56,898 bases of DNA from Nitrospinota bacterium (GTDB lineage: Bacteria > Nitrospinota_A > UBA7883 > JACRGQ01), in contig JACRGQ010000025.1 of assembly GCA_016217735.1 (NCBI GenBank), positions 1 through 56,898 of the forward strand, read 5' to 3'. The first letter of the stretch is position 1, and the number at the start of each line of letters is the position of its first letter. Shown here piece after piece: positions 1-56,898 of this stretch. A program made the translations under genes and the position numbers. Below the pieces are notes generated by a model. That model had not been told where the DNA came from and did no database searches. It saw only the letters and a program-made list of their open reading frames with translations.

Positions 1-222
1 AGGTGCGACACAGCTTTCCCCGGTTTCCACTTAATGAAATTCTACGATTTCCAAGATACAAGGTGCGAATTCATTCGCACTATCGGCCCACCGGGCCAAT
101 CCTTCTTGGCGCGTTGCGCAAGGGAGCCACGGAATTAACAATTCAATCCGTGGCGGGTATCCCCTTTAAGGGGACAACGCGGACAAGAGTGTCCGCGCCA
201 CCTATGAATTAGCCTTTCCGTC
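1..222. repeat. hairpin-rich non-coding region with palindromic repeat copies
   Basis: No convincing gene is visible. A repeat begins at 61 with the hairpin GTGCGAAT-TC-ATTCGCAC (63-80), followed by TCGGCCC-ACC-GGGCC (83-97). The same two-hairpin unit recurs at 741-785. The first bases of the window (AGGTGCGACAC) match the 5' end of that unit and may be a third, partial copy. Further right, GCGGACA-AGAG-TGTCCGC (178-195) forms another hairpin. The region lies downstream of the minus-strand lysis-like cassette, so some of these structures could also act in transcription termination, although no T-tract is obvious. Confidence 0.6.
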
Positions 223-714
223 TTAATGCAATAGGAGGATTGCGCCCGCGGCCGCGCCGACGGCTAATAAAATCCATTTAATGCCCGCGAGCGTTAGGCG
301 CAATCCCCTGTTCTCTTTTTCAGTTTCATCCAGCAAGGCGCGGCCGGTTTCCCGCGCGCCTTCGCAGGCGTGTATCGTCTGTTCGTCCAGCGACATCTGC
401 TGTCGCGCGTAGTCAAGCTCTTCCCCGGCGGATGCCGCCGCGCCGTTGCACGCGTCGAGCGCCGTACGCAGCGCCCCGTTCTCCTGATAGAGCGCGTCGC
501 GCAGGGCGGTTTCAAGGGGCCGCTCCGATTCGCGGCGCTTTCCCTCTTCCGCCAGCGCCACCAGCGGCGGCAGATACTCGCGCGGCACCGCCACGTTCGC
601 CGCGCCCTCGTCAAAATGCGCGGGGCCGTCTTCAGCGGCGGCGTGGTTACCGAAGCAGAGCGTTAAGGCGGCGCAGCAGAGCAGCGTCATCCGCCATTTT
701 TTGTTTCTCTCCAT
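223..714 (-). CDS. secreted coiled-coil protein with C-terminal membrane anchor (lysis-like cassette)
   Basis: 163 aa if started at the ATG at 714, which has a strong AAAGGAGG ribosome site 4 nt upstream. An N-terminal signal peptide (about residues 5-27, cleavage near HAAA|ED) is followed by a charged helical region rich in Glu/Ala (about 40-140) and a C-terminal hydrophobic helix (WILLAVGAAAGAILLL). It is therefore predicted to be periplasmic and tail-anchored in the inner membrane. No lipobox fits well. It is the last gene of a holin/muramidase/coiled-coil series and starts 68 nt inside the preceding gene in another frame. That arrangement recalls Rz/Rz1 spanins, but a classical Rz1 is a small outer-membrane lipoprotein, so function is not assigned. 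Confidence 0.6.
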   Translation of the reverse strand: MERNKKWRMTLLCCAALTLCFGNHAAAEDGPAHFDEGAANVAVPREYLPPLVALAEEGKRRESERPLETALRDALYQENGALRTALDACNGAAASAGEELDYARQQMSLDEQTIHACEGARETGRALLDETEKENRGLRLTLAGIKWILLAVGAAAGAILLLH

Positions 715-1057
715 CGCCCCTCCTTTCTCTTTGCCCAGGTAGGTGCGACACTTCTGTCGCACTCTCGGCCCACCGGGCCGATGCCTCTTTTCTCCGTTGT
801 TCATAAAAAGGAAGGGCCGCCGCCGCGCGCGTTGAACGCGCACGGTTCTCATCCGCCTTCTTTCCGGCGAGGCGGAGCCTTTCGCGCCCGGCGGCGCGTT
901 CGGCGTCCAGCGTTTGCAGGGCGGATTCGGCGGCCCGTAACCGTTCTTTCAAAATTCCCTTCTTTTCCCCGCCGCCGCCGTCCGGCACGCGGAAGACAAG
1001 CCAACTGGCCGCCGCGAAGATGGCGAGTATGGCAAGGACCAGGTGCCGTTGTTTCAT
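647..1057 (-). CDS. small membrane-anchored coiled-coil protein, i-spanin (Rz)-like
   Basis: 136 aa. It has one N-terminal transmembrane helix (about residues 6-22, LVLAILAIFAAASWLVF), a Gly/Pro linker and then a heptad-like charged helix (about 35-95). This is the architecture of inner-membrane spanin subunits (Rz), though sequence similarity to Rz cannot be judged here. The start overlaps the muramidase stop by 4 nt. About 15-20 residues near the C-terminus (ARWAESATEVSHLPGQ) are the translation of a palindromic repeat unit at 741-785 that also occurs upstream of position 100. The tail is therefore probably an insertion, and the ancestral protein was probably shorter or ended differently. 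Confidence 0.55.
   Translation of the reverse strand: MKQRHLVLAILAIFAAASWLVFRVPDGGGGEKKGILKERLRAAESALQTLDAERAAGRERLRLAGKKADENRARSTRAAAALPFYEQRRKEASARWAESATEVSHLPGQRERRGDGEKQKMADDAALLRRLNALLR
741..785. repeat. two-hairpin palindromic repeat inserted in a coding gene
   Basis: The unit is a hairpin GTGCGACA-CTTC-TGTCGCAC (743-762) followed by TCGGCCC-ACC-GGGCCGA (765-781). The copy at 61-102 shares the flank AGGTGCGA and the second hairpin almost exactly, while the first stem differs in both arms in a compensating way (GAAT/ATTC against GACA/TGTC). Compensating changes suggest that structure is kept. This copy is read in frame by the spanin-like gene on the minus strand and also lies just upstream of the next gene's ribosome site. 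Confidence 0.7.
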
Positions 1058-1590
1058 CTATCCCATCCGGCGTATTGCGGTTTCCATTTGCCCAAAATCA
1101 CCGCGGGGTAATTCAGGTTTTCCCGGCAGGAAATTCCGGCCCGGAAACGGCGGCAGCATTCCACGCCGCGTGCGCCGCAGGCGCGCATCTCTTCTTGAAT
1201 CCAGCCGAGGCCGCCGTTATAGGCGCGCAACGTCAGCTCCCAGCGGCGCTCATCGTCCGGCAGCCGTTCGTGGAGATGCCGGTCATACCGCACCAGCGCG
1301 CGGATCGCCCATTTCCAGTTAAACATGCCGCCGCCCGCCAATTCGGGGTACGCGCCGCCGATCCAGGCCGCCGTGGCCGGGGTGAATTGCGCCAGACCGC
1401 CGGCGTGCGATGAACGCGCCTGTTCGTCAAAGCCCGATTCCTGCCGTATCTGCGCGGCAAAAGTGGAAACCGGTTCGTCCTTCCCCCAGACAAAGCGGAC
1501 TTCGCGCGTGAGAAACGGCCGGTATTTCGCGGCGGGAGAGGCGTTTCCCATGAGCGATACGGCAAGCGTCAGCGCGGTTATCGGTATCAC
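1054..1590 (-). CDS. SLT-type lytic transglycosylase (phage endolysin-like)
   Basis: 178 aa, GTG start at 1590 overlapping the stop of the membrane protein upstream. The lysozyme-like SLT fold is recognisable: the catalytic-Glu motif AAQIRQESGFD (about residues 45-55), then SSHAGGLAQFTPATA, then YNGGLG. A hydrophobic N-terminus (ITALTLAVSLMGNASPA) looks like a signal or signal-arrest-release segment. Four Cys in the C-terminal third could form disulphides. It cleaves peptidoglycan in the periplasm. Its place between a holin-like gene and spanin-like genes, with 4-nt overlaps, is typical of phage lysis modules. Confidence 0.8.
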   Translation of the reverse strand: MIPITALTLAVSLMGNASPAAKYRPFLTREVRFVWGKDEPVSTFAAQIRQESGFDEQARSSHAGGLAQFTPATAAWIGGAYPELAGGGMFNWKWAIRALVRYDRHLHERLPDDERRWELTLRAYNGGLGWIQEEMRACGARGVECCRRFRAGISCRENLNYPAVILGKWKPQYAGWDR

Positions 1591-1976
1591 AGCCCCTCCG
1601 CCATGGCGATGATGATGGCGAAGGCGAGCGCCGCGATGACCAGCGCCTCCGCCAGCACCGCCGCCCCGTGGGCCAAAATTGTCGCGCCGCCGCCGGCCGT
1701 GGAGGGGTGGGATTTAAGGTGGGATAAGGAGCGGTGCAGGTCTATGTAGGGGAACATCGATTTGCGGGTGAAGTGAAACACAAGAAGACCGCAGCCGACG
1801 ACGGCGACTTTCCAAAACATGAGGCGCAGGTCATTGCGCGTGCCAAACAGCAGAAACGGGACAAATGAAAAAAGATATGCGGGAAACAGCCGCTTGAGGT
1901 TGCGGGCCGTCCGGCGAACCGGGGAGGCGTTCACCACTTTGCTTGCGATACCAATCAACTTTTCGTTTATCATCAT
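1587..1976 (-). CDS. holin-like small membrane protein
   Basis: 129 aa with a basic N-terminal region and three hydrophobic helices: about residues 32-47 (LFPAYLFSFVPFLLFG), 52-68 (LRLMFWKVAVVGCGLLVF) and 97-125 (a long Ala/Ile-rich segment). Size, topology and position immediately before a muramidase fit a holin. Holins are too diverse to confirm by eye, so this call rests mostly on context. It is the first gene of the four-gene minus-strand cassette. No Shine-Dalgarno is evident before the tandem ATGs. Confidence 0.5.
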   Translation of the reverse strand: MMINEKLIGIASKVVNASPVRRTARNLKRLFPAYLFSFVPFLLFGTRNDLRLMFWKVAVVGCGLLVFHFTRKSMFPYIDLHRSLSHLKSHPSTAGGGATILAHGAAVLAEALVIAALAFAIIIAMAEGL

Positions 1977-2125
1977 GCAGCGAAAGATAACCGAAAATTC
2001 GGCGGTATTAAATCACGCGGGACGTTTGTGGCGTTTTTGGTGGAATTGACGCGGATGGAGGGGAAAAGGCCAAAATAGCCTCGCTGGAGGAGATGCGGGA
2101 ATTGAAGGAATTGAAAGGCGGGATA

Positions 2126-3700
2126 TTAGCGGGAAAAAAACGGCTCGATTTTGTGCGGCTTGTCCAAGTCGCAGCGCATTTCCATCGGGATGCAGAACGA
2201 GAATGTGCTGCCTGTGCCGGGATCGCTTTCCACCCATATTTTGCCGCCGTGCAGTTCGATGATCTGCCGGGTGAGATTAAGTCCGATTCCCGCGCCGCCC
2301 GCTTTGTTGCGGCGGTTTTCGGCTTGCCGGAAGCGTTCGAAAATTATTTCATGCTGGCTCCGGTCGATGCCGATGCCGGTATCGGTCACGCTCACCATGA
2401 TTTCGCGGGGAAGTTCTTTGACGAGGACTTCGATGGATCCCCCCGCGCCGGTGTATTTGACGGCATTATGGATGAGGTTGCCAAGCGCCTGCGTCAGCTT
2501 GCGGTAATCGGCGTACAGCAGCAGCGGACGCTGGTCGATGTGGGCGCTGATGGCGATGCCGCTTCCTTCGGCCATCAGGCGGAATTGTTCGACGCACCGT
2601 ATCGCCAGTTCTCCCATGTTGATGCGGTCGACGTTCATCGGCATATTGCCGCTTTCGATGCGCGAGAGGTCGAGCAGATCGTTAAGGAGTTTTTCAAGCG
2701 TCTGGCCCCGCTCCATGATGATCCTTAGGTAGGAGGAGCGCTCTTCTTCGTCCATGCCGTGGAAATCGATCATGAGGCGCGCGAAGCCGATGATGGAGGT
2801 GAGCGGCGTCCGCAGCTCATGGCTGATGTTCGCTATGAAATCGTCCTTGAGGCGGTTGGCGTTGTGAAGCTTCTCGTTTACATTTTCCATATCCCGCGTT
2901 TTTTCCGCCACGGTTTTTTCGAGGGAGGCGTTGATGGCGGAGAGTTCGGTTTGCAGATCGGTCATCTCGATGATCTGGCCGACGGCGTTCACCATTGGCA
3001 CGAGGGCCCGCATGATCTGCCCGTCAAAAAAGCCGGGGGAGGGATGTGAAAAATTCGCGACGCCGGTGAGGCGTCCCTGGTAGAGCATCGGGATGCAGGC
3101 GACCGATCCCTGGTTGGGTCCGCGTCCGCTTTTGATAAAGGCCGTGTCGCCGGCAATATCGTTGATGACAACGGGCTGCATGGTTTTCGCCGCCATGCCC
3201 GCCGCGCCGGCGCCCGGCTTGAGCGAAAGCCCCTCCTTGTGATGATGTTTTCCCGCAAGCGTTTCGAAGTAGTCCATCTGGCCGGCGCCCGCAGAATGCA
3301 CCAGGAGATCGTTAACCCGGTCATGCAGCATGATGGAGCACTGGTCAAAATTAAACGCGTCTATGAAAATCTTCACGATGCGATGGGGAATTTTGGCGGC
3401 GTCGCCGCAACTGCTGAGAATATTGGAAAGGCGCGTGAACGCGGAAAGGAGCAGCACCGCGCGTTGGAAATCGGCATTCATGCCGCGAAGCGAATCCGAT
3501 ACCGCATCGGCCATTTGGTTTTTTTGCGACAGCGCCGTTTTCATGGCGGCCACTTTTTCCGCGATGGGCCGCTCTTTCGGCGGCAGGCGTTTAATCCCGC
3601 GGCGGATGTCCGCCGTTATGCCGTCTTCGGCATCGGCGATGCTGGATAACACATCGGCCAACTTCGGAGCCTTTGTTCCCTTTTTAAGTTGATTCGCCAT
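2126..3700 (-). CDS. GAF-domain sensor histidine kinase (orphan)
   Basis: 524 aa from the ATG at 3700. No transmembrane helix is seen, so it is cytoplasmic. Order: N-terminal helical region, GAF sensor domain (about residues 90-245), a coiled-coil linker (about 250-285), HisKA with the phospho-acceptor in SHELRTPL (about residue 297), and HATPase_c with the N box (NLIHNAVKYT), G1 (DTGIGI) and G2 (GAGIGLNL). There is no receiver domain, and no response regulator lies next to it in the window, so its partner is elsewhere. A TATAAT box sits 10 nt before the ATG and no Shine-Dalgarno is present; a TTG two codons upstream (3706) is the alternative start. The GAF ligand is unknown. Confidence 0.92.
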   Translation of the reverse strand: MANQLKKGTKAPKLADVLSSIADAEDGITADIRRGIKRLPPKERPIAEKVAAMKTALSQKNQMADAVSDSLRGMNADFQRAVLLLSAFTRLSNILSSCGDAAKIPHRIVKIFIDAFNFDQCSIMLHDRVNDLLVHSAGAGQMDYFETLAGKHHHKEGLSLKPGAGAAGMAAKTMQPVVINDIAGDTAFIKSGRGPNQGSVACIPMLYQGRLTGVANFSHPSPGFFDGQIMRALVPMVNAVGQIIEMTDLQTELSAINASLEKTVAEKTRDMENVNEKLHNANRLKDDFIANISHELRTPLTSIIGFARLMIDFHGMDEEERSSYLRIIMERGQTLEKLLNDLLDLSRIESGNMPMNVDRINMGELAIRCVEQFRLMAEGSGIAISAHIDQRPLLLYADYRKLTQALGNLIHNAVKYTGAGGSIEVLVKELPREIMVSVTDTGIGIDRSQHEIIFERFRQAENRRNKAGGAGIGLNLTRQIIELHGGKIWVESDPGTGSTFSFCIPMEMRCDLDKPHKIEPFFSR

Positions 3701-3710
3701 ATTCAAACGG

Positions 3711-3716
3711 ATTATA
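3711..3716 (-). promoter_or_regulatory. -10 box of a putative leaderless promoter (histidine kinase)
   Basis: TATAAT reads on the minus strand, ending 10 nt before the kinase ATG at 3700. Transcription would start within a few bases of the start codon. The -35 region is poor. One of several similar cases in this window. Confidence 0.5.
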
Positions 3717-3761
3717 GCCTATTTTGCACCGCGCGCCGATTGGCCGAAATGCGCACGGCCC

Positions 3762-4964
3762 CTAAAAATAAACACGGAAGTCGGCATGGGCGGAAAGCGG
3801 GTATGATCCGTATTCGCTATTTATCCCCTGGGCCGAACCCGGTTCGCCGCGCGGGATATTGAAGCCAAAGGCCAGCTCGCTTTCATCACTCAATGAAAAG
3901 AGGCCGTAGAACGCCAACGCCCGCGAGTTGTCCCCCCAGTTGACCAAGGCGAGCATTTGGCCGGTGAACAGCGGCGTGAATTCATATGAAAAACCGAGTG
4001 CGCCATATTCCCGGCCCGGATACGGCGTGGCGCCAAACCGGTAAGCGGCGGGGGAAGAGGCGCCCACGCCGTTATGAAAGTGCTCATAGCGGATTGTAAG
4101 CGAGTTGGAAAACCGGTGCTCGGCGCCGGCGGCGATTTCAAGCCACGCATTGGCGCTGTTTTGGCGGCGGTGTCCTTCGGCTCGCAGCCCGAGCCATGAA
4201 AAAAGCTCCCCTTGCAGCGATCCGCCCATCACCGTGTCATCCTTTATTTTTCCTCCCAGCAACGCCCATTCGAAACGGGCGAATGTGACGGCGGCCCGCG
4301 CGATGGTGGCCGCGCCGCCGCCGTCAACGGAACTTGCGTAGCCGTTTGCCCCGGCGGGATCGGCCGCGTAGCCGAGCGCATGGATGAGGGATATTTGGGA
4401 AAGCGGACCCACACGGAAATCAAGCCGTGCGCCGTCAACGCCGGGCTTATAGACCCGGTAAAAGTTTTGGGCCGCGAAGGGGGCGAAGAAATCGTTCGGC
4501 GTGAAGTAAAAGCAGGTGGCCAGGCCGATGGGTTGCCGTCCCGCGCGCAGATCAATCCGGCCGGCGGAAAAAGTGAGGAATAACTGGTCTATGGCGAACC
4601 GCGCCGCGTCGCGTTTTCCATCGCGCAGCGCCCACTCCAGCGCGCCGCTGCGTTCCACCTCCGCCGTTTTTTGCAACTCGGAGCCGGCGTATGAGCCGAA
4701 GAGGTGGCCGTTGAAATCCAGGCCCAGATGGGGACCTAACCGTCCCGCGGCGATAAGCCGCCCCTCCGCGGCGAGCACGCCGTCATTGCGCGCGGGGTAG
4801 AGCGCCGGGATGTCCGGGTTTTGGCTGATGCCGCCGTAGAGGCGGATCAGTCCGCGCGCCCCAAAATTATTTTCACCGCCATCGTATTCGTAAAAAGCGG
4901 CGGCAGGGAGCGCGGACGCGGTCAGCAGGGCCAGCGCGAAGAAGAGCGCGCGCGGCTGTTTCAT
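3762..4964 (-). CDS. outer-membrane beta-barrel protein of a Lol-like ABC operon
   Basis: 400 aa with a signal peptide (about 1-23, cleavage near LPAAA|FYEY). Alternating aromatic and hydrophobic strands with Gly-rich turns run through the whole chain, and the last residue is Phe (ADFRVYF), the usual signal for barrel insertion by the Bam machinery. It starts 4 nt inside the end of the ATPase gene, so it is the last member of the operon LolA-like, FtsX, FtsX, ATPase, barrel. This context suggests an outer-membrane partner for material moved by the ABC transporter. The exact family is not recognised and the substrate is unknown. Confidence 0.75.
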   Translation of the reverse strand: MKQPRALFFALALLTASALPAAAFYEYDGGENNFGARGLIRLYGGISQNPDIPALYPARNDGVLAAEGRLIAAGRLGPHLGLDFNGHLFGSYAGSELQKTAEVERSGALEWALRDGKRDAARFAIDQLFLTFSAGRIDLRAGRQPIGLATCFYFTPNDFFAPFAAQNFYRVYKPGVDGARLDFRVGPLSQISLIHALGYAADPAGANGYASSVDGGGAATIARAAVTFARFEWALLGGKIKDDTVMGGSLQGELFSWLGLRAEGHRRQNSANAWLEIAAGAEHRFSNSLTIRYEHFHNGVGASSPAAYRFGATPYPGREYGALGFSYEFTPLFTGQMLALVNWGDNSRALAFYGLFSLSDESELAFGFNIPRGEPGSAQGINSEYGSYPLSAHADFRVYF

Positions 4965-5656
4965 CCCTTGCGTTCGTCCCCGGCCAGCTTGCCGTCGCGC
5001 AAGGTGATGATGCGCCGCGCGCGGTCCATCACCCGCTGATCGTGCGTGGAAAAAAGAAAAGTAATCCCGTGCGCGGTGTTGAGGTGGTCCATGATGGAGA
5101 GCAGGGAGGCGGCGGTGGCCGAGTCGAGATTGGCGGTCGGTTCGTCGGCCAGAATGACGGCGGGTTCGGTGACCATCGCGCGCGCTATCGCCACGCGCTG
5201 CTGCTGCCCTCCGGAGAGCTCTTCGGGGCGGCGGTTCTCCAATCCTTCAAGGCCGACCTCTTTGAGCATCTCCATCACCCGCGCGCGCCGTTCGGTTTCC
5301 GGCATTCTCTGAAGGACGAGAACGAACTCGGCGTTCTCGTAGGCGGTGAGCACCGGGATGAGATTGTATGCCTGAAAGACAAAGCCGATCCTGTCGCGCC
5401 GCATGGAGGAGAGCGCGGTGCGGCTGAGGCGCGCCAGGTCGTTTCCTTCCAGCGTGACGTTGCCGGCGGTCGGCACGTCGAGCGCGCCGATGATGTTCAG
5501 GATGGTGGTTTTGCCGCTGCCGGACGGTCCGCAAAGCGCCGCGAAATCGCCTTTGTTCACCGTGAGCGAAAAACCGTCGATGGCGGTCACGTCGATTTTT
5601 CCCTGATGGTAGACCTTGGTGACGTTTTCCAACTGTATGATCGGGCCGCTGTCCAT
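4961..5656 (-). CDS. LolD/MacB-type ABC transporter ATPase
   Basis: 231 aa from the ATG at 5656, which has GGGGA 5 nt upstream; a TTG four codons earlier (5668) abuts the permease stop. Walker A GPSGSGKTT, Q-loop FVFQAYNLIPVL, signature LSGGQQQRVAIARA, Walker B VILADEPTANLD and switch STHD are all intact. The short single-domain form and the ADEPTANLD box place it with the LolD/MacB/FtsE group that powers FtsX-fold permeases by mechanotransmission. It sits directly after two FtsX permease genes. Confidence 0.93.
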   Translation of the reverse strand: MDSGPIIQLENVTKVYHQGKIDVTAIDGFSLTVNKGDFAALCGPSGSGKTTILNIIGALDVPTAGNVTLEGNDLARLSRTALSSMRRDRIGFVFQAYNLIPVLTAYENAEFVLVLQRMPETERRARVMEMLKEVGLEGLENRRPEELSGGQQQRVAIARAMVTEPAVILADEPTANLDSATAASLLSIMDHLNTAHGITFLFSTHDQRVMDRARRIITLRDGKLAGDERKG

Positions 5657-5668
5657 GGTATTCCCCAA

Positions 5669-6904
5669 TTAAATGTTGCGTATGCTTTCCACCGGCGGGA
5701 TCCGGCTGGCTTTCCACGCGGGGTAAAGCCCCGCCAGCAGCGTCAACCCGAAGATCGCGGCGGCGATGCCGGCCACGTCCGCGGGATAGTAGATCACCTT
5801 CATGACCGGATCCACTGGTACGCGGTTGAGGTCATAACCCGGCGGCAGGAGCGAGCTGAGGTCGTATCCCCAGCGGCTGAGGTAGATGTATAAGGGCGCA
5901 TTAAGGATTACGCCCAGCGCCAGCCCCAGCAAGCCGATGAAAAACGATTCCATCAGCACCAGCCGGAACAGAAACCAAGGGGACGAACCGACCGCCAGCA
6001 TTATGCCGAATTCGTGTTTGCGCTCCAGCACGCTCATCAGGATGGTATCGAGGATGCCGGCCGCCACCAGCAGCCCGATGAAGAACTGGAAGAAGAGGTG
6101 GGAGATGCGGTCTATGGTTATCATGCCCGCGATCTCTGTCTGGGTTTCGCTCCACGTCCAGGTTTCGGTGTCCGGAAAGGCGTGGGCGGCGATGGCGGCG
6201 CGGATATCGGGGGCGAGGCGCTCGTCGTTCAAAAAAACCGCCACCAGCGTCGCCTCGTTTTCCGCGTAGCCGAGCATGCGCCGAAGCCGGTTGATGGGGA
6301 GCAAAATAACTCCGCCGTCAACCGCGTCGACATCGGTCTGGAAGATGCCGGTAACGCGGGCCAGATCGCTGACGATGTTGCCGTTCACATCGGCGGCGGT
6401 GTAGACAAGTTTTTTTCCCACTTTGAGATTCAGTTTTTCCGCCAGCTTCGCGCCCACCATGACCCCCGGCTCGTCGGCGTTTTCAAACAGGCGTCCGGCG
6501 GCCAGCGATTTCAGAAAGAAATTGTATTCGGCTGATTCCAGCGCGGGATCGATGCCGATAATGCTTCCTCCCACCGTTTTGGCGGCGGTGGCGATCATCC
6601 CTTCCGCCATGATGCGGGGAATGGCGCGGGTGACGTTCGGCATTGCCCCGGCGGTTGTCAGCATTTGAGCGCCCACGGCGATACGTTTAGTCGCCGACGG
6701 ACTATCCAGGTAGCCGGTTGGTTCGATGGTCACATGTCCGAACCCCATTTTCACGCTGGTCTTAACCATGTTGGCCCAGTTGTGATTGGCCATGCCGGTG
6801 AAGAGGAGCGTGACCCACAGGCCGGTGCCCACCGAGAGCGCCGTGAGCAGGGTGCGTCTGCTCCGCCGCAAAAGGTTCCGCCAAGCCAACCGCCAGATCA
6901 TCAT
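5669..6904 (-). CDS. FtsX-family ABC permease (second of a pair)
   Basis: 411 aa. One N-terminal transmembrane helix (about 12-36), a large periplasmic domain (about 40-270) and three C-terminal helices form the FtsX/LolC/MacB topology. The last residues (YPAWKASRIPPVESIRNI) are the typical amphipathic end of the family. It starts just after the stop of the first permease. Two different permeases with one ATPase resemble LolC plus LolE, suggesting a heterodimeric transporter that extracts a lipid-linked substrate from the inner membrane. That role is inference. Confidence 0.88.
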   Translation of the reverse strand: MMIWRLAWRNLLRRSRRTLLTALSVGTGLWVTLLFTGMANHNWANMVKTSVKMGFGHVTIEPTGYLDSPSATKRIAVGAQMLTTAGAMPNVTRAIPRIMAEGMIATAAKTVGGSIIGIDPALESAEYNFFLKSLAAGRLFENADEPGVMVGAKLAEKLNLKVGKKLVYTAADVNGNIVSDLARVTGIFQTDVDAVDGGVILLPINRLRRMLGYAENEATLVAVFLNDERLAPDIRAAIAAHAFPDTETWTWSETQTEIAGMITIDRISHLFFQFFIGLLVAAGILDTILMSVLERKHEFGIMLAVGSSPWFLFRLVLMESFFIGLLGLALGVILNAPLYIYLSRWGYDLSSLLPPGYDLNRVPVDPVMKVIYYPADVAGIAAAIFGLTLLAGLYPAWKASRIPPVESIRNI

Positions 6905-6905
6905 G

Positions 6906-8126
6906 TCACTGGTGGTGCAGGGCTTCCAGAGGTTTCAACAAGGCGGCTTTCAACGCCGGATAGATGACAGCCGCCAACACCACAATGAACATGAACCAGA
7001 CCGGCATGGCGAGCGCCTTTGTGGTCAGCTTGCAGTACCATATCGGGTCGAACGCGATGCCGGCGAGGGACGCGCCGGAGGAGAGGGAGGAGAGGTCGAT
7101 GCCGTGAACTTCAAAATGGCGCACCACCGGAATGCCGAAACCGAGAGCCACCACATTTGCGATAACCGCCTCCAGCATCGCTTCGGCCACGATCAGCCAA
7201 AAGACCTGCGACGGGGTGACGCCGATGGCCTTCATCACGCCAAATTCCCGTATCCGTTCAAAGACGTTCATGAGCATGGCGTTGAGGATCACCATGCCCA
7301 CCGCCGAGTAGGCGATGAAGAGCATGAAGAGGAGCGAGATGTCCATCACGTCGATCATCTTGGCCAGCACCGGCTGCAACTGCCGCCAGTCTTTGACCTC
7401 CATTCCCGGGGCCAGCGCGGCCACCGCCTCGGCCGCTTCGGCCAGGGCGCGGTCTTTGTTTATGCGAACCACGGCGATTTCGTGCGCCCCTTCCGGCACT
7501 CCCATCAGGCGGCGGAACTCGGCGTCGACCATGAGGAATCCGCCCTGATCCACCGCGTCTCCCACGCTTTTAAGGATGCCGCGGACGAAATAGATGTCAT
7601 TGGCCAACGCGCCGTCGGAGGCTTGGCTGATAACAACGATTTCGCCCCCCGGCTTCACGCCGAGCGTGCGGGCCAGCTTTTTGCCTATCACCACTTCTTT
7701 GGGTTTGTCGGCCGAAAGCCAATCGCCCTCCATCACTTGGCGGTCGATCACAGTCACCTTCGGCTCGTTCACCAAGTCAACGCCGCGCATCCAGATGCCG
7801 GAGGAGGTGCCGCCCGCCGCCGCCAGCCCAAAACCGTAGAGGCGGGGCGCGGCGTGTAAGCCCGTCAGCGCCAGCTTATCCACCAGCGCGGCGGGATCGG
7901 GCACACGGGCGTAGAGGTCGGGGTCGTTACGGTAACCGGGGGCGTGTATCTGGATGTCTCCCGTGCTCACCCCGATGGCATTCTGTTCCATCGTATACAG
8001 CAGCCCTTGGCCCAGCGCGGCGAAGAAAAGCATGATGAACCCGGCGAAGGCCATTGAGCCGATGGTGATGACACTACGCACCCGTTTGCGGCTGATATTA
8101 CGAAGCGCGATGGGGACGATCTTCAT
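6906..8126 (-). CDS. FtsX-family ABC permease (first of a pair)
   Basis: 406 aa with the same layout as its neighbour: transmembrane helix near 17-45, a periplasmic domain, then three helices in the last 130 residues and the ending YPALKAALLKPLEALHHQ. Its start codon directly follows the stop of the LolA-like gene. It is clearly diverged from the second permease, so the pair probably forms a heterodimer rather than resulting from a recent duplication. Confidence 0.88.
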   Translation of the reverse strand: MKIVPIALRNISRKRVRSVITIGSMAFAGFIMLFFAALGQGLLYTMEQNAIGVSTGDIQIHAPGYRNDPDLYARVPDPAALVDKLALTGLHAAPRLYGFGLAAAGGTSSGIWMRGVDLVNEPKVTVIDRQVMEGDWLSADKPKEVVIGKKLARTLGVKPGGEIVVISQASDGALANDIYFVRGILKSVGDAVDQGGFLMVDAEFRRLMGVPEGAHEIAVVRINKDRALAEAAEAVAALAPGMEVKDWRQLQPVLAKMIDVMDISLLFMLFIAYSAVGMVILNAMLMNVFERIREFGVMKAIGVTPSQVFWLIVAEAMLEAVIANVVALGFGIPVVRHFEVHGIDLSSLSSGASLAGIAFDPIWYCKLTTKALAMPVWFMFIVVLAAVIYPALKAALLKPLEALHHQ

Positions 8127-8882
8127 CTATTTTTTTCTCAGTGAAGCGAGGGAGAAAAGCTCGTCCGGCAGTTTAATGTCGAACTCCAGCGATTCATGCA
8201 CCACCTCGGTGTACTCGTCCGGCTTATCGGACGGCACCACCTTCAGGACGGCGGGTATCGTGCGGCCGCTAAAGTTCTTCAGGCCGGTAAAGGTCATGGT
8301 GCGCGCTATGTTCATCTCCTCGTCATAGTAAATTTCCTTCACCGGAATATTCTCGTCCTTGACGGACAAAATGATCTTGCCCCAGACCACGGCGGATTCC
8401 GGCTTCGGCATGAGGGTGAATTCCATGATGTTCATGCCGTCCCTCGTTCCGGCGAAGGTGATCTCGGCGAAGTAGTCGTCCAGCATCCGGGATTCCTTCA
8501 CCAAGTCGTCGTTGGTGAAATGGCTTCCCATCCAGGAGCCCATCATCATGCCGCTGGTGAGCCGGATGGTGCGGTCGGTCTGCGGCAGGTAGGTGAAGAT
8601 GTCGTTGCCCGATTTGAGCGTGGCGGCGTCCTTTTCCTTGAGCGGCAGAATGATGCGGACGAGCGAACGGTCTTTTCCCTTGCTCCACCCCTCCATTTTG
8701 AGGCTGCGGGAGTAGTTGCGCGTTTTCACCCGCATCAGCATGATGCCGTGCGACGAATCGCCGCGCCACATCTCGTCGATGCTGTCGAGGATGCGGGCCG
8801 CTTTTTCACGCGGCGTTTCGGCGGCGGCGGGAAAGGGAAGGATCAGGGCCGCCAGCAGCACAATCATGGGTTTGTTCATCAT
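8127..8882 (-). CDS. LolA-like outer-membrane lipoprotein-sorting protein
   Basis: 251 aa with a signal peptide (about 1-21, cleavage near PAAA|ET). The segment MMMGSWMGSHFTNDDLV (about 120-136) and the following beta-rich region are characteristic of the LolA_like family (Pfam LolA_like, PF17131), whose fold is a half-barrel with a hydrophobic cavity. It is first in an operon with two FtsX permeases, a LolD-like ATPase and an outer-membrane barrel. It probably carries a lipid or acylated substrate across the periplasm for this transporter. Tandem ATGs (8882, 8879) overlap the stop codon of a fossil permease fragment, a trace of earlier translational coupling. Confidence 0.85.
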   Translation of the reverse strand: MMNKPMIVLLAALILPFPAAAETPREKAARILDSIDEMWRGDSSHGIMLMRVKTRNYSRSLKMEGWSKGKDRSLVRIILPLKEKDAATLKSGNDIFTYLPQTDRTIRLTSGMMMGSWMGSHFTNDDLVKESRMLDDYFAEITFAGTRDGMNIMEFTLMPKPESAVVWGKIILSVKDENIPVKEIYYDEEMNIARTMTFTGLKNFSGRTIPAVLKVVPSDKPDEYTEVVHESLEFDIKLPDELFSLASLRKK

Positions 8883-8949
8883 TCGTACCTCAATGCGCCA
8901 AGCACATCCAGTTTACATGCTTTATTGGCCCGGCGCACGGCGCATGTCA
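8879..8949 (-). pseudogene. fossil C-terminus of an FtsX/MacB permease
   Basis: Read on the minus strand, this short stretch encodes VRRANKACKLDVLGALRYE and a stop. It matches the family ending seen intact at 12000 (YPAYKASKLNPIDALRYE and stop), with visible nucleotide identity around TACCTCAATGCG and AGTTTA. Nothing upstream in this frame continues the permease, because the 977-residue gene occupies that DNA in another frame. The stop overlaps the first ATG of the LolA-like gene. The simplest reading is that a third permease gene stood at the head of this operon and was deleted apart from its last 20 or so codons. Confidence 0.75.
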
Positions 8950-11880
8950 ATTGTTTCCCGGGGTGAACGGCATGGTTTTGGGAATCCCCGTTTCCTTCGC
9001 GAGGGAGTGAAGGTAGACCATGGTAAAGTCCGGCGGCGACGCGGGGCTGAAAAGGGCCGGCGCGTACGTATTGAATAATTCCAGCGCGGCGCCGTTCTCT
9101 TCCCGCGCGATGTGGCCCAGCATCCCCGCTTTCAGCACAAAGGCGCGCAGCCGCGCATCATCGCCAAAATCGGCGGTGGCCAGGAGTTTCCTGGCGGCGC
9201 CGGCCGATGCCGCGGCATCCCGCGCCGAGAGCGCATGCACAAGCCGCAGCCAATCCGTTTGGCCGCAGTCCCGCATCACGCGCGGCCACAGGCGCGCCAG
9301 TTCCCCCTCCGAAAGGAAGGTAATGGTATTACGGGCGACATATAACAAAGCCCTGTTGTGCTCGCCGCCGCAGCCGGGGGATGTCAGGATGACCGCGGCA
9401 TCCCGTACATCGTTAGGCATTCCCTTCGGCAGGGGCGCGCCGGTCATGATGAAATCCTGGAGTTGCCCCGCCCGCACCGCGTATTGGTGCTGCATGAAAA
9501 ACGGCGAGGCCGTTACCCGCGTGACCGCGCCGCCGCGCCGCGTGCCTTCAAGCATGTCCAACAACGGAAGGGGGGAGGACCGCAATTCGTTCAGCGGGAA
9601 GAAATTGGATTGCAGGTACCGGGCTTTCACGGCGTTCGTATCCAGATACGGAAAATAATCCGAGTTGGGCTGGACGCCCATTTTGTTGAAAAATCCCGCC
9701 AATAGTTTTTTATCGCCCAGCCGCAGCAGGCGCAGATCGTCCGGCGTGGCCACGCCCACCCGCGCCAGCAACGGGGCAAGCTCCGGCGGCGCGGCGGAAA
9801 GCGCCGGCTCCGGGAGTTTCCCTCCGTTCCGGGCCACGATAATCACGTCCGATTTATGGGCGCTGTAGATGGCCCAATCGGAAAAATTGCCGTCCATGGC
9901 GTTAATGATGGATGCGAAAAGCCGCGCATCGGTTTCGTACAGGTGCAGCCACTGGATATATATGCCGCCGGGATTCAGGTTATGGGAGACGAGCGAGTAA
10001 AACTCCAGCGAGAAAAGGCCCGATACGCCGCTCACCCAGGGATTGGAAGGTTCGGAGACGATGATGTCGTATTGTTTCCGGTTGATGGCGAAAAAGGTCT
10101 TTGCGTCGTTAATGCGGATATGGCTCCGGGGATCGTCGAAGGTCCGGGCCGAGACGTCCCTGAATTGTCGCGCCGCTTCCACCATTGCCGGCTCGATTTC
10201 TATCGTCTCCACGCTCCGCAGCGAAGGCGAAGCAAGGAGCACCCGTGTGGTAAAACCGGAGCCCAATCCGATGTTAACCGCGGTTTCGGCCTTCGGATTG
10301 AACAGTATCGGCAATGTCCCCAGCAACATTTGCGTGGATTCGTCCGTTGTGGGGGGGCTGTCAGGGAGGATATTGATGGAAGCATCCGGCTTGCCGTTAG
10401 TGGCGACGGTGAGGGAGCCGCTGTCATCGCGCATAACGGTAACCGTGGCGGTTCTCCCGTCTTTGTGGAAAACGATGTGCTCACTGGCATCTATGGTGGC
10501 GGCGCCGTTGCGGTAAACGCCGGAGGCGAGCTGTTCGGCCTTGAACGGCACCGCGATGATCACGGCCATTCCCATCGCCGCGAACGCGCCAAGGGCGTAA
10601 GCGCCGCGGCGTGATTGGCCCGCGTGGTATAGCAGCAGAACGCCCAGCGCCGCGTCCATCGCCGCCGCCGCAATGCATAATCCCCTGAGCCCCAGCATCG
10701 GCATCCCCACGTATATGGCGAACGCCACCCCCGCGATGGCCCCCGCCGTGTTGAAGGCGTAGACTTCGCCGATGGATTTTTCGCCGTGGCCGGCCGAAAC
10801 AAGCGCAGCGGTGAACAGCGGAAGCGTCATGCCCGCGCATAACGCCGCGGGAACCATCACCGCGGCGGCGATAAGATGGCTGGCGGCGTTAAACAACGTG
10901 TATCCGCCGCCGGTCTTGGCCAGCGATTGCATGATATCCGCCATTACCCCAAAACTGCTTGAGTACACCGGCAGCGTGGCAAGGGCAAGCAGGCCCATGG
11001 CGATTTGGACATAGCCGGCATACGCGGTCTTGCCGGGAAGGGTGTCAATCCGCCTTCGAATCCAAAATCCGCCCAATCCGAGGCCGATGATGAATGCGCC
11101 GACCATCAGTTCGAATGCGTGCGTGGATGCCCCCAGCACAAGGCTGAGCATCCGCAACCACCCCACCTCGTACATAAACGATGACGCGCCGGTCACGAAT
11201 GCGGCGGCGAGGAAAAGCGTCCGGAGGGTTGTGGCTCCGCCCCTTGCGTCAACCTCGGGCACCAGGGCGGGCGATTTCTTTCCGCGGGAGACCAGCCATG
11301 CGGCCAAACCGGCCACGGCATGGAGAAGCGAGGCGGCCAGCAACGTGCCGGGAAGGCCCAAGCGCGGAATCAGCATAAAGCCGGATGCGATTATCCCCGC
11401 CGCGCCGCCCAGGCTGTTCGTGCAGTACAACAGGGAAAGCGAATAACCGGCATTCAGCGGAAAGGCGCGTATCAGCGCGGAGCTGATGAGCGGGAATGTG
11501 GCGCCCAGCAACATCGTTTGCGGCAAGATGAGCGCGGCGGAAAGGACGTGCTGGAAAACGCCCGCCGCGAGCGGAGATGGAAGGGCGGGCAATATGGCCT
11601 TGTACGCAAAGGTGGTGGCGGCCACATACTCATGGTGGAAAGCCCATCCCCACACGGCGAGCGCCCCTTCCGCCGCGGCGTACACCGCGAGCGGATTTTT
11701 AATTCTTTCCGACCACTTGCCCGCAAGCCAGGCTCCCGCCGCCAGGCCGCCCATGAACAGGGCCAGCACCAGCGTTTGGGCATAGGCCGCATGCCCCAGA
11801 AAAAGCTTCAGGTAATGCGTCCAAATCGATTCGTATATCAGGCCCGCAAATCCGGAAGCCGCGAAGATGGCGTATATCAA
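8947..11880 (-). CDS. fused MFS-like membrane protein / spermidine synthase-like protein
   Basis: 977 aa, TTG start at 11880. The first ~450 residues hold about 12 hydrophobic helices with the ASGFAGLIYESIWT motif that opens this family, repeated as ASSFMYEVGWLRML halfway. A cytosolic Rossmann domain follows (about 480-720) with NIGLGSGFTTRVLL (SAM-binding loop), ETIEIEPAMVEAAR, NDAKTFF and YDIIVSEPSNPWVSG, as in spermidine-synthase-like aminopropyl- or methyltransferases. A helical C-terminal extension of about 200 residues follows. Such fused proteins are common in bacteria, but their substrate is mostly unknown. True polyamine synthesis is not shown. Confidence 0.85.
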   Translation of the reverse strand: MIYAIFAASGFAGLIYESIWTHYLKLFLGHAAYAQTLVLALFMGGLAAGAWLAGKWSERIKNPLAVYAAAEGALAVWGWAFHHEYVAATTFAYKAILPALPSPLAAGVFQHVLSAALILPQTMLLGATFPLISSALIRAFPLNAGYSLSLLYCTNSLGGAAGIIASGFMLIPRLGLPGTLLAASLLHAVAGLAAWLVSRGKKSPALVPEVDARGGATTLRTLFLAAAFVTGASSFMYEVGWLRMLSLVLGASTHAFELMVGAFIIGLGLGGFWIRRRIDTLPGKTAYAGYVQIAMGLLALATLPVYSSSFGVMADIMQSLAKTGGGYTLFNAASHLIAAAVMVPAALCAGMTLPLFTAALVSAGHGEKSIGEVYAFNTAGAIAGVAFAIYVGMPMLGLRGLCIAAAAMDAALGVLLLYHAGQSRRGAYALGAFAAMGMAVIIAVPFKAEQLASGVYRNGAATIDASEHIVFHKDGRTATVTVMRDDSGSLTVATNGKPDASINILPDSPPTTDESTQMLLGTLPILFNPKAETAVNIGLGSGFTTRVLLASPSLRSVETIEIEPAMVEAARQFRDVSARTFDDPRSHIRINDAKTFFAINRKQYDIIVSEPSNPWVSGVSGLFSLEFYSLVSHNLNPGGIYIQWLHLYETDARLFASIINAMDGNFSDWAIYSAHKSDVIIVARNGGKLPEPALSAAPPELAPLLARVGVATPDDLRLLRLGDKKLLAGFFNKMGVQPNSDYFPYLDTNAVKARYLQSNFFPLNELRSSPLPLLDMLEGTRRGGAVTRVTASPFFMQHQYAVRAGQLQDFIMTGAPLPKGMPNDVRDAAVILTSPGCGGEHNRALLYVARNTITFLSEGELARLWPRVMRDCGQTDWLRLVHALSARDAAASAGAARKLLATADFGDDARLRAFVLKAGMLGHIAREENGAALELFNTYAPALFSPASPPDFTMVYLHSLAKETGIPKTMPFTPGNN

Positions 11881-11913
11881 TATTCTGATGACCCGCTCCC
11901 GTTATTATTGCCG

Positions 11914-11929
11914 CCGCCGCGCGCGGCGG
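11914..11929. repeat. 16-bp GC palindrome in intergenic DNA
   Basis: CCGCCGCGCGCGGCGG is a perfect palindrome between the macB permease end (11994) and the start of the 977-residue gene (11880). It lacks a T-tract on either strand, so it is not a standard terminator. It could be a protein-binding site or a transcript hairpin. Confidence 0.4.
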
Positions 11930-11993
11930 TGATTCACTGTCAAAGATGGCGCCACCCCCGGAGCCGTACTTGTTTCCGCCATTTCCGACGGGG

Positions 11994-13223
11994 TTATTCA
12001 TACCTCAATGCGTCTATGGGGTTCAGTTTAGAGGCTTTGTATGCCGGATAAAAGCCGAAAAAAAGCCCCACCGCGCTGGAAAAGCCGAACGCCAGCAGGA
12101 TGGAGGAGGCGGTGATGATGGCCGGCCAGTCGGCGAAGTGGGATATGACCCGCGACAGGCCGATTCCCAGCGCGATGCCGAGCGCCCCGCCGAGAAGGGA
12201 AAGCAGCAGCGCCTCGATGAGGAACTGGAAACGGATGTCGGCCGCGCGCGCCCCCACCGCCATGCGGATGCCGATTTCTTTTGTCCGTTCGGTGACGGAG
12301 ACCAGCATGATGTTCATGATGCCGATGCCGCCGACCAGCAGCGAAACGGAGGCGATGGCCATGAGCAGCAGGCTGATGATGCGCACCATCTGTTCGGCGG
12401 ACTGGAGAACCTGCGTGATATTGCGCACCGAGAAATCGTCCTCCTGTTTCGGGCCGATACGGTGGCGCTGCCGGAGCAGGGCGTTGAGATGTTCCTCGGC
12501 TTCGCCGAGTTGATCGAAACTTTTTGCTTTCACGAAAATAAGCCGCACGGAATCGGCAAAAATGCCCCCCAGCACTTTTTTCTGCGCGGTGGTGACCGGC
12601 ATGTAGATGGTGTCGTCCTGATCGCGCCCGTCAGGGGATTCGCCCTTCTTCTCCAGCACGCCGATTACGGTGAAGGGCACCTTTTTTATATTAATCACCT
12701 TCCCCACCGGATCGATGGCGCCGAAGAGGTTGTCGGCCACCGTCGTGCCGATCAGGCAGACTTTGGCGGCGCCCCGCACGTCTTCCCATGTGAAAAGGCG
12801 CCCGGCGGTGACGGACCAGTCGCGGATTTCGAACACCGGCGGCGTGGTTCCCTGAATGATGGTGGACCAGTTCTGGTTGCCGTAGACCGCCTGCGCCACG
12901 CCATTGACGAAGGGGGCGGCTTCCGCCACGGCGCTCAATTCCTTCCGCATCGCCTCCGCGTCCCCCAGCGTAAGGGTCGGTTCGGTGCCGGCGCCCATCC
13001 GTTGGCCGCCGCTGGTGGCGCTGCCGGAAAAGACCATGAGGAGGTTGCTGCCCAGCGAGGCGACCTGCTCGCCCAGCTTTTGCCCCGCGCCGGCCCCTAT
13101 CGCCAGCATGGTGATCACCGAGGCAACGCCGATGATGATGCCGAGCATGGTGAGGAACGAGCGCATCTTGTTCACCAGCAGCGCGCGCAGTGAAATCCGG
13201 CCCGTCACCCGCAGATTGATCAT
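11994..13223 (-). CDS. macB: MacB-type ABC permease
   Basis: 409 aa. An N-terminal helix (MLGIIIGVASVITMLAIG, about 27-44), a periplasmic domain (about 50-285) and three C-terminal helices including the hallmark GGIGIMNIMLVSVTERTKEIG, ending in LRYE. This is the permease half of MacB; the ATPase is a separate gene that overlaps it by 4 nt, unlike the single-chain E. coli MacB. With the MacA-like adaptor upstream it should form an inner-membrane/periplasm efflux assembly for peptides, toxins or glycolipids. No TolC gene is seen in the window. Confidence 0.93.
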   Translation of the reverse strand: MINLRVTGRISLRALLVNKMRSFLTMLGIIIGVASVITMLAIGAGAGQKLGEQVASLGSNLLMVFSGSATSGGQRMGAGTEPTLTLGDAEAMRKELSAVAEAAPFVNGVAQAVYGNQNWSTIIQGTTPPVFEIRDWSVTAGRLFTWEDVRGAAKVCLIGTTVADNLFGAIDPVGKVINIKKVPFTVIGVLEKKGESPDGRDQDDTIYMPVTTAQKKVLGGIFADSVRLIFVKAKSFDQLGEAEEHLNALLRQRHRIGPKQEDDFSVRNITQVLQSAEQMVRIISLLLMAIASVSLLVGGIGIMNIMLVSVTERTKEIGIRMAVGARAADIRFQFLIEALLLSLLGGALGIALGIGLSRVISHFADWPAIITASSILLAFGFSSAVGLFFGFYPAYKASKLNPIDALRYE

Positions 13224-13915
13224 CGCCCCTCCCGCGGTTCGTCCGTCACGATGAGGCCGTCGCGTACGCGGATGATGCGGCGGCTGTAGGCGGCAATGTC
13301 GGCCTCGTGCGTGACGAGGATGATGGTTTTTCCCTTCTCGCGGTTGATGCGGACGAACAGCTCCATGATCTCGGCGCTGGTTTTGGTGTCGAGGTTGCCG
13401 GTCGGCTCGTCGGCGAGAATGAGCGGCGCGTCGTTGACGATGGCGCGGGCGATGGCCACCCGCTGCTGCTGGCCGCCGGAGAGTTCATTGGGCCGATGCT
13501 TTTCCCATCCGGTAAGACCCATATGCCGCATCGCTTCCCCGGCGCGCCGCCGGCGTTCCCCCGGCGCCACGCCGCTGTACAGCATCGGCAACTCCACATT
13601 CTCCAGCGCGTTGGTGCGCGGGATCAGGTTGAATCCCTGGAAGACGAAGCCGATTTTCCGGTTGCGGACCGCCGCCAACTGATCGCCTTGCAGCCGGTCA
13701 ACGTTGCCGCCGTCAAGGTGGTATTGCCCCTTGGTGGGGGTGTCAAGACAACCGAGGATGTGCATGAGGGTCGATTTGCCGGAGCCGGATGGCCCCATGA
13801 TGGCGGCGAATTCACCGGCTTCGATTTGCAGCGATACGCCGGCCAGCGCCGTGAAGGGGTTCTTGTTTTCGGCCCCGTATACTTTGGTAATGTCCGTCAA
13901 CTGTATGAGCGGCAT
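13220..13915 (-). CDS. MacB-type ABC ATPase
   Basis: 231 aa. Walker A GPSGSGKST, Q-loop FVFQGFNLIPR, signature LSGGQQQRVAIARA, Walker B LILADEPTGNLD and switch THE are intact. It overlaps the macB permease start by 4 nt and follows the macA gene after about 160 nt that contains a palindromic repeat (13962-14050). It powers the mechanotransmission-type MacB pump. Confidence 0.93.
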   Translation of the reverse strand: MPLIQLTDITKVYGAENKNPFTALAGVSLQIEAGEFAAIMGPSGSGKSTLMHILGCLDTPTKGQYHLDGGNVDRLQGDQLAAVRNRKIGFVFQGFNLIPRTNALENVELPMLYSGVAPGERRRRAGEAMRHMGLTGWEKHRPNELSGGQQQRVAIARAIVNDAPLILADEPTGNLDTKTSAEIMELFVRINREKGKTIILVTHEADIAAYSRRIIRVRDGLIVTDEPREGR

Positions 13916-13961
13916 AGGGGGTCAGCTCCGATTTTGCGATGGTTGAGCGCGTCCGCGTTGG

Positions 13962-14050
13962 CAGGCTGTTGAAAAATCCCCGTGTCATCCTGAGCCGGAG
14001 GCGAAGGATCACTTTCCGGAAAGAGATTCTTCGCTACGCTCAGAATGACA
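13962..14050. repeat. dispersed palindromic element, copy A
   Basis: A 68-bp hairpin core (13983-14050) begins TGTCATCCTGAGCC, has CTTTCCGGAAAG at its centre and ends CAGAATGACA. The reverse complement of 31483-31550 matches it at about 64 of 68 positions by my count. Both copies are preceded by CAGG(C/G)TGTTGAAAAA. It sits in the macA-macB ATPase intergenic gap, where a transcript would form a long stem-loop and could lower expression of the downstream genes. Confidence 0.85.
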
Positions 14051-14075
14051 TGCATAAATAGTGTTTCACGCCGCG

Positions 14076-15248
14076 TTAAAAGAGGCGGTGGCCGCGCTGG
14101 TCGTTTTTCCCTTTTTGCGCCAGGGTATCCACAATGATCTCCATCCCTTCCTTCAGTTCGGGAGAGGTGACTTCGGTATAGCTGCCGTCGCCGATGCCGG
14201 TTTGCACGGCGATGCGGCGTGGCGCGTCTCCGGCCAATATCCATACACCGCTGCCGTGGATGGGGGGCGGATTTTCCTTTTTATTTTCTTTCCCGGCCGT
14301 CTTGGGCTTGAAGCGGAGCGCCCCGTTCGGCACCTTCAGCGCCGCATCGCGCGTTTCAATGATGATGCCGACGTTGGCGGTCATGCCGGGCTTGAGCTTC
14401 AGCTCCGGATTGTCCACCCGCACCACCACGTCGTAGGTGACCACGTTTTGCACCACCGCCGGGGCGATGCGTATCTGGTGGACGGTTCCTTTAAAAACCA
14501 TATCGCTATAGGCGTCCACGGTGAATTCCACCGGCTGGCCCGTCTTCACGCGGCCGATGTCCGCCTCGTTCACGCTGGTGTCGATCTGCATCTGCTTGAG
14601 GTCTCGCGCGATGTTGAAGAGCGTGGGGGTCGTGAAGCTGGCGGCCACGGTCTGCCCCACATCCACGTTGCGCGAGACCACTGTGCCGTCCACCGGGGAA
14701 TGTATTTTGGTGTACCGGAGGTTGGTCAAGGCGACCGCGACAGCGGCCTCCGCCTGCTGGCAGGTGGCCTTGGCGCTGTTAAGGTTGGCGCGTGCCAATT
14801 CCAGGTTGGTTTCGGCCTGATCCAGGTCGCCGCGGCTTACCGCCTGTGCGTCGAAAAGTTCCTTGGTGCGGCGCCGGCTCCGCTCGGCGTCGTGCAGGCT
14901 CGCCCCGGCCCGTTCCCGCGCGGCAACGGCGACCGCCAAACTGGCGGTCGCCTGCTCAAGCTGCGCTTCAAAAGCGGTGGGGTCTATCTCCGCCAGCAGT
15001 TCTCCTTGTTTAACGAGGGAGTTGAAATCGGCGTGAAGCGCGCTGATCCGGCCGGAGACCTGCGTACCGACCAAAACCGACATCACGGGATTCACCGTGC
15101 CGGTGGCGGACACGGCGGAGCGCAACGGCCCGCGTTCCGCCGTGGCGGTTTTGTATTCCTGTTCGCCGGTTTCCCGTTGATGGTACGCGTAGTAGCCGCC
15201 GCCCGCCGCGAGCAGCGCGATGATGCCGATAATAAGCGCTTTCTTCAT
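14076..15248 (-). CDS. macA: MacA-type periplasmic adaptor (HlyD/RND membrane-fusion protein)
   Basis: 390 aa from the ATG at 15248, chosen because AAGGA lies 7 nt upstream; an ATG at 15275 would add nine residues. An N-terminal signal anchor (ALIIGIIALLAAGGGYYAY), biotinyl-lipoyl halves (GTQVSGRISALHADFNSLVK and IHSPVDGTVVSRNVDVGQTV), a long alpha-hairpin rich in Ala/Glu/Arg (about 95-170), a beta-barrel and a membrane-proximal domain follow in MacA order. It links the MacB pump to an outer-membrane channel. A TATAAT lies at 15296-15291 on the minus strand, about 42 nt upstream of the start. Confidence 0.93.
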   Translation of the reverse strand: MKKALIIGIIALLAAGGGYYAYHQRETGEQEYKTATAERGPLRSAVSATGTVNPVMSVLVGTQVSGRISALHADFNSLVKQGELLAEIDPTAFEAQLEQATASLAVAVAARERAGASLHDAERSRRRTKELFDAQAVSRGDLDQAETNLELARANLNSAKATCQQAEAAVAVALTNLRYTKIHSPVDGTVVSRNVDVGQTVAASFTTPTLFNIARDLKQMQIDTSVNEADIGRVKTGQPVEFTVDAYSDMVFKGTVHQIRIAPAVVQNVVTYDVVVRVDNPELKLKPGMTANVGIIIETRDAALKVPNGALRFKPKTAGKENKKENPPPIHGSGVWILAGDAPRRIAVQTGIGDGSYTEVTSPELKEGMEIIVDTLAQKGKNDQRGHRLF

Positions 15249-15290
15249 GCAGCGATCCTTTTTTTCATGGCGCAACGAACTCTGAATCCC

Positions 15291-15296
15291 ATTATA
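15291..15296 (-). promoter_or_regulatory. -10 box of putative macAB promoter
   Basis: TATAAT on the minus strand, 42 nt upstream of the macA ATG, leaving room for a leader with the AAGGA ribosome site. The -35 is weak. Confidence 0.4.
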
Positions 15297-15353
15297 TAGT
15301 TTTGACGTACAAGAGAGAAGAAAGGTTCAATCGCCGCGTGGCGGCCCACGCGG

Positions 15354-15806
15354 TCAATTTTCTTTCGGGATGCGGAATTCCTTCTGATGGCCGACATACC
15401 ACTCCACATAACTGTTGTAGAGGTTGTCCGCCAGTTCGGCGATGTCGGGATTGGGTTGATCCATGTTTTGCAGCGTCATCTCCAGCGAGCGGACGTACTC
15501 GTTGCGGTAATGCTCGCGCATATCCGGATGCACCTTCCCCAGGAAAGACGGGTCCGCCATCACCTGCAGCGCTTCATTCAGCGCTTTTTTCATCTCCTTT
15601 TGCAGTTCCACGCTCTCCTGGTAGGTGAATTTGCGGTTGAAATCGCCGCCGCGCACGATCCGGAGGTATTCCTTGTTCGCCCGCTGCGATTTGTAGAAGT
15701 GCGCGGCGGCTTCCAGTTCCTGCGAGGTCCAGTCGCCGCGTATCGGGCTGCAGGCGGCAAAGATCAGCAGGGCTATCAGCGGGATGCGGCGGATGTTGGA
15801 GGGCAT
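15354..15806 (-). CDS. lipoprotein, paralogue of its upstream neighbour
   Basis: 150 aa with a lipoprotein signal peptide (PLIALLIFAAC, lipidated Cys near residue 19), then a helical, charged body. It aligns with the neighbouring gene: W(S/T) after the Cys, a Y-R-N/S-R/Q region near 40, F/L(L/D)GKVHP followed by EH/KHF and RNE/RGE, and a final VEWY/VDWY segment. No known domain is recognised. It shares one base with the end of the upstream paralogue, so the pair is co-transcribed. Confidence 0.75.
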   Translation of the reverse strand: MPSNIRRIPLIALLIFAACSPIRGDWTSQELEAAAHFYKSQRANKEYLRIVRGGDFNRKFTYQESVELQKEMKKALNEALQVMADPSFLGKVHPDMREHYRNEYVRSLEMTLQNMDQPNPDIAELADNLYNSYVEWYVGHQKEFRIPKEN

Positions 15807-16264
15807 CAGTACGCCGGCGGCATATGTATGTTGTCGCGGTTGGCGTTATACCAGTCCACAAACGCGGAAAAAAGCTCTTCCGAGCGATGCGCGGTTTTAG
15901 AGTCCGGGTTATCCAGATTTCGCCGCGCCAGTTCCAGCGCGGTCTGGAATTCGCCCCGGAAATGCTTCTTGAACTCTGGATGCACCTTGTCCAAAAAACC
16001 GTCCTGCACTATCCGGGCGCTGGCCAGCGCATTGTCGGTGAGCTTTATCACTTTTTCTTTTTCCCCCACCGAGAAAACCTCCCCGGCGCGGTTGATGATG
16101 CGGGTCGCTTCGCGGTTGTCCCGTTGCGCGGAGTAGTAGTAGTTGCTCGATTTCATATCCTCCGGCGACCACACGTGCTTGTCTTGCTGGCAGGCCCCCA
16201 CGGCGGCGAGCAACACCAAGACCGCCCGGATAAGGGGGCTTGCAAAAGAGCGCGTACCATTCAT
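15806..16264 (-). CDS. lipoprotein of unknown function, first of a paralogous pair
   Basis: 152 aa with a signal peptide ending VLLAAVGAC (lipidated Cys near 25). The body holds FLDKVHPEFKKHFRGEFQTALEL, whose second half resembles the neighbour's FLGKVHPDMREHYRNEY. Both are probably periplasmic-facing lipoproteins of alpha-helical fold. No family is recognised. There is no Shine-Dalgarno. TTGATT-16-CATAAT lies 10 nt before the ATG, pointing to a leaderless or very short-leader transcript. Confidence 0.7.
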   Translation of the reverse strand: MNGTRSFASPLIRAVLVLLAAVGACQQDKHVWSPEDMKSSNYYYSAQRDNREATRIINRAGEVFSVGEKEKVIKLTDNALASARIVQDGFLDKVHPEFKKHFRGEFQTALELARRNLDNPDSKTAHRSEELFSAFVDWYNANRDNIHMPPAY

Positions 16265-16274
16265 GGTGATTATA

Positions 16275-16302
16275 ATTATGCCATAAACGGTTTTTAAATC
16301 AA
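16275..16302 (-). promoter_or_regulatory. putative promoter of the lipoprotein pair
   Basis: Reading the minus strand: TTGATT, 16-nt spacer, CATAAT, then 10 nt to the ATG at 16264. A second TATAAT overlaps it closer to the start codon. It predicts an mRNA starting at or very near the ATG. Confidence 0.45.
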
Positions 16303-16396
16303 ATAGATAGATATGTTGGCCGGAAGGTAAGGGGGGCGGTTATACATGATTGTTGCGGGGAAGGATTATTCTTCCGTCGGTGATTGTGCCGGTTGA

Positions 16397-16402
16397 TATA
16401 AT
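16397..16402 (+). promoter_or_regulatory. -10 box upstream of DMT transporter
   Basis: TATAAT (preceded by GGTTGA) predicts transcription start near 16409. This lies downstream of a possible TTG start at 16350, so it supports the ATG at 16434 as the real start. Confidence 0.4.
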
Positions 16403-16433
16403 ATTTATATGGCAGGAAAAGGTTAAAGCATTA

Positions 16434-17372
16434 ATGGTTCAGATGATCGTTGCCACGCTGTTGTTCGGCCTCGGCCCCGTTCTCATACGGATGGGGCTTA
16501 ACGAGGGGATCAGCCCGGAGCACATCCTGGTGCTGCGGATGATGGTGGCGTTGCCGCTGTTCGCCGTCACGGCGCTTTTTTTCCGCCAACTCAAAAGCTC
16601 GGCCCTTTCCATGCGCGATTTTGCGTTCGTGTCGGTGGTGAGCGTGGCGGGGATGGGAGGGGCGATGTACTGCTTCATCCATTCCATCGAATTGTTGGGG
16701 GCGTCGGTATCCACGCTGCTGGGGGCGGTCAGCCCCGCGATCACCGTGCTGATGGCATGGAGGCTGGGGCGTTCTCCCATTACGCCGCTCAAGGTCGTTA
16801 GCCTCGCGGTATCGTTTGCCGGCGTCGCCCTTCTGCTCCTGCCGGTCATCGGGATTGGCAATCTGGGAGCGGTGGTGGCCGGCTCGATGGCCGGGGTGGG
16901 GTATTCGATGCTGGCGAACCTCTGCTCTTCGGCGGCGATGCTGGCATTTGAAAAATACATGGAGCGTAAAAGCCCATTAGTGGCGGCGTTTCACATCACC
17001 GCCTTCATGTTCATTTACGCCGAGGCGCTCTATGGCATGCCGCCGCTGGCTCTCGGCCTGAAAACGTGGGTGATCGTTCTCCTGCTTGGCAGCGTGGCGT
17101 GGTTCGTCCCCTTCATGCTGTTTTTTTACGGCATCCGCGCGTTGGGAGCATCGAAGGCGGCGCTGGTACAGAACAGCGGTCCGGCCGTGACGGTGCTGGC
17201 CGCGGGATTTTTGCTCAACGAGCGGTTGGTGTTGGCGCAACTTGCGGGAATGGCGCTGGTGTTATCGTCGGTCTATCTGTTGAAAAAGGACACTACGCCC
17301 GCGCCGCCACCCGGTGGAGACACCGTTGTGTTTCCACCGGGTGGCGCTTTTCAGGATTCCCGTTCGCCGTAG
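16434..17372 (+). CDS. EamA/DMT-family transporter
   Basis: 312 aa with about ten transmembrane helices in two five-helix repeats, the standard drug/metabolite transporter architecture. Features include VATLLFGLGPVLIRMGLNEGISPEHILVLRM at the start of repeat one and GIRALGASKAALVQNSGPAVTVLAAGFLLNERL near the end of repeat two, where the ...ERL motif is typical. A likely -10 box at 16397 excludes the upstream TTG at 16350. The last residues (PAPPPGGDTVVFPPGGAF) are encoded by a terminator hairpin. Substrate is unknown. Confidence 0.88.
   Translation: MVQMIVATLLFGLGPVLIRMGLNEGISPEHILVLRMMVALPLFAVTALFFRQLKSSALSMRDFAFVSVVSVAGMGGAMYCFIHSIELLGASVSTLLGAVSPAITVLMAWRLGRSPITPLKVVSLAVSFAGVALLLLPVIGIGNLGAVVAGSMAGVGYSMLANLCSSAAMLAFEKYMERKSPLVAAFHITAFMFIYAEALYGMPPLALGLKTWVIVLLLGSVAWFVPFMLFFYGIRALGASKAALVQNSGPAVTVLAAGFLLNERLVLAQLAGMALVLSSVYLLKKDTTPAPPPGGDTVVFPPGGAFQDSRSP
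17306..17345 (+). terminator. terminator hairpin at convergent gene ends
   Basis: A perfect 13-bp stem (GCCACCCGGTGGA / TCCACCGGGTGGC) with a 14-nt loop, followed by GCTTTTC. It lies inside the 3' end of the DMT gene and overlaps nothing essential. The minus-strand small gene ends at 17351 just beyond, so it separates convergent transcripts. Confidence 0.6.
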
Positions 17373-17548
17373 CGTTCTTTCCACCGTTCGCTGCCCGGTC
17401 CATACAGGGACCACGCGGTGGAGCCGATCTTGAACGGGTCATCATCGTTGCGCCGGTAGGGGCGCGGGCCGAGCATGGCGTAGGCCACTTTTCCCAGGAC
17501 CAGCAATGTGAGCAGGACAAAAGATGCAATGAGCACTGTGGTAAGCAT
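17351..17548 (-). CDS. small single-span membrane protein
   Basis: 65 aa: an N-terminal hydrophobic helix (LTTVLIASFVLLTLLVLGKVAYAML) followed by a polar tail containing PRPYRRNDDDP and GSTAWSLYGPGSERW. The start has GGGGG about 6 nt upstream. No family is recognised. It is convergent with the DMT transporter and lies downstream of the carboxypeptidase gene on the same strand, separated by about 130 nt. Confidence 0.6.
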   Translation of the reverse strand: MLTTVLIASFVLLTLLVLGKVAYAMLGPRPYRRNDDDPFKIGSTAWSLYGPGSERWKERYGERES

Positions 17549-17681
17549 AAGTTACCCCCAAACAAAAGTTACGCCTTCGCCACCATTCTACCACCGATGG
17601 ACGGTTTTGTTCCGTCAAGTTTATGCAAGTTTATGCGGAATTAAGACCGGCGATTTGTTGCGCGCGGAAAAAACGGAGCGG

Positions 17682-19172
17682 CTATTCGGCCGCGTGGCCG
17701 TTGAGCGATGAAAGTTCCGTCAGCAGGTGGTTTTGAATCTGGTGCGCCATGCCGTTGTAGCAGGCGAGGTCGTTGAAGATCATCGAAAATCCCAGCACGT
17801 CGCCGTTCTTCAGCGGGTAGTAGCCGCTTATGGCCGATACCGAGTCCAGCGTGCCGGTCTTCACTTTCACCGGGTTGGAGGCGCCGATATCGCGCTCGCG
17901 CACGCTGCCGTCCTTTCCCATCACCGCCAGCGAGCTTATGAATTCCGGTCCGGCTTCAAACTCGTGGTAGAGGCGGTCCAGCACGTCGGTGAGCGCCGAG
18001 CATGATACCTTGTTGTCCTTGCTGAGTCCCGATCCGTCGACGAAGCGGTAACGGTCTTGCGTGATTCCCCATTCGGCCATCACCGATTCGGCCACGGTCA
18101 GTCCTTTGTTGATGGTGCCGGGGGCGGAGACCTTTTCGGCGCCGACCGTCTTGAGTATCTGTTCGGCCATGAAGTTGTTGCTGAATTTATTCATGTCCAT
18201 CACCTGATGCAGGAGCGGCCGCGAGCTATGCACAAAAAATTTGGTGGTGGGGCGCGAAGGGGGCGCGTTCAGGATGCCTCCGTCCACCGCCACACCCATG
18301 CCGGTCAACAGTGTTTTGAAGGTGTCGCCGAAGTAGCGCACAGGGTTGGCCACGGCGCGGTAGTAGGTCAGCTCGCCGCCGCCGGGGCGGATGCGCCCCA
18401 GCACTTCCATCGTCTCGCCGCCGCCGGGGCGCGGCTTCATCCGTATCGCCACGAATTTACGGCCCCCGTTGCCGTAGGTCATCCGGTTCACCAGCTTGAA
18501 ATAGGGGGTGGCCGGATCGACCACCACCATCGGCTTTGCGCCGGACGGGTCGGGGTAGATCATCACCGTCACGGTATTGAAATTGAGCGCAAGCGCGCTG
18601 AGCGGCGCTTCAAACGCGCGGCGTATGGAGGAAAGCCGCCATCCGGCCGGGAAGAACTCGCCGTCGAAGTAGCCGTCGTCGAGGATGATGCCGCCGGTGA
18701 TGCGGGTGATGCCGCGTTTGCGCACCTCGTTGGCGATCAGCCAGAGGTCTTCGGAAACGAGGTGCGGGTCGCCGCGGCCGCTCACCACCAGGTCGCCCTC
18801 GATGGTTTCCCCTTTGCGCGTGCCGGTGTAGGAGAAGATGGTGTCGAACTTGTACCACGGCTTAAGCGTTTTCAGGGCCACGGCGGCGGTGATGATCTTC
18901 ATGTTGGAGGCGGGGGTCATCAGGAGGTCGGGATTTTTTTCGTAGATGGTGTTGCCGTTCTTGAGCGAGCGCACCACCATGCAGACCCGTCCCCTCTTAA
19001 GGCAGGGGTTGCCGATGATCCGGTCGAGCCGGTCTTCGATGTCGTCCGCCAGCGCCGCGCCGGGGAGGGTCAGCGCCAGCAGCGCCGCCAGCAACGCCGC
19101 GCGTGCAAGCGCGGGAATGGCCGGGCGGCGGCGGGGGCCATGCCGATGTTTGTCGTCAGTTGTGCCGGTCAT
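17682..19172 (-). CDS. dacB: D-alanyl-D-alanine carboxypeptidase/endopeptidase (PBP4, family S13)
   Basis: 496 aa from the ATG at 19172; a start at 19244 would add 24 residues before a basic stretch. The signal sequence (AALLAALLALTLPGAALA) is followed by the three penicillin-binding motifs: SNMK (in TPASNMKIITAAVALK), SGLS/N (VDGSGLSKDNKVS) and KTG (VKTGTLDSVSAISGYY). The long insert between the first two motifs is typical of S13 enzymes. It trims or cleaves peptidoglycan stem peptides in the periplasm. It lies just downstream of gmhB on the same strand. Confidence 0.93.
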   Translation of the reverse strand: MTGTTDDKHRHGPRRRPAIPALARAALLAALLALTLPGAALADDIEDRLDRIIGNPCLKRGRVCMVVRSLKNGNTIYEKNPDLLMTPASNMKIITAAVALKTLKPWYKFDTIFSYTGTRKGETIEGDLVVSGRGDPHLVSEDLWLIANEVRKRGITRITGGIILDDGYFDGEFFPAGWRLSSIRRAFEAPLSALALNFNTVTVMIYPDPSGAKPMVVVDPATPYFKLVNRMTYGNGGRKFVAIRMKPRPGGGETMEVLGRIRPGGGELTYYRAVANPVRYFGDTFKTLLTGMGVAVDGGILNAPPSRPTTKFFVHSSRPLLHQVMDMNKFSNNFMAEQILKTVGAEKVSAPGTINKGLTVAESVMAEWGITQDRYRFVDGSGLSKDNKVSCSALTDVLDRLYHEFEAGPEFISSLAVMGKDGSVRERDIGASNPVKVKTGTLDSVSAISGYYPLKNGDVLGFSMIFNDLACYNGMAHQIQNHLLTELSSLNGHAAE

Positions 19173-19221
19173 AATCAAGAAGGGATGATACAACAGATGG
19201 CGGGGGAGGGGGGAGCCTAAA

Positions 19222-19806
19222 TTACCCGCGTGGCGGCGCGCCAAGCAGGGCGATAACCGCTTCCAGCAGGGAGGGGGCGAAAACGTCCGGCGCGGGGGCT
19301 TCTCCGCAATCGATCTTTACTTTCTCCTCCGCGCCGAAACCGGTTTCCACCAGCGCCGTCCGCGCGCCAATGTTCCTGCCCAGTTCCACGTCGCATATCT
19401 TGTCGCCAATGACGATAGCGTCCGCGATGGCGAAGCCGTGCTTTTGCCGCGCGGCGTCCACCATTCCCGGCAGCGGTTTGCGGCATTTGCACGTGATGCT
19501 GTACTCCGGCACCATGCCGCGCGGGTGGTGCGGGCAGTAGAGGATTTCCCTTATATATGCCCCTTCGGAGGAGAGCAGTTCCTCCACGCGGCGGTTCACG
19601 GCCAGCACTTCTTCAATGCCGTAAAACCCGCGCGCCACCCCCGACTGGTTGCTGACGCCGAACACGGCGTAACCGGCCTCGTTCAGAAGCTTGATGGCCT
19701 TAGCCGCGCCGGGAATAAGCTCGATCTCACGCGGCGAGCTGATATATCCCTTGTCGATGTTAATGGTGCCGTCGCGGTCCAAAAACGCCGCCTTGATCGT
19801 CCGCAT
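19222..19806 (-). CDS. gmhB: D-glycero-beta-D-manno-heptose-1,7-bisphosphate 7-phosphatase
   Basis: 194 aa HAD-superfamily enzyme. The nucleophile motif FLDRDGT (about 8-14), the SNQSGVARG motif, the zinc cluster CPHHP...CKCRKP, and VIGDKICDVELG (motif IV) are those of GmhB. It removes the C7 phosphate in ADP-heptose synthesis for LPS core, in the cytoplasm. Related histidinol-phosphate phosphatases share this fold, so the heptose role is likely but not certain. TATAAT ends 7 nt before the ATG with no Shine-Dalgarno, predicting a leaderless mRNA. Confidence 0.88.
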   Translation of the reverse strand: MRTIKAAFLDRDGTINIDKGYISSPREIELIPGAAKAIKLLNEAGYAVFGVSNQSGVARGFYGIEEVLAVNRRVEELLSSEGAYIREILYCPHHPRGMVPEYSITCKCRKPLPGMVDAARQKHGFAIADAIVIGDKICDVELGRNIGARTALVETGFGAEEKVKIDCGEAPAPDVFAPSLLEAVIALLGAPPRG

Positions 19807-19813
19807 GGGGTGG

Positions 19814-19819
19814 ATTATA
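19814..19819 (-). promoter_or_regulatory. -10 box of leaderless gmhB promoter
   Basis: TATAAT on the minus strand, 7 nt before the ATG, with TTATCA 18 nt further upstream as a candidate -35. The predicted transcription start coincides with the start codon. Confidence 0.55.
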
Positions 19820-19856
19820 GGGTGAATCCGGGTTGAATGATAAGGCCCAAATCCGT

Positions 19857-19885
19857 TTGACAGGGGCGGAGGATGCTGATAGCAT
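19857..19885 (+). promoter_or_regulatory. sigma70-type promoter of the atp operon
   Basis: Perfect TTGACA (19857-19862), 17-nt spacer, TAGCAT (19880-19885). The predicted start near 19892 leaves a leader of about 15 nt before the TTG at 19908. It is divergent from the gmhB promoter. Confidence 0.6.
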
Positions 19886-19907
19886 TGCCGGACATTTTTA
19901 GAACGGA

Positions 19908-20165
19908 TTGGCGTTGGATAAAAAAGACGGGAAACGCGGTCCCAGCTACATCGAACTGACGGTTTTCGCGAGCGTGGGGACGCAACTGGTCGTCTCCATT
20001 TTTATCGGGTTCGGCATGGGGTATTGGCTGGATAAATGGCTTGGCACCCAGCCGGTTCTGATGCTTGTGTTCATGCTGTTGGGTGTGGCGGCCGGGTTTT
20101 TGAACATATATAGAACGGTTGCAAGGGGAACGAAAAGTGGGAATGGACCGGATAATAACCGTTAA
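19908..20165 (+). CDS. atpZ: AtpZ-like ATP synthase accessory membrane protein
   Basis: 85 aa with two transmembrane helices (about 20-42 and 50-70) separated by GYWLDKWLGTQP, the typical signature of the AtpZ/AtpI accessory family (Pfam PF09527). It starts with TTG at 19908 (another TTG at 19914). It is first in the atpZ-atpI-atpB-atpE series. AtpZ/AtpI proteins are linked to c-ring assembly and Mg2+ or Ca2+ supply; direct activity is not shown here. Confidence 0.8.
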   Translation: MALDKKDGKRGPSYIELTVFASVGTQLVVSIFIGFGMGYWLDKWLGTQPVLMLVFMLLGVAAGFLNIYRTVARGTKSGNGPDNNR

Positions 20166-20499
20166 GGCGCTGGTTATCACCGCCATGCTTGCCTTCTGCG
20201 CCGCGATTTTTTACACGAACGCGCACGCGCTGGCGGTTGTGGTCGGCGGACTGGTGGCGGTGGCGAATTTCCGCCTTGGCGCGCAGGTGCTCAAGCGGAT
20301 CGTGATTCCGGGGGTGGCGCCCGACGCGGGCAAGAGCGCCGGCATTTTTTCCTTTCTGGTGCGGTACGCGGTTCTCGCGGCCGAACTGTTTGTGATAATC
20401 CGCCTCGGCATAGAGCCGGTGGCGTTTCTTGTGGGACTCTCGGTGGTGGTGGCGGCGGTGTTCGCCTCGGCGCCCGAACTTAAAAGAGGGGAAGTATGA
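20143..20499 (+). CDS. atpI: AtpI-like ATP synthase assembly protein
   Basis: About 118 aa with four hydrophobic helices, of the size and layout of the AtpI/UncI family. The start is ambiguous: GTG at 20137 has GGGGAA at better spacing, while ATG at 20143 is the standard codon. It overlaps the end of atpZ by about 20 nt and the start of atpB by 4 nt. The family helps assemble or stabilise the c-ring. Confidence 0.75.
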   Translation: MDRIITVKALVITAMLAFCAAIFYTNAHALAVVVGGLVAVANFRLGAQVLKRIVIPGVAPDAGKSAGIFSFLVRYAVLAAELFVIIRLGIEPVAFLVGLSVVVAAVFASAPELKRGEV

Positions 20500-21161
20500 G
20501 CGAGCCATTTTTATATTTGACCATTCCCGGCCTTGAACATTATCCGCACGTCACCTACACGTGGGTGGTGATGGCGCTGTTCGCGGTGTTGACCATCGCC
20601 ATCCGCGTTTCGATGAAGCTCATTCCGACCGGCTGGCACAACATGGTGGAAACGGTGGTTGTCGGTCTCGTGGAAAACATGGAGTCGGTCATCGGCCACG
20701 GCGGCAAACGGTTTCTCCCGCTGCTCGGCACGCTGACGTTCTTCATTTTCACCGCGAACATGATCGGTCTCGTCCCCGGCTGCATCGCCCCCACCTCGAA
20801 CGTGAACACCAATCTCGCTATGGCGCTCACCGTCTTCGTGGTGTACAACTTCGTCGGCATCCAGAAGCAGGGTTTTGTCACCTACTTCAAGCATTTCATG
20901 GGCCCGGTTTGGTGGCTGAGCTGGCTTATTTTCCCCATAGAGATCATCTCGCACCTTGCCCGCCCCATCACGCTGGCGATGCGGCTGTTCGGCAACGTCA
21001 AGGGGGAAGACCTCGTCGTTCTCGTCCTTCTTTTCCTGGTGCCGCTGGTGCTGCCGCTGTTCATGATGGCGTTCATGGTATTCACTGGCCTGCTGCAGAC
21101 GATCGTGTTTTTACTGTTGGCGATGGTTTATTTACAAGGCGCTTTGGCTGAAGAGCACTGA
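20496..21161 (+). CDS. atpB: F-type ATP synthase subunit a
   Basis: 221 aa integral membrane protein. The essential Arg lies in LAMRLFGNVKGED (about residue 165), followed by the closing helices ending VFLLLAMVYLQGALAEEH. The TPTSN-like segment appears as APTSNVNTNLAMALTVFVVYN. It forms the proton path of F0 against the c-ring. Start overlaps atpI by 4 nt (ATGA). The other atp genes (F, H, A, G, D, C) are absent from the window, so the ATP synthase operon is split. Confidence 0.96.
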   Translation: MSEPFLYLTIPGLEHYPHVTYTWVVMALFAVLTIAIRVSMKLIPTGWHNMVETVVVGLVENMESVIGHGGKRFLPLLGTLTFFIFTANMIGLVPGCIAPTSNVNTNLAMALTVFVVYNFVGIQKQGFVTYFKHFMGPVWWLSWLIFPIEIISHLARPITLAMRLFGNVKGEDLVVLVLLFLVPLVLPLFMMAFMVFTGLLQTIVFLLLAMVYLQGALAEEH

Positions 21162-21218
21162 AACAGGTTACACACTTCGGTCAAGGCTTGGTTCAACACA
21201 TTTTTTGGGAGTTATACG

Positions 21219-21566
21219 ATGAAGAAACTTAACCTCTTTTTGCTGGCGTTGACCGCCCTCGTGGCGGCGGCTCCGGCGGCGTTCGCGCAGGAAGCGGAAG
21301 CGGCGGCCGCCGCTGGCGGCAGTTCCTCCGGCGCGCTCACCTACATGGCGCTTGGCTGCGTCGTCGGCCTCGGCCTGGCGGCGCTCGGCGGCGGCATCGG
21401 CATGGGCCATGCCATTTCCGGCGCGCTTTCGGCGATGGCCCGCAACCCGGGATTCTACCAGCGCCTGTTCCCGAACATGCTGATCGGCCTGGCGCTTATC
21501 GAATCGCTGGTCATCTACACGCTCGTTATTGTTCTGATCCTTTTGTACGCCAACCCGATTCACTAA
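21219..21566 (+). CDS. atpE: F-type ATP synthase subunit c, with N-terminal signal-like extension
   Basis: 115 aa, longer than the usual 75-85. Residues 1-23 (MKKLNLFLLALTALVAAAPAAFA|QE) form a signal-peptide-like segment, followed by an Ala/Gly/Ser linker and the two c-subunit helices. The ion-binding carboxylate is in LIESLVIYTL; the loop RNPG stands for the usual RQP. The Na+-type Gln of helix 1 (GxGQG) is replaced by Met (GIGMGHA), although the Ser after Glu and the Tyr of Na+ rings remain. Coupling to H+ is the likelier reading. Confidence 0.93.
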   Translation: MKKLNLFLLALTALVAAAPAAFAQEAEAAAAAGGSSSGALTYMALGCVVGLGLAALGGGIGMGHAISGALSAMARNPGFYQRLFPNMLIGLALIESLVIYTLVIVLILLYANPIH

Positions 21567-21584
21567 GGGTTTTTCGAATATTTC

Positions 21585-21615
21585 GCGGCCGGGTGGAAAA
21601 CCCCGGCCGCTTCTT
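21585..21615 (+). terminator. atpE terminator
   Basis: 9-bp stem GCGGCCGGG (21585-21593) / CCCGGCCGC (21602-21610) with an 8-nt loop, followed by TTCTT. It lies 18 nt after atpE. Confidence 0.65.
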
Positions 21616-21646
21616 ATAAACTATCCGGGTAAGGCCTTATAAACTA
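21613..21646. repeat. 11-bp direct repeats upstream of etfB
   Basis: CTTATAAACTA occurs at 21613-21623 and again at 21636-21646, 23 bp apart (about two helical turns), just ahead of the ETF operon. The GGGTAAGG / CCCAACCCGGG sequences around them partly repeat too. This could be an operator or overlapping -10 elements (TATAAA). Confidence 0.45.
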
Positions 21647-21672
21647 CCCAACCCGGGCAAGGGAGATGCATT

Positions 21673-22512
21673 GTGCTCAAGGTGGTTGTCTTTATAAAGC
21701 AGGTGCCCGACACCAGCTCAAAAGCCGGCGTCAATCCGGACGGCACCATCGACCGCGCACGCGCCAAGCGGATGCTCAATAACTTTGACCGCTACGCCCT
21801 CCAAAAAGCCATCGAAATAAAACGGAGCGTGGGGGCCGAAGTCACCTGCGTCACCATGGGGCCGCCGCCCGCCATTGAAGTGCTGGTGGAAGGGCTTGAA
21901 CACGGGGCCGATTATGGCATCCTCCTCACCGACAAACGTCTCGCCGCCTCCGATACGCTGGCAACAGCCTACGCGCTGCACAAGGTGGTGGGCTACATCG
22001 GCCAGGTGGATATCATCCTCACCGGCCTTCAGACGACCGACGGCGACACCGCGCAGGTGGGTCCGCAAATCGCCGAGCGGCTCGACTTGCCGCAGATCAG
22101 CTATTGCGAATCGTTGACCGTCACCGGCAAGGCCGTGATGGCGCGCCGCGTGGTGGAAGGCGGGTTTCAAAATGTGGAAACCGCAATGCCGCTGCTGATA
22201 ACCGTCGCCAACAGCGCAACCCCCTTGGGACACAAGCGCTTTACCGAAGTGGCCCAGGTGAAAGAGATGCTCCGCTCCCCCGAAGAGCGGACGCGGCGCA
22301 TCAAGTCCGTATCGCTTGACGCCGTGGGGGCCGATGCCGCCCGCACCGGGCTGGTCGGTTCCCCCACCGTGGTGGGAAAAACATGGAAGCTGGGAGAGGT
22401 CGGCGGAAGCTGCAAGGTTTTTGAAGGCGAGGCGGTGGAAACGGAAGTGGCCCACCTGCTGGAAAGCCTCGCCGCCGACAGCCGCAACATAGCGGAAATG
22501 CTCAATGGCTAA
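21673..22512 (+). CDS. etfB: electron transfer flavoprotein beta subunit
   Basis: 279 aa, GTG start with AAGGGAG 8 nt upstream. The family opening VVFIKQVPDTSSKAGVNPDGTIDR, the ETF-beta region VTCVTMGPPPAIEVLVEGLEHGADYGILLTD and the later GLQTTDGDTAQVGPQIAERLDLP are clear. It forms a heterodimer with EtfA and carries electrons from acyl-CoA or similar dehydrogenases to the quinone reductase encoded downstream. It ends 8 nt inside etfA. Confidence 0.95.
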   Translation: MLKVVVFIKQVPDTSSKAGVNPDGTIDRARAKRMLNNFDRYALQKAIEIKRSVGAEVTCVTMGPPPAIEVLVEGLEHGADYGILLTDKRLAASDTLATAYALHKVVGYIGQVDIILTGLQTTDGDTAQVGPQIAERLDLPQISYCESLTVTGKAVMARRVVEGGFQNVETAMPLLITVANSATPLGHKRFTEVAQVKEMLRSPEERTRRIKSVSLDAVGADAARTGLVGSPTVVGKTWKLGEVGGSCKVFEGEAVETEVAHLLESLAADSRNIAEMLNG

Positions 22513-23563
22513 GAACAACGTCACCGTGGTGGCCGAACAGCTGCAAGGTGACTTGCAGCAGATCACGCCGGAGTTGTTGGGGGCCGCGCGCGAACTGGCG
22601 CAAAAGCTTGGCACCGGCGTCTCCTGCTTTTTGCTGGGGCACAACGTCACGCCGATGGCGCAGCGCATCATTCATATGGGGGCCGACATCGTTTATCTGG
22701 TGGACGACCCGGCGCTAAAGGAATACGCCACGCTGCCGTACCGCCGCGCCGTGCTCACCATTTTGAAATCCATGGCCGAGCCGCCGCCAATCATCCTGAT
22801 GGGCTCCACCACCATCGGGCGCGACCTCGCGCCCCGCGTGGCCGCCAGCCTCGAAGTCGGCCTCACCGCCGATTGCACCGAGTTGGACATCGGCGATTAC
22901 GAGCACAAAGGTAAAGCCGATCCGCACAAAGTCGGCACGTTCAATAACATCCTGTACGCCATCCGCCCCAGCTTCGGCGAAAGCCTCAAGGCGCGCATCC
23001 TGGGGCCGTGGAAAAACCCGCAAATGGCCACCACCCGCATCGGCGTGATGCAGCCGTTGCCGTTGGACAGTTCCCGCACGGGGCAAATCATCGCCGTGCC
23101 GGTAACATTTGATACCGCCGACTTCCGCCTGAAAGTGGTGGAAACGGTGCGCGATGTTTCGAAGGCGGTCGACATCACCGCCGCGAAGGTGATCGTCGCC
23201 GGCGGTTTTGGCGTCGGAGGGGTGGAAGGTTTCGCGGTGGTGCGCGACCTCGTTTCCATTTTCAATGAAGGGGTGGTCGGCGCAAGCCGCCGCGCCGTCG
23301 ATTGCGGGTGGATACCGTATGCCCACCAGGTGGGGCAGACCGGCAAGACGGTCCGGCCGGAGCTGTACATCGCGCTCGGCATTTCCGGCGCCATCCAGCA
23401 CCGGGTCGGGATGAACAACAGCAAAACCATCATCGCCGTGAACAAGGATGCCGACGCGCCGATCTTTAAGTTCGCCCACTACGGCATCGTGGGCGACCTG
23501 TTTCAGGTTGCGCCGGTGCTCAAGCGCGAGTTGATGAAGCTGGCGAAAGCGAAGAGTTTGTGA
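22505..23563 (+). CDS. etfA: electron transfer flavoprotein alpha subunit
   Basis: 352 aa. The C-terminal FAD domain shows GGFGVGGVEGFAVVRDLV, VGASRRAVDCGWIPYAHQVGQTG and ALGISGAIQHRVGMNNSKTIIAVNKDADAPIF, all diagnostic of EtfA. No N-terminal ferredoxin domain is present, unlike some anaerobe EtfA forms. It overlaps etfB by 8 nt and precedes ETF-QO by 7 nt; the three genes form one unit. Confidence 0.95.
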   Translation: MAKNNVTVVAEQLQGDLQQITPELLGAARELAQKLGTGVSCFLLGHNVTPMAQRIIHMGADIVYLVDDPALKEYATLPYRRAVLTILKSMAEPPPIILMGSTTIGRDLAPRVAASLEVGLTADCTELDIGDYEHKGKADPHKVGTFNNILYAIRPSFGESLKARILGPWKNPQMATTRIGVMQPLPLDSSRTGQIIAVPVTFDTADFRLKVVETVRDVSKAVDITAAKVIVAGGFGVGGVEGFAVVRDLVSIFNEGVVGASRRAVDCGWIPYAHQVGQTGKTVRPELYIALGISGAIQHRVGMNNSKTIIAVNKDADAPIFKFAHYGIVGDLFQVAPVLKRELMKLAKAKSL

Positions 23564-23570
23564 GGGCCGC

Positions 23571-25283
23571 ATGAAGCGCATCGAATATGACGTATTGATA
23601 GCGGGCGGCGGCATCGCCGGCCTGACCGCCGCGCACCGTCTGGTGGACGGCGCGAAAGCGGCGGGAACGCCGCTGCGGATCGCCGTGCTGGAAAAGGCGA
23701 AAAACTTCGGGGCGCACGTGTTGAGCGGCGCGGTGAGCAACCCCCGCTCGGTGAAGAAGCTGTTCCTCGATTACGAAACGAACGGTTTCCCCTTGGAAGG
23801 GAAATGCGCCGAGAGCCACTTAACGCTGCTTGGCGCGCGCCGGGCGAAGGATGTGCCGTTTGCCACGCTTGCCATGCCGGAGATGAACAAGACCGGTTAC
23901 CTCATCCTCTCGCTTTCCAACGTCTGCGCATGGATGGCGGAAAACCTTTTAGAGAAAACAAAGGATACCGCCGTCGCGGTCGATCTCTACAACGGCTTTG
24001 CCGCGCAGGAAATTCTTTACAGCGGCCAGCGGGTGACCGGTGTGCGGGTGGACGATACCGGCGCGCCTGAGCAGGATAACTGCCACGCCAAGATCACCAT
24101 CTTCGCCGACAAGGGGTTGCTGTCGCGCGACCTCGTTGAAAAATTCAACCTGGCGCAGAGCAACCAAACGTACGCCGTCGGCGTGAAAGAAGTGTGGGAG
24201 ACCGAGCAGGATTTTTCCGGCAAGGTCTGGCACACCCTCGGCTATCCGCTGATGGACGGCAACTTTGGCGGCGGCTTCATTTACGGCCTGAAAGACAAAA
24301 AACTCGCCATCGGCATGGTGGCGGGGCTGGATGGGCCAAACCCGAATCTCCAGCCGCCGCAGATTTTGCAGGCGATGAAAAAGCACCCCTTCGTGCAGCG
24401 GATGATCAAAGGGGGAAAGCTTGCCCGCTATGGCGCGTCCATCATCCCCGAAGCGGGATGGTTCGCCATGCCGAAGGAGTTGGCGGTGGATGGCGCGATG
24501 ATCGTGGGGGATGCCGCCGGCACGATGGACATCAAGGGATTCTCCGGCGTGGACAAAGCGATGGAAAGCGCCATGGCCGCCGCCGATGCGGCCTTCGCCG
24601 CGCTGCAAAAGAACGATACGTCCAAAGCGGCGCTGGCTTCATACCAAAAGGCGCTGCTGGACGGCTGGGTGGGACAGGAACTGAAAGCAAGCCGCTATTA
24701 TCGCCACGCATTCCACGAGAACAGGGCGCTCTTTAGCGATTACCTCCCCGTCGTGCTGAAGGGGCTGGACAAAGGAAGCATGATGAGCGGCGGCGTCAAG
24801 GCGTTCTTCACGGGGCCGGGCGGCCTCATTGGGGGCGGCTTGAACCTGCTCAAGCAGATGGGTGGCGGCGGCTGCGGGGAACTTCGGCTGCCCGAAGACC
24901 GCACCTGCTCCAAACCGGATCACCAAGCCGCGCCGTTGGCCGAGCCGGAAGGGTTTGCGAAGAACACCCTGTATCTCACGCCGGACGTGGTTTTTTACGC
25001 GCATACGCATTACCACGAGGGCAACGACCACATCAAGGAATTCGACGCGGCGGTTTGCAAAAAGTGCATCGCCCGCTTCGAGGCGGGGAACAACCCGCCG
25101 CCGTGCGTTGGGGATTGCACCGCCGAGGTGCATAGCGTGTTGGTGAAAGATGGCGCGAAGAGCCACCAGATGGCTTTGGAAAACTGCGTACAGTGCCGCA
25201 CCTGTGACATCGTTTGTCCGGAAAAGAACATCCGGGTGAACGCCGCTTTGCACGGCAGCGGTCCCGATTTCCGGGGACTTTAA
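23571..25283 (+). CDS. electron transfer flavoprotein-ubiquinone oxidoreductase (FixC-FixX fused type)
   Basis: 570 aa. It has an N-terminal FAD-binding Rossmann motif (DVLIAGGGIAGLTAAHRL), the ETF-QO regions HVLSGAVSNPRSV, GDAAGTMDIKGFSGVDKAMESA and KASRYYRHAF, and a C-terminal ferredoxin module with CVQCRTCDIVCPEKNI binding one 4Fe-4S cluster. An additional Cys series precedes it (CKKCIARF...PPPCVGDC), which is less usual. It transfers electrons from ETF into the membrane quinone pool. Together with etfBA it indicates respiration-linked oxidation of acyl-CoA, amino acids or similar. Confidence 0.93.
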   Translation: MKRIEYDVLIAGGGIAGLTAAHRLVDGAKAAGTPLRIAVLEKAKNFGAHVLSGAVSNPRSVKKLFLDYETNGFPLEGKCAESHLTLLGARRAKDVPFATLAMPEMNKTGYLILSLSNVCAWMAENLLEKTKDTAVAVDLYNGFAAQEILYSGQRVTGVRVDDTGAPEQDNCHAKITIFADKGLLSRDLVEKFNLAQSNQTYAVGVKEVWETEQDFSGKVWHTLGYPLMDGNFGGGFIYGLKDKKLAIGMVAGLDGPNPNLQPPQILQAMKKHPFVQRMIKGGKLARYGASIIPEAGWFAMPKELAVDGAMIVGDAAGTMDIKGFSGVDKAMESAMAAADAAFAALQKNDTSKAALASYQKALLDGWVGQELKASRYYRHAFHENRALFSDYLPVVLKGLDKGSMMSGGVKAFFTGPGGLIGGGLNLLKQMGGGGCGELRLPEDRTCSKPDHQAAPLAEPEGFAKNTLYLTPDVVFYAHTHYHEGNDHIKEFDAAVCKKCIARFEAGNNPPPCVGDCTAEVHSVLVKDGAKSHQMALENCVQCRTCDIVCPEKNIRVNAALHGSGPDFRGL

Positions 25284-25285
25284 TA

Positions 25286-25576
25286 ATGCGGGGGCGCGCC
25301 ACTTCGCCCCTGCAAGAAATACCCGGCATCGGGCCGAGTATCGCCGTCTATCTTGAGGGGGCCGGCATACGGACGGTGGCCGATCTGAAAGGGCGCGACC
25401 CCGAAGCGATTTACGAAGCGATCTGCCGCGCCCAGGGTCAACAAATAGACCGCTGCTTGCTTTACGTCTGCCGCTGCGCGGTCTACTACGCCGAAGGGGG
25501 ACGCGCTCCCACGAAGCTGAAGTGGTGGAATTGGAAGGACGCCGTCCCAGTAAAAAAGCCGCGCCGGACGGGCTGA
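25286..25576 (+). CDS. helix-hairpin-helix Cdd1-like protein
   Basis: 96 aa from the ATG at 25286, two nt after the ETF-QO stop. It shows the HhH motif LQEIPGIGPSIAVYLEGAGI, the segment DLKGRDPEAIYEAIC, DRCLLYVCRCAVYYAEG and a final LKWWNWKD. These match the small family named Cdd1 or pathogenicity locus (Pfam PF11731). The HhH motif suggests nucleic-acid binding; actual function is unknown. Convergent with the nitroreductase gene 12 nt downstream. Confidence 0.8.
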   Translation: MRGRATSPLQEIPGIGPSIAVYLEGAGIRTVADLKGRDPEAIYEAICRAQGQQIDRCLLYVCRCAVYYAEGGRAPTKLKWWNWKDAVPVKKPRRTG

Positions 25577-25588
25577 TAACGCCGGTGA

Positions 25589-26197
25589 TCAGTCGAGGCG
25601 GGTGACCACTTCGTCGAACGGCAGGCGGTTGCGCGGTTTCGGCTCTTGGGCGCGATGGCCGAAGGGGATCACCAGGGCCGGCACATACCGCGCCGGATCG
25701 GCGCCGACCGCTTCCATCAGCGTATCCGCATCAAAAGCGCCGACGGGGCAACTGTCGATACCGATGAAGGCCGCGGCGGTCATCATGTTCGCCGCCGCGA
25801 TATGGCATTGCGCCACGCTCCATTCAGCCGCGTTGACACTATCGTAATAGCTCCTGTAATAATCCAGCCTCGCCTCCCACCGGTCGCCGAAGCGCTTATG
25901 CAGGATTTCGCGGAAGTGCGGCGCGTCCGGGTGGATGTCGGCGGTTTTCGCCAGAATGACCACCACCACGCTGGCCTGTTCCACCTGTTTTTGATCCTTG
26001 CACGCGGCGCGCAGCTTTTTCTTCATCGCGCCGCCGCGCGCCACGAGGAAATGCCACTGCTCCATTCCCATGGATGAGGGGGAGAGACGCCCCGCTTCAA
26101 GAATATAGTCCAGCTCTTCTCCACCCACCGGTTTGGCCGGGGCGAACTCGCGGCAGGCGTGGCGGAAGTTCATCGCGTCGAGAAACCGGTTTTTCAT
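25589..26197 (-). CDS. nitroreductase-family NAD(P)H-dependent flavoenzyme
   Basis: 202 aa. The FMN-binding N-terminus FLDAMNFRHACREFAP, the LSPSSMGMEQWHFLV region (where this family contacts FMN and the substrate) and the C-terminal PALVIPFGHRAQEPKPRNRLPFDEVV are typical of the nitroreductase family. It probably reduces quinones or nitro compounds; the substrate is not predictable. The start has AAGGAG 7 nt upstream. The gene is divergent from argH. Confidence 0.88.
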   Translation of the reverse strand: MKNRFLDAMNFRHACREFAPAKPVGGEELDYILEAGRLSPSSMGMEQWHFLVARGGAMKKKLRAACKDQKQVEQASVVVVILAKTADIHPDAPHFREILHKRFGDRWEARLDYYRSYYDSVNAAEWSVAQCHIAAANMMTAAAFIGIDSCPVGAFDADTLMEAVGADPARYVPALVIPFGHRAQEPKPRNRLPFDEVVTRLD

Positions 26198-26242
26198 TGT
26201 TGACTCCTTTTGCTCTTCCGAAAACAGTAACAGAGGAGGCTG

Positions 26243-26266
26243 GCGCGGGCAAGGGTTTTCCCGCGC
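26243..26266. other. GC-rich hairpin between nitroreductase and argH genes
   Basis: GCGCGGG (26243-26249) pairs with CCCGCGC (26260-26266) across a 10-nt loop, in the 119-nt divergent promoter region. No T-tract follows. It could be a regulator site or leader structure for argH. Confidence 0.35.
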
Positions 26267-26316
26267 GCGGCCGCGTGATTCTGTGCTAAACTTTTTGAAA
26301 CAGGGTAAGGGGAAAC

Positions 26317-27696
26317 ATGAAAAACAAGGCGTGGGGCGGCCGGTTCAAGGCCGCGCAGACGAAGGCGTTTCTGGAATACGGCGCGTCCATCGGCTTCGAT
26401 AAAAAACTGGCTGAATACGACGTGATGCAGAATGTGGCGCACGCCACCGCTTTGCACAAGGCGCGCATCCTCACGCCGGGGGAACTGAAGAAAATAGTCG
26501 GCGGCCTCAAGAAGGTCGCGGCGGAAATACGCGCCGGCAAATTCAAGTACCGCGTCGAGGACGAAGACATCCACATGAACATCGAGCGGCGGCTGACGGA
26601 GATCATCGGCCCGCTGGCGGGGAAGGTCCACACCGGCCGCAGCCGCAACGACCAGGTGGCCACCGACGTGCGGCTCTACACACGCGAGAACGCCATCGCC
26701 ATCGCCGGACTCATAGCGGGGCTGCGCCGCGCCTTCGTGGCGCAGGCGGAAAAGAACGTTGACGCCGTGATGCCTTCGTACACCCATATGCAGCAGGCGC
26801 AGCCGATACGCGTGGCCCACTGGTTCATGGCGTATCAGGAGATGTTCCGGCGCGACGAGGAGCGCTTCCACCTCGCGGCGCAGGGGGCCAACGTGATGCC
26901 GCTCGGCTCCGGCGCGCTGGCGGGGGTCAATTATCCCATCGACCGCCGGGTAACCGCCAACCTGCTCGGCTTCGGGGCGATTTCGGCCAACTCGCTCGAC
27001 GCCGTTTCCGACCGCGATTTCGCGGTGGAATTCCTCGCCGCCACCGCGCTCCTCTTCGCGCATCTCTCGCGCTTCGCCGAGGACCTCATCATCTATTCGT
27101 CCAGCGAGTTCGGCTGCGTCGATCTGCCCGACGAATACTGCACCGGCAGCTCCATCATGCCGCAGAAAAAAAATCCCGACCTGCTGGAGCTTTTCCGGGG
27201 CAAGACCGGCCGGGTGAACGGCAACCTGATAAGCCTGCTCACCATCATCAAGGGGTTGCCGCTGGCGTATAACAAGGATTTACAGGAAGACAAAATCGGC
27301 CTTTTCGACAGCTGCGAACAGGCGCTCGCAGCGCTGCCGCTCGCCACGGATTTCGTGAAAAAGATGAAGTTCCACGTGAAGCTGCTGGAAGCGCGGGTGA
27401 AGAACGGATTTCTAACGGCGGTCGACCTCGCCGACTATTTGGCGTTGCGGGGGATGCCGTTCCGCGAGGCGCACCACGTTGTGGGGGCCATCGTCCGCGA
27501 GTGCGAGGAGAAGGGGATGACCTTCGCCGATCTGACGCTTGCGCATTTGCGGGCGCACAGTCCGCTGTTCAAAAAGGATGTGTTCGATTATCTCGATCCC
27601 ACAAAATCCCCCGACCGGAAGAAAACGTTCGGCTCCACCGCGAAGAAAGAGATTTTGGAGCAGATAGCCGCCGCGAAACAGGAACTGGACAAATGA
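26317..27696 (+). CDS. argH: argininosuccinate lyase
   Basis: 459 aa, close to the family's usual 455-470, with AAGGGG upstream of the ATG. The superfamily signature GSSIMPQKKNPD is present (about 282-293), as are KVHTGRSRNDQVATDVRLY and YTHMQQAQPIRVAHW around the active site. It splits argininosuccinate to arginine and fumarate in arginine synthesis. No other arg gene is in the window. The last 4 nt overlap the small lipoprotein gene lptM. Confidence 0.97.
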   Translation: MKNKAWGGRFKAAQTKAFLEYGASIGFDKKLAEYDVMQNVAHATALHKARILTPGELKKIVGGLKKVAAEIRAGKFKYRVEDEDIHMNIERRLTEIIGPLAGKVHTGRSRNDQVATDVRLYTRENAIAIAGLIAGLRRAFVAQAEKNVDAVMPSYTHMQQAQPIRVAHWFMAYQEMFRRDEERFHLAAQGANVMPLGSGALAGVNYPIDRRVTANLLGFGAISANSLDAVSDRDFAVEFLAATALLFAHLSRFAEDLIIYSSSEFGCVDLPDEYCTGSSIMPQKKNPDLLELFRGKTGRVNGNLISLLTIIKGLPLAYNKDLQEDKIGLFDSCEQALAALPLATDFVKKMKFHVKLLEARVKNGFLTAVDLADYLALRGMPFREAHHVVGAIVRECEEKGMTFADLTLAHLRAHSPLFKKDVFDYLDPTKSPDRKKTFGSTAKKEILEQIAAAKQELDK

Positions 27697-27821
27697 GCAT
27701 TAGAGGGAGGGCCATCATTGCGGTGGCGTTGCTTGTTGCCCTCCTTGCACCGCTTTCCGGCTGCGGCCTGAAAACCGCCCCACAGCCGCCCGCCCCCAAA
27801 GATTCCCCCGCCTCCCGGTAA
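27693..27821 (+). CDS. lptM: LptM/YifL-like small lipoprotein
   Basis: 42 aa, starting at the ATGA overlap with argH. It consists of a lipoprotein signal (AVALLVALLAPLSGC, lipidated Cys near 26) followed at once by GLKTAPQPPAP and a short Pro-rich tail. The CGLK after the Cys and the place next to a lysine/arginine biosynthesis gene are typical of the YifL family, renamed LptM in E. coli, where it helps LptDE assembly in the outer membrane. Function here is inferred from that. Confidence 0.75.
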   Translation: MSIRGRAIIAVALLVALLAPLSGCGLKTAPQPPAPKDSPASR

Positions 27822-27836
27822 CCTTGTCCGGGGAAT

Positions 27837-28637
27837 TCAGCTGCCGCTGGATTGGTAGTGGTCTATGCCGCGTTTCCAGACGTACAGTGAGAGGGCGAAG
27901 AGGAGCGCGCCGACCAGCGGCGTGGCCATCTGCAAGGCGGGATGGAAGAGGTTCTCGCCGGTTTTATCCAAAAAATATTGCGCCGGGTAGAAGTTCACGA
28001 AGGCGATGGGGAAGAGGAACGTCAGGAAGAACTGCACCCCGTGGCTGTAGATGCTGACGGGGTAGAGGATGAACTCCTTGCTGGAAAAAACCACGATGTG
28101 GACCAGCGAGGAGTTCCGCAGCGTCCAGAACGCAACGGCGGAGACCGATAGCCGCATGGCGCTTTGTATCATCACGCCGCCCACGATGACGAACGGCAGG
28201 AAAAAGTCCTTTTTCAGGCTCCACTCGATCCCTGAATACTTTGCGCCGTAATACAGCGCCACCGCCCCCAAAAAGAAGTGCGCCACGGTGGAAGCCTCGA
28301 ACCGGGAGAAAACCACCTGTCCCAGCGGACTCAAGGGGCGGACGAGCGTCCGGTCGAATTCCCCCTGAATCAGCATCTGGTCGAAATTGACCAGCGCGTT
28401 GAAGAAGAGGGTGGTGAATCCCTGCGAAAAAGTGAGCAGGCCGAAGAGGAAGGCTATCTCGCCCGTTGTCCAGCCGTGGATTTCCTTGAAGCGGGCCAGC
28501 ACCACGATCAGCAGCCCCAGCTGGGCGAGGTAGAAAAAGAGGATGGCAACGAGGAATAACAGGAACGACGCCTTGTATTCCATCCGCGCCCGCACCGAAA
28601 GGAGCGCCAGCGTGGCGTATATTTTCAGCGTTTCCAT
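27837..28637 (-). CDS. ABC-2 family transporter permease (second)
   Basis: 266 aa from the ATG at 28637, sharing the A of the upstream gene's stop (TGATG). It has about six transmembrane helices, with RMEYKASFLLFLVAILFFYLAQLGLLIVVLARF early and GEFDRTLVRPLSPLGQVV in a cytoplasmic loop. That loop matches the EFDRxLxRPL segment of the DUF990-like ABC-2 permeases that come in pairs. Substrate is unknown. Convergent with argH-lptM. Confidence 0.85.
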   Translation of the reverse strand: METLKIYATLALLSVRARMEYKASFLLFLVAILFFYLAQLGLLIVVLARFKEIHGWTTGEIAFLFGLLTFSQGFTTLFFNALVNFDQMLIQGEFDRTLVRPLSPLGQVVFSRFEASTVAHFFLGAVALYYGAKYSGIEWSLKKDFFLPFVIVGGVMIQSAMRLSVSAVAFWTLRNSSLVHIVVFSSKEFILYPVSIYSHGVQFFLTFLFPIAFVNFYPAQYFLDKTGENLFHPALQMATPLVGALLFALSLYVWKRGIDHYQSSGS

Positions 28638-29431
28638 CAGCCCCCCTGTATCACCAGGCGGCTTTTCGCGGCGTTCCAGGCAAGCAGGCTCGCCGCCCCC
28701 ATGATGCCGACCCATGCCGCCTGCTCGGTGAGCATGACAAGCGCCCGCTCCGGCGCGGCATGGCCGACCAGTATGGCGGCGGGGGTGGAAAAGATGTGCT
28801 GAAACGGCAGCAGCGCGATGAACGGTTTCATGAAGGCCGGAAATAAATCCACCGGTATCACGCTTCCCCCCAGCAGGTTCAGCAGGCCGTACTTCATCAG
28901 TTGGAAAGGGAAGACTTCGATGACCCAGAAGGCGATCAGCCCGAAGAGGTAGTTGAGCATGAAGAGGATGAGGTAGCCCATCACGAGTGAAAGCGCGCCC
29001 AGCGCCGTTCCCTGCGCGGTGAACGGGATGTCGAGCTTGAAGAGGAAGACGGAGAAAATGAGAATCGGCACGCCCCGCGCCGCGGTGTGGAAGGCGGAAA
29101 AGCCGATGCACTGCGCCAGGTTCATCATGAAAAAGGAGACGGGACGGATCAGGTCGGTGGCGATGGAGCCATCGCGTACTTTTATCGCGATGGTGGTGTC
29201 ATCCATCGAAAACGAAATCCGTATCGCCATCGCCGTCACCGCGTACGCCGTGATGCTGGCGGCGGTGAACCCCCCCACGCCGCCCCCCTGCGCGTAGAGC
29301 GCCCGCCAGAGCGCGGTGAAGACGAAGATGTACAGGAAGCCGTTGAGCACCGCCATGAAATAGTCGAAACGGTAGGCAATCTCCTTCTGGAACGATACGG
29401 CGGCGAATTTGCCGAATACCGCGAGGTTCAT
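28637..29431 (-). CDS. ABC-2 family transporter permease (first)
   Basis: 264 aa from the ATG at 29431, 4 nt inside the ATPase gene end. About six helices, with VRDGSIATDLIRPVSFF as the equivalent of the D-RP loop of its partner. The two permeases are similar in layout but clearly diverged, so the exporter is probably ATPase2-permeaseA-permeaseB. Confidence 0.85.
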   Translation of the reverse strand: MNLAVFGKFAAVSFQKEIAYRFDYFMAVLNGFLYIFVFTALWRALYAQGGGVGGFTAASITAYAVTAMAIRISFSMDDTTIAIKVRDGSIATDLIRPVSFFMMNLAQCIGFSAFHTAARGVPILIFSVFLFKLDIPFTAQGTALGALSLVMGYLILFMLNYLFGLIAFWVIEVFPFQLMKYGLLNLLGGSVIPVDLFPAFMKPFIALLPFQHIFSTPAAILVGHAAPERALVMLTEQAAWVGIMGAASLLAWNAAKSRLVIQGG

Positions 29432-30453
29432 TGTGCCGCCTTCTCCCCCGGCGCGTATGCGGGAAGCGCCGTTGTTTTTTCGTAGATGGAACGGATGATG
29501 ATCTCCACCGACGGTTCGCGCACCGAGAGGTCTTTCACCGGATAAAGGCTCGCCAGTTTGCCGATGGCCAGCGCCAGCCCGGATGAATCGTGTGCATGGC
29601 GGAGCCACATCTTCTTCCCCTCGCGCCGCACCGGCACCAGCACCGGCACCAATGGAAGCTCCGTTACCTCGTTTTCGAAATCGACTTCGATGATTTTGTC
29701 GTGCGGAAATTTCTTTTTCAGCTCTTCGGTGGGACCGTCGTAGATGATGCGTCCTTTGTCCAGGATAATGAGCCGCTTGCAGAGCTGCTCGATGTCGTTC
29801 ATGTCGTGCGTGGTGAGGATGATGGTGGTGCCGTCCTTTCCGTTAAGTTCTTTCAGGAAGGAGCGGATATTTTCCTTGGCAAGCACGTCGAGGCCGATGG
29901 TCGGCTCGTCCAAAAAGAGCACCGCCGGGCGGTGGACGAGCGCCGCGGCGATGTCGCACCGCATCCGCTGGCCGAGCGAGAGCTTCCGCACCGGCATCTC
30001 CATCAGGCCGTCGAGACCCAGACCCTTTGTGAGACGCGCCATCGTGGCGTCAAAGTCCCCCTTCGGCACGCGGTAGATCACGCGGAGGATTTCAAAACTT
30101 TCGCGCACCGGCAGATCCCACCAGAGCTGCGTCCGCTGGCCGAAGACCACGCCGATGTTCATGCCGTTCGTCCGCCGGTTTTCGTACGGCACGACGCCGT
30201 TCACCCGCGCCACGCCGCCGGTGGGGACGAGGATGCCGGTGAGGATTTTTATGGTGGTGCTTTTTCCCGCGCCGTTCTCGCCGACGTAGCCGACGAATTC
30301 CCCCTGGGCGATGCCGAAGTTGACGTTCTCCACGGCGTGGATGATCCGCTTCTTCGTGCTGAAGAGCGCCTTCACCGCGCCGAGCAGCCCTTTGCCCGAT
30401 TCGTCCACCGTGAAGGTCTTGACGAGGTTTTGCGCTTCAATGGTGTATGCCAT
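29428..30453 (-). CDS. ABC transporter ATPase of the paired ABC-2 exporter
   Basis: 341 aa from the ATG at 30453. Walker A GENGAGKST, GVVFGQRTQLWWDLPVRESF (a Q-loop typical of the DUF990-partner ATPases), signature LSLGQRMRCDIAAAL, Walker B AVLFLDEPTIGLD and switch TTHD. A C-terminal domain (about 240-341) follows. TATCAT ends 6 nt before the ATG and no Shine-Dalgarno is visible. A TTG at 30471 is a less likely start, because it would lie upstream of the predicted transcription start. Confidence 0.92.
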   Translation of the reverse strand: MAYTIEAQNLVKTFTVDESGKGLLGAVKALFSTKKRIIHAVENVNFGIAQGEFVGYVGENGAGKSTTIKILTGILVPTGGVARVNGVVPYENRRTNGMNIGVVFGQRTQLWWDLPVRESFEILRVIYRVPKGDFDATMARLTKGLGLDGLMEMPVRKLSLGQRMRCDIAAALVHRPAVLFLDEPTIGLDVLAKENIRSFLKELNGKDGTTIILTTHDMNDIEQLCKRLIILDKGRIIYDGPTEELKKKFPHDKIIEVDFENEVTELPLVPVLVPVRREGKKMWLRHAHDSSGLALAIGKLASLYPVKDLSVREPSVEIIIRSIYEKTTALPAYAPGEKAAQ

Positions 30454-30459
30454 CGTTAA

Positions 30460-30465
30460 ATGATA
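30460..30465 (-). promoter_or_regulatory. -10 box of leaderless ABC-exporter promoter
   Basis: TATCAT on the minus strand, 6 nt before the ATG at 30453. The -35 is not clear. It is back to back with the promoter at 30483-30511. Confidence 0.4.
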
Positions 30466-30482
30466 CCGCAATTTGCCGCCGG

Positions 30483-30511
30483 TTGCCCCGCGGGCGGGTG
30501 GGCCTTACAAT
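30483..30511 (+). promoter_or_regulatory. sigma70-like promoter of a small gene
   Basis: TTGCCC (30483-30488), 17-nt spacer, TACAAT (30506-30511), then 6 nt to the ATG at 30518. The predicted mRNA starts at the start codon. Confidence 0.5.
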
Positions 30512-30517
30512 GTAAGT

Positions 30518-30739
30518 ATGGCAACAGAAAGTGTGGCAAAGGCGGGAGCTTCGGGGGGCATGTACCCCGTGAAAAAGAAAGCGGCCCCTCCCCCCGGAAA
30601 CGAGGCCGCGGGCGCTTCCGCCGCGGCGGCAAACGCGGCCGGGCCGACCGGCAAGGCGGCGGATACCTATGCCAGCGGGCCGGGCGGCGCCCAGGGCGGA
30701 GCGGCCGGCAAAGGCGGCAAGATCAACGTGCAGGCTTGA
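30518..30739 (+). CDS. small Ala/Gly-rich protein of unknown function
   Basis: 73 aa, low complexity, rich in Ala, Gly, Pro and Lys (GMYPVKKKAAPPPGNEAA..., ...GGAQGGAAGKGGKINVQA). It lacks a signal peptide or membrane segment and is probably disordered. The start is supported by a promoter that places the transcript 5' end at the ATG. No family is recognised. It precedes the methyltransferase gene by 21 nt and may be co-transcribed. Confidence 0.5.
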   Translation: MATESVAKAGASGGMYPVKKKAAPPPGNEAAGASAAAANAAGPTGKAADTYASGPGGAQGGAAGKGGKINVQA

Positions 30740-30760
30740 CCGGCGCGAAGCAGCACCACC

Positions 30761-31456
30761 GTGGCCGATAATCTTACCCAGCCCTCCACCGGCTATCGCT
30801 ATTCGCTCGACCCGTTTTTGCTGGCCGGTTTTACGGCTGAATGTCTGCCTTCCGCAACGGCGGCCCGCGCCATCGATCTTGGCACGGGCAACGGCATCCT
30901 CACCGCGTTGTTGGGCAAAATGTATCCCGCGTCATCGTTTGTCGGCGTTGATATACGGAAGAGCGGCCTTCCGCATGCGCGCGGCAACGCGCCGCACGCG
31001 TTGTTCGTCAACGCCGATATCCGCGCGGCGGCAAATCTGTTCCCCCCCGGCGCGTTCGATCTCGCGGTGAGCAACCCGCCGTACCGCAAGGCGGGGGATG
31101 GCCGGATGAATCCGGACGGCGACAAAGCGGTGGCGCGCCACGAGGTGGCGCTCACGCTGGAGGAGCTTGTTACGGCCGCGCGTCATTTGTTGCGCGATGG
31201 CGGCGTGTTTTGCCTTGTCCATCTCGCGGAGCGGAGCACGGAACTGATGCACCTTTTGCATGAATGCGGCTTCGCGCCGCGCACCGTCCGGTATGTGCAG
31301 AGCCGCGAAGGGGAAGACCCGTTCCTGGTTTTGGCGGAGGCGGTGAAAGGGGGGCGCAACCGCGTTACGGTGAAGCCGCCGTTCATCGTCTACGCCCCGG
31401 ATGGCGGCTACACCGCCGCGATGAATGCCATCTACGGGAAATTCGATGTCCTCTGA
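30761..31456 (+). CDS. tRNA1(Val) N6-adenine methyltransferase-like protein
   Basis: 231 aa, GTG start. It is a class I SAM methyltransferase: AIDLGTGNGILTALL (motif I), FVGVDIRKS, and the catalytic NPPY (AVSNPPYRKAG), which marks N6-adenine or N5-glutamine methylation. The N-terminal GYRYSLDPFLLAGF is characteristic of the TrmN6/YfiC group (Q-G-x-R-x-x-D-x-x-L-L). It probably modifies A37 of tRNA1Val. Neighbour miaA also modifies A37, so the two may form a tRNA-modification pair. Confidence 0.85.
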   Translation: MADNLTQPSTGYRYSLDPFLLAGFTAECLPSATAARAIDLGTGNGILTALLGKMYPASSFVGVDIRKSGLPHARGNAPHALFVNADIRAAANLFPPGAFDLAVSNPPYRKAGDGRMNPDGDKAVARHEVALTLEELVTAARHLLRDGGVFCLVHLAERSTELMHLLHECGFAPRTVRYVQSREGEDPFLVLAEAVKGGRNRVTVKPPFIVYAPDGGYTAAMNAIYGKFDVL

Positions 31457-31550
31457 CAGGGTGTTGAAAAACTGTTTATGCATGTCATTCTGAACGTAGT
31501 GAAGAATCTCTTTCCGGAAAGAGATCCTTCGCCTGCGGCTCAGGATGACA
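31457..31550. repeat. dispersed palindromic element, copy B
   Basis: The 68-bp hairpin (31483-31550) is inverted relative to copy A at 13983-14050 and about 94% identical to its reverse complement. The flank CAGGGTGTTGAAAAA (31457-31471) is shared too. It fills the gap between the methyltransferase and miaA and supplies the first 25 or so codons of the miaA reading frame. Confidence 0.85.
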
Positions 31551-32476
31551 GCGGAGGGGGGCGGCAGCCTGTCGACGCGCCAAAGCCCCGCCTGCTGATT
31601 ATCGGCGGGCCCACCGGCGCCGGGAAAAGCGCCATCGCCGCGCGGGTGGCGCAATTGGTGGATGGCGAGATCGTCAGCGCCGATTCGGTGCAGGCGTACC
31701 GCCACTGCGATATCGGCAGCGCCAAACCGGATGCGGAGATGCGCCGCGCCGTGCCGCATCACCTGATAGACGTGGTGGAGCCGGATCAGCCGTTCACCCT
31801 AGCCGATTTCCGCGCCGCCGCCGCCGTTGCCATCGACGGCATTGTGGCGCGCGGCAAAACGCCGATTGTCTGCGGCGGCACCGGGCTTTATATCAAAGCG
31901 CTGCTGGAGGGATTGCATGGCGGTGCGCAGTCTGATCCCGCTCTGCGCCGTGAGTTGCTGGAGACTTCCTTGCCCGTCCTGTACACCCGCCTCGGAAAAC
32001 TTGACCCCGCGCGCGCCACCGCGCTGCACCCCAACGACCGGCACCGCATCGTCCGCGGAATCGAAAACGCGTTGCTGCCGCAAAAAAACGTGCCGCCCCC
32101 GCCCCCCGCGTACGATTTTGTTTTCTTTATCATCACCGCTCCGCGCGGTATCATTTATCAACGGATCGAGGATCGCGTGGACGCGATGCTTGTGCATGGC
32201 CTGTTGGACGAAACCAAGGCGCTGCTCGCGCGGTATGCGGCGGACTGCAAGCCGCTGATGAGCGTCGGCTACCGTCAGGCGGTTCAACACCTGCGCGGCG
32301 AATTGGATGGGGCGGCGCTGGCCGCCGAAATAAAAAAGGCGACGCGCCACTACGCCAAACGGCAGATTACATGGTTTTCCTCCGTGCATGGGGGGATTTG
32401 GGTGAATGCCGATGCGCTGGGAACCGGCGGCGCGGCGGCGTTTATCGCGGATTATTTTTTGGGACGGAAAACATGA
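31478..32476 (+). CDS. miaA: tRNA dimethylallyltransferase
   Basis: 332 aa. Core motifs: P-loop GGPTGAGKSAIAARV, DSVQAYRHCDIGSAKP, PHHLIDVVEPDQPFTLADF, CGGTGLYIKALLEG and SVGYRQAVQHL. It adds a dimethylallyl group to A37 of tRNAs reading UNN codons. The N-terminus is odd: residues 1-25 or so (MHVILNVVKNLFPERDPSPA...) are encoded by a palindromic repeat, and no ATG, GTG or TTG lies in frame between the repeat and the P-loop strand. Translation must start in the repeat (ATG 31478 or GTG 31499) or at a non-standard codon. It overlaps the next gene by 4 nt. Confidence 0.93.
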   Translation: MHVILNVVKNLFPERDPSPAAQDDSGGGRQPVDAPKPRLLIIGGPTGAGKSAIAARVAQLVDGEIVSADSVQAYRHCDIGSAKPDAEMRRAVPHHLIDVVEPDQPFTLADFRAAAAVAIDGIVARGKTPIVCGGTGLYIKALLEGLHGGAQSDPALRRELLETSLPVLYTRLGKLDPARATALHPNDRHRIVRGIENALLPQKNVPPPPPAYDFVFFIITAPRGIIYQRIEDRVDAMLVHGLLDETKALLARYAADCKPLMSVGYRQAVQHLRGELDGAALAAEIKKATRHYAKRQITWFSSVHGGIWVNADALGTGGAAAFIADYFLGRKT

Positions 32477-34794
32477 AACGGTGGGGGATGCTCTTGTTTG
32501 CGGCGATGCTGGCGTTCGCCCCGGCCGCGCGTGCGCAATCGCCGGCCGATACCGAGATGCCGGACTATCAGACGCAGACCCCCGCCGCCGGCGCCCAGGA
32601 AATCCAGGTTTTTCCCGAAGTGGGCGCAACAATCACCGCAAAGCCGTCCAACGGCATACAGCCTCCCTCGTTGGAACAAGCGGGGCGTTTGGCGAAGAAA
32701 AAGGATTTTCCACGGGCAATAGAGACGCTTAACGCCTTGCCGCCCACGGAGGACAGCGCCCAGAAAGCCGCGCGCGCCTATATCCGCGGCTTGGCGCTCA
32801 AGGAACTGCAACAGCCCGCCGAGGCGGCCCCGCTTTTGCGCGAGGCAGCCGCCGATCCGCTCCTGGGGGACTGGGCGCTGTTGAGTGCCATGGAGGCGTA
32901 CGCCGCGGCGGGCCAGCCGGGGCAGGTGATCGCGGCGGCGGACGAGCTATATGCACGGTTTCCCTATTCGCCGCTGGCCGAAGGAACCGCGTTGATGAAG
33001 GCCAAGGCGCTGATGGACACTGGACTGTATGCGAAGGCGGAGATACTCCTCAAAGAGCGGCTTGCAAAGGGGGCGAAGGCGCCCGAACGGGCGTATCAGC
33101 TTTTGGCCCGGTGTTTCGAGGCGGAGGGGAAGATTGTGGACGCCCACGCCGCGTGGGCCGAAATCTGGTTTGGGTATCCGGCGGCGCCATTTGCCGCCGA
33201 CGCCAAAGTTCAGATGGACCGGCTGAAAAGTTCGGGCAAAGGGTTATTCCTGACCGCGTCAGCCGGCAAAAAGCTGGAGCGGGCGGCGGCGTTAATGCAA
33301 AACCGCCTGTACAAGGATGCCGTGGCTTACATCGGAAGCCTTGATAAAGGCAGCTTTACCCCCGGACACCGCGCGGAACTCTATCTGCACTTGGGGCGGG
33401 CGAGGGAGCGGCTGGGGAATAAGGACGACGCGATGGAAGCGTACAACCATGCGGCCCGCGCCGCCGGCCCCAAGCTTCGCGGCGAAGCGCTCTACCGCGC
33501 CGCGCGGATCAGCTGGAACCGCGATGAGAGCGGCAAGACCGCCGAGCTGCTCAACAAAATACTGAAGGAATCCCCCAGCTCGGATGTCGCCGCGCCGGCC
33601 GTTTATATGCTGGGGCGGCTGGACGAAAGCGCCGGCCGCCGCGCGGAGGCGATAAAAAAATTCGAGCGGACGGCGGCGGTTTATCCCTCGTCACCGGCGG
33701 CGGAACTGGCGCTGTGGTATGCCGGCTGGCTCCGCTATATGGACGGTGATTACGCCGGCGCCGAAACGGCGTTTCAGCGGCTGGCGGACCGCGACGAGAA
33801 TTCCGGCGCCGCGCCGATGGCGCTCTACTGGATTATCCGCTCCCGGCAGATGCGGGCGAGTGACTTTTCCGCCCCGCTGGAGCGGCTGCTCAAAAAATAT
33901 CCGCTTTCGTACTATACGTTGCTGACAAATGGTGGCGGCATCAGCTACCGTGTTCCGGTGGAACTTCCGGCGCCGCCCGGCGGCCAGTTCCACGAAACCG
34001 CCGCCGTCCGTATCCGCGAGGGGATGGGCCGCTTCGCCCAAAAGCCGTCCCTTTCCCCCAAAGGAGTTTGGGCTTATGAATCGGCGCTGGCGTGGATGCG
34101 GCTCGGTTTCACCGGCCGCGCGCGCGATCTGTTGGACATCGTGGCGGCCGAGACCCCCTTCCGGCGGGAGACCCGCACCTGGCTGGCGGTTCAGTACCAC
34201 GGCGCGGAGTGCTATCAGTGCGTGTTCCGCGAGGCGGATACCATCCTGAAAGAGAGCGTCGAAAAGGACTATCTCGATTTTCTTTCGCTCCTCATTTTTC
34301 CCGTCGCCCACTGGCGCGCCGTGGCGGACGAGGCCGCCGCAAATAAAATAGACCCGTTTCTTATCCTGTCGGTTATCCGGCAGGAAAGTATTTTCGATCC
34401 GGACATCGTTTCCATCGCCGATGCGCGGGGGCTGATGCAGGTCATCCCGCCGACCGCCGCGCGGATGGCGCGCGAGTTGGGGATTGAGTCCTTTACGGCG
34501 GATCAGCTCCAGATACCGGAGCGGAATATCGCCATCGGCGCCCGCTATCTGGCCGGGCTGGTGAAAAACGAAAAGGGGGATTTGCCGCTGGCGTTGGCCA
34601 CCTATAACGCGGGTCCCAACCCGGTGGCCAAGTGGAAGGGGCGCATCCCGATGGATGACGCCTCGGTCTTCGTTGAAAGAATCCCGTACACCGAAACGCG
34701 GGAATATGTTAAAAAAGTCCTGCGTAATTACGGCTTTTACAAAAAAGTTTATTTGGAGCTGTTGGGCGGCGCGCGGGCGCAAAACCTCCCCTAG
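32473..34794 (+). CDS. soluble lytic murein transglycosylase-like protein with TPR repeats
   Basis: 773 aa from the ATG at 32473, in the ATGA overlap with miaA. A signal peptide (WGMLLFAAMLAFAPAARA) precedes a long helical superhelix of TPR-like repeats (about 60-560) and a C-terminal SLT domain with the catalytic Glu in ILSVIRQESIFDP, then ARGLMQVIPPTAARMA, NIAIGARYLAGLV and ATYNAGPNPV. The layout resembles Slt70: a helical ring with the lysozyme-like domain at the end. It cleaves glycan strands of peptidoglycan in the periplasm. Confidence 0.9.
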   Translation: MKRWGMLLFAAMLAFAPAARAQSPADTEMPDYQTQTPAAGAQEIQVFPEVGATITAKPSNGIQPPSLEQAGRLAKKKDFPRAIETLNALPPTEDSAQKAARAYIRGLALKELQQPAEAAPLLREAAADPLLGDWALLSAMEAYAAAGQPGQVIAAADELYARFPYSPLAEGTALMKAKALMDTGLYAKAEILLKERLAKGAKAPERAYQLLARCFEAEGKIVDAHAAWAEIWFGYPAAPFAADAKVQMDRLKSSGKGLFLTASAGKKLERAAALMQNRLYKDAVAYIGSLDKGSFTPGHRAELYLHLGRARERLGNKDDAMEAYNHAARAAGPKLRGEALYRAARISWNRDESGKTAELLNKILKESPSSDVAAPAVYMLGRLDESAGRRAEAIKKFERTAAVYPSSPAAELALWYAGWLRYMDGDYAGAETAFQRLADRDENSGAAPMALYWIIRSRQMRASDFSAPLERLLKKYPLSYYTLLTNGGGISYRVPVELPAPPGGQFHETAAVRIREGMGRFAQKPSLSPKGVWAYESALAWMRLGFTGRARDLLDIVAAETPFRRETRTWLAVQYHGAECYQCVFREADTILKESVEKDYLDFLSLLIFPVAHWRAVADEAAANKIDPFLILSVIRQESIFDPDIVSIADARGLMQVIPPTAARMARELGIESFTADQLQIPERNIAIGARYLAGLVKNEKGDLPLALATYNAGPNPVAKWKGRIPMDDASVFVERIPYTETREYVKKVLRNYGFYKKVYLELLGGARAQNLP

Positions 34795-34815
34795 CCGCCA
34801 ACCGGAAAGGAAGAT

Positions 34816-36396
34816 ATGTTCGACGCCGTCATACGGAACGCCACCCTTTACGGTCTTGAAGGGAACCGCTCCGCCGCGGCCGATCTCGGCATCAAGGACG
34901 GGCGGATAGCCAAGATAGGCGTGATAGCGGAAAAGGGCGCCGTCGAAATCGACGGCGCCGGCTATTGCGCCCTCCCCGGCTTCGTCGACGTCCATTCGCA
35001 CTCCGACTATTATCTTCTCATCGACCCCGCCGCCGAGGGAAAACTGCGGCAAGGGGTGACCAGCGAGGTGGGGGGAAACTGCGGTTACAGCTCCGCCCCC
35101 ATCGGCGGCGATATCTTCCGTGTGCGGAGCGAAGCGTACAAGGAGCAGTTCGGCCTCACGCTGGATTGGAAGACGTTTGACGAATATTGGCGGCGGCTGG
35201 AAAAGAAAAAAAGTTCCGTGAATTATGCGGGACTCATCGGCTACAACACCCTGCGCGCGTCGGTGCTCGGCAGCAAAGACGTGCCGGCCGCGGGGGAGGG
35301 AAAGGAAACGATGAAGCGGATGATCCGCGAGAACATGGCGCAGGGTGCCGCCGGCATGAGCGTCGGCCTCGTCTATCCCCCCGCCTGCTTCGCCACCAAG
35401 GAAGAGATGGTGGAAATGGTGGGGGAGGTTGCCAAGGCCGGAAAACTCTTCACCACCCACATCCGATCCGAGGGGCCGCGCCTCGTTGAATCCATCGAAG
35501 AGGTGATCGACATCGCCCGCCGCACCGGCGTGAAACTTCAGATATCGCACCTTAAAACCGCCGGCAAGGAAAACTGGCACAAGCTGGATACAGTGTTCAA
35601 TATGATAGAGGCCGCCCGCGCCGACGGGGTGGATATCGAATGCGACCGCTACCCCTACATCGCCAGCAACACCGGCTTGCAGGTGGTGCTGCCCGACTGG
35701 GCGTTCGACGGCGGGCGCGACGGCACCATCGCCTTCCTCAAAGACCCCGCCGCGCGGAACAAGATGCGCGCGGAAATTTTGGCCAATCACCCCGAACCGG
35801 AATACTGGGATACCGTGATGGTGTCGCAGGTGGTCACGCCGAAGAATTACGATATGCAGGGGGTGACCGTCGCGCGGGGAGCCAAAATAACCGGCAAAGA
35901 CCCGGTCGATTTCGTGTTCGACATACTGCTGGAGGAAAAAACCGAGGTGGAGGCGATCTACTTCTGCATGAACGATACAAACATGGACCGCATCCTGACC
36001 AAGGACTACGTGATGGTCGGCTCGGATGCCGGCGCGCGCTCCGTCGGCGGCCCGCTTGGCATCGGGCGGCCGCACCCGCGCACCTTCGGCACCTTTCCGC
36101 GTTTTTTCGCGGAGTACGTTTTCGGGCGGAAGCTCGTGTCGATGGAAGAGGCGGTCATGAAGACCAGCACGATGGCCTGCCGCCGTTTCGGCCTGGCGGG
36201 GCGCGGCGAACTGCGCGAAGGCTATTGGGCCGACATCGTGATGTTCCGCCCGGAGGCAATCGCCGATACCACCACCTACGAAAATCCGCTTTCGTACCCG
36301 AAAGGGGTCGACTATGTATTCGTCAACGGCACGCTCTCCATCAACAAGGGGGAGTATACCGGCGCGCTCGCCGGAAGGGGCCTGAAAATACTTTGA
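34816..36396 (+). CDS. N-acyl-D-amino-acid deacylase (amidohydrolase family)
   Basis: 526 aa, with AAGGAAG upstream. It shows the metal-site motifs of D-aminoacylases: DVHSHSDY (about 57-64), the Cys ligand in VGGNCGYSS, THIRSEG, ISHLKTAGKENW and VGSDAGAR. It has the N-terminal ATLYGL...DLGIKDGRIAKIG strand pair and the C-terminal GYWADIVMFRP pair of urease-like amidohydrolases. It releases D-amino acids from N-acyl forms, or acts on related D-glutamyl compounds. Its place after a murein hydrolase would fit recycling of wall-derived D-amino-acid products, which is inference. Confidence 0.87.
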   Translation: MFDAVIRNATLYGLEGNRSAAADLGIKDGRIAKIGVIAEKGAVEIDGAGYCALPGFVDVHSHSDYYLLIDPAAEGKLRQGVTSEVGGNCGYSSAPIGGDIFRVRSEAYKEQFGLTLDWKTFDEYWRRLEKKKSSVNYAGLIGYNTLRASVLGSKDVPAAGEGKETMKRMIRENMAQGAAGMSVGLVYPPACFATKEEMVEMVGEVAKAGKLFTTHIRSEGPRLVESIEEVIDIARRTGVKLQISHLKTAGKENWHKLDTVFNMIEAARADGVDIECDRYPYIASNTGLQVVLPDWAFDGGRDGTIAFLKDPAARNKMRAEILANHPEPEYWDTVMVSQVVTPKNYDMQGVTVARGAKITGKDPVDFVFDILLEEKTEVEAIYFCMNDTNMDRILTKDYVMVGSDAGARSVGGPLGIGRPHPRTFGTFPRFFAEYVFGRKLVSMEEAVMKTSTMACRRFGLAGRGELREGYWADIVMFRPEAIADTTTYENPLSYPKGVDYVFVNGTLSINKGEYTGALAGRGLKIL

Positions 36397-37298
36397 ACGA
36401 GCAGCGGCTCTACGAAGTAAAACAGGCCACCATCGCCCTGCTGGCGGAACGGTGGGAACAGAACTACCTGCTCAACCGCGGCGCCATCGCCGCCCTCCCC
36501 GGCGTGGCGAAACTCTTCGGGCGCTTCGCGGGTATTCCCGCCGTGCTGGCGGGGGCCGGGCCGTCGCTGGACCGCAACGTCCGCCTGCTGGCGGTGGCGC
36601 GGGGAAAAAGCGTTGTCATCGCCTGCGACGCGGCGCTGAAACCGCTTGCGGCGCTCGGCCTTGTGCCGGATATCGTGGTGAATCTCGATCCGCAGCTCTA
36701 CACGTCCAATTTTTTCGAGGGGGTCGACACAAAAAACATCACCCTCATAGCCCCCACCATTGTCCACCCGTCACTTCGGGAGATGTGGAAAGGCCCGTTC
36801 TTTTTTTACAACAAACATGCGCCCGACATTCCGATATTGGCAAAAATATCCCTCAACCATCCGCAGGTGGGGGCGCTGATACCGGGCGGCTCGGTTCTTT
36901 CCGTGGCGTACGACCTGGCCTTTAAAAGCGGTGCCGACCCGATAGCCTTCATCGGGCAGGACCTCGGCTACCCCGGCGGCAACGCCTATGCCGCCGGCAC
37001 CCACTTCGATTCATTCGAGGCCGAATCGATATTCGACCAACAAGGGGATGTGATCGTGGAGGAGCGCGATCTCTTCGGGCGGGCGCTCAAAACGCAGAAA
37101 TCGATGGCCGTCACCAAACAGTGGTTCGGCTGGGCCTTTGCCACCTGGCAGCCGGAGCGGAAACGGCGCATCTTCAATTGCAGCGAAGCGGGGATATTGA
37201 CCAACTGCCCGCTGATGACGTTCGGGGAGTTCGTGTCGCGTTTTTGCCGCAAAGGGGTGAACGTGGCATGGGGCATCAAAAAAGCCGCCAAAGGGTGA
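36393..37298 (+). CDS. DUF115 / MptE-like (Maf-type) protein
   Basis: 301 aa, TTG start overlapping the aminoacylase stop (TTTGA). The DUF115 core is clear: PAVLAGAGPSLDRNVRLL, IACDAALKPLAALGLVPDIVVNLDPQ and AFIGQDLGYPGGNAYAAGTH. In bacteria this domain occurs in Maf flagellin-glycosylation proteins, which transfer pseudaminic or legionaminic acid; in archaea it occurs in the pterin kinase MptE. This copy is short, close to the core alone. The nonulosonic-type genes at 48.7-56 kb make a glycan role attractive but unproven. Confidence 0.8.
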   Translation: MNEQRLYEVKQATIALLAERWEQNYLLNRGAIAALPGVAKLFGRFAGIPAVLAGAGPSLDRNVRLLAVARGKSVVIACDAALKPLAALGLVPDIVVNLDPQLYTSNFFEGVDTKNITLIAPTIVHPSLREMWKGPFFFYNKHAPDIPILAKISLNHPQVGALIPGGSVLSVAYDLAFKSGADPIAFIGQDLGYPGGNAYAAGTHFDSFEAESIFDQQGDVIVEERDLFGRALKTQKSMAVTKQWFGWAFATWQPERKRRIFNCSEAGILTNCPLMTFGEFVSRFCRKGVNVAWGIKKAAKG

Positions 37299-37319
37299 TC
37301 CACACATCCCATTCTTAAG

Positions 37320-37354
37320 TGGGGTAGGCAATTAGAAACCCCATCCTCTTTTTT
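37320..37354 (+). terminator. terminator after the DUF115 gene
   Basis: Stem TGGGGT (37320-37325) / ACCCCA (37338-37343), 12-nt loop, then a T6 run at 37349-37354. It lies in the 147-nt gap between convergent genes. Confidence 0.6.
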
Positions 37355-37445
37355 ACCGGACACTACTGTGACGCTATAAAATGTCAATCATCGTTTCGGC
37401 TTGTCCGCCTTTGGATTATCCTGCCGATTGAAGCGATATCCAACT

Positions 37446-38456
37446 TTACGCGGTTTTCGCGCGGCGTTGCGCGATAAGGTCGGCCACGGAATAATGCCGG
37501 AGGGCGCACTCGTGTATTTGGCATCCGGCGGCCACCAGTTCCGCCACCAGCATGTTCGTGTTTTCGGCCTTGAGGGTAAGCTCCAGGGCTTCTCCCACGC
37601 GGGCGGCCCTATGCACAAAATCAAGCCGCTTTACCACCTCCAGTGTTTTTTCCGATGGCTCCGCGCGCAAATGGAAATAGTAGGGAAATTCCGCGATGTC
37701 TTTTAACCGCCCCTGATAGGCGGTGCGGCCGCCGTCCAAAATCAGCACATGACCGCACAAGCCGGTTATGAAATCGAAATCGTGGCTTGTTATCAACAGC
37801 AGTTTCCCCTTTTCCGCCATCTCGCGGAAAAGGGCGGACAGTTTTTCCGCCCAAACGACATCCACCCCTTGCGTTGGTTCGTCCAGGACAACCAGCGGGC
37901 GGTCCTGCATGATGACCAGCGCCACCCCCAGCCGCTGCAACATGCCGCGGGAATAATCCCCCACCTTTTTTTCAGCCTCGTCGGCCAAGCCGACTGTATG
38001 TAGCGCGCCCATGATTCGCTGGGTATCGGCGGCGCTGTCGCCATCCCAAAAAAGGCCGAGGTTGTCATGCGCGTTCATATGCGGATGAAATGCGGGGATG
38101 CCGATGAGGCCGCTGATCATGCCCAGCGCGCCCACGGTATCGGTATGCGGGTTTTTGCCGGATACCGTGACGGCGCCGGCGGTGGGGAACGCCAGACCGG
38201 TGATAAGCCGCAACAACGTTGTTTTGCCGGAACCATTTTCCCCCAAAATGCCGAAACAGCTTCCGGGCGAAGCTTCGAATGTCACATCGGCAAGGAGATT
38301 GGCCTGTCCCACCTGTTTGCCCAGGCTCTCCACGCGGATGCCGCTAAAACCGGCCGCGTTCACTTCGGATATGAGCGGATTTCCGATTTTTAATGTCCGG
38401 CCGCGCATGGCCGCCGCCTTGGCAAATGATACGACTTGGTTATCCGGCTCAGTCAT
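37446..38456 (-). CDS. ABC transporter ATPase in the glycan region
   Basis: 336 aa. An N-terminal extension of about 45 residues precedes the ABC domain: Walker A GENGSGKTT, signature DYSRGMLQRLGVAL (degenerate from LSGGQ, as in many ABC-2 exporters), Walker B LVVLDEPTQGVD and switch TSHD. The C-terminal 80 residues are outside the ABC core. It stands alone on the minus strand; the nearest possible partner is the permease at 41262. Substrate unknown. Confidence 0.88.
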   Translation of the reverse strand: MTEPDNQVVSFAKAAAMRGRTLKIGNPLISEVNAAGFSGIRVESLGKQVGQANLLADVTFEASPGSCFGILGENGSGKTTLLRLITGLAFPTAGAVTVSGKNPHTDTVGALGMISGLIGIPAFHPHMNAHDNLGLFWDGDSAADTQRIMGALHTVGLADEAEKKVGDYSRGMLQRLGVALVIMQDRPLVVLDEPTQGVDVVWAEKLSALFREMAEKGKLLLITSHDFDFITGLCGHVLILDGGRTAYQGRLKDIAEFPYYFHLRAEPSEKTLEVVKRLDFVHRAARVGEALELTLKAENTNMLVAELVAAGCQIHECALRHYSVADLIAQRRAKTA

Positions 38457-38732
38457 TCCCCGGTCCGCTACTTTTTATCCGCCGCAAAAGAGCGCCGAAA
38501 GTGGTTTTTGCAAGCCTGTTCGGAGATGGCCCGTGAGCGGAACATGCCCTTGAAAGGGGCGCTCACCGAACGCAGGCGCTTCATTTCCATATGCGTTGAT
38601 AATACCGCAAATATCCCCCGCCCCGAAACCCCAAACGCGCCCATCATGAATAAAGCGAGCTATTCATGGCAAGGGGGTTGCGCTAGAATGAACCGCGGCT
38701 GTAATAAAAACAGGGCGGCGGGAGGAAGCGAA

Positions 38733-39854
38733 TTGAAGCGGGTGATGGTGGTATTCGGTACGCGTCCGGAGGCAATCAAGATGGCCCCGGTGGTCTTGGC
38801 GCTGAAGGCCAGCGGCATGTTTGACGTAAAAGTTTGCATCACCGGCCAGCATCGCGGCATGCTGGATCAGGTGCTCGCCATGTTCGATATCGTCCCCGAT
38901 TATGACCTGAACATAATGAAACCGGGACAGGACCTTACCGACATTACAAGCAACGTCCTTGCCGGCATGCGGGGCGTATATCGCGCATGGCGTCCGGAAT
39001 GGACTTTGGTGCATGGCGACACCACCACAACTTTTTCCGCCAGCCTCGCTTCGTTTTATGAGCGCATACCGGTGGGGCACGTCGAGGCCGGGCTGCGGAC
39101 GCACAACAAATATTCCCCGTGGCCCGAAGAAATCAACCGCCACGTTACCGGCGTGCTTGCCACGCTTCATTTTGCGCCAACCCCCGCCGCGCGGCAAAAC
39201 CTGATTAATGAAGGCATCGCTCCGGCAAACGTGGAAGTAACCGGCAACACGGTGATCGACGCCCTCCTGGGCGCGATAAGAAGACTGAAGGAAAATCCCC
39301 CGCTCATGGAGCAGTTCAAAAAGCGTTTTTCGTTCCTTGATCTTTCCAAAAAGCTGGTATTGGTCACCTGCCACCGGCGTGAGAATTTCGGCGAAGGTTT
39401 TCAGCGCATCTGCACGGCGCTCGCGCGGCTTGCAGGGCGGAGCGATGTGGAAGTGCTCTATCCGGTGCATCTGAACCCCAATGTGCAACAACCGGTGAAT
39501 GAAATGCTGGGTGGCCGCAAGAATGTTCACCTTATGGAACCGCTGGACTACCTTCCCTTTATTTACCTGATGGAACGCTCACATCTCATCATTACCGATT
39601 CCGGCGGTATCCAGGAAGAGGCCCCCTCGCTTGGCAAGCCGGTGTTGGTGATGCGGGATGCCACCGAACGGCCCGAAGCCGTTGATGCCGGCACCGTGCG
39701 GCTTGTGGGCACGGACCCTGATAAAATATTCAACGAAGCCAAAGTTCTTATTGAAAATCAGGACGATTATGAAAGAATGTCACGCCTGCACAATCCCTAT
39801 GGGGACGGATTGGCGTCTGGCCGGATAACAAAGAGGTTGTTGCTTGGAACATAA
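38733..39854 (+). CDS. wecB: UDP-N-acetylglucosamine 2-epimerase (non-hydrolysing)
   Basis: 373 aa from the TTG at 38733, chosen because GGAGG lies 7 nt upstream and the length then matches WecB (about 376). Motifs VVFGTRPEAIKMAPVV, VHGDTTTTF, VGHVEAGLRT, PWPEEINRH, TCHRRENFG and TDSGGIQEEAPSLGKPVLVMRD are all present. It makes UDP-ManNAc from UDP-GlcNAc. It overlaps wecC by 11 nt, so the pair supplies UDP-ManNAcA for a surface glycan. Confidence 0.95.
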   Translation: MKRVMVVFGTRPEAIKMAPVVLALKASGMFDVKVCITGQHRGMLDQVLAMFDIVPDYDLNIMKPGQDLTDITSNVLAGMRGVYRAWRPEWTLVHGDTTTTFSASLASFYERIPVGHVEAGLRTHNKYSPWPEEINRHVTGVLATLHFAPTPAARQNLINEGIAPANVEVTGNTVIDALLGAIRRLKENPPLMEQFKKRFSFLDLSKKLVLVTCHRRENFGEGFQRICTALARLAGRSDVEVLYPVHLNPNVQQPVNEMLGGRKNVHLMEPLDYLPFIYLMERSHLIITDSGGIQEEAPSLGKPVLVMRDATERPEAVDAGTVRLVGTDPDKIFNEAKVLIENQDDYERMSRLHNPYGDGLASGRITKRLLLGT

Positions 39855-41100
39855 GATCAACAAGGTTCAGGTCGTTGGCTTGGGTTACATCGGCCTCCCC
39901 ACCGCGGTTATTATCGCCGACCACGGCATCGACGTTGTGGGGTTGGACGTCAGCCAGCGGATTGTGGATACCATCAATCGCGGTGAAATACACGTCATCG
40001 AGTCGGATATCGAAAAGGCCGCGCACCGGGTAGTGAAGGAAGGGAAACTGCGCGCCACGCTCAGCGCGGAGGACGCGGATGTGTTCATTATCGCGGTGCC
40101 CACGCCGTTTACGGATGGGCACCTGCCGGACGTCACCTTTCTCAAGGCGGCCGTGAAATCAATTGCCCCATCGTTGCGGAAGGGAAACATCGTCATCCTC
40201 GAGTCAACCTTGCCGGTCGGCACCACCAACGACATGTGCGCGTATATGAAGAAACTGCGGCCCGACCTTTCTTTTCCGGACGCCGCCGGGGATCAGGCCG
40301 ACATTCGCGTGGCCCATTGCCCCGAACGGGTGTTGCCGGGCCATGTCATGCGCGAGTTGATCGAGAACGACCGTGTCATCGGCGGGATCAGCGCGGCGTG
40401 CGCCAAAGCGGCGAAGGCGTTTTACGGTATTTTTGTAAAAGGGAAGTGCGTGGTGACCAACGCCCGCACGGCTGAAATGACGAAGCTCACCGAGAATTCG
40501 TACCGCGACGTGAACATCGCGTTTGCCAACGAGCTTTCGATCATTTGCGGGAAGCTGGGCGTTAACGTGTGGGAGCTTATTGAACTGGCGAATCTCCATC
40601 CGCGGGTGAACATCCTGCAACCGGGGCCGGGAGTGGGCGGACATTGTATCGCCGTTGATCCGTGGTTTATCGTGTCATCCGCGCCACAGGAGGCGCGGCT
40701 CATACGCGCCGCCCGCGAAGTAAACGACAGCAAGCCGCTTTACATTATCCAGCAGGTGAAGGTGGCCGCGGCCAAGGTGAAATCGCCGGTTATCGCCTGT
40801 CTTGGCCTTTCGTACAAGGCGGATATCGACGACCTGCGGGAAAGCCCCGCGGTGGATATCGTGAAACATCTCGCCGAGGATGATACCGGTTTCCTTCTGG
40901 TTGTGGAGCCGCATATAAAGGAACTTCCCCGCGCTCTGGCGGATTTAAAAAACATTGAAAAAACGACGTTGGACGACGCCATTGGCCGCGCGCATATTGT
41001 GTTGTTGTTGGTGAACCACAAGGTGTTCATCAACCTTGATCGGGCGAAGCTGGCGGGAAAAACGGTTATCGATACGCGCGGCATCTGGCGCACCGCATAA
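39844..41100 (+). CDS. wecC: UDP-N-acetyl-D-mannosamine dehydrogenase
   Basis: 418 aa, TTG start inside the end of wecB. NAD-binding VVGLGYIGLPTAVIIAD, PTPFTDGHLPD, ESTLPVGTT, the catalytic region ERVLPGH...NDRVIGG, KLTENSYRDVNIAFANEL and the active-site Cys in GPGVGGHCIAVDPWF are present. It oxidises UDP-ManNAc to UDP-ManNAcA with two NAD+. WecBC without an adjacent transferase means the acceptor pathway is encoded elsewhere or among the later genes. Confidence 0.95.
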   Translation: MEHKINKVQVVGLGYIGLPTAVIIADHGIDVVGLDVSQRIVDTINRGEIHVIESDIEKAAHRVVKEGKLRATLSAEDADVFIIAVPTPFTDGHLPDVTFLKAAVKSIAPSLRKGNIVILESTLPVGTTNDMCAYMKKLRPDLSFPDAAGDQADIRVAHCPERVLPGHVMRELIENDRVIGGISAACAKAAKAFYGIFVKGKCVVTNARTAEMTKLTENSYRDVNIAFANELSIICGKLGVNVWELIELANLHPRVNILQPGPGVGGHCIAVDPWFIVSSAPQEARLIRAAREVNDSKPLYIIQQVKVAAAKVKSPVIACLGLSYKADIDDLRESPAVDIVKHLAEDDTGFLLVVEPHIKELPRALADLKNIEKTTLDDAIGRAHIVLLLVNHKVFINLDRAKLAGKTVIDTRGIWRTA

Positions 41101-41225
41101 GGCCGGAGCGCCCGGGAGTTTGCGGTATCATCCAGCGAATGCCGCGGTAAGCCCGCTTTCATGTTTTCCACGGCAATTCGCGCGCTGAAAATCCAGAAAA
41201 AGGCCCGTTGACTCCGCCGCTCCAG

Positions 41226-41231
41226 TATAAT
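41226..41231 (+). promoter_or_regulatory. isolated -10-like box before the ABC permease
   Basis: TATAAT preceded by CCAG, about 31 nt before the ATG at 41262. The only -35-like hexamer (TTGACT, 41207-41212) is 13 nt away, too close, so this is weak. Confidence 0.25.
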
Positions 41232-41261
41232 GGCCGGAACGTTAAATCGTTTAACAGGGAG

Positions 41262-42563
41262 ATGAACCGCCGCATGCGATTTAAAAGAATGCTGCTTATC
41301 GAAGCCGAAAAGCTGTTTAAGGCCCCCGTATTCTGGGTGGCGCCGCTCGTCGCGATTCTCTACTTGGCCCTGATGCTTGTCGGCTTCGAAGTGTACGCCG
41401 CGAAAAACGGGGTGACCGCGGCGGAGGCCGCGTCGATGAACAACCGCTACAGCGGTTCGGCGGTGGTTTACGCCTATTCCGCGGCCAAGCACATGGTGGA
41501 GAATGTCTTGCACCTTTCGCGGGAGGCCAAGGGAACCATTCTGCAACCGACCGCCGAGGAGGATCTGCCCGTCGAGGAGCGGACCATAAAGGGCGGTGGC
41601 GGCAAAAGGTTCGATTTCTTCGGGACGTTGCTGCACAGCCTGGCCAATCCAAAGCCGATGCCGTCTTCGCCATGTGATAGGGGAAATCAGCCGGCGGCTC
41701 CCGCCACGCCCCCCGCGGCGGACGAATCTTTTCTGCCGGATTTTTTCCTTGGCACGGCCTCCGCCGCGGAGGTGTTGCCCCCCGGGCCTCCGGAATTCAG
41801 GCCGGAGGATTCATTTATGGAGCGGCTGGCCCAGCGTATCCACTGGCTTGCCGATGCATCATCGCTGGAGGACAAAGTGATAGACAGGGGGCGTTTTAAC
41901 GGGCTTCGTTTTACATACCTCTCGTTTTTCTTCGCTTTTATTTTTATCTTTCCCCCGCTCACCGCGGCGGTGACAACACACGTATTCGCCCTGGAATTCA
42001 GCCGTGGCACGATAAAGACGGCCCTTTTGATGCCGGTGAAGCGTTGGCAACTGCTCGCCGCTAAAATGGCGGTGGTGGCCGGTTATCTGCTGGTGGCGAT
42101 TTTCGGCTTTATTCTCCTGACGTTGGCGGTCGGATGCATTTTCACCGGTTACGGAAATCTGGTGCTGGATTCGGAGTTGCTTGGCTTCACCGGCGGCAAC
42201 CTGATGATAAAAGGGGATGGCGCCGTCATGTTATTCGCCGCGGTGGCGCCGGTCGCGGTTCTTTCCCTCATGCCGATTGCCGCTATTACCGCGTGGCTTT
42301 CGCTTATTAAGCCGGAGCCGGCCTGGGTCATCAGCATTTCCGTCATCGGTTATTTTATTTTCTACGCGCTTGGCGAAACTCCGCTATTCGCGGAAATCCG
42401 TTTCCTCTTTCCGACGTCGTACATGGACGGGTGGGGGCTGCTTTTCCGGCAGTCATTAAGCGCCTCCTTGCTGATAACCAAGCTTATCGTATCCGGCCTC
42501 ATTACCGCCGGGATAATGGTGAAGGCCGTGAACAAGTTTTCGAGGCAGGATATCGGTGCATGA
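41262..42563 (+). CDS. ABC-2-type permease with large extracytoplasmic loop
   Basis: 433 aa from the ATG at 41262 (ATG 41274 is also possible, with GGGAG 12 nt upstream). Helix 1 (VFWVAPLVAILYLALMLVGF) is followed by a loop of about 170 residues with Pro-rich patches, then about five more helices. The segment EFSRGTIKTALLMPVKRWQLLAAKM after helix 2 is typical of ABC-2 permeases (NosY/GldF type). It probably pairs with the ATPase at 37446. It overlaps the Wzy-like gene by 4 nt. Substrate unknown; the glycan locus suggests export or membrane remodelling. Confidence 0.8.
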   Translation: MNRRMRFKRMLLIEAEKLFKAPVFWVAPLVAILYLALMLVGFEVYAAKNGVTAAEAASMNNRYSGSAVVYAYSAAKHMVENVLHLSREAKGTILQPTAEEDLPVEERTIKGGGGKRFDFFGTLLHSLANPKPMPSSPCDRGNQPAAPATPPAADESFLPDFFLGTASAAEVLPPGPPEFRPEDSFMERLAQRIHWLADASSLEDKVIDRGRFNGLRFTYLSFFFAFIFIFPPLTAAVTTHVFALEFSRGTIKTALLMPVKRWQLLAAKMAVVAGYLLVAIFGFILLTLAVGCIFTGYGNLVLDSELLGFTGGNLMIKGDGAVMLFAAVAPVAVLSLMPIAAITAWLSLIKPEPAWVISISVIGYFIFYALGETPLFAEIRFLFPTSYMDGWGLLFRQSLSASLLITKLIVSGLITAGIMVKAVNKFSRQDIGA

Positions 42564-43939
42564 GCGGCATCGTTCAACCGCTCGTCACCATGGGGGAAAG
42601 GGCGGCCGCGCTGCTGGCGCCGCAACGTTACCGGGAATGGCTTTGGTTCGGCGCGGCCGCGGCGCTGCTGTTCGCGGGGAATTTGCTGGGAAGTTTTGGC
42701 GCGGCCGGCGTTTTCGGGGGGTATGTATTCAGTCTCTCACTGCTGGGGCTTGCCGCGCCGCGCCGGCTGTTGGAGGTCTTCGTTTTTCTGCTCGCCCTGG
42801 GCCATCGCGATTTTACCTACACGGCGCTTAAGGTAGGCCCCGCAAACCTTTATATCACCGAATGGGTGTTGCTCATTCTGATGCTGGCGGCGGTGCCGCG
42901 GATTGCGGACATGTGGCGCAACTGCCGCGCGGCGCTGCTGGCGTTGGGCCTGTATGCGGGAATTGGATTCGTGTTCTTTTGGCTTTCGGCCCGCTATTGG
43001 CCGCTCGGTTCGATAGTGCGGGATTTCACCATAGTGTATTACGCGTTCTTCGCGGTGGCGGCGCTGGCTTTCTTGCGGGATGCCGGGGATGTCAACCGGC
43101 TTTTCATCGCAATGCTTGCCGGCTCATTCTTCAATCTCGGAGGCGATCTGCTTAATTACCTGTACGGCACTTTTCCGGTCACTCCCGAACAGAAGAATTA
43201 TTCCCTGCGCAACTCTTTTTATTATCTCATTTGCACGGCGTATCTTTTGCCCGGACTGTTGTTTCTTGACAGAAAAATTCGTCCGTGGGCCGTGGCGTAT
43301 GTTACGGCCGTTTTTGTGGTCGTGCTTCTTTACGCCTACAGCAAAACGGCAATGGCGGCTATCTTGCTGATATCCGTTTTAAGTATTTTGGTTCTGGCAA
43401 AACGCGCGCGGATGCAGGTGTTGATCGCCATCTCCATGGCGTTTATGCTGGCGCTGATTATCACCCCGATGGCCAAAACATTCAAATTCTCCTCCCTTTT
43501 CACGTCGCAACCGGCGCGCGATGATCCTCGTTCAATGCTGCGCACCGCCGCCCTGCGGGATTTTTCCGAATATCCCTATGGCATCGGCTTCGGCGCGCCC
43601 ATTTTCGGCGGGCATTCACGGGAACTGCTGTTGGATCCCGACGGATTCCATGCCTTGCACAATTCGTATCTCACCGTTCTCCGGCGCATGGGGGTGGAGG
43701 GGTTCGCGGCATTCTCCGCGATTGTGGCGCTGGCTCTTTACGGCGTGTACCGTGTGTGGCGTTCATCCGCCGGGAATTATGAGGCATGGTTGACGCCATT
43801 CGCCATGCTTCTGGGATTTATCGTGGCGGCTGTTTTCGCCACCGCGCATGTAGTATTGGAAGGGCCGTTTTTCGGGGCGGTATTTTGGCTCTTGTTGGGC
43901 GCCGTTTTCACTGTCATGCGCGATCATGGCCAGACGTGA
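42560..43939 (+). CDS. O-antigen ligase/polymerase-like membrane protein
   Basis: 459 aa with about 11-12 transmembrane helices. A larger periplasmic loop near 330-380 (TSQPARDDPRSMLRTAALRDFSEYPYGIGFGAP) ends in ALHNSYLTVLRRMGVEGF, the H-N-x-[YF]-L motif of the Wzy_C/O-antigen ligase family. It either polymerises repeat units (Wzy) or ligates glycan (WaaL-type); a Wzz-like gene follows shortly, favouring Wzy. It starts in the ATGA overlap with the permease gene. Confidence 0.83.
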   Translation: MSGIVQPLVTMGERAAALLAPQRYREWLWFGAAAALLFAGNLLGSFGAAGVFGGYVFSLSLLGLAAPRRLLEVFVFLLALGHRDFTYTALKVGPANLYITEWVLLILMLAAVPRIADMWRNCRAALLALGLYAGIGFVFFWLSARYWPLGSIVRDFTIVYYAFFAVAALAFLRDAGDVNRLFIAMLAGSFFNLGGDLLNYLYGTFPVTPEQKNYSLRNSFYYLICTAYLLPGLLFLDRKIRPWAVAYVTAVFVVVLLYAYSKTAMAAILLISVLSILVLAKRARMQVLIAISMAFMLALIITPMAKTFKFSSLFTSQPARDDPRSMLRTAALRDFSEYPYGIGFGAPIFGGHSRELLLDPDGFHALHNSYLTVLRRMGVEGFAAFSAIVALALYGVYRVWRSSAGNYEAWLTPFAMLLGFIVAAVFATAHVVLEGPFFGAVFWLLLGAVFTVMRDHGQT

Positions 43940-44059
43940 GCCGGTTTCGGTGCGCGCCTTTATTGCCCGAAGTATCGCTTTGACTTTCGACCACATCATT
44001 TCGATGGGATTTAAATCCGGACTGAGGGGGAGGATGGATGCCGCATGAAGTTTATGGAT
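43930..44059 (-). pseudogene. IS630-family transposase remnant
   Basis: On the minus strand, the reading IHKLHAASILPLSPDLNPIE, continuing MMWSKVKAILRAIKART, is the C-terminal DDE segment of IS630/Tc1-type transposases (the LPPYSPDLNPIE box carrying the catalytic Glu). A stop lies just upstream of IHK and the frame runs into the Wzy-like gene on the other side. The rest of the element, including the two Asp motifs, is missing. It marks the border between the high-GC part and the AT-richer part of the glycan region. Confidence 0.8.
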
Positions 44060-44312
44060 TCACAGGGGGTGAAAAGGATGGGGATTCGGAATTATTTTGT
44101 AAATTCCTGATGTATTTGATAAAGTCAGCAAAACGGGAAAAATGTTTCTTTTTTAATAAGATGGCTTCAGGGCCAATAAACGCAACTAAGATGCCTGAAA
44201 AGATGGGGCGGCATTCAGCACTTGAAGCTATGAAGTATTCGTAAATCATATAGCGGAGAGTTATGATGATTTCTTTCGTCACCGTTGGATAAATTAAAAA
44301 TTATCGTGGAGT
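44060..44312. other. AT-richer intergenic DNA without a clear gene
   Basis: This stretch separates the transposase fossil from the Wzz-like gene. Two short overlapping frames on opposite strands (68 and 76 codons) show no recognisable domain or ribosome site. Base composition drops here and stays lower until about 46.1 kb, pointing to DNA of different origin. Confidence 0.4.
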
Positions 44313-45266
44313 GTGGAAGTGGATTCACCCGGCTCGAAAATACCAACTCAGAACGTGATCTGCCCCTTCGCCATGCATCCGGATTCTTCTCCCCAAGGAA
44401 ATAATCCTGGTGAAAATGAATTTGATTTTCTGGAAATCGCTGGAATTTTGTTTAAGGGGAAGGGAAAATACGTCATTCTTGCAATTGTTTCGATTGCCGC
44501 TATCGCAGGGGTTGTTTACGCAAAATCGCTTCCCAATATCTACAAGTCGGAGATATTGATTATTCCAAACAAGAAGATCGGTGGTTCTGGAGGCGGCGGG
44601 GCCGCATCTATGGCAAATCAACTTGGGGGGCTTGCTTCTGTTTTGGGTGTTAGCGTCGGGGGCGGAAAGCAGGAGAATGAAAGCGAAGTGTACCTGGCGA
44701 TAATGCGTACGCGCCCGTTTGCTGAATATACGATCAAGGAGTTTAACCTTCTGCCCTTACTCGCCGTTGAAATAAATAAAATATATCCGGATACCGTCAA
44801 GCTGGATGATGCGGTAGACATGCTTCTCGATAATATGGCAATCGTTAAAGCCACTAAAGAGTTGGGATCAGGCTTGCGCATCTCTTTTTCGAGTAAGTCT
44901 CCGGAATTATCCGCCAGAATCGTGGAGACGTTAGTGAAATCTATAAACAGATACTCCCAGTACGATACCATCGAGAGGGCAAAAAAAGATATAGCGATGG
45001 CTAGCGCTCAACTGCAACAATCTCCTCTGACAATGATGCAAAAGGTTATTTGGGAAATCGTCTCGCAGAAAACCATGGAAATTATCCTCGCTCAAGCGCA
45101 GGATGATTTTTCCTTCCGCATAATTGAGCCAGCGGTAATTCCTAAAGTAAAGTTTAAGCCCCGACGCAGCTTAATTGTTGCTGGTTTTACAGGCATTGGT
45201 TTTCTGGTTGGGATTCTGGCGGTACTGCTTCTGACTCGACCATCCTTCCAAAAGAAAAGTTTATAA
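44313..45266 (+). CDS. Wzz-like polysaccharide chain-length determinant
   Basis: 317 aa, GTG start at 44313 (GTG 44319 has better spacing from GGAG). A soluble N-terminal tail of about 55 residues precedes helix 1 (KYVILAIVSIAAIAGVVYA). A periplasmic domain with the Wzz opening YKSEILIIPNKK and GLASVLGVSVGGG follows, and helix 2 (SLIVAGFTGIGFLVGILAVLLL) is preceded by PAVIPKVKFKPRRSL, the Pro-rich motif of the family. It sets chain length in Wzy-dependent synthesis. The periplasmic coiled coil is shorter than usual. AT-rich relative to the flanks. Confidence 0.85.
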   Translation: MEVDSPGSKIPTQNVICPFAMHPDSSPQGNNPGENEFDFLEIAGILFKGKGKYVILAIVSIAAIAGVVYAKSLPNIYKSEILIIPNKKIGGSGGGGAASMANQLGGLASVLGVSVGGGKQENESEVYLAIMRTRPFAEYTIKEFNLLPLLAVEINKIYPDTVKLDDAVDMLLDNMAIVKATKELGSGLRISFSSKSPELSARIVETLVKSINRYSQYDTIERAKKDIAMASAQLQQSPLTMMQKVIWEIVSQKTMEIILAQAQDDFSFRIIEPAVIPKVKFKPRRSLIVAGFTGIGFLVGILAVLLLTRPSFQKKSL

Positions 45267-45321
45267 CGAGCTGGTGGCGCGGCTCGGCGGGGCGGACCTT
45301 TTCATGGGTATGTGTGTGTAA
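45265..45321 (+). pseudogene. GC-rich coding-like scrap after the Wzz gene
   Basis: The frame AAC GAG CTG GTG GCG ... reads NELVARLGGADLFMGMCV and a stop. It is clearly richer in GC than the surrounding AT-rich DNA and is not in frame with the Wzz gene. It may be the tail of a lost gene left at a recombination junction. The following 130 nt hold only the promoter at 45411. Confidence 0.3.
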
Positions 45322-45410
45322 GGAATTTTGGCAATGTGCCGATAGATAATATGGCAAAATATACAGCCAATGTGGAGAATTATGAAAAGTCTGCTGGAAA
45401 GTGAAATTAA

Positions 45411-45439
45411 TTGACTAATTCCGTCACGTAAAGTATAAT
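45411..45439 (+). promoter_or_regulatory. strong sigma70 promoter, leaderless, for NusG-like gene
   Basis: TTGACT (45411-45416), 17-nt spacer, TATAAT (45434-45439), then 9 nt to the ATG at 45449. The predicted transcription start is 0-3 nt before the ATG. This is the best consensus promoter in the window. Confidence 0.7.
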
Positions 45440-45448
45440 GTTCATAGT

Positions 45449-45988
45449 ATGAGCGATTTGTTGGGGATGAGTGTAAATAATGGTTTAGGGTGGTATGCGC
45501 TAAGGGTGCGGCACCAAAATGAATTTAGCGTTTCCGATTTCTTTCGCAAGCAGTTTGGAATTCAGGCAAATGTGCCGGCCATGGAAGTGTGGAAAAGAAA
45601 GAACGGCCTGAAAGTTGCCGTAACTAAGCCTTTATTGAGCACTTACGTGTTTATCGAGGCGAAATGGGAGGCTATCGAGGCCAAAATAATGTTTTCCCAC
45701 AAAGGGGTATTAGGCTTTGTCCGAAACAACGGCAACCTTGCTGTCATTCCAAATGAACAGGTGCAAACCCTTGAAAGATTGACTTCTTCAAAGGCTCCGA
45801 TTTATGATCTGCCATATTCCAAATTAAAAGAGGGTGAGCGGGTTTATGTCGTCGCTGGCCCTTTGGCCGGGGCGATTGGACAATTTGTCCGGATTAATCC
45901 CAAAACGGGACGTTTTATAGTTACCCTTGACCTTTTCAAGAGGGCCTTGGTGACCGAGCTTGAATCGGATTTATTGGAGCCATTTTAA
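45449..45988 (+). CDS. NusG-paralogue antiterminator (RfaH/UpxY/LoaP type)
   Basis: 179 aa. NGN domain from WYALRVRHQNEFSVSDFF to about residue 105, with LLSTYVFIEAKWE typical of specialised NusG proteins; KOW domain from KEGERVYVVAGPLAGAIGQFVRIN to the end. Such paralogues bind RNA polymerase and suppress termination in long polysaccharide operons. Its position ahead of the flippase and nonulosonic genes suggests that it controls this locus. No ops-type element (GGCGGTAG) was seen by eye. The start is set by a promoter directly upstream; ATG 45467 is an alternative. Confidence 0.88.
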   Translation: MSDLLGMSVNNGLGWYALRVRHQNEFSVSDFFRKQFGIQANVPAMEVWKRKNGLKVAVTKPLLSTYVFIEAKWEAIEAKIMFSHKGVLGFVRNNGNLAVIPNEQVQTLERLTSSKAPIYDLPYSKLKEGERVYVVAGPLAGAIGQFVRINPKTGRFIVTLDLFKRALVTELESDLLEPF

Positions 45989-46098
45989 ACCGCTTTATTC
46001 ACTTTAAAGCGGGTTGAACCTTGTTGCTTGCGTGGAAAATGTGAGTAATTTGAAGGTGCTTGACAAGCAGTGAGGCCGGAGGCGCGCAAAAAAATCGA

Positions 46099-46770
46099 AT
46101 GAAAGACAAACAGGAAAAAGAAAAACTTGTGCTACGGCCGGTTTCCCCATATTCGTCCGTGAAGTCCTCGGCGGATGACGCGGTTATCATGCAGATATTT
46201 AGTTTGGTGGAAAAAATCCCGCATATTTCCGAAAAGAAAATAACGGCCTTTACCGGAATTGCCGCGGGGCTTGTGAACTCATTTATGCGCAAAGTTGCCG
46301 CCAAGGGATGGGTAAAGGCGCGGCAGGTTAGCGCCAGGCGTTGGATTTATTTCATCACCCCGGAGGGGTTCGCGGAAAAAAGCCGTCTTACTGTAAAATA
46401 TCTGGGCAACACTCTGCGCACGTATAAAGTGGCGCAAAAAGTGATCGAAGAGCATCTTGAGATATGCCAACGCAACGGCTGGGAAAAACTTATTGTGGCC
46501 GGGAGCAATGAGTTGGCGGACATCGCCGTCCTTAACATCACGGGCACCAAAGGGCTGACGCTTGTTGGCAAGCTCATAAATGGCGGCGCGGCCGCGAATT
46601 ATGAAAAAGAAGCCGGCGTTTTTCAATATTCCGATGTTGAAAAACTGGAGTTCGACAGGATTCTGGTTTGCGAACCCGGCTTCGCCGAGTGGACGGCGGA
46701 GAACAATAATCATCTCGTTATTGGGAAACAGACTGATATTTTGGGCAAAGTTATGGAAATCTCGTTTTGA
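46099..46770 (+). CDS. MarR-EPS-type winged-helix regulator with C-terminal extension
   Basis: 224 aa from the ATG at 46099 (TTG 46060 is possible). Residues about 25-110 form a winged helix: MQIFSLVEKIPHISEKKITAFTGIAAGLVNSFMRKVAAKGWVK, then RRWIYFITPEGFAEKSRLTVKYL. This matches the EPS-associated MarR-family regulators found in exopolysaccharide loci. The C-terminal ~110 residues (KLIVAGSNELADIAVLNITGTKGLTLVGKLIN...) look like a small Rossmann-like effector domain, unusual for the short form. It probably regulates this locus together with the NusG paralogue. Confidence 0.8.
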   Translation: MKDKQEKEKLVLRPVSPYSSVKSSADDAVIMQIFSLVEKIPHISEKKITAFTGIAAGLVNSFMRKVAAKGWVKARQVSARRWIYFITPEGFAEKSRLTVKYLGNTLRTYKVAQKVIEEHLEICQRNGWEKLIVAGSNELADIAVLNITGTKGLTLVGKLINGGAAANYEKEAGVFQYSDVEKLEFDRILVCEPGFAEWTAENNNHLVIGKQTDILGKVMEISF

Positions 46771-46794
46771 AAAGGCCATCGCCCGTCTGTATTT
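46766..46794 (+). promoter_or_regulatory. putative promoter ahead of the poly-G ORF
   Basis: TTGAAA, 17-nt spacer, TATTTT, starting at the 3' end of the MarR-type gene. The predicted start is near 46800, about 11 nt before the ATG that opens the G9 tract. Confidence 0.35.
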
Positions 46795-46810
46795 TCAGAT
46801 GTGTATAGTT

Positions 46811-46924
46811 ATGGGGGGGGGCGCCACGCTAGTGAAGAAAATGGTGCGAGAATATCTCAAGAGTGCCGAGCTTGATGGACTGGCTAATAAACATGGCCGC
46901 AAGGCCCTGGATTGCCACGAATAA
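46811..46924 (+). CDS. short ORF opening with a G9 tract (possible remnant or phase-variable leader)
   Basis: 37 codons: ATG immediately followed by G (nine consecutive Gs at 46813-46821), reading MGGGATLVKKMVREYLKSAE and ending LDCHE. The body looks helical and basic/acidic, like a fragment of a larger protein; no family is recognised. It overlaps the TTG start of the flippase gene. A change of tract length would alter the frame and might change coupling to the flippase. It could equally be debris of a deleted gene. Confidence 0.3.
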   Translation: MGGGATLVKKMVREYLKSAELDGLANKHGRKALDCHE

Positions 46925-48705
46925 TTCAGGTGCTAAACATTCAACCCATCACCCTGCTCCTAAGCCGTCTCTGGCGCCATATCAGCGTTCGACGGCGCGG
47001 GCAGTTCGGGCTCCTGCTCGTTTTGATGATCCTGGCCTCGTTCACGGAAATCGTCAGCCTGGGGGCTGTACTGCCTTTCCTTGGTATGCTCACCGCGCCG
47101 GGGCGCGTTTTTGAACACCCAGCCGCCCAGCCATTCGTCCAATTCTTAGGGTTCACCGAGGCAAATCAGCTTTTGTTACCCCTTTGCATTGCCTTTGGCC
47201 TGGTGGCTCTCATGGCCGGCGCGATGCGCATGTTGCTGCTCTGGGCCAACACACGTCTATCCTATGCGACCGGCGCCGATCTCAGCATCAGCATCTACCG
47301 CCGTACGCTTTATCAGCCATACGCGGTCCACGTCGCCCGCAACAGCAGCGAGATCATCAACGGCATCTCAAACAAAACGAATGGAGTAATACACGTCATT
47401 TTGATGATCCTCAACCTTGTCGGTTCGAGTGTCACACTGGCCGCGATCCTGATCGCCCTATTGGCCGTTGACCCGGTAAGCGCGCTAACGGCCTTTGGCG
47501 GTTTTGCTTTGATCTATGTTGTCATTATTCGGGTTACCAGGAATCGGCTATTACGTAATAGCCAATGCATCGCCCGCGAATCGACACAGGTCATTCAATC
47601 GCTGCAAGAAGGGTTAGGCGGCATTCGTGATGTCCTTATTGATGGCAGCCAGGCCACTTATTGCCAGATTTACCGCAACGCTGATCACCCCCTGCGCCTT
47701 GCCCAAGGAAGCAGCTCCTTTATCAGCGGCAGCCCGCGATATGTAATGGAAGCGCTGGGTATGCTGCTTATCGTTGGTCTGGCTTATACGCTTGCCCAGC
47801 AACCGGATGGCATTGTCAAGGCCATCCCTGTTCTGGGTGCTCTGGCATTCGGCGCTCAGCGTTTTTTGCCTGTGCTTCAGCTGGCGTATGTCTCTTGGTC
47901 CGGCATTCAAGGCGGACAAGCCTCCCTGCAAGACGCAATTGAATTGCTCGATCAACCCCTTCCCGACTATGCCAATCAATCGGCTGCCGCCCCGTTAACG
48001 TTCCGGCACACAATCAGCCTGGAAAAACTTTCGTTTCGCTATAGCCCCCATACACCATGGGTAATCAATAACGTCAACCTCAAGATCGCCAAGGGCAGCC
48101 GTGTGGGTTTCATCGGCACGACCGGCAGCGGCAAGAGCACCCTTCTCGATATCGTCATGGGCCTGTTGCAACCTACGGAGGGGGTAATCGCAATTGATGG
48201 GCAGCCCATAACGCTACGCAACCACCGTGCTTGGCAAGCGCATATCGCGCATGTGCCGCAGGCCATCTTCCTGACCGATAGCACTATCGAAGAAAATATC
48301 GCTTTTGGTGTGCCCAAGGACCAGATCAACCATGCGCGTGTCGAGCAGGCGGCTCAACAGGCGCAAATTGCCGAAGTCATCGGAACCTGGCCCAAGCAAT
48401 ACCAAACCTTCGTCGGTGAACGCGGCATCCGTTTATCCGGCGGCCAACGCCAGCGCATCGGCATAGCGCGCGCCCTTTACAAACAGGCCGATGTCATCAT
48501 CTTTGACGAAGCAACCAGCGCTCTGGACAACGAAACTGAACAAGCCGTCATGCAAGCCATCGAAGGTCTCAGCGAGGATCTCACAATTCTCATTATCGCC
48601 CACCGTTTCACCACCCTGAAAAACTGCACACAGATAGTGGAATTGGGTGATGGCGGCATTAAGCGAACGGGCACCTACCAAGAAATTATGGCGCAATTGG
48701 TATAA
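46912..48705 (+). CDS. MsbA/PglK-like ABC flippase
   Basis: 597 aa, TTG start. Six transmembrane helices in the first ~330 residues, then a full ABC domain: Walker A GTTGSGKST (about 403), Q-loop HVPQAIFLTDSTIEENI, signature LSGGQRQRIGIARAL (about 509), Walker B VIIFDEATSALD and H-switch IAHR. It is a half-transporter that homodimerises. The membrane part resembles PglK-type lipid-linked oligosaccharide flippases (SFTEIVSLGAVLPFLGML), so it may replace Wzx in moving the glycan unit to the periplasm. Codon choice looks different from the first half of the window. Confidence 0.88.
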   Translation: MPRIIQVLNIQPITLLLSRLWRHISVRRRGQFGLLLVLMILASFTEIVSLGAVLPFLGMLTAPGRVFEHPAAQPFVQFLGFTEANQLLLPLCIAFGLVALMAGAMRMLLLWANTRLSYATGADLSISIYRRTLYQPYAVHVARNSSEIINGISNKTNGVIHVILMILNLVGSSVTLAAILIALLAVDPVSALTAFGGFALIYVVIIRVTRNRLLRNSQCIARESTQVIQSLQEGLGGIRDVLIDGSQATYCQIYRNADHPLRLAQGSSSFISGSPRYVMEALGMLLIVGLAYTLAQQPDGIVKAIPVLGALAFGAQRFLPVLQLAYVSWSGIQGGQASLQDAIELLDQPLPDYANQSAAAPLTFRHTISLEKLSFRYSPHTPWVINNVNLKIAKGSRVGFIGTTGSGKSTLLDIVMGLLQPTEGVIAIDGQPITLRNHRAWQAHIAHVPQAIFLTDSTIEENIAFGVPKDQINHARVEQAAQQAQIAEVIGTWPKQYQTFVGERGIRLSGGQRQRIGIARALYKQADVIIFDEATSALDNETEQAVMQAIEGLSEDLTILIIAHRFTTLKNCTQIVELGDGGIKRTGTYQEIMAQLV

Positions 48706-48723
48706 ACTGCTTTGGGTAAACAC

Positions 48724-49740
48724 ATGAATCGAACAAATCCAAACTCACGTATTCTTGTTACCGGCGCCGATGGTTTCATCGGATCGCACCTGACTGAATC
48801 CCTGGTGCGTCAGGGGCATAACGTCCGTGCATTCGTGCTCTACAACTCCTTCAATTCTTGGGGTTGGCTGGATCATTGTGCGCCCGACGTTAAAAATCAG
48901 TTCGAGGTATTTGCCGGCGATATCCGCGACCCGCATGGGGTGAAAGAGGCCATGAAGGGTTGCGACGCGGTGTTGCATTTGGCCGCCCTGATCGCCATTC
49001 CCTATTCCTACCACTCACCCGACACGTATGTCGATACCAACGTCAAAGGCACGCTGAATGTGATGCAAGCGGCGCGCGAGCTTGGCGTCAAAAGAGTCGT
49101 TCACACATCGACCAGCGAAGTTTATGGCACGGCGCGTTTCGTGCCAATTACCGAAGAGCACCCCTTGCAGGGGCAGTCTCCGTACTCGGCCACCAAGATT
49201 GCCGCGGATCAGCTGGCCTATTCCTTCTACACGTCCTTCGGTCTGCCGGTGGTGATTGCGCGGCCCTTCAACACCTATGGCCCGCGCCAGTCCGCCCGCG
49301 CCGTGATTCCAACCATCATTACCCAGATCGCCAACGGCCGGCGCCAGGTCAAGCTCGGCGCGATATCGCCTACACGGGATTTCAACTTCGTGCAGGACAC
49401 GGTAGCGGGTTTCATCGCCGCCCTGAATTCCAATCAGGGGTTGGGCGAAGTGGTTAACTTCGGCAGTAATTTTGAGATTTCCATCGGCGACACTGCCCGG
49501 GTCATTGCGGAGGTAATGGGTGCTGAAATCGAGATACTGACCGATGAGCAGCGCCTCCGGCCCGAAAGGAGCGAGGTGGAACGGCTGTGGGCATCTAATG
49601 AGAAAGCTCGTAAGTTGCTGGGTTGGCAACCACAGTATGGAGGCTTGGAGGGCTTTCGGCGAGGCTTGGCAGTAACCGTTGACTGGTTTAAACGGCATGT
49701 CGATCTTATTGGCTATAAAGCGGATATCTATAATGTCTAG
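48724..49740 (+). CDS. LegB-like NAD-dependent sugar-nucleotide 4,6-dehydratase
   Basis: 338 aa from the ATG at 48724. Extended SDR: GADGFIGSHLTE, LHLAALIAIPYSYHSPDTYVDTN, TSTSEVYGTA, the catalytic Y-x3-K in SPYSATKIAADQ, RPFNTYGPRQSARAVIPTI and the family ending YKADIYNV. The FVLYNSFNSWGWLDH segment is diagnostic of the LegB group, which makes the 4-keto-6-deoxy sugar nucleotide at the start of legionaminic acid synthesis. Its usual partner, a PLP aminotransferase (LegC), is not found next to it nor anywhere in the window. Confidence 0.88.
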   Translation: MNRTNPNSRILVTGADGFIGSHLTESLVRQGHNVRAFVLYNSFNSWGWLDHCAPDVKNQFEVFAGDIRDPHGVKEAMKGCDAVLHLAALIAIPYSYHSPDTYVDTNVKGTLNVMQAARELGVKRVVHTSTSEVYGTARFVPITEEHPLQGQSPYSATKIAADQLAYSFYTSFGLPVVIARPFNTYGPRQSARAVIPTIITQIANGRRQVKLGAISPTRDFNFVQDTVAGFIAALNSNQGLGEVVNFGSNFEISIGDTARVIAEVMGAEIEILTDEQRLRPERSEVERLWASNEKARKLLGWQPQYGGLEGFRRGLAVTVDWFKRHVDLIGYKADIYNV

Positions 49741-50443
49741 ACGTGCAGTGATTCTCGCGGGGGGAAAGGGCACACGGTTGCGTCCCTATACGGTTGTTCT
49801 GCCGAAACCGCTGATGCCAATTGGTGAATTCCCCATTCTCGAAGTGATCGTCAAGCAACTTGTTGCCGCTGGTTTCAGCCATATAACCATGGCGGTCAAC
49901 CATCAAGCGGAAATTATCAAGGCGTTCTTCAGGGATGGCGGGAAATGGGGCATCCGCATTGATTATTCGCTTGAAGACAGGCCGCTTGGCACCATGGGGC
50001 CGCTTCTGCTGATTAAGGACTTGCCGGAACATTTTTTAGTGATGAACGGGGATGTTCTTACCGATCTCGATTATCTTGATTTTCATGATGCCCACGTTCG
50101 GGCGGACAACATTTTTACCATCTCTTCATATATCCGGGAGCAACTCATCGATTACGGCGTGTTAGAGACCCGTGATGGCCGTTTGATTGGCTTGCGCGAA
50201 AAGCCGCGAATGAATTATGAGGTCAGCATGGGGGTCTATATGATGTCAAGGCGCGCGCTTGGTTTTATTCCATCTGTTAGTGCTTATGGATTCGACCACC
50301 TTATGCACGATCTTGTTGCCGCAAAGCAAAATGCCGCGGTCCGCAGATTCGGGGGCTACTGGCTGGATATTGGCCGGCCGGATGATTACGCTCAGGCCAT
50401 TGAGGAATTTGAGAGCATGCGTGCACGGTTTCTCCGCGAATAA
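49733..50443 (+). CDS. sugar-1-phosphate nucleotidyltransferase
   Basis: 236 aa, starting 8 nt inside the dehydratase gene. GGKGTRLRPYTVVLPKPLMPIG is the nucleotide/phosphosugar motif, with VMNGDVLTDLDYLDF carrying the metal Asp and GGYWLDIGRPDDYAQA near the end. It makes an NDP-sugar, probably GDP- or UDP-linked. In legionaminic pathways of Campylobacter a GDP-GlcN-forming enzyme (PtmE) has this role, but with CBS domains that are absent here. Confidence 0.87.
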   Translation: MSRRAVILAGGKGTRLRPYTVVLPKPLMPIGEFPILEVIVKQLVAAGFSHITMAVNHQAEIIKAFFRDGGKWGIRIDYSLEDRPLGTMGPLLLIKDLPEHFLVMNGDVLTDLDYLDFHDAHVRADNIFTISSYIREQLIDYGVLETRDGRLIGLREKPRMNYEVSMGVYMMSRRALGFIPSVSAYGFDHLMHDLVAAKQNAAVRRFGGYWLDIGRPDDYAQAIEEFESMRARFLRE

Positions 50444-51307
50444 ATGAAAAGCATACTGGTAACCGGCGCTGGGGGGTTCATCGGGCGGCGACTGATAAGC
50501 TTCTTGGAAAATGCAGGCCACTCTGTGCGTGCGCTGGGGAGTGAGGACGGCGATATCGCCGACCCTGCCACCTTGGGGCGGCTTGATGCGCTACCTGTGG
50601 ATTTTGTATTTCATCTTGCCGGACGGACCTATGTGCCTGACGCATGGCGGGAGCCGGCGGATTTTCAGCGGGTGAACGTTGTCGGCACCCTGAACGTGCT
50701 GGAGCTGTGCCGGGCAAAAAAAATACCTTTGACTTATGTCAGCGCTTATTTGTACGGCATACCGTCCTCATTGCCGGTCAAGGAAACCGACAGGATTGAG
50801 CCAAATAATCCCTATGCGTTGTCGAAAACCCTCGCTGAATCCCTATGCCGATTTTATGCCGAGCATTTTGCGATTCCCCTGACTATCATCCGTCCGTTCA
50901 ATATTTACGGGCCGGGGCAGAAGGGACACTTCCTGATTCCCGAAATCATGGCGCAGATAAAAGCCGGAAAACCCATTCGCCTTAAAGACCTTTTTCCCCG
51001 GCGGGACTATCTTTACTTGGATGATTTGGTTGATGCATTGATCCGCACGATCGGTCCGAAGCCGGGATTCCATGTCTACAACATCGGTTACGGCAGCTCG
51101 TTCAGTGTGCGTGAAATCGTCGATGTCATCCAATCCGTCGCGGGGACATCGCTGCCTGTCGTGAGCGAAAATGCTCCCCGGCAAAATGAAATTTCGGATG
51201 TATACGCGGACATTGGCAAAGCCGTGCGTGAATTGAACTGGCATCCACGACACAGTTTGGAAGAGGGTATTAAGACCATGATCTTTAGCGGGGAGCATAT
51301 CGCATGA
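50444..51307 (+). CDS. NAD-dependent epimerase/dehydratase (second SDR)
   Basis: 287 aa, starting at the base after the previous stop. Rossmann GAGGFIGRRLISFL, VDFVFHLAGRTYVPDAWREP, catalytic NPYALSKTLAE, RPFNIYGPGQKGHFLIPEIM and RDYLYLDDLVDALI. It resembles 4,6-dehydratases, 4-epimerases or 4-ketoreductases; the exact reaction cannot be told. A second SDR in the operon implies an extra keto/epimer step beyond the standard nonulosonic route. Confidence 0.85.
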   Translation: MKSILVTGAGGFIGRRLISFLENAGHSVRALGSEDGDIADPATLGRLDALPVDFVFHLAGRTYVPDAWREPADFQRVNVVGTLNVLELCRAKKIPLTYVSAYLYGIPSSLPVKETDRIEPNNPYALSKTLAESLCRFYAEHFAIPLTIIRPFNIYGPGQKGHFLIPEIMAQIKAGKPIRLKDLFPRRDYLYLDDLVDALIRTIGPKPGFHVYNIGYGSSFSVREIVDVIQSVAGTSLPVVSENAPRQNEISDVYADIGKAVRELNWHPRHSLEEGIKTMIFSGEHIA

Positions 51308-52374
51308 CCGACCGGCACGTACCGATCAACAAAGGCAATTATTCAATGGATACTCCGGAACGGGAGACGCATTTCGAGCAATGCCGCGGTGATGGCTGGG
51401 AAGCGGAATATACGGATTACCGAAACAAATGGGCTGCGCTTGCCAAGTCGCAGCATGTATCCGAATATCCCCTGCTGGTGGATATAGAGCTTTCATCGGT
51501 TTGCAATCTGGCTTGCCCGATGTGCTACACCATAACTGATGAATTCAGCAAGGTGGTGAACACCACCCGGATGGACTTTGATCTGTATAAGCGGATTATC
51601 GATGAAATCGGCGGCAAGGTTCCGGCAATACGGCTGAGTTTGCGTGGCGAGGCTACCCTGCATCCCAAGTTTATTGAATGTATAGCTTATGCCAAGGAGC
51701 GGGGGATTAAGGAGGTTTCTTTCTTAACTCATGGCGGCAAGCTGACGTTGCCGTATTTTGAAAAAATGGTTCATGCGGGCATTGACTGGATCACCATTTC
51801 AATTGATGGCCTTGGGGAGACTTATGAGAGCATCCGCAAGCCACTTAAATTTAATGACCTGTTCGACAAGATCAAGGCGATTAAGAAATACAAGGACGAC
51901 CATAACCTCAGACGCCCGGTGATTAAAATTCAAGGTATCTGGCCCGCGATTGCCAATAACCCAGAGGCCTATTACCGCGCGTTTGCTCCATACTCCGATT
52001 TGGTTGCGTTCAATCCTTTAATTGACTATCTGTCCAATGACTCTCATATCGAATATCTGGATAATTTTACATGTCCGCAACAATATCAGCGGCTGGTGAT
52101 AGGGGCTGACGGGTTGGTGATGAAGTGCTCGAATGATGAGGAAAACCGCGAAGTGATCGGCGACATCAAGCGGGAAACCGTGCATCAGGTGTGGCACGGC
52201 GAGAAAATGGAGGCGGTGCGCGAAATGCATAAACAGCCGCGCGGTTTTTTGCAAAGTGCCGTATGCCGCAAGTGCTATCTGCCGCGCTTGACCAATGACG
52301 AGGAGGCGCAGTTGGGCGACCGCACATTCATCGTGCGCAATTATGTGAACCGCAGCCAGGTGATAGGTAAATAG
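51304..52374 (+). CDS. radical SAM protein with C-terminal SPASM-like cysteines
   Basis: 356 aa, overlapping the SDR by 4 nt. CNLACPMC (C-x3-C-x2-C, about 66-73) binds the radical SAM 4Fe-4S cluster; LSLRGEATLHP (GE motif) and ISIDGLGETYESIRKPLKF follow in order. Cys residues near CPQQYQ, MKCSND and CRKCYLPR fit a SPASM/twitch auxiliary cluster. Fusion or pairing partners give no substrate. Set between an SDR and NeuB, it is likely to act on a sugar or sugar nucleotide (dehydration, epimerisation, methylation or C-C chemistry), which is not part of known pseudaminic or legionaminic pathways. Confidence 0.88.
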   Translation: MTDRHVPINKGNYSMDTPERETHFEQCRGDGWEAEYTDYRNKWAALAKSQHVSEYPLLVDIELSSVCNLACPMCYTITDEFSKVVNTTRMDFDLYKRIIDEIGGKVPAIRLSLRGEATLHPKFIECIAYAKERGIKEVSFLTHGGKLTLPYFEKMVHAGIDWITISIDGLGETYESIRKPLKFNDLFDKIKAIKKYKDDHNLRRPVIKIQGIWPAIANNPEAYYRAFAPYSDLVAFNPLIDYLSNDSHIEYLDNFTCPQQYQRLVIGADGLVMKCSNDEENREVIGDIKRETVHQVWHGEKMEAVREMHKQPRGFLQSAVCRKCYLPRLTNDEEAQLGDRTFIVRNYVNRSQVIGK

Positions 52375-52417
52375 GCGGCAAACCTGTGAGAACTGAACCC
52401 AGAGGATAATTTTCACC

Positions 52418-53434
52418 ATGTTCAAGAAATACACGGCGGATCGTTGCTACATCATTGCGGAGATCGGCGGCAATTTCACCGCCATTGACGAAGCTCGCCG
52501 CCTGATTGACGCCGCCGCGGAATGCGGTGTGGACGCGGTCAAACTACAGACTTATCGCGCCGATACGTTGTCCAGCACCCGTGCCATTTTTGATATGGAG
52601 AACACGGGGATTGTTTCCCAGTATGAGATGTTTCAGAAGTTCGAAATCAGTGAGAGTTTGCACAAGAAAGTCTTTGACTATGCCGAATCCAAAGGCTTGG
52701 ACTGGTTTTCCACGCCTTCGCACGCAACCGATGTGGATATGCTGGAAAAATACGGTGTCGGCGCACACAAAATCGGTTCGGACGATGCGGTGAACTTGCC
52801 TTTTCTGCGCCATGTGGCGCGTACCGGCAAGCCGATTATGCTTTCGACCGGCATGTGTACGCTGGAAGAAGTACGCGATTCGGTTGATGCCATTTTGGCG
52901 GAAGGCAACGAAAATCTGATTTTGCTGCACGCCGTCACAAGCTATCCGACCCATCCGGGAAACGTCAATTTAGCCGCCATGCAGACGCTGATGCAGGCGT
53001 TCCCGCAACTGGACGTCGGTTACTCCGACCATACCCTGTCGCCGGTTGCCTGCTTGTGTGCAGTGGCGATGGGTGCGCGGGTGATTGAAAAACACTTCAC
53101 GTTTGACAAAAAGGCCGATGGTCCGGATCACATGCTTTCCGCCGACCCGGGGGAAATGAGGTGGCTGGTGGAGGCGGTGCGCAACTTCGAGACCATGCGC
53201 GGCTCCGGGATCAAGCGGCCCGCCGACAGCGAGAAGGTCACACGGCGCAACAACCGCAAGAGCGTAGTGCTGAATCGCAACGTGAAAGCGGGAGAGCGTT
53301 TGACCGAACAGGACATCGCCGTCAAACGGCCCGGTTACGGCATCGGCCCGAAATATTTCGACCAAGTCGTCGGGCGGACGGTGGCCGCTGACATGAAAAA
53401 AGACGACGTGCTGACTTGGGCTGATCTGGCGTGA
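52418..53434 (+). CDS. neuB: NeuB-family nonulosonic acid synthase
   Basis: 338 aa. The TIM-barrel NeuB domain (CYIIAEIGGNFTAIDEARRLIDAAAECGVDAVKLQTYRADTL ... VTSYPTHPGNVNL ... VGYSDHTL ... VIEKHFTFDKKADGPDHMLSADP) is followed by a SAF/antifreeze-like domain (about 275-338: KSVVLNRNVKAGERLTEQDIAVKRPGYGI). It condenses phosphoenolpyruvate with a six-carbon N-acyl sugar to give a nine-carbon sialic-like acid. Which one (Neu5Ac, legionaminic, pseudaminic or other) cannot be decided, but the PseG-like gene suggests a UDP- or GDP-sugar-derived precursor. Confidence 0.95.
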   Translation: MFKKYTADRCYIIAEIGGNFTAIDEARRLIDAAAECGVDAVKLQTYRADTLSSTRAIFDMENTGIVSQYEMFQKFEISESLHKKVFDYAESKGLDWFSTPSHATDVDMLEKYGVGAHKIGSDDAVNLPFLRHVARTGKPIMLSTGMCTLEEVRDSVDAILAEGNENLILLHAVTSYPTHPGNVNLAAMQTLMQAFPQLDVGYSDHTLSPVACLCAVAMGARVIEKHFTFDKKADGPDHMLSADPGEMRWLVEAVRNFETMRGSGIKRPADSEKVTRRNNRKSVVLNRNVKAGERLTEQDIAVKRPGYGIGPKYFDQVVGRTVAADMKKDDVLTWADLA

Positions 53435-54108
53435 GTGTTGGCGTCATCATACAAGCCAGAATGGGTTCGACCCGTTTGCCCGGCAAGGTATTGATGCCCA
53501 TTTCGGGCAAGGCGTTGCTGGATCATGTGCTGGGCAGATTGTCCCTGCTGAACTTCCCGGTAACGGTGGTGGTCGCCACCAGCGGCCTGCCGCAGGACGA
53601 TGCCATCGCCCTGCATTGCCTTTCCAGGGGCGTGAAGGTATTTCGCGGCAGCGAAACCGATGTGCTTGACAGATATTACCAGTGCGCCCGTGAATGCGGC
53701 TTTGCGCATGTGGTGAGGCTGACGGCGGACAATCCGTTCACCGATATGGAAGAGTTGCGGCGATTGATAGATATCCACTTGGCCCAGCATAACGATTACA
53801 CCCACTCTTTTGGCGCCATGCCGCTGGGCGTGGGGGCGGAGATTTTTACTTTTGCCGCTTTGGAAAAAAGTGCGCGGGAAGGCCATGCGTCTAATCACCG
53901 CGAACATGTTAACGAATTTATTCAGGAGAACCCCGGCAGTTTCAAAATTTGCGCGCTGGAAGTGGCCGCAACCAAACGCCGCCCCGATCTGCGCCTGACG
54001 GTTGATACCAAAGACGATTATCGGCGCGCCTGCGCCATTGCCGGACACGATCCAGACCGTTGGATAGGCACTGAAGAGGCGATTCGGCTATGTTCGCACT
54101 CTGCATAG
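53431..54108 (+). CDS. SpsF-like cytidylyltransferase
   Basis: 225 aa, GTG start in the GTGA overlap with neuB. VIIQARMGSTRLPGKVLMPI is the nucleotide-binding loop of SpsF/CMP-NeuA-related transferases; TADNPFTDMEEL and LRLTVDTKDDYRRA follow as in that family. It probably activates the nonulosonic acid as a CMP-sugar, the role NeuA/PseF plays elsewhere. The end overlaps the next gene by 19 nt. Confidence 0.85.
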   Translation: MSVGVIIQARMGSTRLPGKVLMPISGKALLDHVLGRLSLLNFPVTVVVATSGLPQDDAIALHCLSRGVKVFRGSETDVLDRYYQCARECGFAHVVRLTADNPFTDMEELRRLIDIHLAQHNDYTHSFGAMPLGVGAEIFTFAALEKSAREGHASNHREHVNEFIQENPGSFKICALEVAATKRRPDLRLTVDTKDDYRRACAIAGHDPDRWIGTEEAIRLCSHSA

Positions 54109-55043
54109 AAAGTTCCCATGCGCGCGGCATGGGGCACTTCTACCGCGCATTGAACTTGGCGGATGGACTGGCGAATGCGGGGATACCTTGCATGTTTTAT
54201 GTGAACGATCACATTCCTTCCCGTCAAATCCTCCTTGAGAGAAAGTCGCCGCACCGGACAGTGGACCTTGAGGACCTCACGGGCAACTGGGAAGCACAAC
54301 TGATACGGCAGGATGGCATACTGTTGTGGATCGATGACCGCCTCGATACCGACGTCCGTCATTCGGAAAAAGTAAAAGCGGCCGGCATTCCGTTGGTGAC
54401 ATTCGATGACCGGGGGACGGGAGCGGAGTTGGCGGATATGCACATTGCCGCGCTGGCCTTTGATGCCCAAGAGCGGCTTGCGGGCGGCAAGTTGTTGCGC
54501 GGCGCGGACTATCTGATACTGAACCCGCAAATCGCCGATTACCGGCGCTTGCGCAAGCGGCTTTCCAGCATACTGGTGACGTTGGGTGGTAGCGATACCT
54601 ACGGAGTGACGGTTAAGGTGGTTCGGCTGCTTAAGGGAATGGGGTTGGCCGCCACCATTGTTATAGGACCGGCGTTTATGCACAATGATCTTTTAGAGCA
54701 CGAGTTGACACCGGCGTTTACCGTAAAGCGTGGCATTCCTTCGCTGATTGAGGAATTTGCCCGGCATGACCTGGCGATTACCGGCGGCGGCATCACCCCG
54801 TTCGAGGCTAATGCATCCGGCTTGCCCTGCGTGGTGATCGCCAATGAGCGATTTGAGATACCAGTTGGCCAAGCTTTGCAGAGCCTGGGTGGTTCGGTCT
54901 TCGCCGGGAGTCATGAAGCGTTGACGGCGCCATTGTTTTCGATGGACTTGCCATTGGAACGGATGAGCGGCGCCGGGATGAACAATATCGGATTGCAAGG
55001 AACACAACGCGTAATATCCGCGCTTTTGGAACTCACCGAATGA
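54090..55043 (+). CDS. PseG-like NDP-sugar hydrolase
   Basis: 317 aa. SHARGMGHFYRALNLADGLANAG contains the GxGHxxR motif whose His is catalytic in PseG. The GT-B-like second half has ILVTLGGSDTYGVTVKVV and DLAITGGGITPFEANASGLPCVVI. PseG removes UDP from the amino sugar before NeuB-type condensation. The order here (synthase, activation, hydrolase) is not reaction order, but all genes overlap and must be co-expressed. Confidence 0.87.
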   Translation: MFALCIESSHARGMGHFYRALNLADGLANAGIPCMFYVNDHIPSRQILLERKSPHRTVDLEDLTGNWEAQLIRQDGILLWIDDRLDTDVRHSEKVKAAGIPLVTFDDRGTGAELADMHIAALAFDAQERLAGGKLLRGADYLILNPQIADYRRLRKRLSSILVTLGGSDTYGVTVKVVRLLKGMGLAATIVIGPAFMHNDLLEHELTPAFTVKRGIPSLIEEFARHDLAITGGGITPFEANASGLPCVVIANERFEIPVGQALQSLGGSVFAGSHEALTAPLFSMDLPLERMSGAGMNNIGLQGTQRVISALLELTE

Positions 55044-55744
55044 ACAGGAAAGCGGTGGTTATCCACCAACCCGATTTTGCCCCCTATCTGGGGTTCTTCC
55101 ATCGCTTTCTGAATGCGGATATGTATATCGCGCTGGATCACGTGCAATTTGTAAATGGCACCAGCCGGGCTTGGACGCACCGCGACAAAATCAAGACCGA
55201 ACAGGGTGAAAAATGGTTGACCGTTGGCGTAAAAAAGGCGCCGCGCGATACCGCGATTAACGATATTGAGCTTTCCACCACCGCCGACTGGCGGCGTGAT
55301 AATCTGCGCCTGCTCGAACAGCATTATCGCAATGCCCCGTTTTTTGCCGAAATGATGCCGGAGATAAACCGTTTGTACGCCCAACCATTCCGCATGCTGC
55401 GCGATTTCAATATGGCCTCCATAGAAATGCTGATGGACTTGCTCGATGTGCGCATTCCCTGGGTATGGTCAAGCGGCTTGGATCCGGTTGGGACAAAAAA
55501 CGAATTGCTGGTTGATTTGCTGCGGAAGGTTTCCGCCACGCACTACTGTTCCGGCGTAGGCGCGCGGGATTATTTCGATCCGGCTCCTTTCAGGGAAGCG
55601 GGGATTGAAGTCGTATGGCAAAAATTTACTCCCCCCGCGTATCCCCAGCTTTATGGTAAATTTGTTCCGTATTTGAGCAGCATCGATCTGCTGTTTAACT
55701 GTGGCGTGGAGAAATCCAGGGAAATATTGAAAGGCTGTCAATGA
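55040..55744 (+). CDS. WbqC-family protein
   Basis: 234 aa, 4-nt overlap with the PseG-like gene. The N-terminal VVIHQPDFAPYLGFFHRFLNADMYIALDHVQF, the RDKIKTEQGEKWLTVGV and the final FVPYLSSIDLLFNCG are hallmarks of the WbqC family (Pfam PF08889), found in O-antigen and nonulosonic acid loci. The biochemical role was not established to my knowledge; a part in N-acyl or amino-acid substitution of the sugar is sometimes proposed from context. Confidence 0.87.
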   Translation: MNRKAVVIHQPDFAPYLGFFHRFLNADMYIALDHVQFVNGTSRAWTHRDKIKTEQGEKWLTVGVKKAPRDTAINDIELSTTADWRRDNLRLLEQHYRNAPFFAEMMPEINRLYAQPFRMLRDFNMASIEMLMDLLDVRIPWVWSSGLDPVGTKNELLVDLLRKVSATHYCSGVGARDYFDPAPFREAGIEVVWQKFTPPAYPQLYGKFVPYLSSIDLLFNCGVEKSREILKGCQ

Positions 55745-56373
55745 ATATTCTGGCGATAGGCGCGCATTTCGATGATGTGGAGCTGGGGTGCGGCGGCGCC
55801 TTGGCAAAACACGCGCAAAACGGCGACAATGTCTATGTGTATGTGGCAACGGTTTCCGGCTTCACCAATCAATACAATCAAACCGTCCGGTCCAGCGAAA
55901 TTGCCCTTGGAGAGGCGCGGGTTGCCATGAAAATACTTGGCGTAATAGAGATGGTTTGCGGCAAGTTTAAAACATTGGATGTTGAGTTCGTCGATGAACT
56001 CAATATCGAAATCCTTAAAATTGTTCAGGAAAAAAAAATCGACAAAGTCTACGCGCATTGGGTCGGCGATATCCATCATGACCATCAAGCTGTGGCCAAA
56101 GCCTCGCTGCACAGTTGCCGGCATGTGCCGCGCATGTTGATGTACCGAAGTAATTGGTACCATTCCACCATGGAGTTCCGGGGGAATTTTTACGTTGACA
56201 TCACCAAGCAGTGGGAGGTCAAGGAGCGAGCCATTCAATCACATGCCTCGGAAATGTACCGCACCAGCAGCAAGTGGGTCGGATTTTTCAAGAATGAGGC
56301 GGAGAATGCCGGTCAGCGGATTGGCGTGAATTATGCGGAAGTTTTCGAGGTGGTTAAATGGCTGGAAATGTAA
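55741..56373 (+). CDS. PIG-L-family N-deacetylase
   Basis: 210 aa, 4-nt overlap. AHFDDVELGCGG (the usual AHPDD zinc motif, with Phe in place of Pro) and HWVGDIHHDHQAVAKA supply the zinc ligands. Family members remove the acetyl group from GlcNAc-type sugars. Together with the WbqC gene it suggests that an acetamido group is removed and replaced by another substituent. The end overlaps the next gene by 16 nt. Confidence 0.87.
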   Translation: MNILAIGAHFDDVELGCGGALAKHAQNGDNVYVYVATVSGFTNQYNQTVRSSEIALGEARVAMKILGVIEMVCGKFKTLDVEFVDELNIEILKIVQEKKIDKVYAHWVGDIHHDHQAVAKASLHSCRHVPRMLMYRSNWYHSTMEFRGNFYVDITKQWEVKERAIQSHASEMYRTSSKWVGFFKNEAENAGQRIGVNYAEVFEVVKWLEM

Positions 56374-56898
56374 ATTCTTATCTTAACCGGTTACTCCAAA
56401 TCCACTGGCTACGGCCGGAGACTGCCCTGTGGCGCACCTTTGACTGCCTGTTAATGGAAAAATATGGGGGCATCTCCGGGCGTTCCGTTGACTTGGGGTG
56501 TGGTGACGGCACCATGAGCTTTATCATGGCGGATGGAACAGTTGACGAGTATGACGTGTTCATGGATGTCGGAGAATTGCAAAACTACAATTCAGGAGCC
56601 GATATTTACAACCAGAACACGAACATCCGGCTCAAAACCGATTTAACTCGCTTACGGCATGCTTTTGAATGGGGTGTGGACCACAAGGATGGGCTGATAG
56701 ACAAGGCAAAAAGATTTGCGCCGTTTTACCGGAACACTCTGGTTTGCGACCTGAACCAGAAACTGCCATTTGAGGACGGCCATTTTGATTCCGCATTTTC
56801 CAATATCCTGTATTGGCTCGATGACATGGATATTACGCTGTCTGAGTGGCGAAGAGCGATAAAGAAGCAAGGAAAGCTTTATTTGTTTGTTCCAAACA
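56358..56898 (+). CDS. class I SAM-dependent methyltransferase (partial, cut by window end)
   Basis: At least 180 codons from the ATG at 56358, open to the window edge. Motif I is VDLGCGDGTMSF (about 48-59), and DLNQKLPFEDGHFDSAFSNILYWL (around 134-157) is the acidic loop/motif II-III region of Methyltransf_11-type enzymes. It probably methylates an O or N group of the glycan, or belongs to the transferase part of the locus. It begins inside the deacetylase gene, so it is part of the same operon, which continues beyond the window. Confidence 0.75.
   Translation, partial: MAGNVNSYLNRLLQIHWLRPETALWRTFDCLLMEKYGGISGRSVDLGCGDGTMSFIMADGTVDEYDVFMDVGELQNYNSGADIYNQNTNIRLKTDLTRLRHAFEWGVDHKDGLIDKAKRFAPFYRNTLVCDLNQKLPFEDGHFDSAFSNILYWLDDMDITLSEWRRAIKKQGKLYLFVPN

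Follow-up and report, generated by a model that had tools for sequence, protein, structure and literature searches.

A twitch-domain radical SAM enzyme in nonulosonic-acid gene clusters as a lead to a radical-dependent branch of sialic-acid-like sugar biosynthesis

The window (the whole stretch of DNA analyzed, 56,898 nucleotides) carries, at 51304..52374 on the + strand, an intact ORF with an ATG start that encodes a twitch-domain radical SAM enzyme of 356 aa. The gene lies within a cassette of sugar genes, all of them on the + strand. The cassette opens with a LegB-type NAD-dependent 4,6-dehydratase of the legionaminic pathway (48712..49740), which scores 535.7 bits against TIGR04180 (cut-off 475), followed by a sugar-1-phosphate nucleotidyltransferase (49679..50443) that resembles mannose-1-phosphate and heptose-1-phosphate guanylyltransferases; the exact start of the latter is uncertain, its conserved region beginning at ~49735. 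The next gene, SDR2 (50444..51307), has GDP-6-deoxy-D-mannose reductase as its closest match in the PDB and probably encodes an NDP-4-keto-6-deoxysugar reductase or epimerase. Downstream of the radical SAM gene are a NeuB-family nonulosonate synthase (52418..53434; PF03102 and SAF), an SpsF/KdsB-type CMP-sugar cytidylyltransferase (53431..54108; PF02348) that also matches the N-terminal half of TIGR04321 (spiro-SPASM), a PseG/SpsG-like NDP-sugar hydrolase (54090..55043; 73.6 bits against TIGR03590, below the cut-off), a WbqC-like protein (55040..55744; PF08889) and, by domain or family matches, a PIG-L/BshB1-like sugar de-N-acetylase (55741..56373) and a SAM-dependent methyltransferase truncated at the end of the contig (56358..56897). 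Several other loci have a homologue of this methyltransferase placed between the radical SAM and neuB genes. Directly upstream of the cassette is an ABC transporter, possibly a glycan flippase (46912..48705), homologues of which (72-77%) also stand ahead of the cassette in loci L025, L036 and L039. Two further genes lie upstream. A NusG-like protein (45449-45988), which is possibly a specialized antiterminator of the operon, is encoded ahead of the polysaccharide genes, and an MptE-like/Maf-type protein (36396-37298; PF01973, 124 bits), ~11 kb upstream of the cassette, is a candidate for the enzyme that transfers nonulosonic acids to flagellin.

The radical SAM gene is translationally coupled to the upstream sugar reductase/epimerase gene through ATGA at 51304-51307, and neuB starts at 52418, 43 bp downstream of it; the tie to a sugar operon that the first-pass annotation had drawn from this 4-nt overlap therefore holds. 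Residues 1-55 of the protein form a conserved N-terminal extension, followed by a radical SAM core (~58-250) with CNLACPMC at positions 67-74 (C67, C71 and C74). A Pfam scan of the protein found Radical_SAM (PF04055, 52.9 bits, cut-off 29.5) and SPASM (PF13186, 39.8 bits, also above cut-off) and no further N-terminal domain, such as a PqqD-like recognition element, and an NCBIfam scan found zero models above their curated cut-offs. Alignment of the homologues revealed a common sequence, xVPINKGNYSMDTxERE, at the extreme N-terminus, indicating that the start codon is correct, and a chance ORF is excluded by the 47-79% identity seen across most of the homologue set. The ORF call, the Pfam result and the invariance of its Cys residues in 36/36 homologues bear out the earlier description of CNLACPMC as intact.

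Exactly seven Cys residues are invariant in the 36 homologues, three in the radical SAM motif and four at the C-terminus (C257, C275, C321 and C324, in the twitch domain), and the next best column, position 126, has Cys in 23/36. Other invariant residues of the protein are R114, E116, Q210, W213, N237 and R263. The auxiliary Cys residues are spaced CX17CX43-45CX2C in 36/36 homologues. A twitch domain is a truncated SPASM domain, with four Cys residues around a beta-hairpin and a helix. A SPASM domain has the seven-Cys motif CX9-15GX4C-gap-CX2CX5CX3C-gap-C (PMC6231123); its seven C-terminal Cys residues hold two clusters, where twitch holds one (PMC6231123, PMC9012708). With four C-terminal Cys residues and not seven, the protein is therefore a twitch enzyme, for which one auxiliary cluster is expected. 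The label SPASM-like, given on first reading, stands as far as the PF13186 match goes and fails for a full SPASM domain, as does the Cys-rich C-terminus in the SPASM sense.

Assignment to the twitch class is also supported by the fold. BtrN was the top match of the family profile in the PDB (E 2.8e-16), and a fold search with the AlphaFold model of the protein (mean pLDDT 94) again placed BtrN first (4M7T, E 1.8e-12, TM 0.77 normalized to BtrN, 18% identity). The matches also include DesII and BlsE, which are sugar or nucleoside radical SAM enzymes, as well as peptide maturases, and because they span both kinds the fold alone does not settle the reaction. Among twitch/SPASM enzymes the reaction is likewise not predictable from sequence relatedness (PMC6231123).

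By similarity to the window protein, we gathered 49 loci from public genomes and plasmids (31-79% identity), a set that, being found in this way, is not an unbiased census. According to the record titles the hosts are Alpha- and Betaproteobacteria, Nitrospira, Nitrospina, Chlorobiaceae, Bacteroidetes, Campylobacterales, Lachnospiraceae, Elusimicrobia, Cyanobacteria and Melainabacteria. Across these many phyla the homologues lie in nonulosonic-acid (sialic-acid-like) gene clusters with NeuB in 47 of the 49 loci; the other two, a contig that ends just past the enzyme and a cluster with only LegB, a nucleotidyltransferase and an SDR, still contain sugar genes. The remaining counts are 45 for the cytidylyltransferase, 43 for the PseG-like hydrolase, 41 for LegB (counted loosely, with distant LegB-like SDRs included), 40 for WbqC, and 38 each for SDR2 and PIG-L. 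The usual order is LegB, nucleotidyltransferase, SDR2, radical SAM enzyme, then a methyltransferase, a hexapeptide acyltransferase or nothing, then NeuB, CMP-transferase, PseG-like hydrolase, WbqC and PIG-L. SDR, radical SAM enzyme and NeuB follow one another in 30/49 loci, where the gap upstream of the radical SAM gene is mostly 13-31 bp and the gap downstream is short or occupied by the acyltransferase or methyltransferase gene. SDR2 is missing from eleven radical SAM loci whose front ends differ (L052, L053, L055-L057, L059, L063-L065, L067 and L068), although NeuB and the radical SAM gene are both retained there; the front end, perhaps also the product, therefore varies.

The association with NeuB was also seen in an independent check on whole genomes. 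Of 120 Rhizobium genomes, 21 have the enzyme, and a matching NeuB (69-72% identity) adjoins it in the same 21; only two other NeuB matches were found, at 39-41%. Shared ancestry reduces the number of independent events in Rhizobium and explains part of this concordance. In the order to which G060 belongs (399 genomes), three genomes carry the radical SAM gene and the same three carry NeuB, the two genes being directly adjacent or one gene-sized gap apart. In 32 complete cassettes, the radical SAM and NeuB proteins diverge in step (correlation of pairwise distances 0.944), which fits genes that are inherited together. Related genomes also have distant homologues (25-31% identity); within the short flanks examined, most of these have no NeuB next to them, and for this reason we have treated them as other twitch families. 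Near the cassette or directly upstream of the enzyme, L023 (18907-19998) and L055 (8998-9996) have a second radical SAM/twitch-like gene, 21-25% identical. In 25 loci (for example L021 and L032) PIG-L is followed by a conserved protein (~288 aa, GNGPSAK motif) that resembles MptE weakly, below cut-off, and is a possible dedicated nonulosonate transferase. In a Sulfuricurvum (L057:142-2481), the genes immediately ahead of the nonulosonate genes encode an iron-containing alcohol dehydrogenase and then an aminotransferase resembling PseC (234 bits, under the cut-off), a pair that we take to be reminiscent of KdnA/KdnB for 8-amino-Kdo.

Gene fusions are found as well. In a Lachnospiraceae MAG, a single protein of 706 aa (L059:8945-11065) contains NeuB, SAF, radical SAM and SPASM/twitch domains, with 55% identity to the window protein in the radical SAM half; the fusion gene is followed by an ACP-sized gene and a ligase-like gene. 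In two other nonulosonate clusters (L063:4446-6164 and L065:5901-7622) a cytidylyltransferase is fused to a radical SAM/SPASM module, which is present in addition to the twitch enzyme and thus is a paralogous module. Both kinds of fusion, with NeuB and with a cytidylyltransferase, link radical SAM proteins to steps of the nonulosonate pathway and not to peptides. In the same gene neighborhood of a Chlorobiaceae MAG, a CMP-sugar cytidylyltransferase is fused to a class-III aminotransferase (L036:19401-21071).

The linkage and the fusions bear on the possibility that the enzyme is a peptide or protein maturase of the RiPP or sulfatase type that is merely located in a glycan locus. Most of the named SPASM/twitch NCBIfam families that weakly match the protein are peptide or metalloenzyme maturases, which speaks for this explanation. 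However, none of the NCBIfam models scores above its cut-off, a PqqD-like N-terminal domain was not reported, and the constant neighbors are sugar genes, with NeuB as the fusion partner. In the window the gene is flanked by the 4-nt overlap and by 43 bp, and a conserved peptide-sized gene beside the radical SAM gene was looked for in the 49 loci and none was seen. We consider a maturase very improbable and rejected it, given that every locus has sugar genes and a conserved precursor gene was seen in none. The suggestion of a carbohydrate substrate, made when the sequence was first read, has thus come through the comparison of loci, in which neither of the two refutations then named (a short Cys-rich peptide gene consistently next to homologues, or a lack of sugar genes in other genomes) was borne out, and it is further supported by BtrN as the best relative among solved structures by profile and fold. 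Where a carbohydrate as in AprD4-, BtrN- or DesII-type enzymes was then proposed, a nonulosonic acid or its hexosamine precursor is most likely, and not an aminoglycoside-type sugar. Overall, it is highly probable that the radical SAM enzyme is dedicated to nonulosonic-acid biosynthesis and acts on the sugar.

The cassette appears to have moved between bacteria. The G+C content is 53% in the ABC transporter and cassette, compared with 61% in the first 38 kb. LegB, NeuB, the CMP-transferase and PIG-L are 71-86% identical to relatives in Nitrosomonadales, Ferrovum, Nitrospira and Chlorobiaceae, and the radical SAM homologue in a genome of the same genus is only 47% identical. Closest relatives in other phyla, together with the low identity within the genus, indicate acquisition of the cassette as a whole, and by its composition and similarities 46912-56898 is probably a horizontally acquired island. 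A scan of viral_contigs with the family alignment found no relative, and the homologues in phage records are distant only; we therefore see no sign of the gene travelling on phages. Relatives at 25-28% are present in Campylobacter jejuni phages (H28, OP654737.1, 114721-115440), one of them annotated as a BtrN protein, and Brachyspira hyodysenteriae plasmids (H3-H11) carry distant (25-28%) radical SAM relatives.

With LegB above cut-off in the window, legionaminic acid was considered as the product. However, LegC (TIGR04181, cut-off 420 bits) is above cut-off in 0/22 cassette genomes, the window's own included; the nearest score is 416 bits (G074), and the best in its own genome is 190 bits. 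LegB without LegC indicates that the product is probably not legionaminic acid, which we rejected. The NeuB of the window also falls below the cut-offs of both the Neu family (350.9 against 399.65 for TIGR03569) and the Pse family (279.8 against 340.25 for TIGR03586). From these scores, the lack of LegC, the reductase-like SDR2 and the guanylyltransferase-like nucleotidyltransferase, we infer a nonulosonic acid that would bear oxygen, not nitrogen, at C7. Trideoxy fusaminic acid is a known nonulosonic acid (PMC7371886, PMC5595891). The NeuB linkage by itself does not fix the stage at which the radical SAM enzyme acts, but SDR2 tracks LegB while the radical SAM enzyme tracks NeuB, suggesting action at or after the free hexosamine stage. 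We find it somewhat probable that this conserved, horizontally spread cassette encodes a radical-SAM-dependent nonulosonic-acid pathway, in which the SDR and the twitch enzyme replace the aminotransferase and acetyltransferase of the known Leg and Pse routes and the product receives a backbone change that has no assigned enzyme so far.

For the specific chemistry we tentatively favor a dehydrogenase. BtrN and other twitch enzymes whose low-potential auxiliary cluster is ligated by Cys alone catalyze two-electron oxidations (PMC9012708), and in the sugar epimerases of this group an extra Cys residue is the hydrogen donor, for example Cys249 of NeoN (PMC10991966). A dehydrogenase is preferred because this class of cluster does net oxidation and because the Cys donor of the epimerases is missing. 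Counting against BtrN-type chemistry, Arg152 of BtrN, which we take to be the likely general base, aligns with Pro238, a nearly invariant residue in the family.

A HygY/NeoN-like epimerase, which would invert one carbon of a hexosamine, nonulosonic acid or CMP-nonulosonic acid by returning hydrogen from the other face, is rather unlikely. Several natural nonulosonic acids are epimers, some of them proposed to arise from CMP-Leg via extra genes (PMC5595891), and EpeE is among the fold matches. Enzymes of the HygY, NeoN and EpeE type would call for an eighth invariant Cys, whereas only the seven cluster ligands are invariant, and a Cys-donor epimerase is disfavored on this ground. Unlikely, too, is an AprD4-like 1,2-diol dehydratase, which would remove a hydroxyl and leave a keto-deoxy intermediate for reduction by SDR2, a net deoxygenation. 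AprD4 pairs with the SDR reductase AprD3, and in most loci the radical SAM gene and SDR2 are neighbors (in swapped order in L049, L061 and L066); nonulosonic acids are, moreover, deoxy sugars. However, it is LegB and the nucleotidyltransferase that SDR2 accompanies, not the radical SAM gene; it is absent from the eleven loci named above, and AprD4 is not among the PDB matches listed for profile or fold. A fully Cys-ligated low-potential auxiliary cluster is, in addition, associated with net oxidations (PMC9012708).

The decorating genes raise the possibility that the target of the enzyme is not the carbon skeleton but an N-acyl, aminoacyl or methylated side group of the sugar, handled by PIG-L, WbqC or the methyltransferase. 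WbqC and PIG-L homologues accompany the radical SAM gene even in the distant loci L063-L065, L067 and L068, and the pairwise distances of PIG-L correlate with those of the radical SAM protein (0.946) as well as do those of NeuB. On the other hand, no WbqC or PIG-L homologue was detected in the Campylobacterales loci L055-L057, which have both the radical SAM gene and NeuB, and the fusion partner is NeuB rather than WbqC or PIG-L. We regard action on an attached group as improbable.

Taken as a whole, the best explanation is a BtrN-like twitch radical oxidoreductase that modifies the nonulosonate or a precursor in a pathway not described before, a reading we put just short of probable. We infer every substrate and every reaction of the pathway from the gene content. 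The nucleotidyltransferase would activate a GlcNAc-type sugar, LegB would convert it to a 4-keto-6-deoxy sugar, and SDR2 would reduce the ketone where the Leg and Pse routes would add an amine. The 6-deoxyhexosamine might then be freed by the PseG-like hydrolase and condensed with phosphoenolpyruvate by NeuB, and the CMP-sugar would be made by the SpsF-like enzyme, with trimming or decoration by PIG-L, WbqC, the methyltransferase or an acyltransferase presumably coming last. At or near the NeuB step, the radical SAM enzyme would cleave SAM to a 5'-deoxyadenosyl radical that takes a hydrogen from a sugar carbon, and the auxiliary [4Fe-4S] cluster would take up the electron. The net reaction would most likely be C-OH to C=O, as in BtrN, and the resulting ketone could persist, be aminated or undergo reduction with inversion.

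Sialic-acid-like sugars are found on flagella, capsules and lipopolysaccharides, and new isomers continue to be discovered for which no enzymes are known. Radical SAM sugar chemistry and nonulosonic acids are each known, and their combination is not found in the literature searched; the search, with subscription journals mostly outside its scope, returned nothing linking radical SAM enzymes to nonulosonic acids. If the proposal is true, radical sugar chemistry would be extended from antibiotics to common surface glycans, and the gene would be a genetic marker for an uncharacterized nonulosonic acid in rhizobia, nitrifiers, green sulfur bacteria and gut Lachnospiraceae, opening its structure to direct testing. 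The cassette is a good lead: it points to a new branch of nonulosonic-acid biosynthesis that would depend on radical chemistry.

Among known systems, the enzyme is closest to BtrN, the 2-deoxy-scyllo-inosamine dehydrogenase of butirosin synthesis, which has the same radical SAM plus twitch fold, the same four-Cys auxiliary spacing in the aligned residues (CX17CX44CX2C) and a sugar-like polyol as substrate. BtrN is, however, ~100 residues shorter and without the INKGNYSMDTxERE region, and the window enzyme has no butirosin-type neighbors; its substrate must differ from that of BtrN. Spiro-SPASM (TIGR04321) of spirochaetes joins a radical SAM/SPASM module to a CMP-sugar-transferase-like module, like the L063 and L065 fusions, whereas the cytidylyltransferase of the window is a separate gene. 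The TIGR04321 model weakly matches all 36 homologues, at 45.6 bits against a cut-off of 250 and over residues 48-324 only for the window enzyme. The CMP-legionaminic routes of Campylobacter (Leg) and Bacillus subtilis (sps) have the 4,6-dehydratase, PseG/SpsG-like, NeuB/SpsE and SpsF-type enzymes in common with the cassette, and as SpsG, SpsE and SpsF serve the CMP-legionaminic acid route in B. subtilis (PMC7439481), the back end of the cassette is of an established kind. In contrast to these routes, the SDR and the radical SAM enzyme stand where an aminotransferase and an acetyltransferase are expected. At the level of the product only, the analogy is with trideoxy fusaminic acid, whose 9-deoxy, 7-hydroxy nonulosonic acid scaffold is what the gene set of the cassette predicts.
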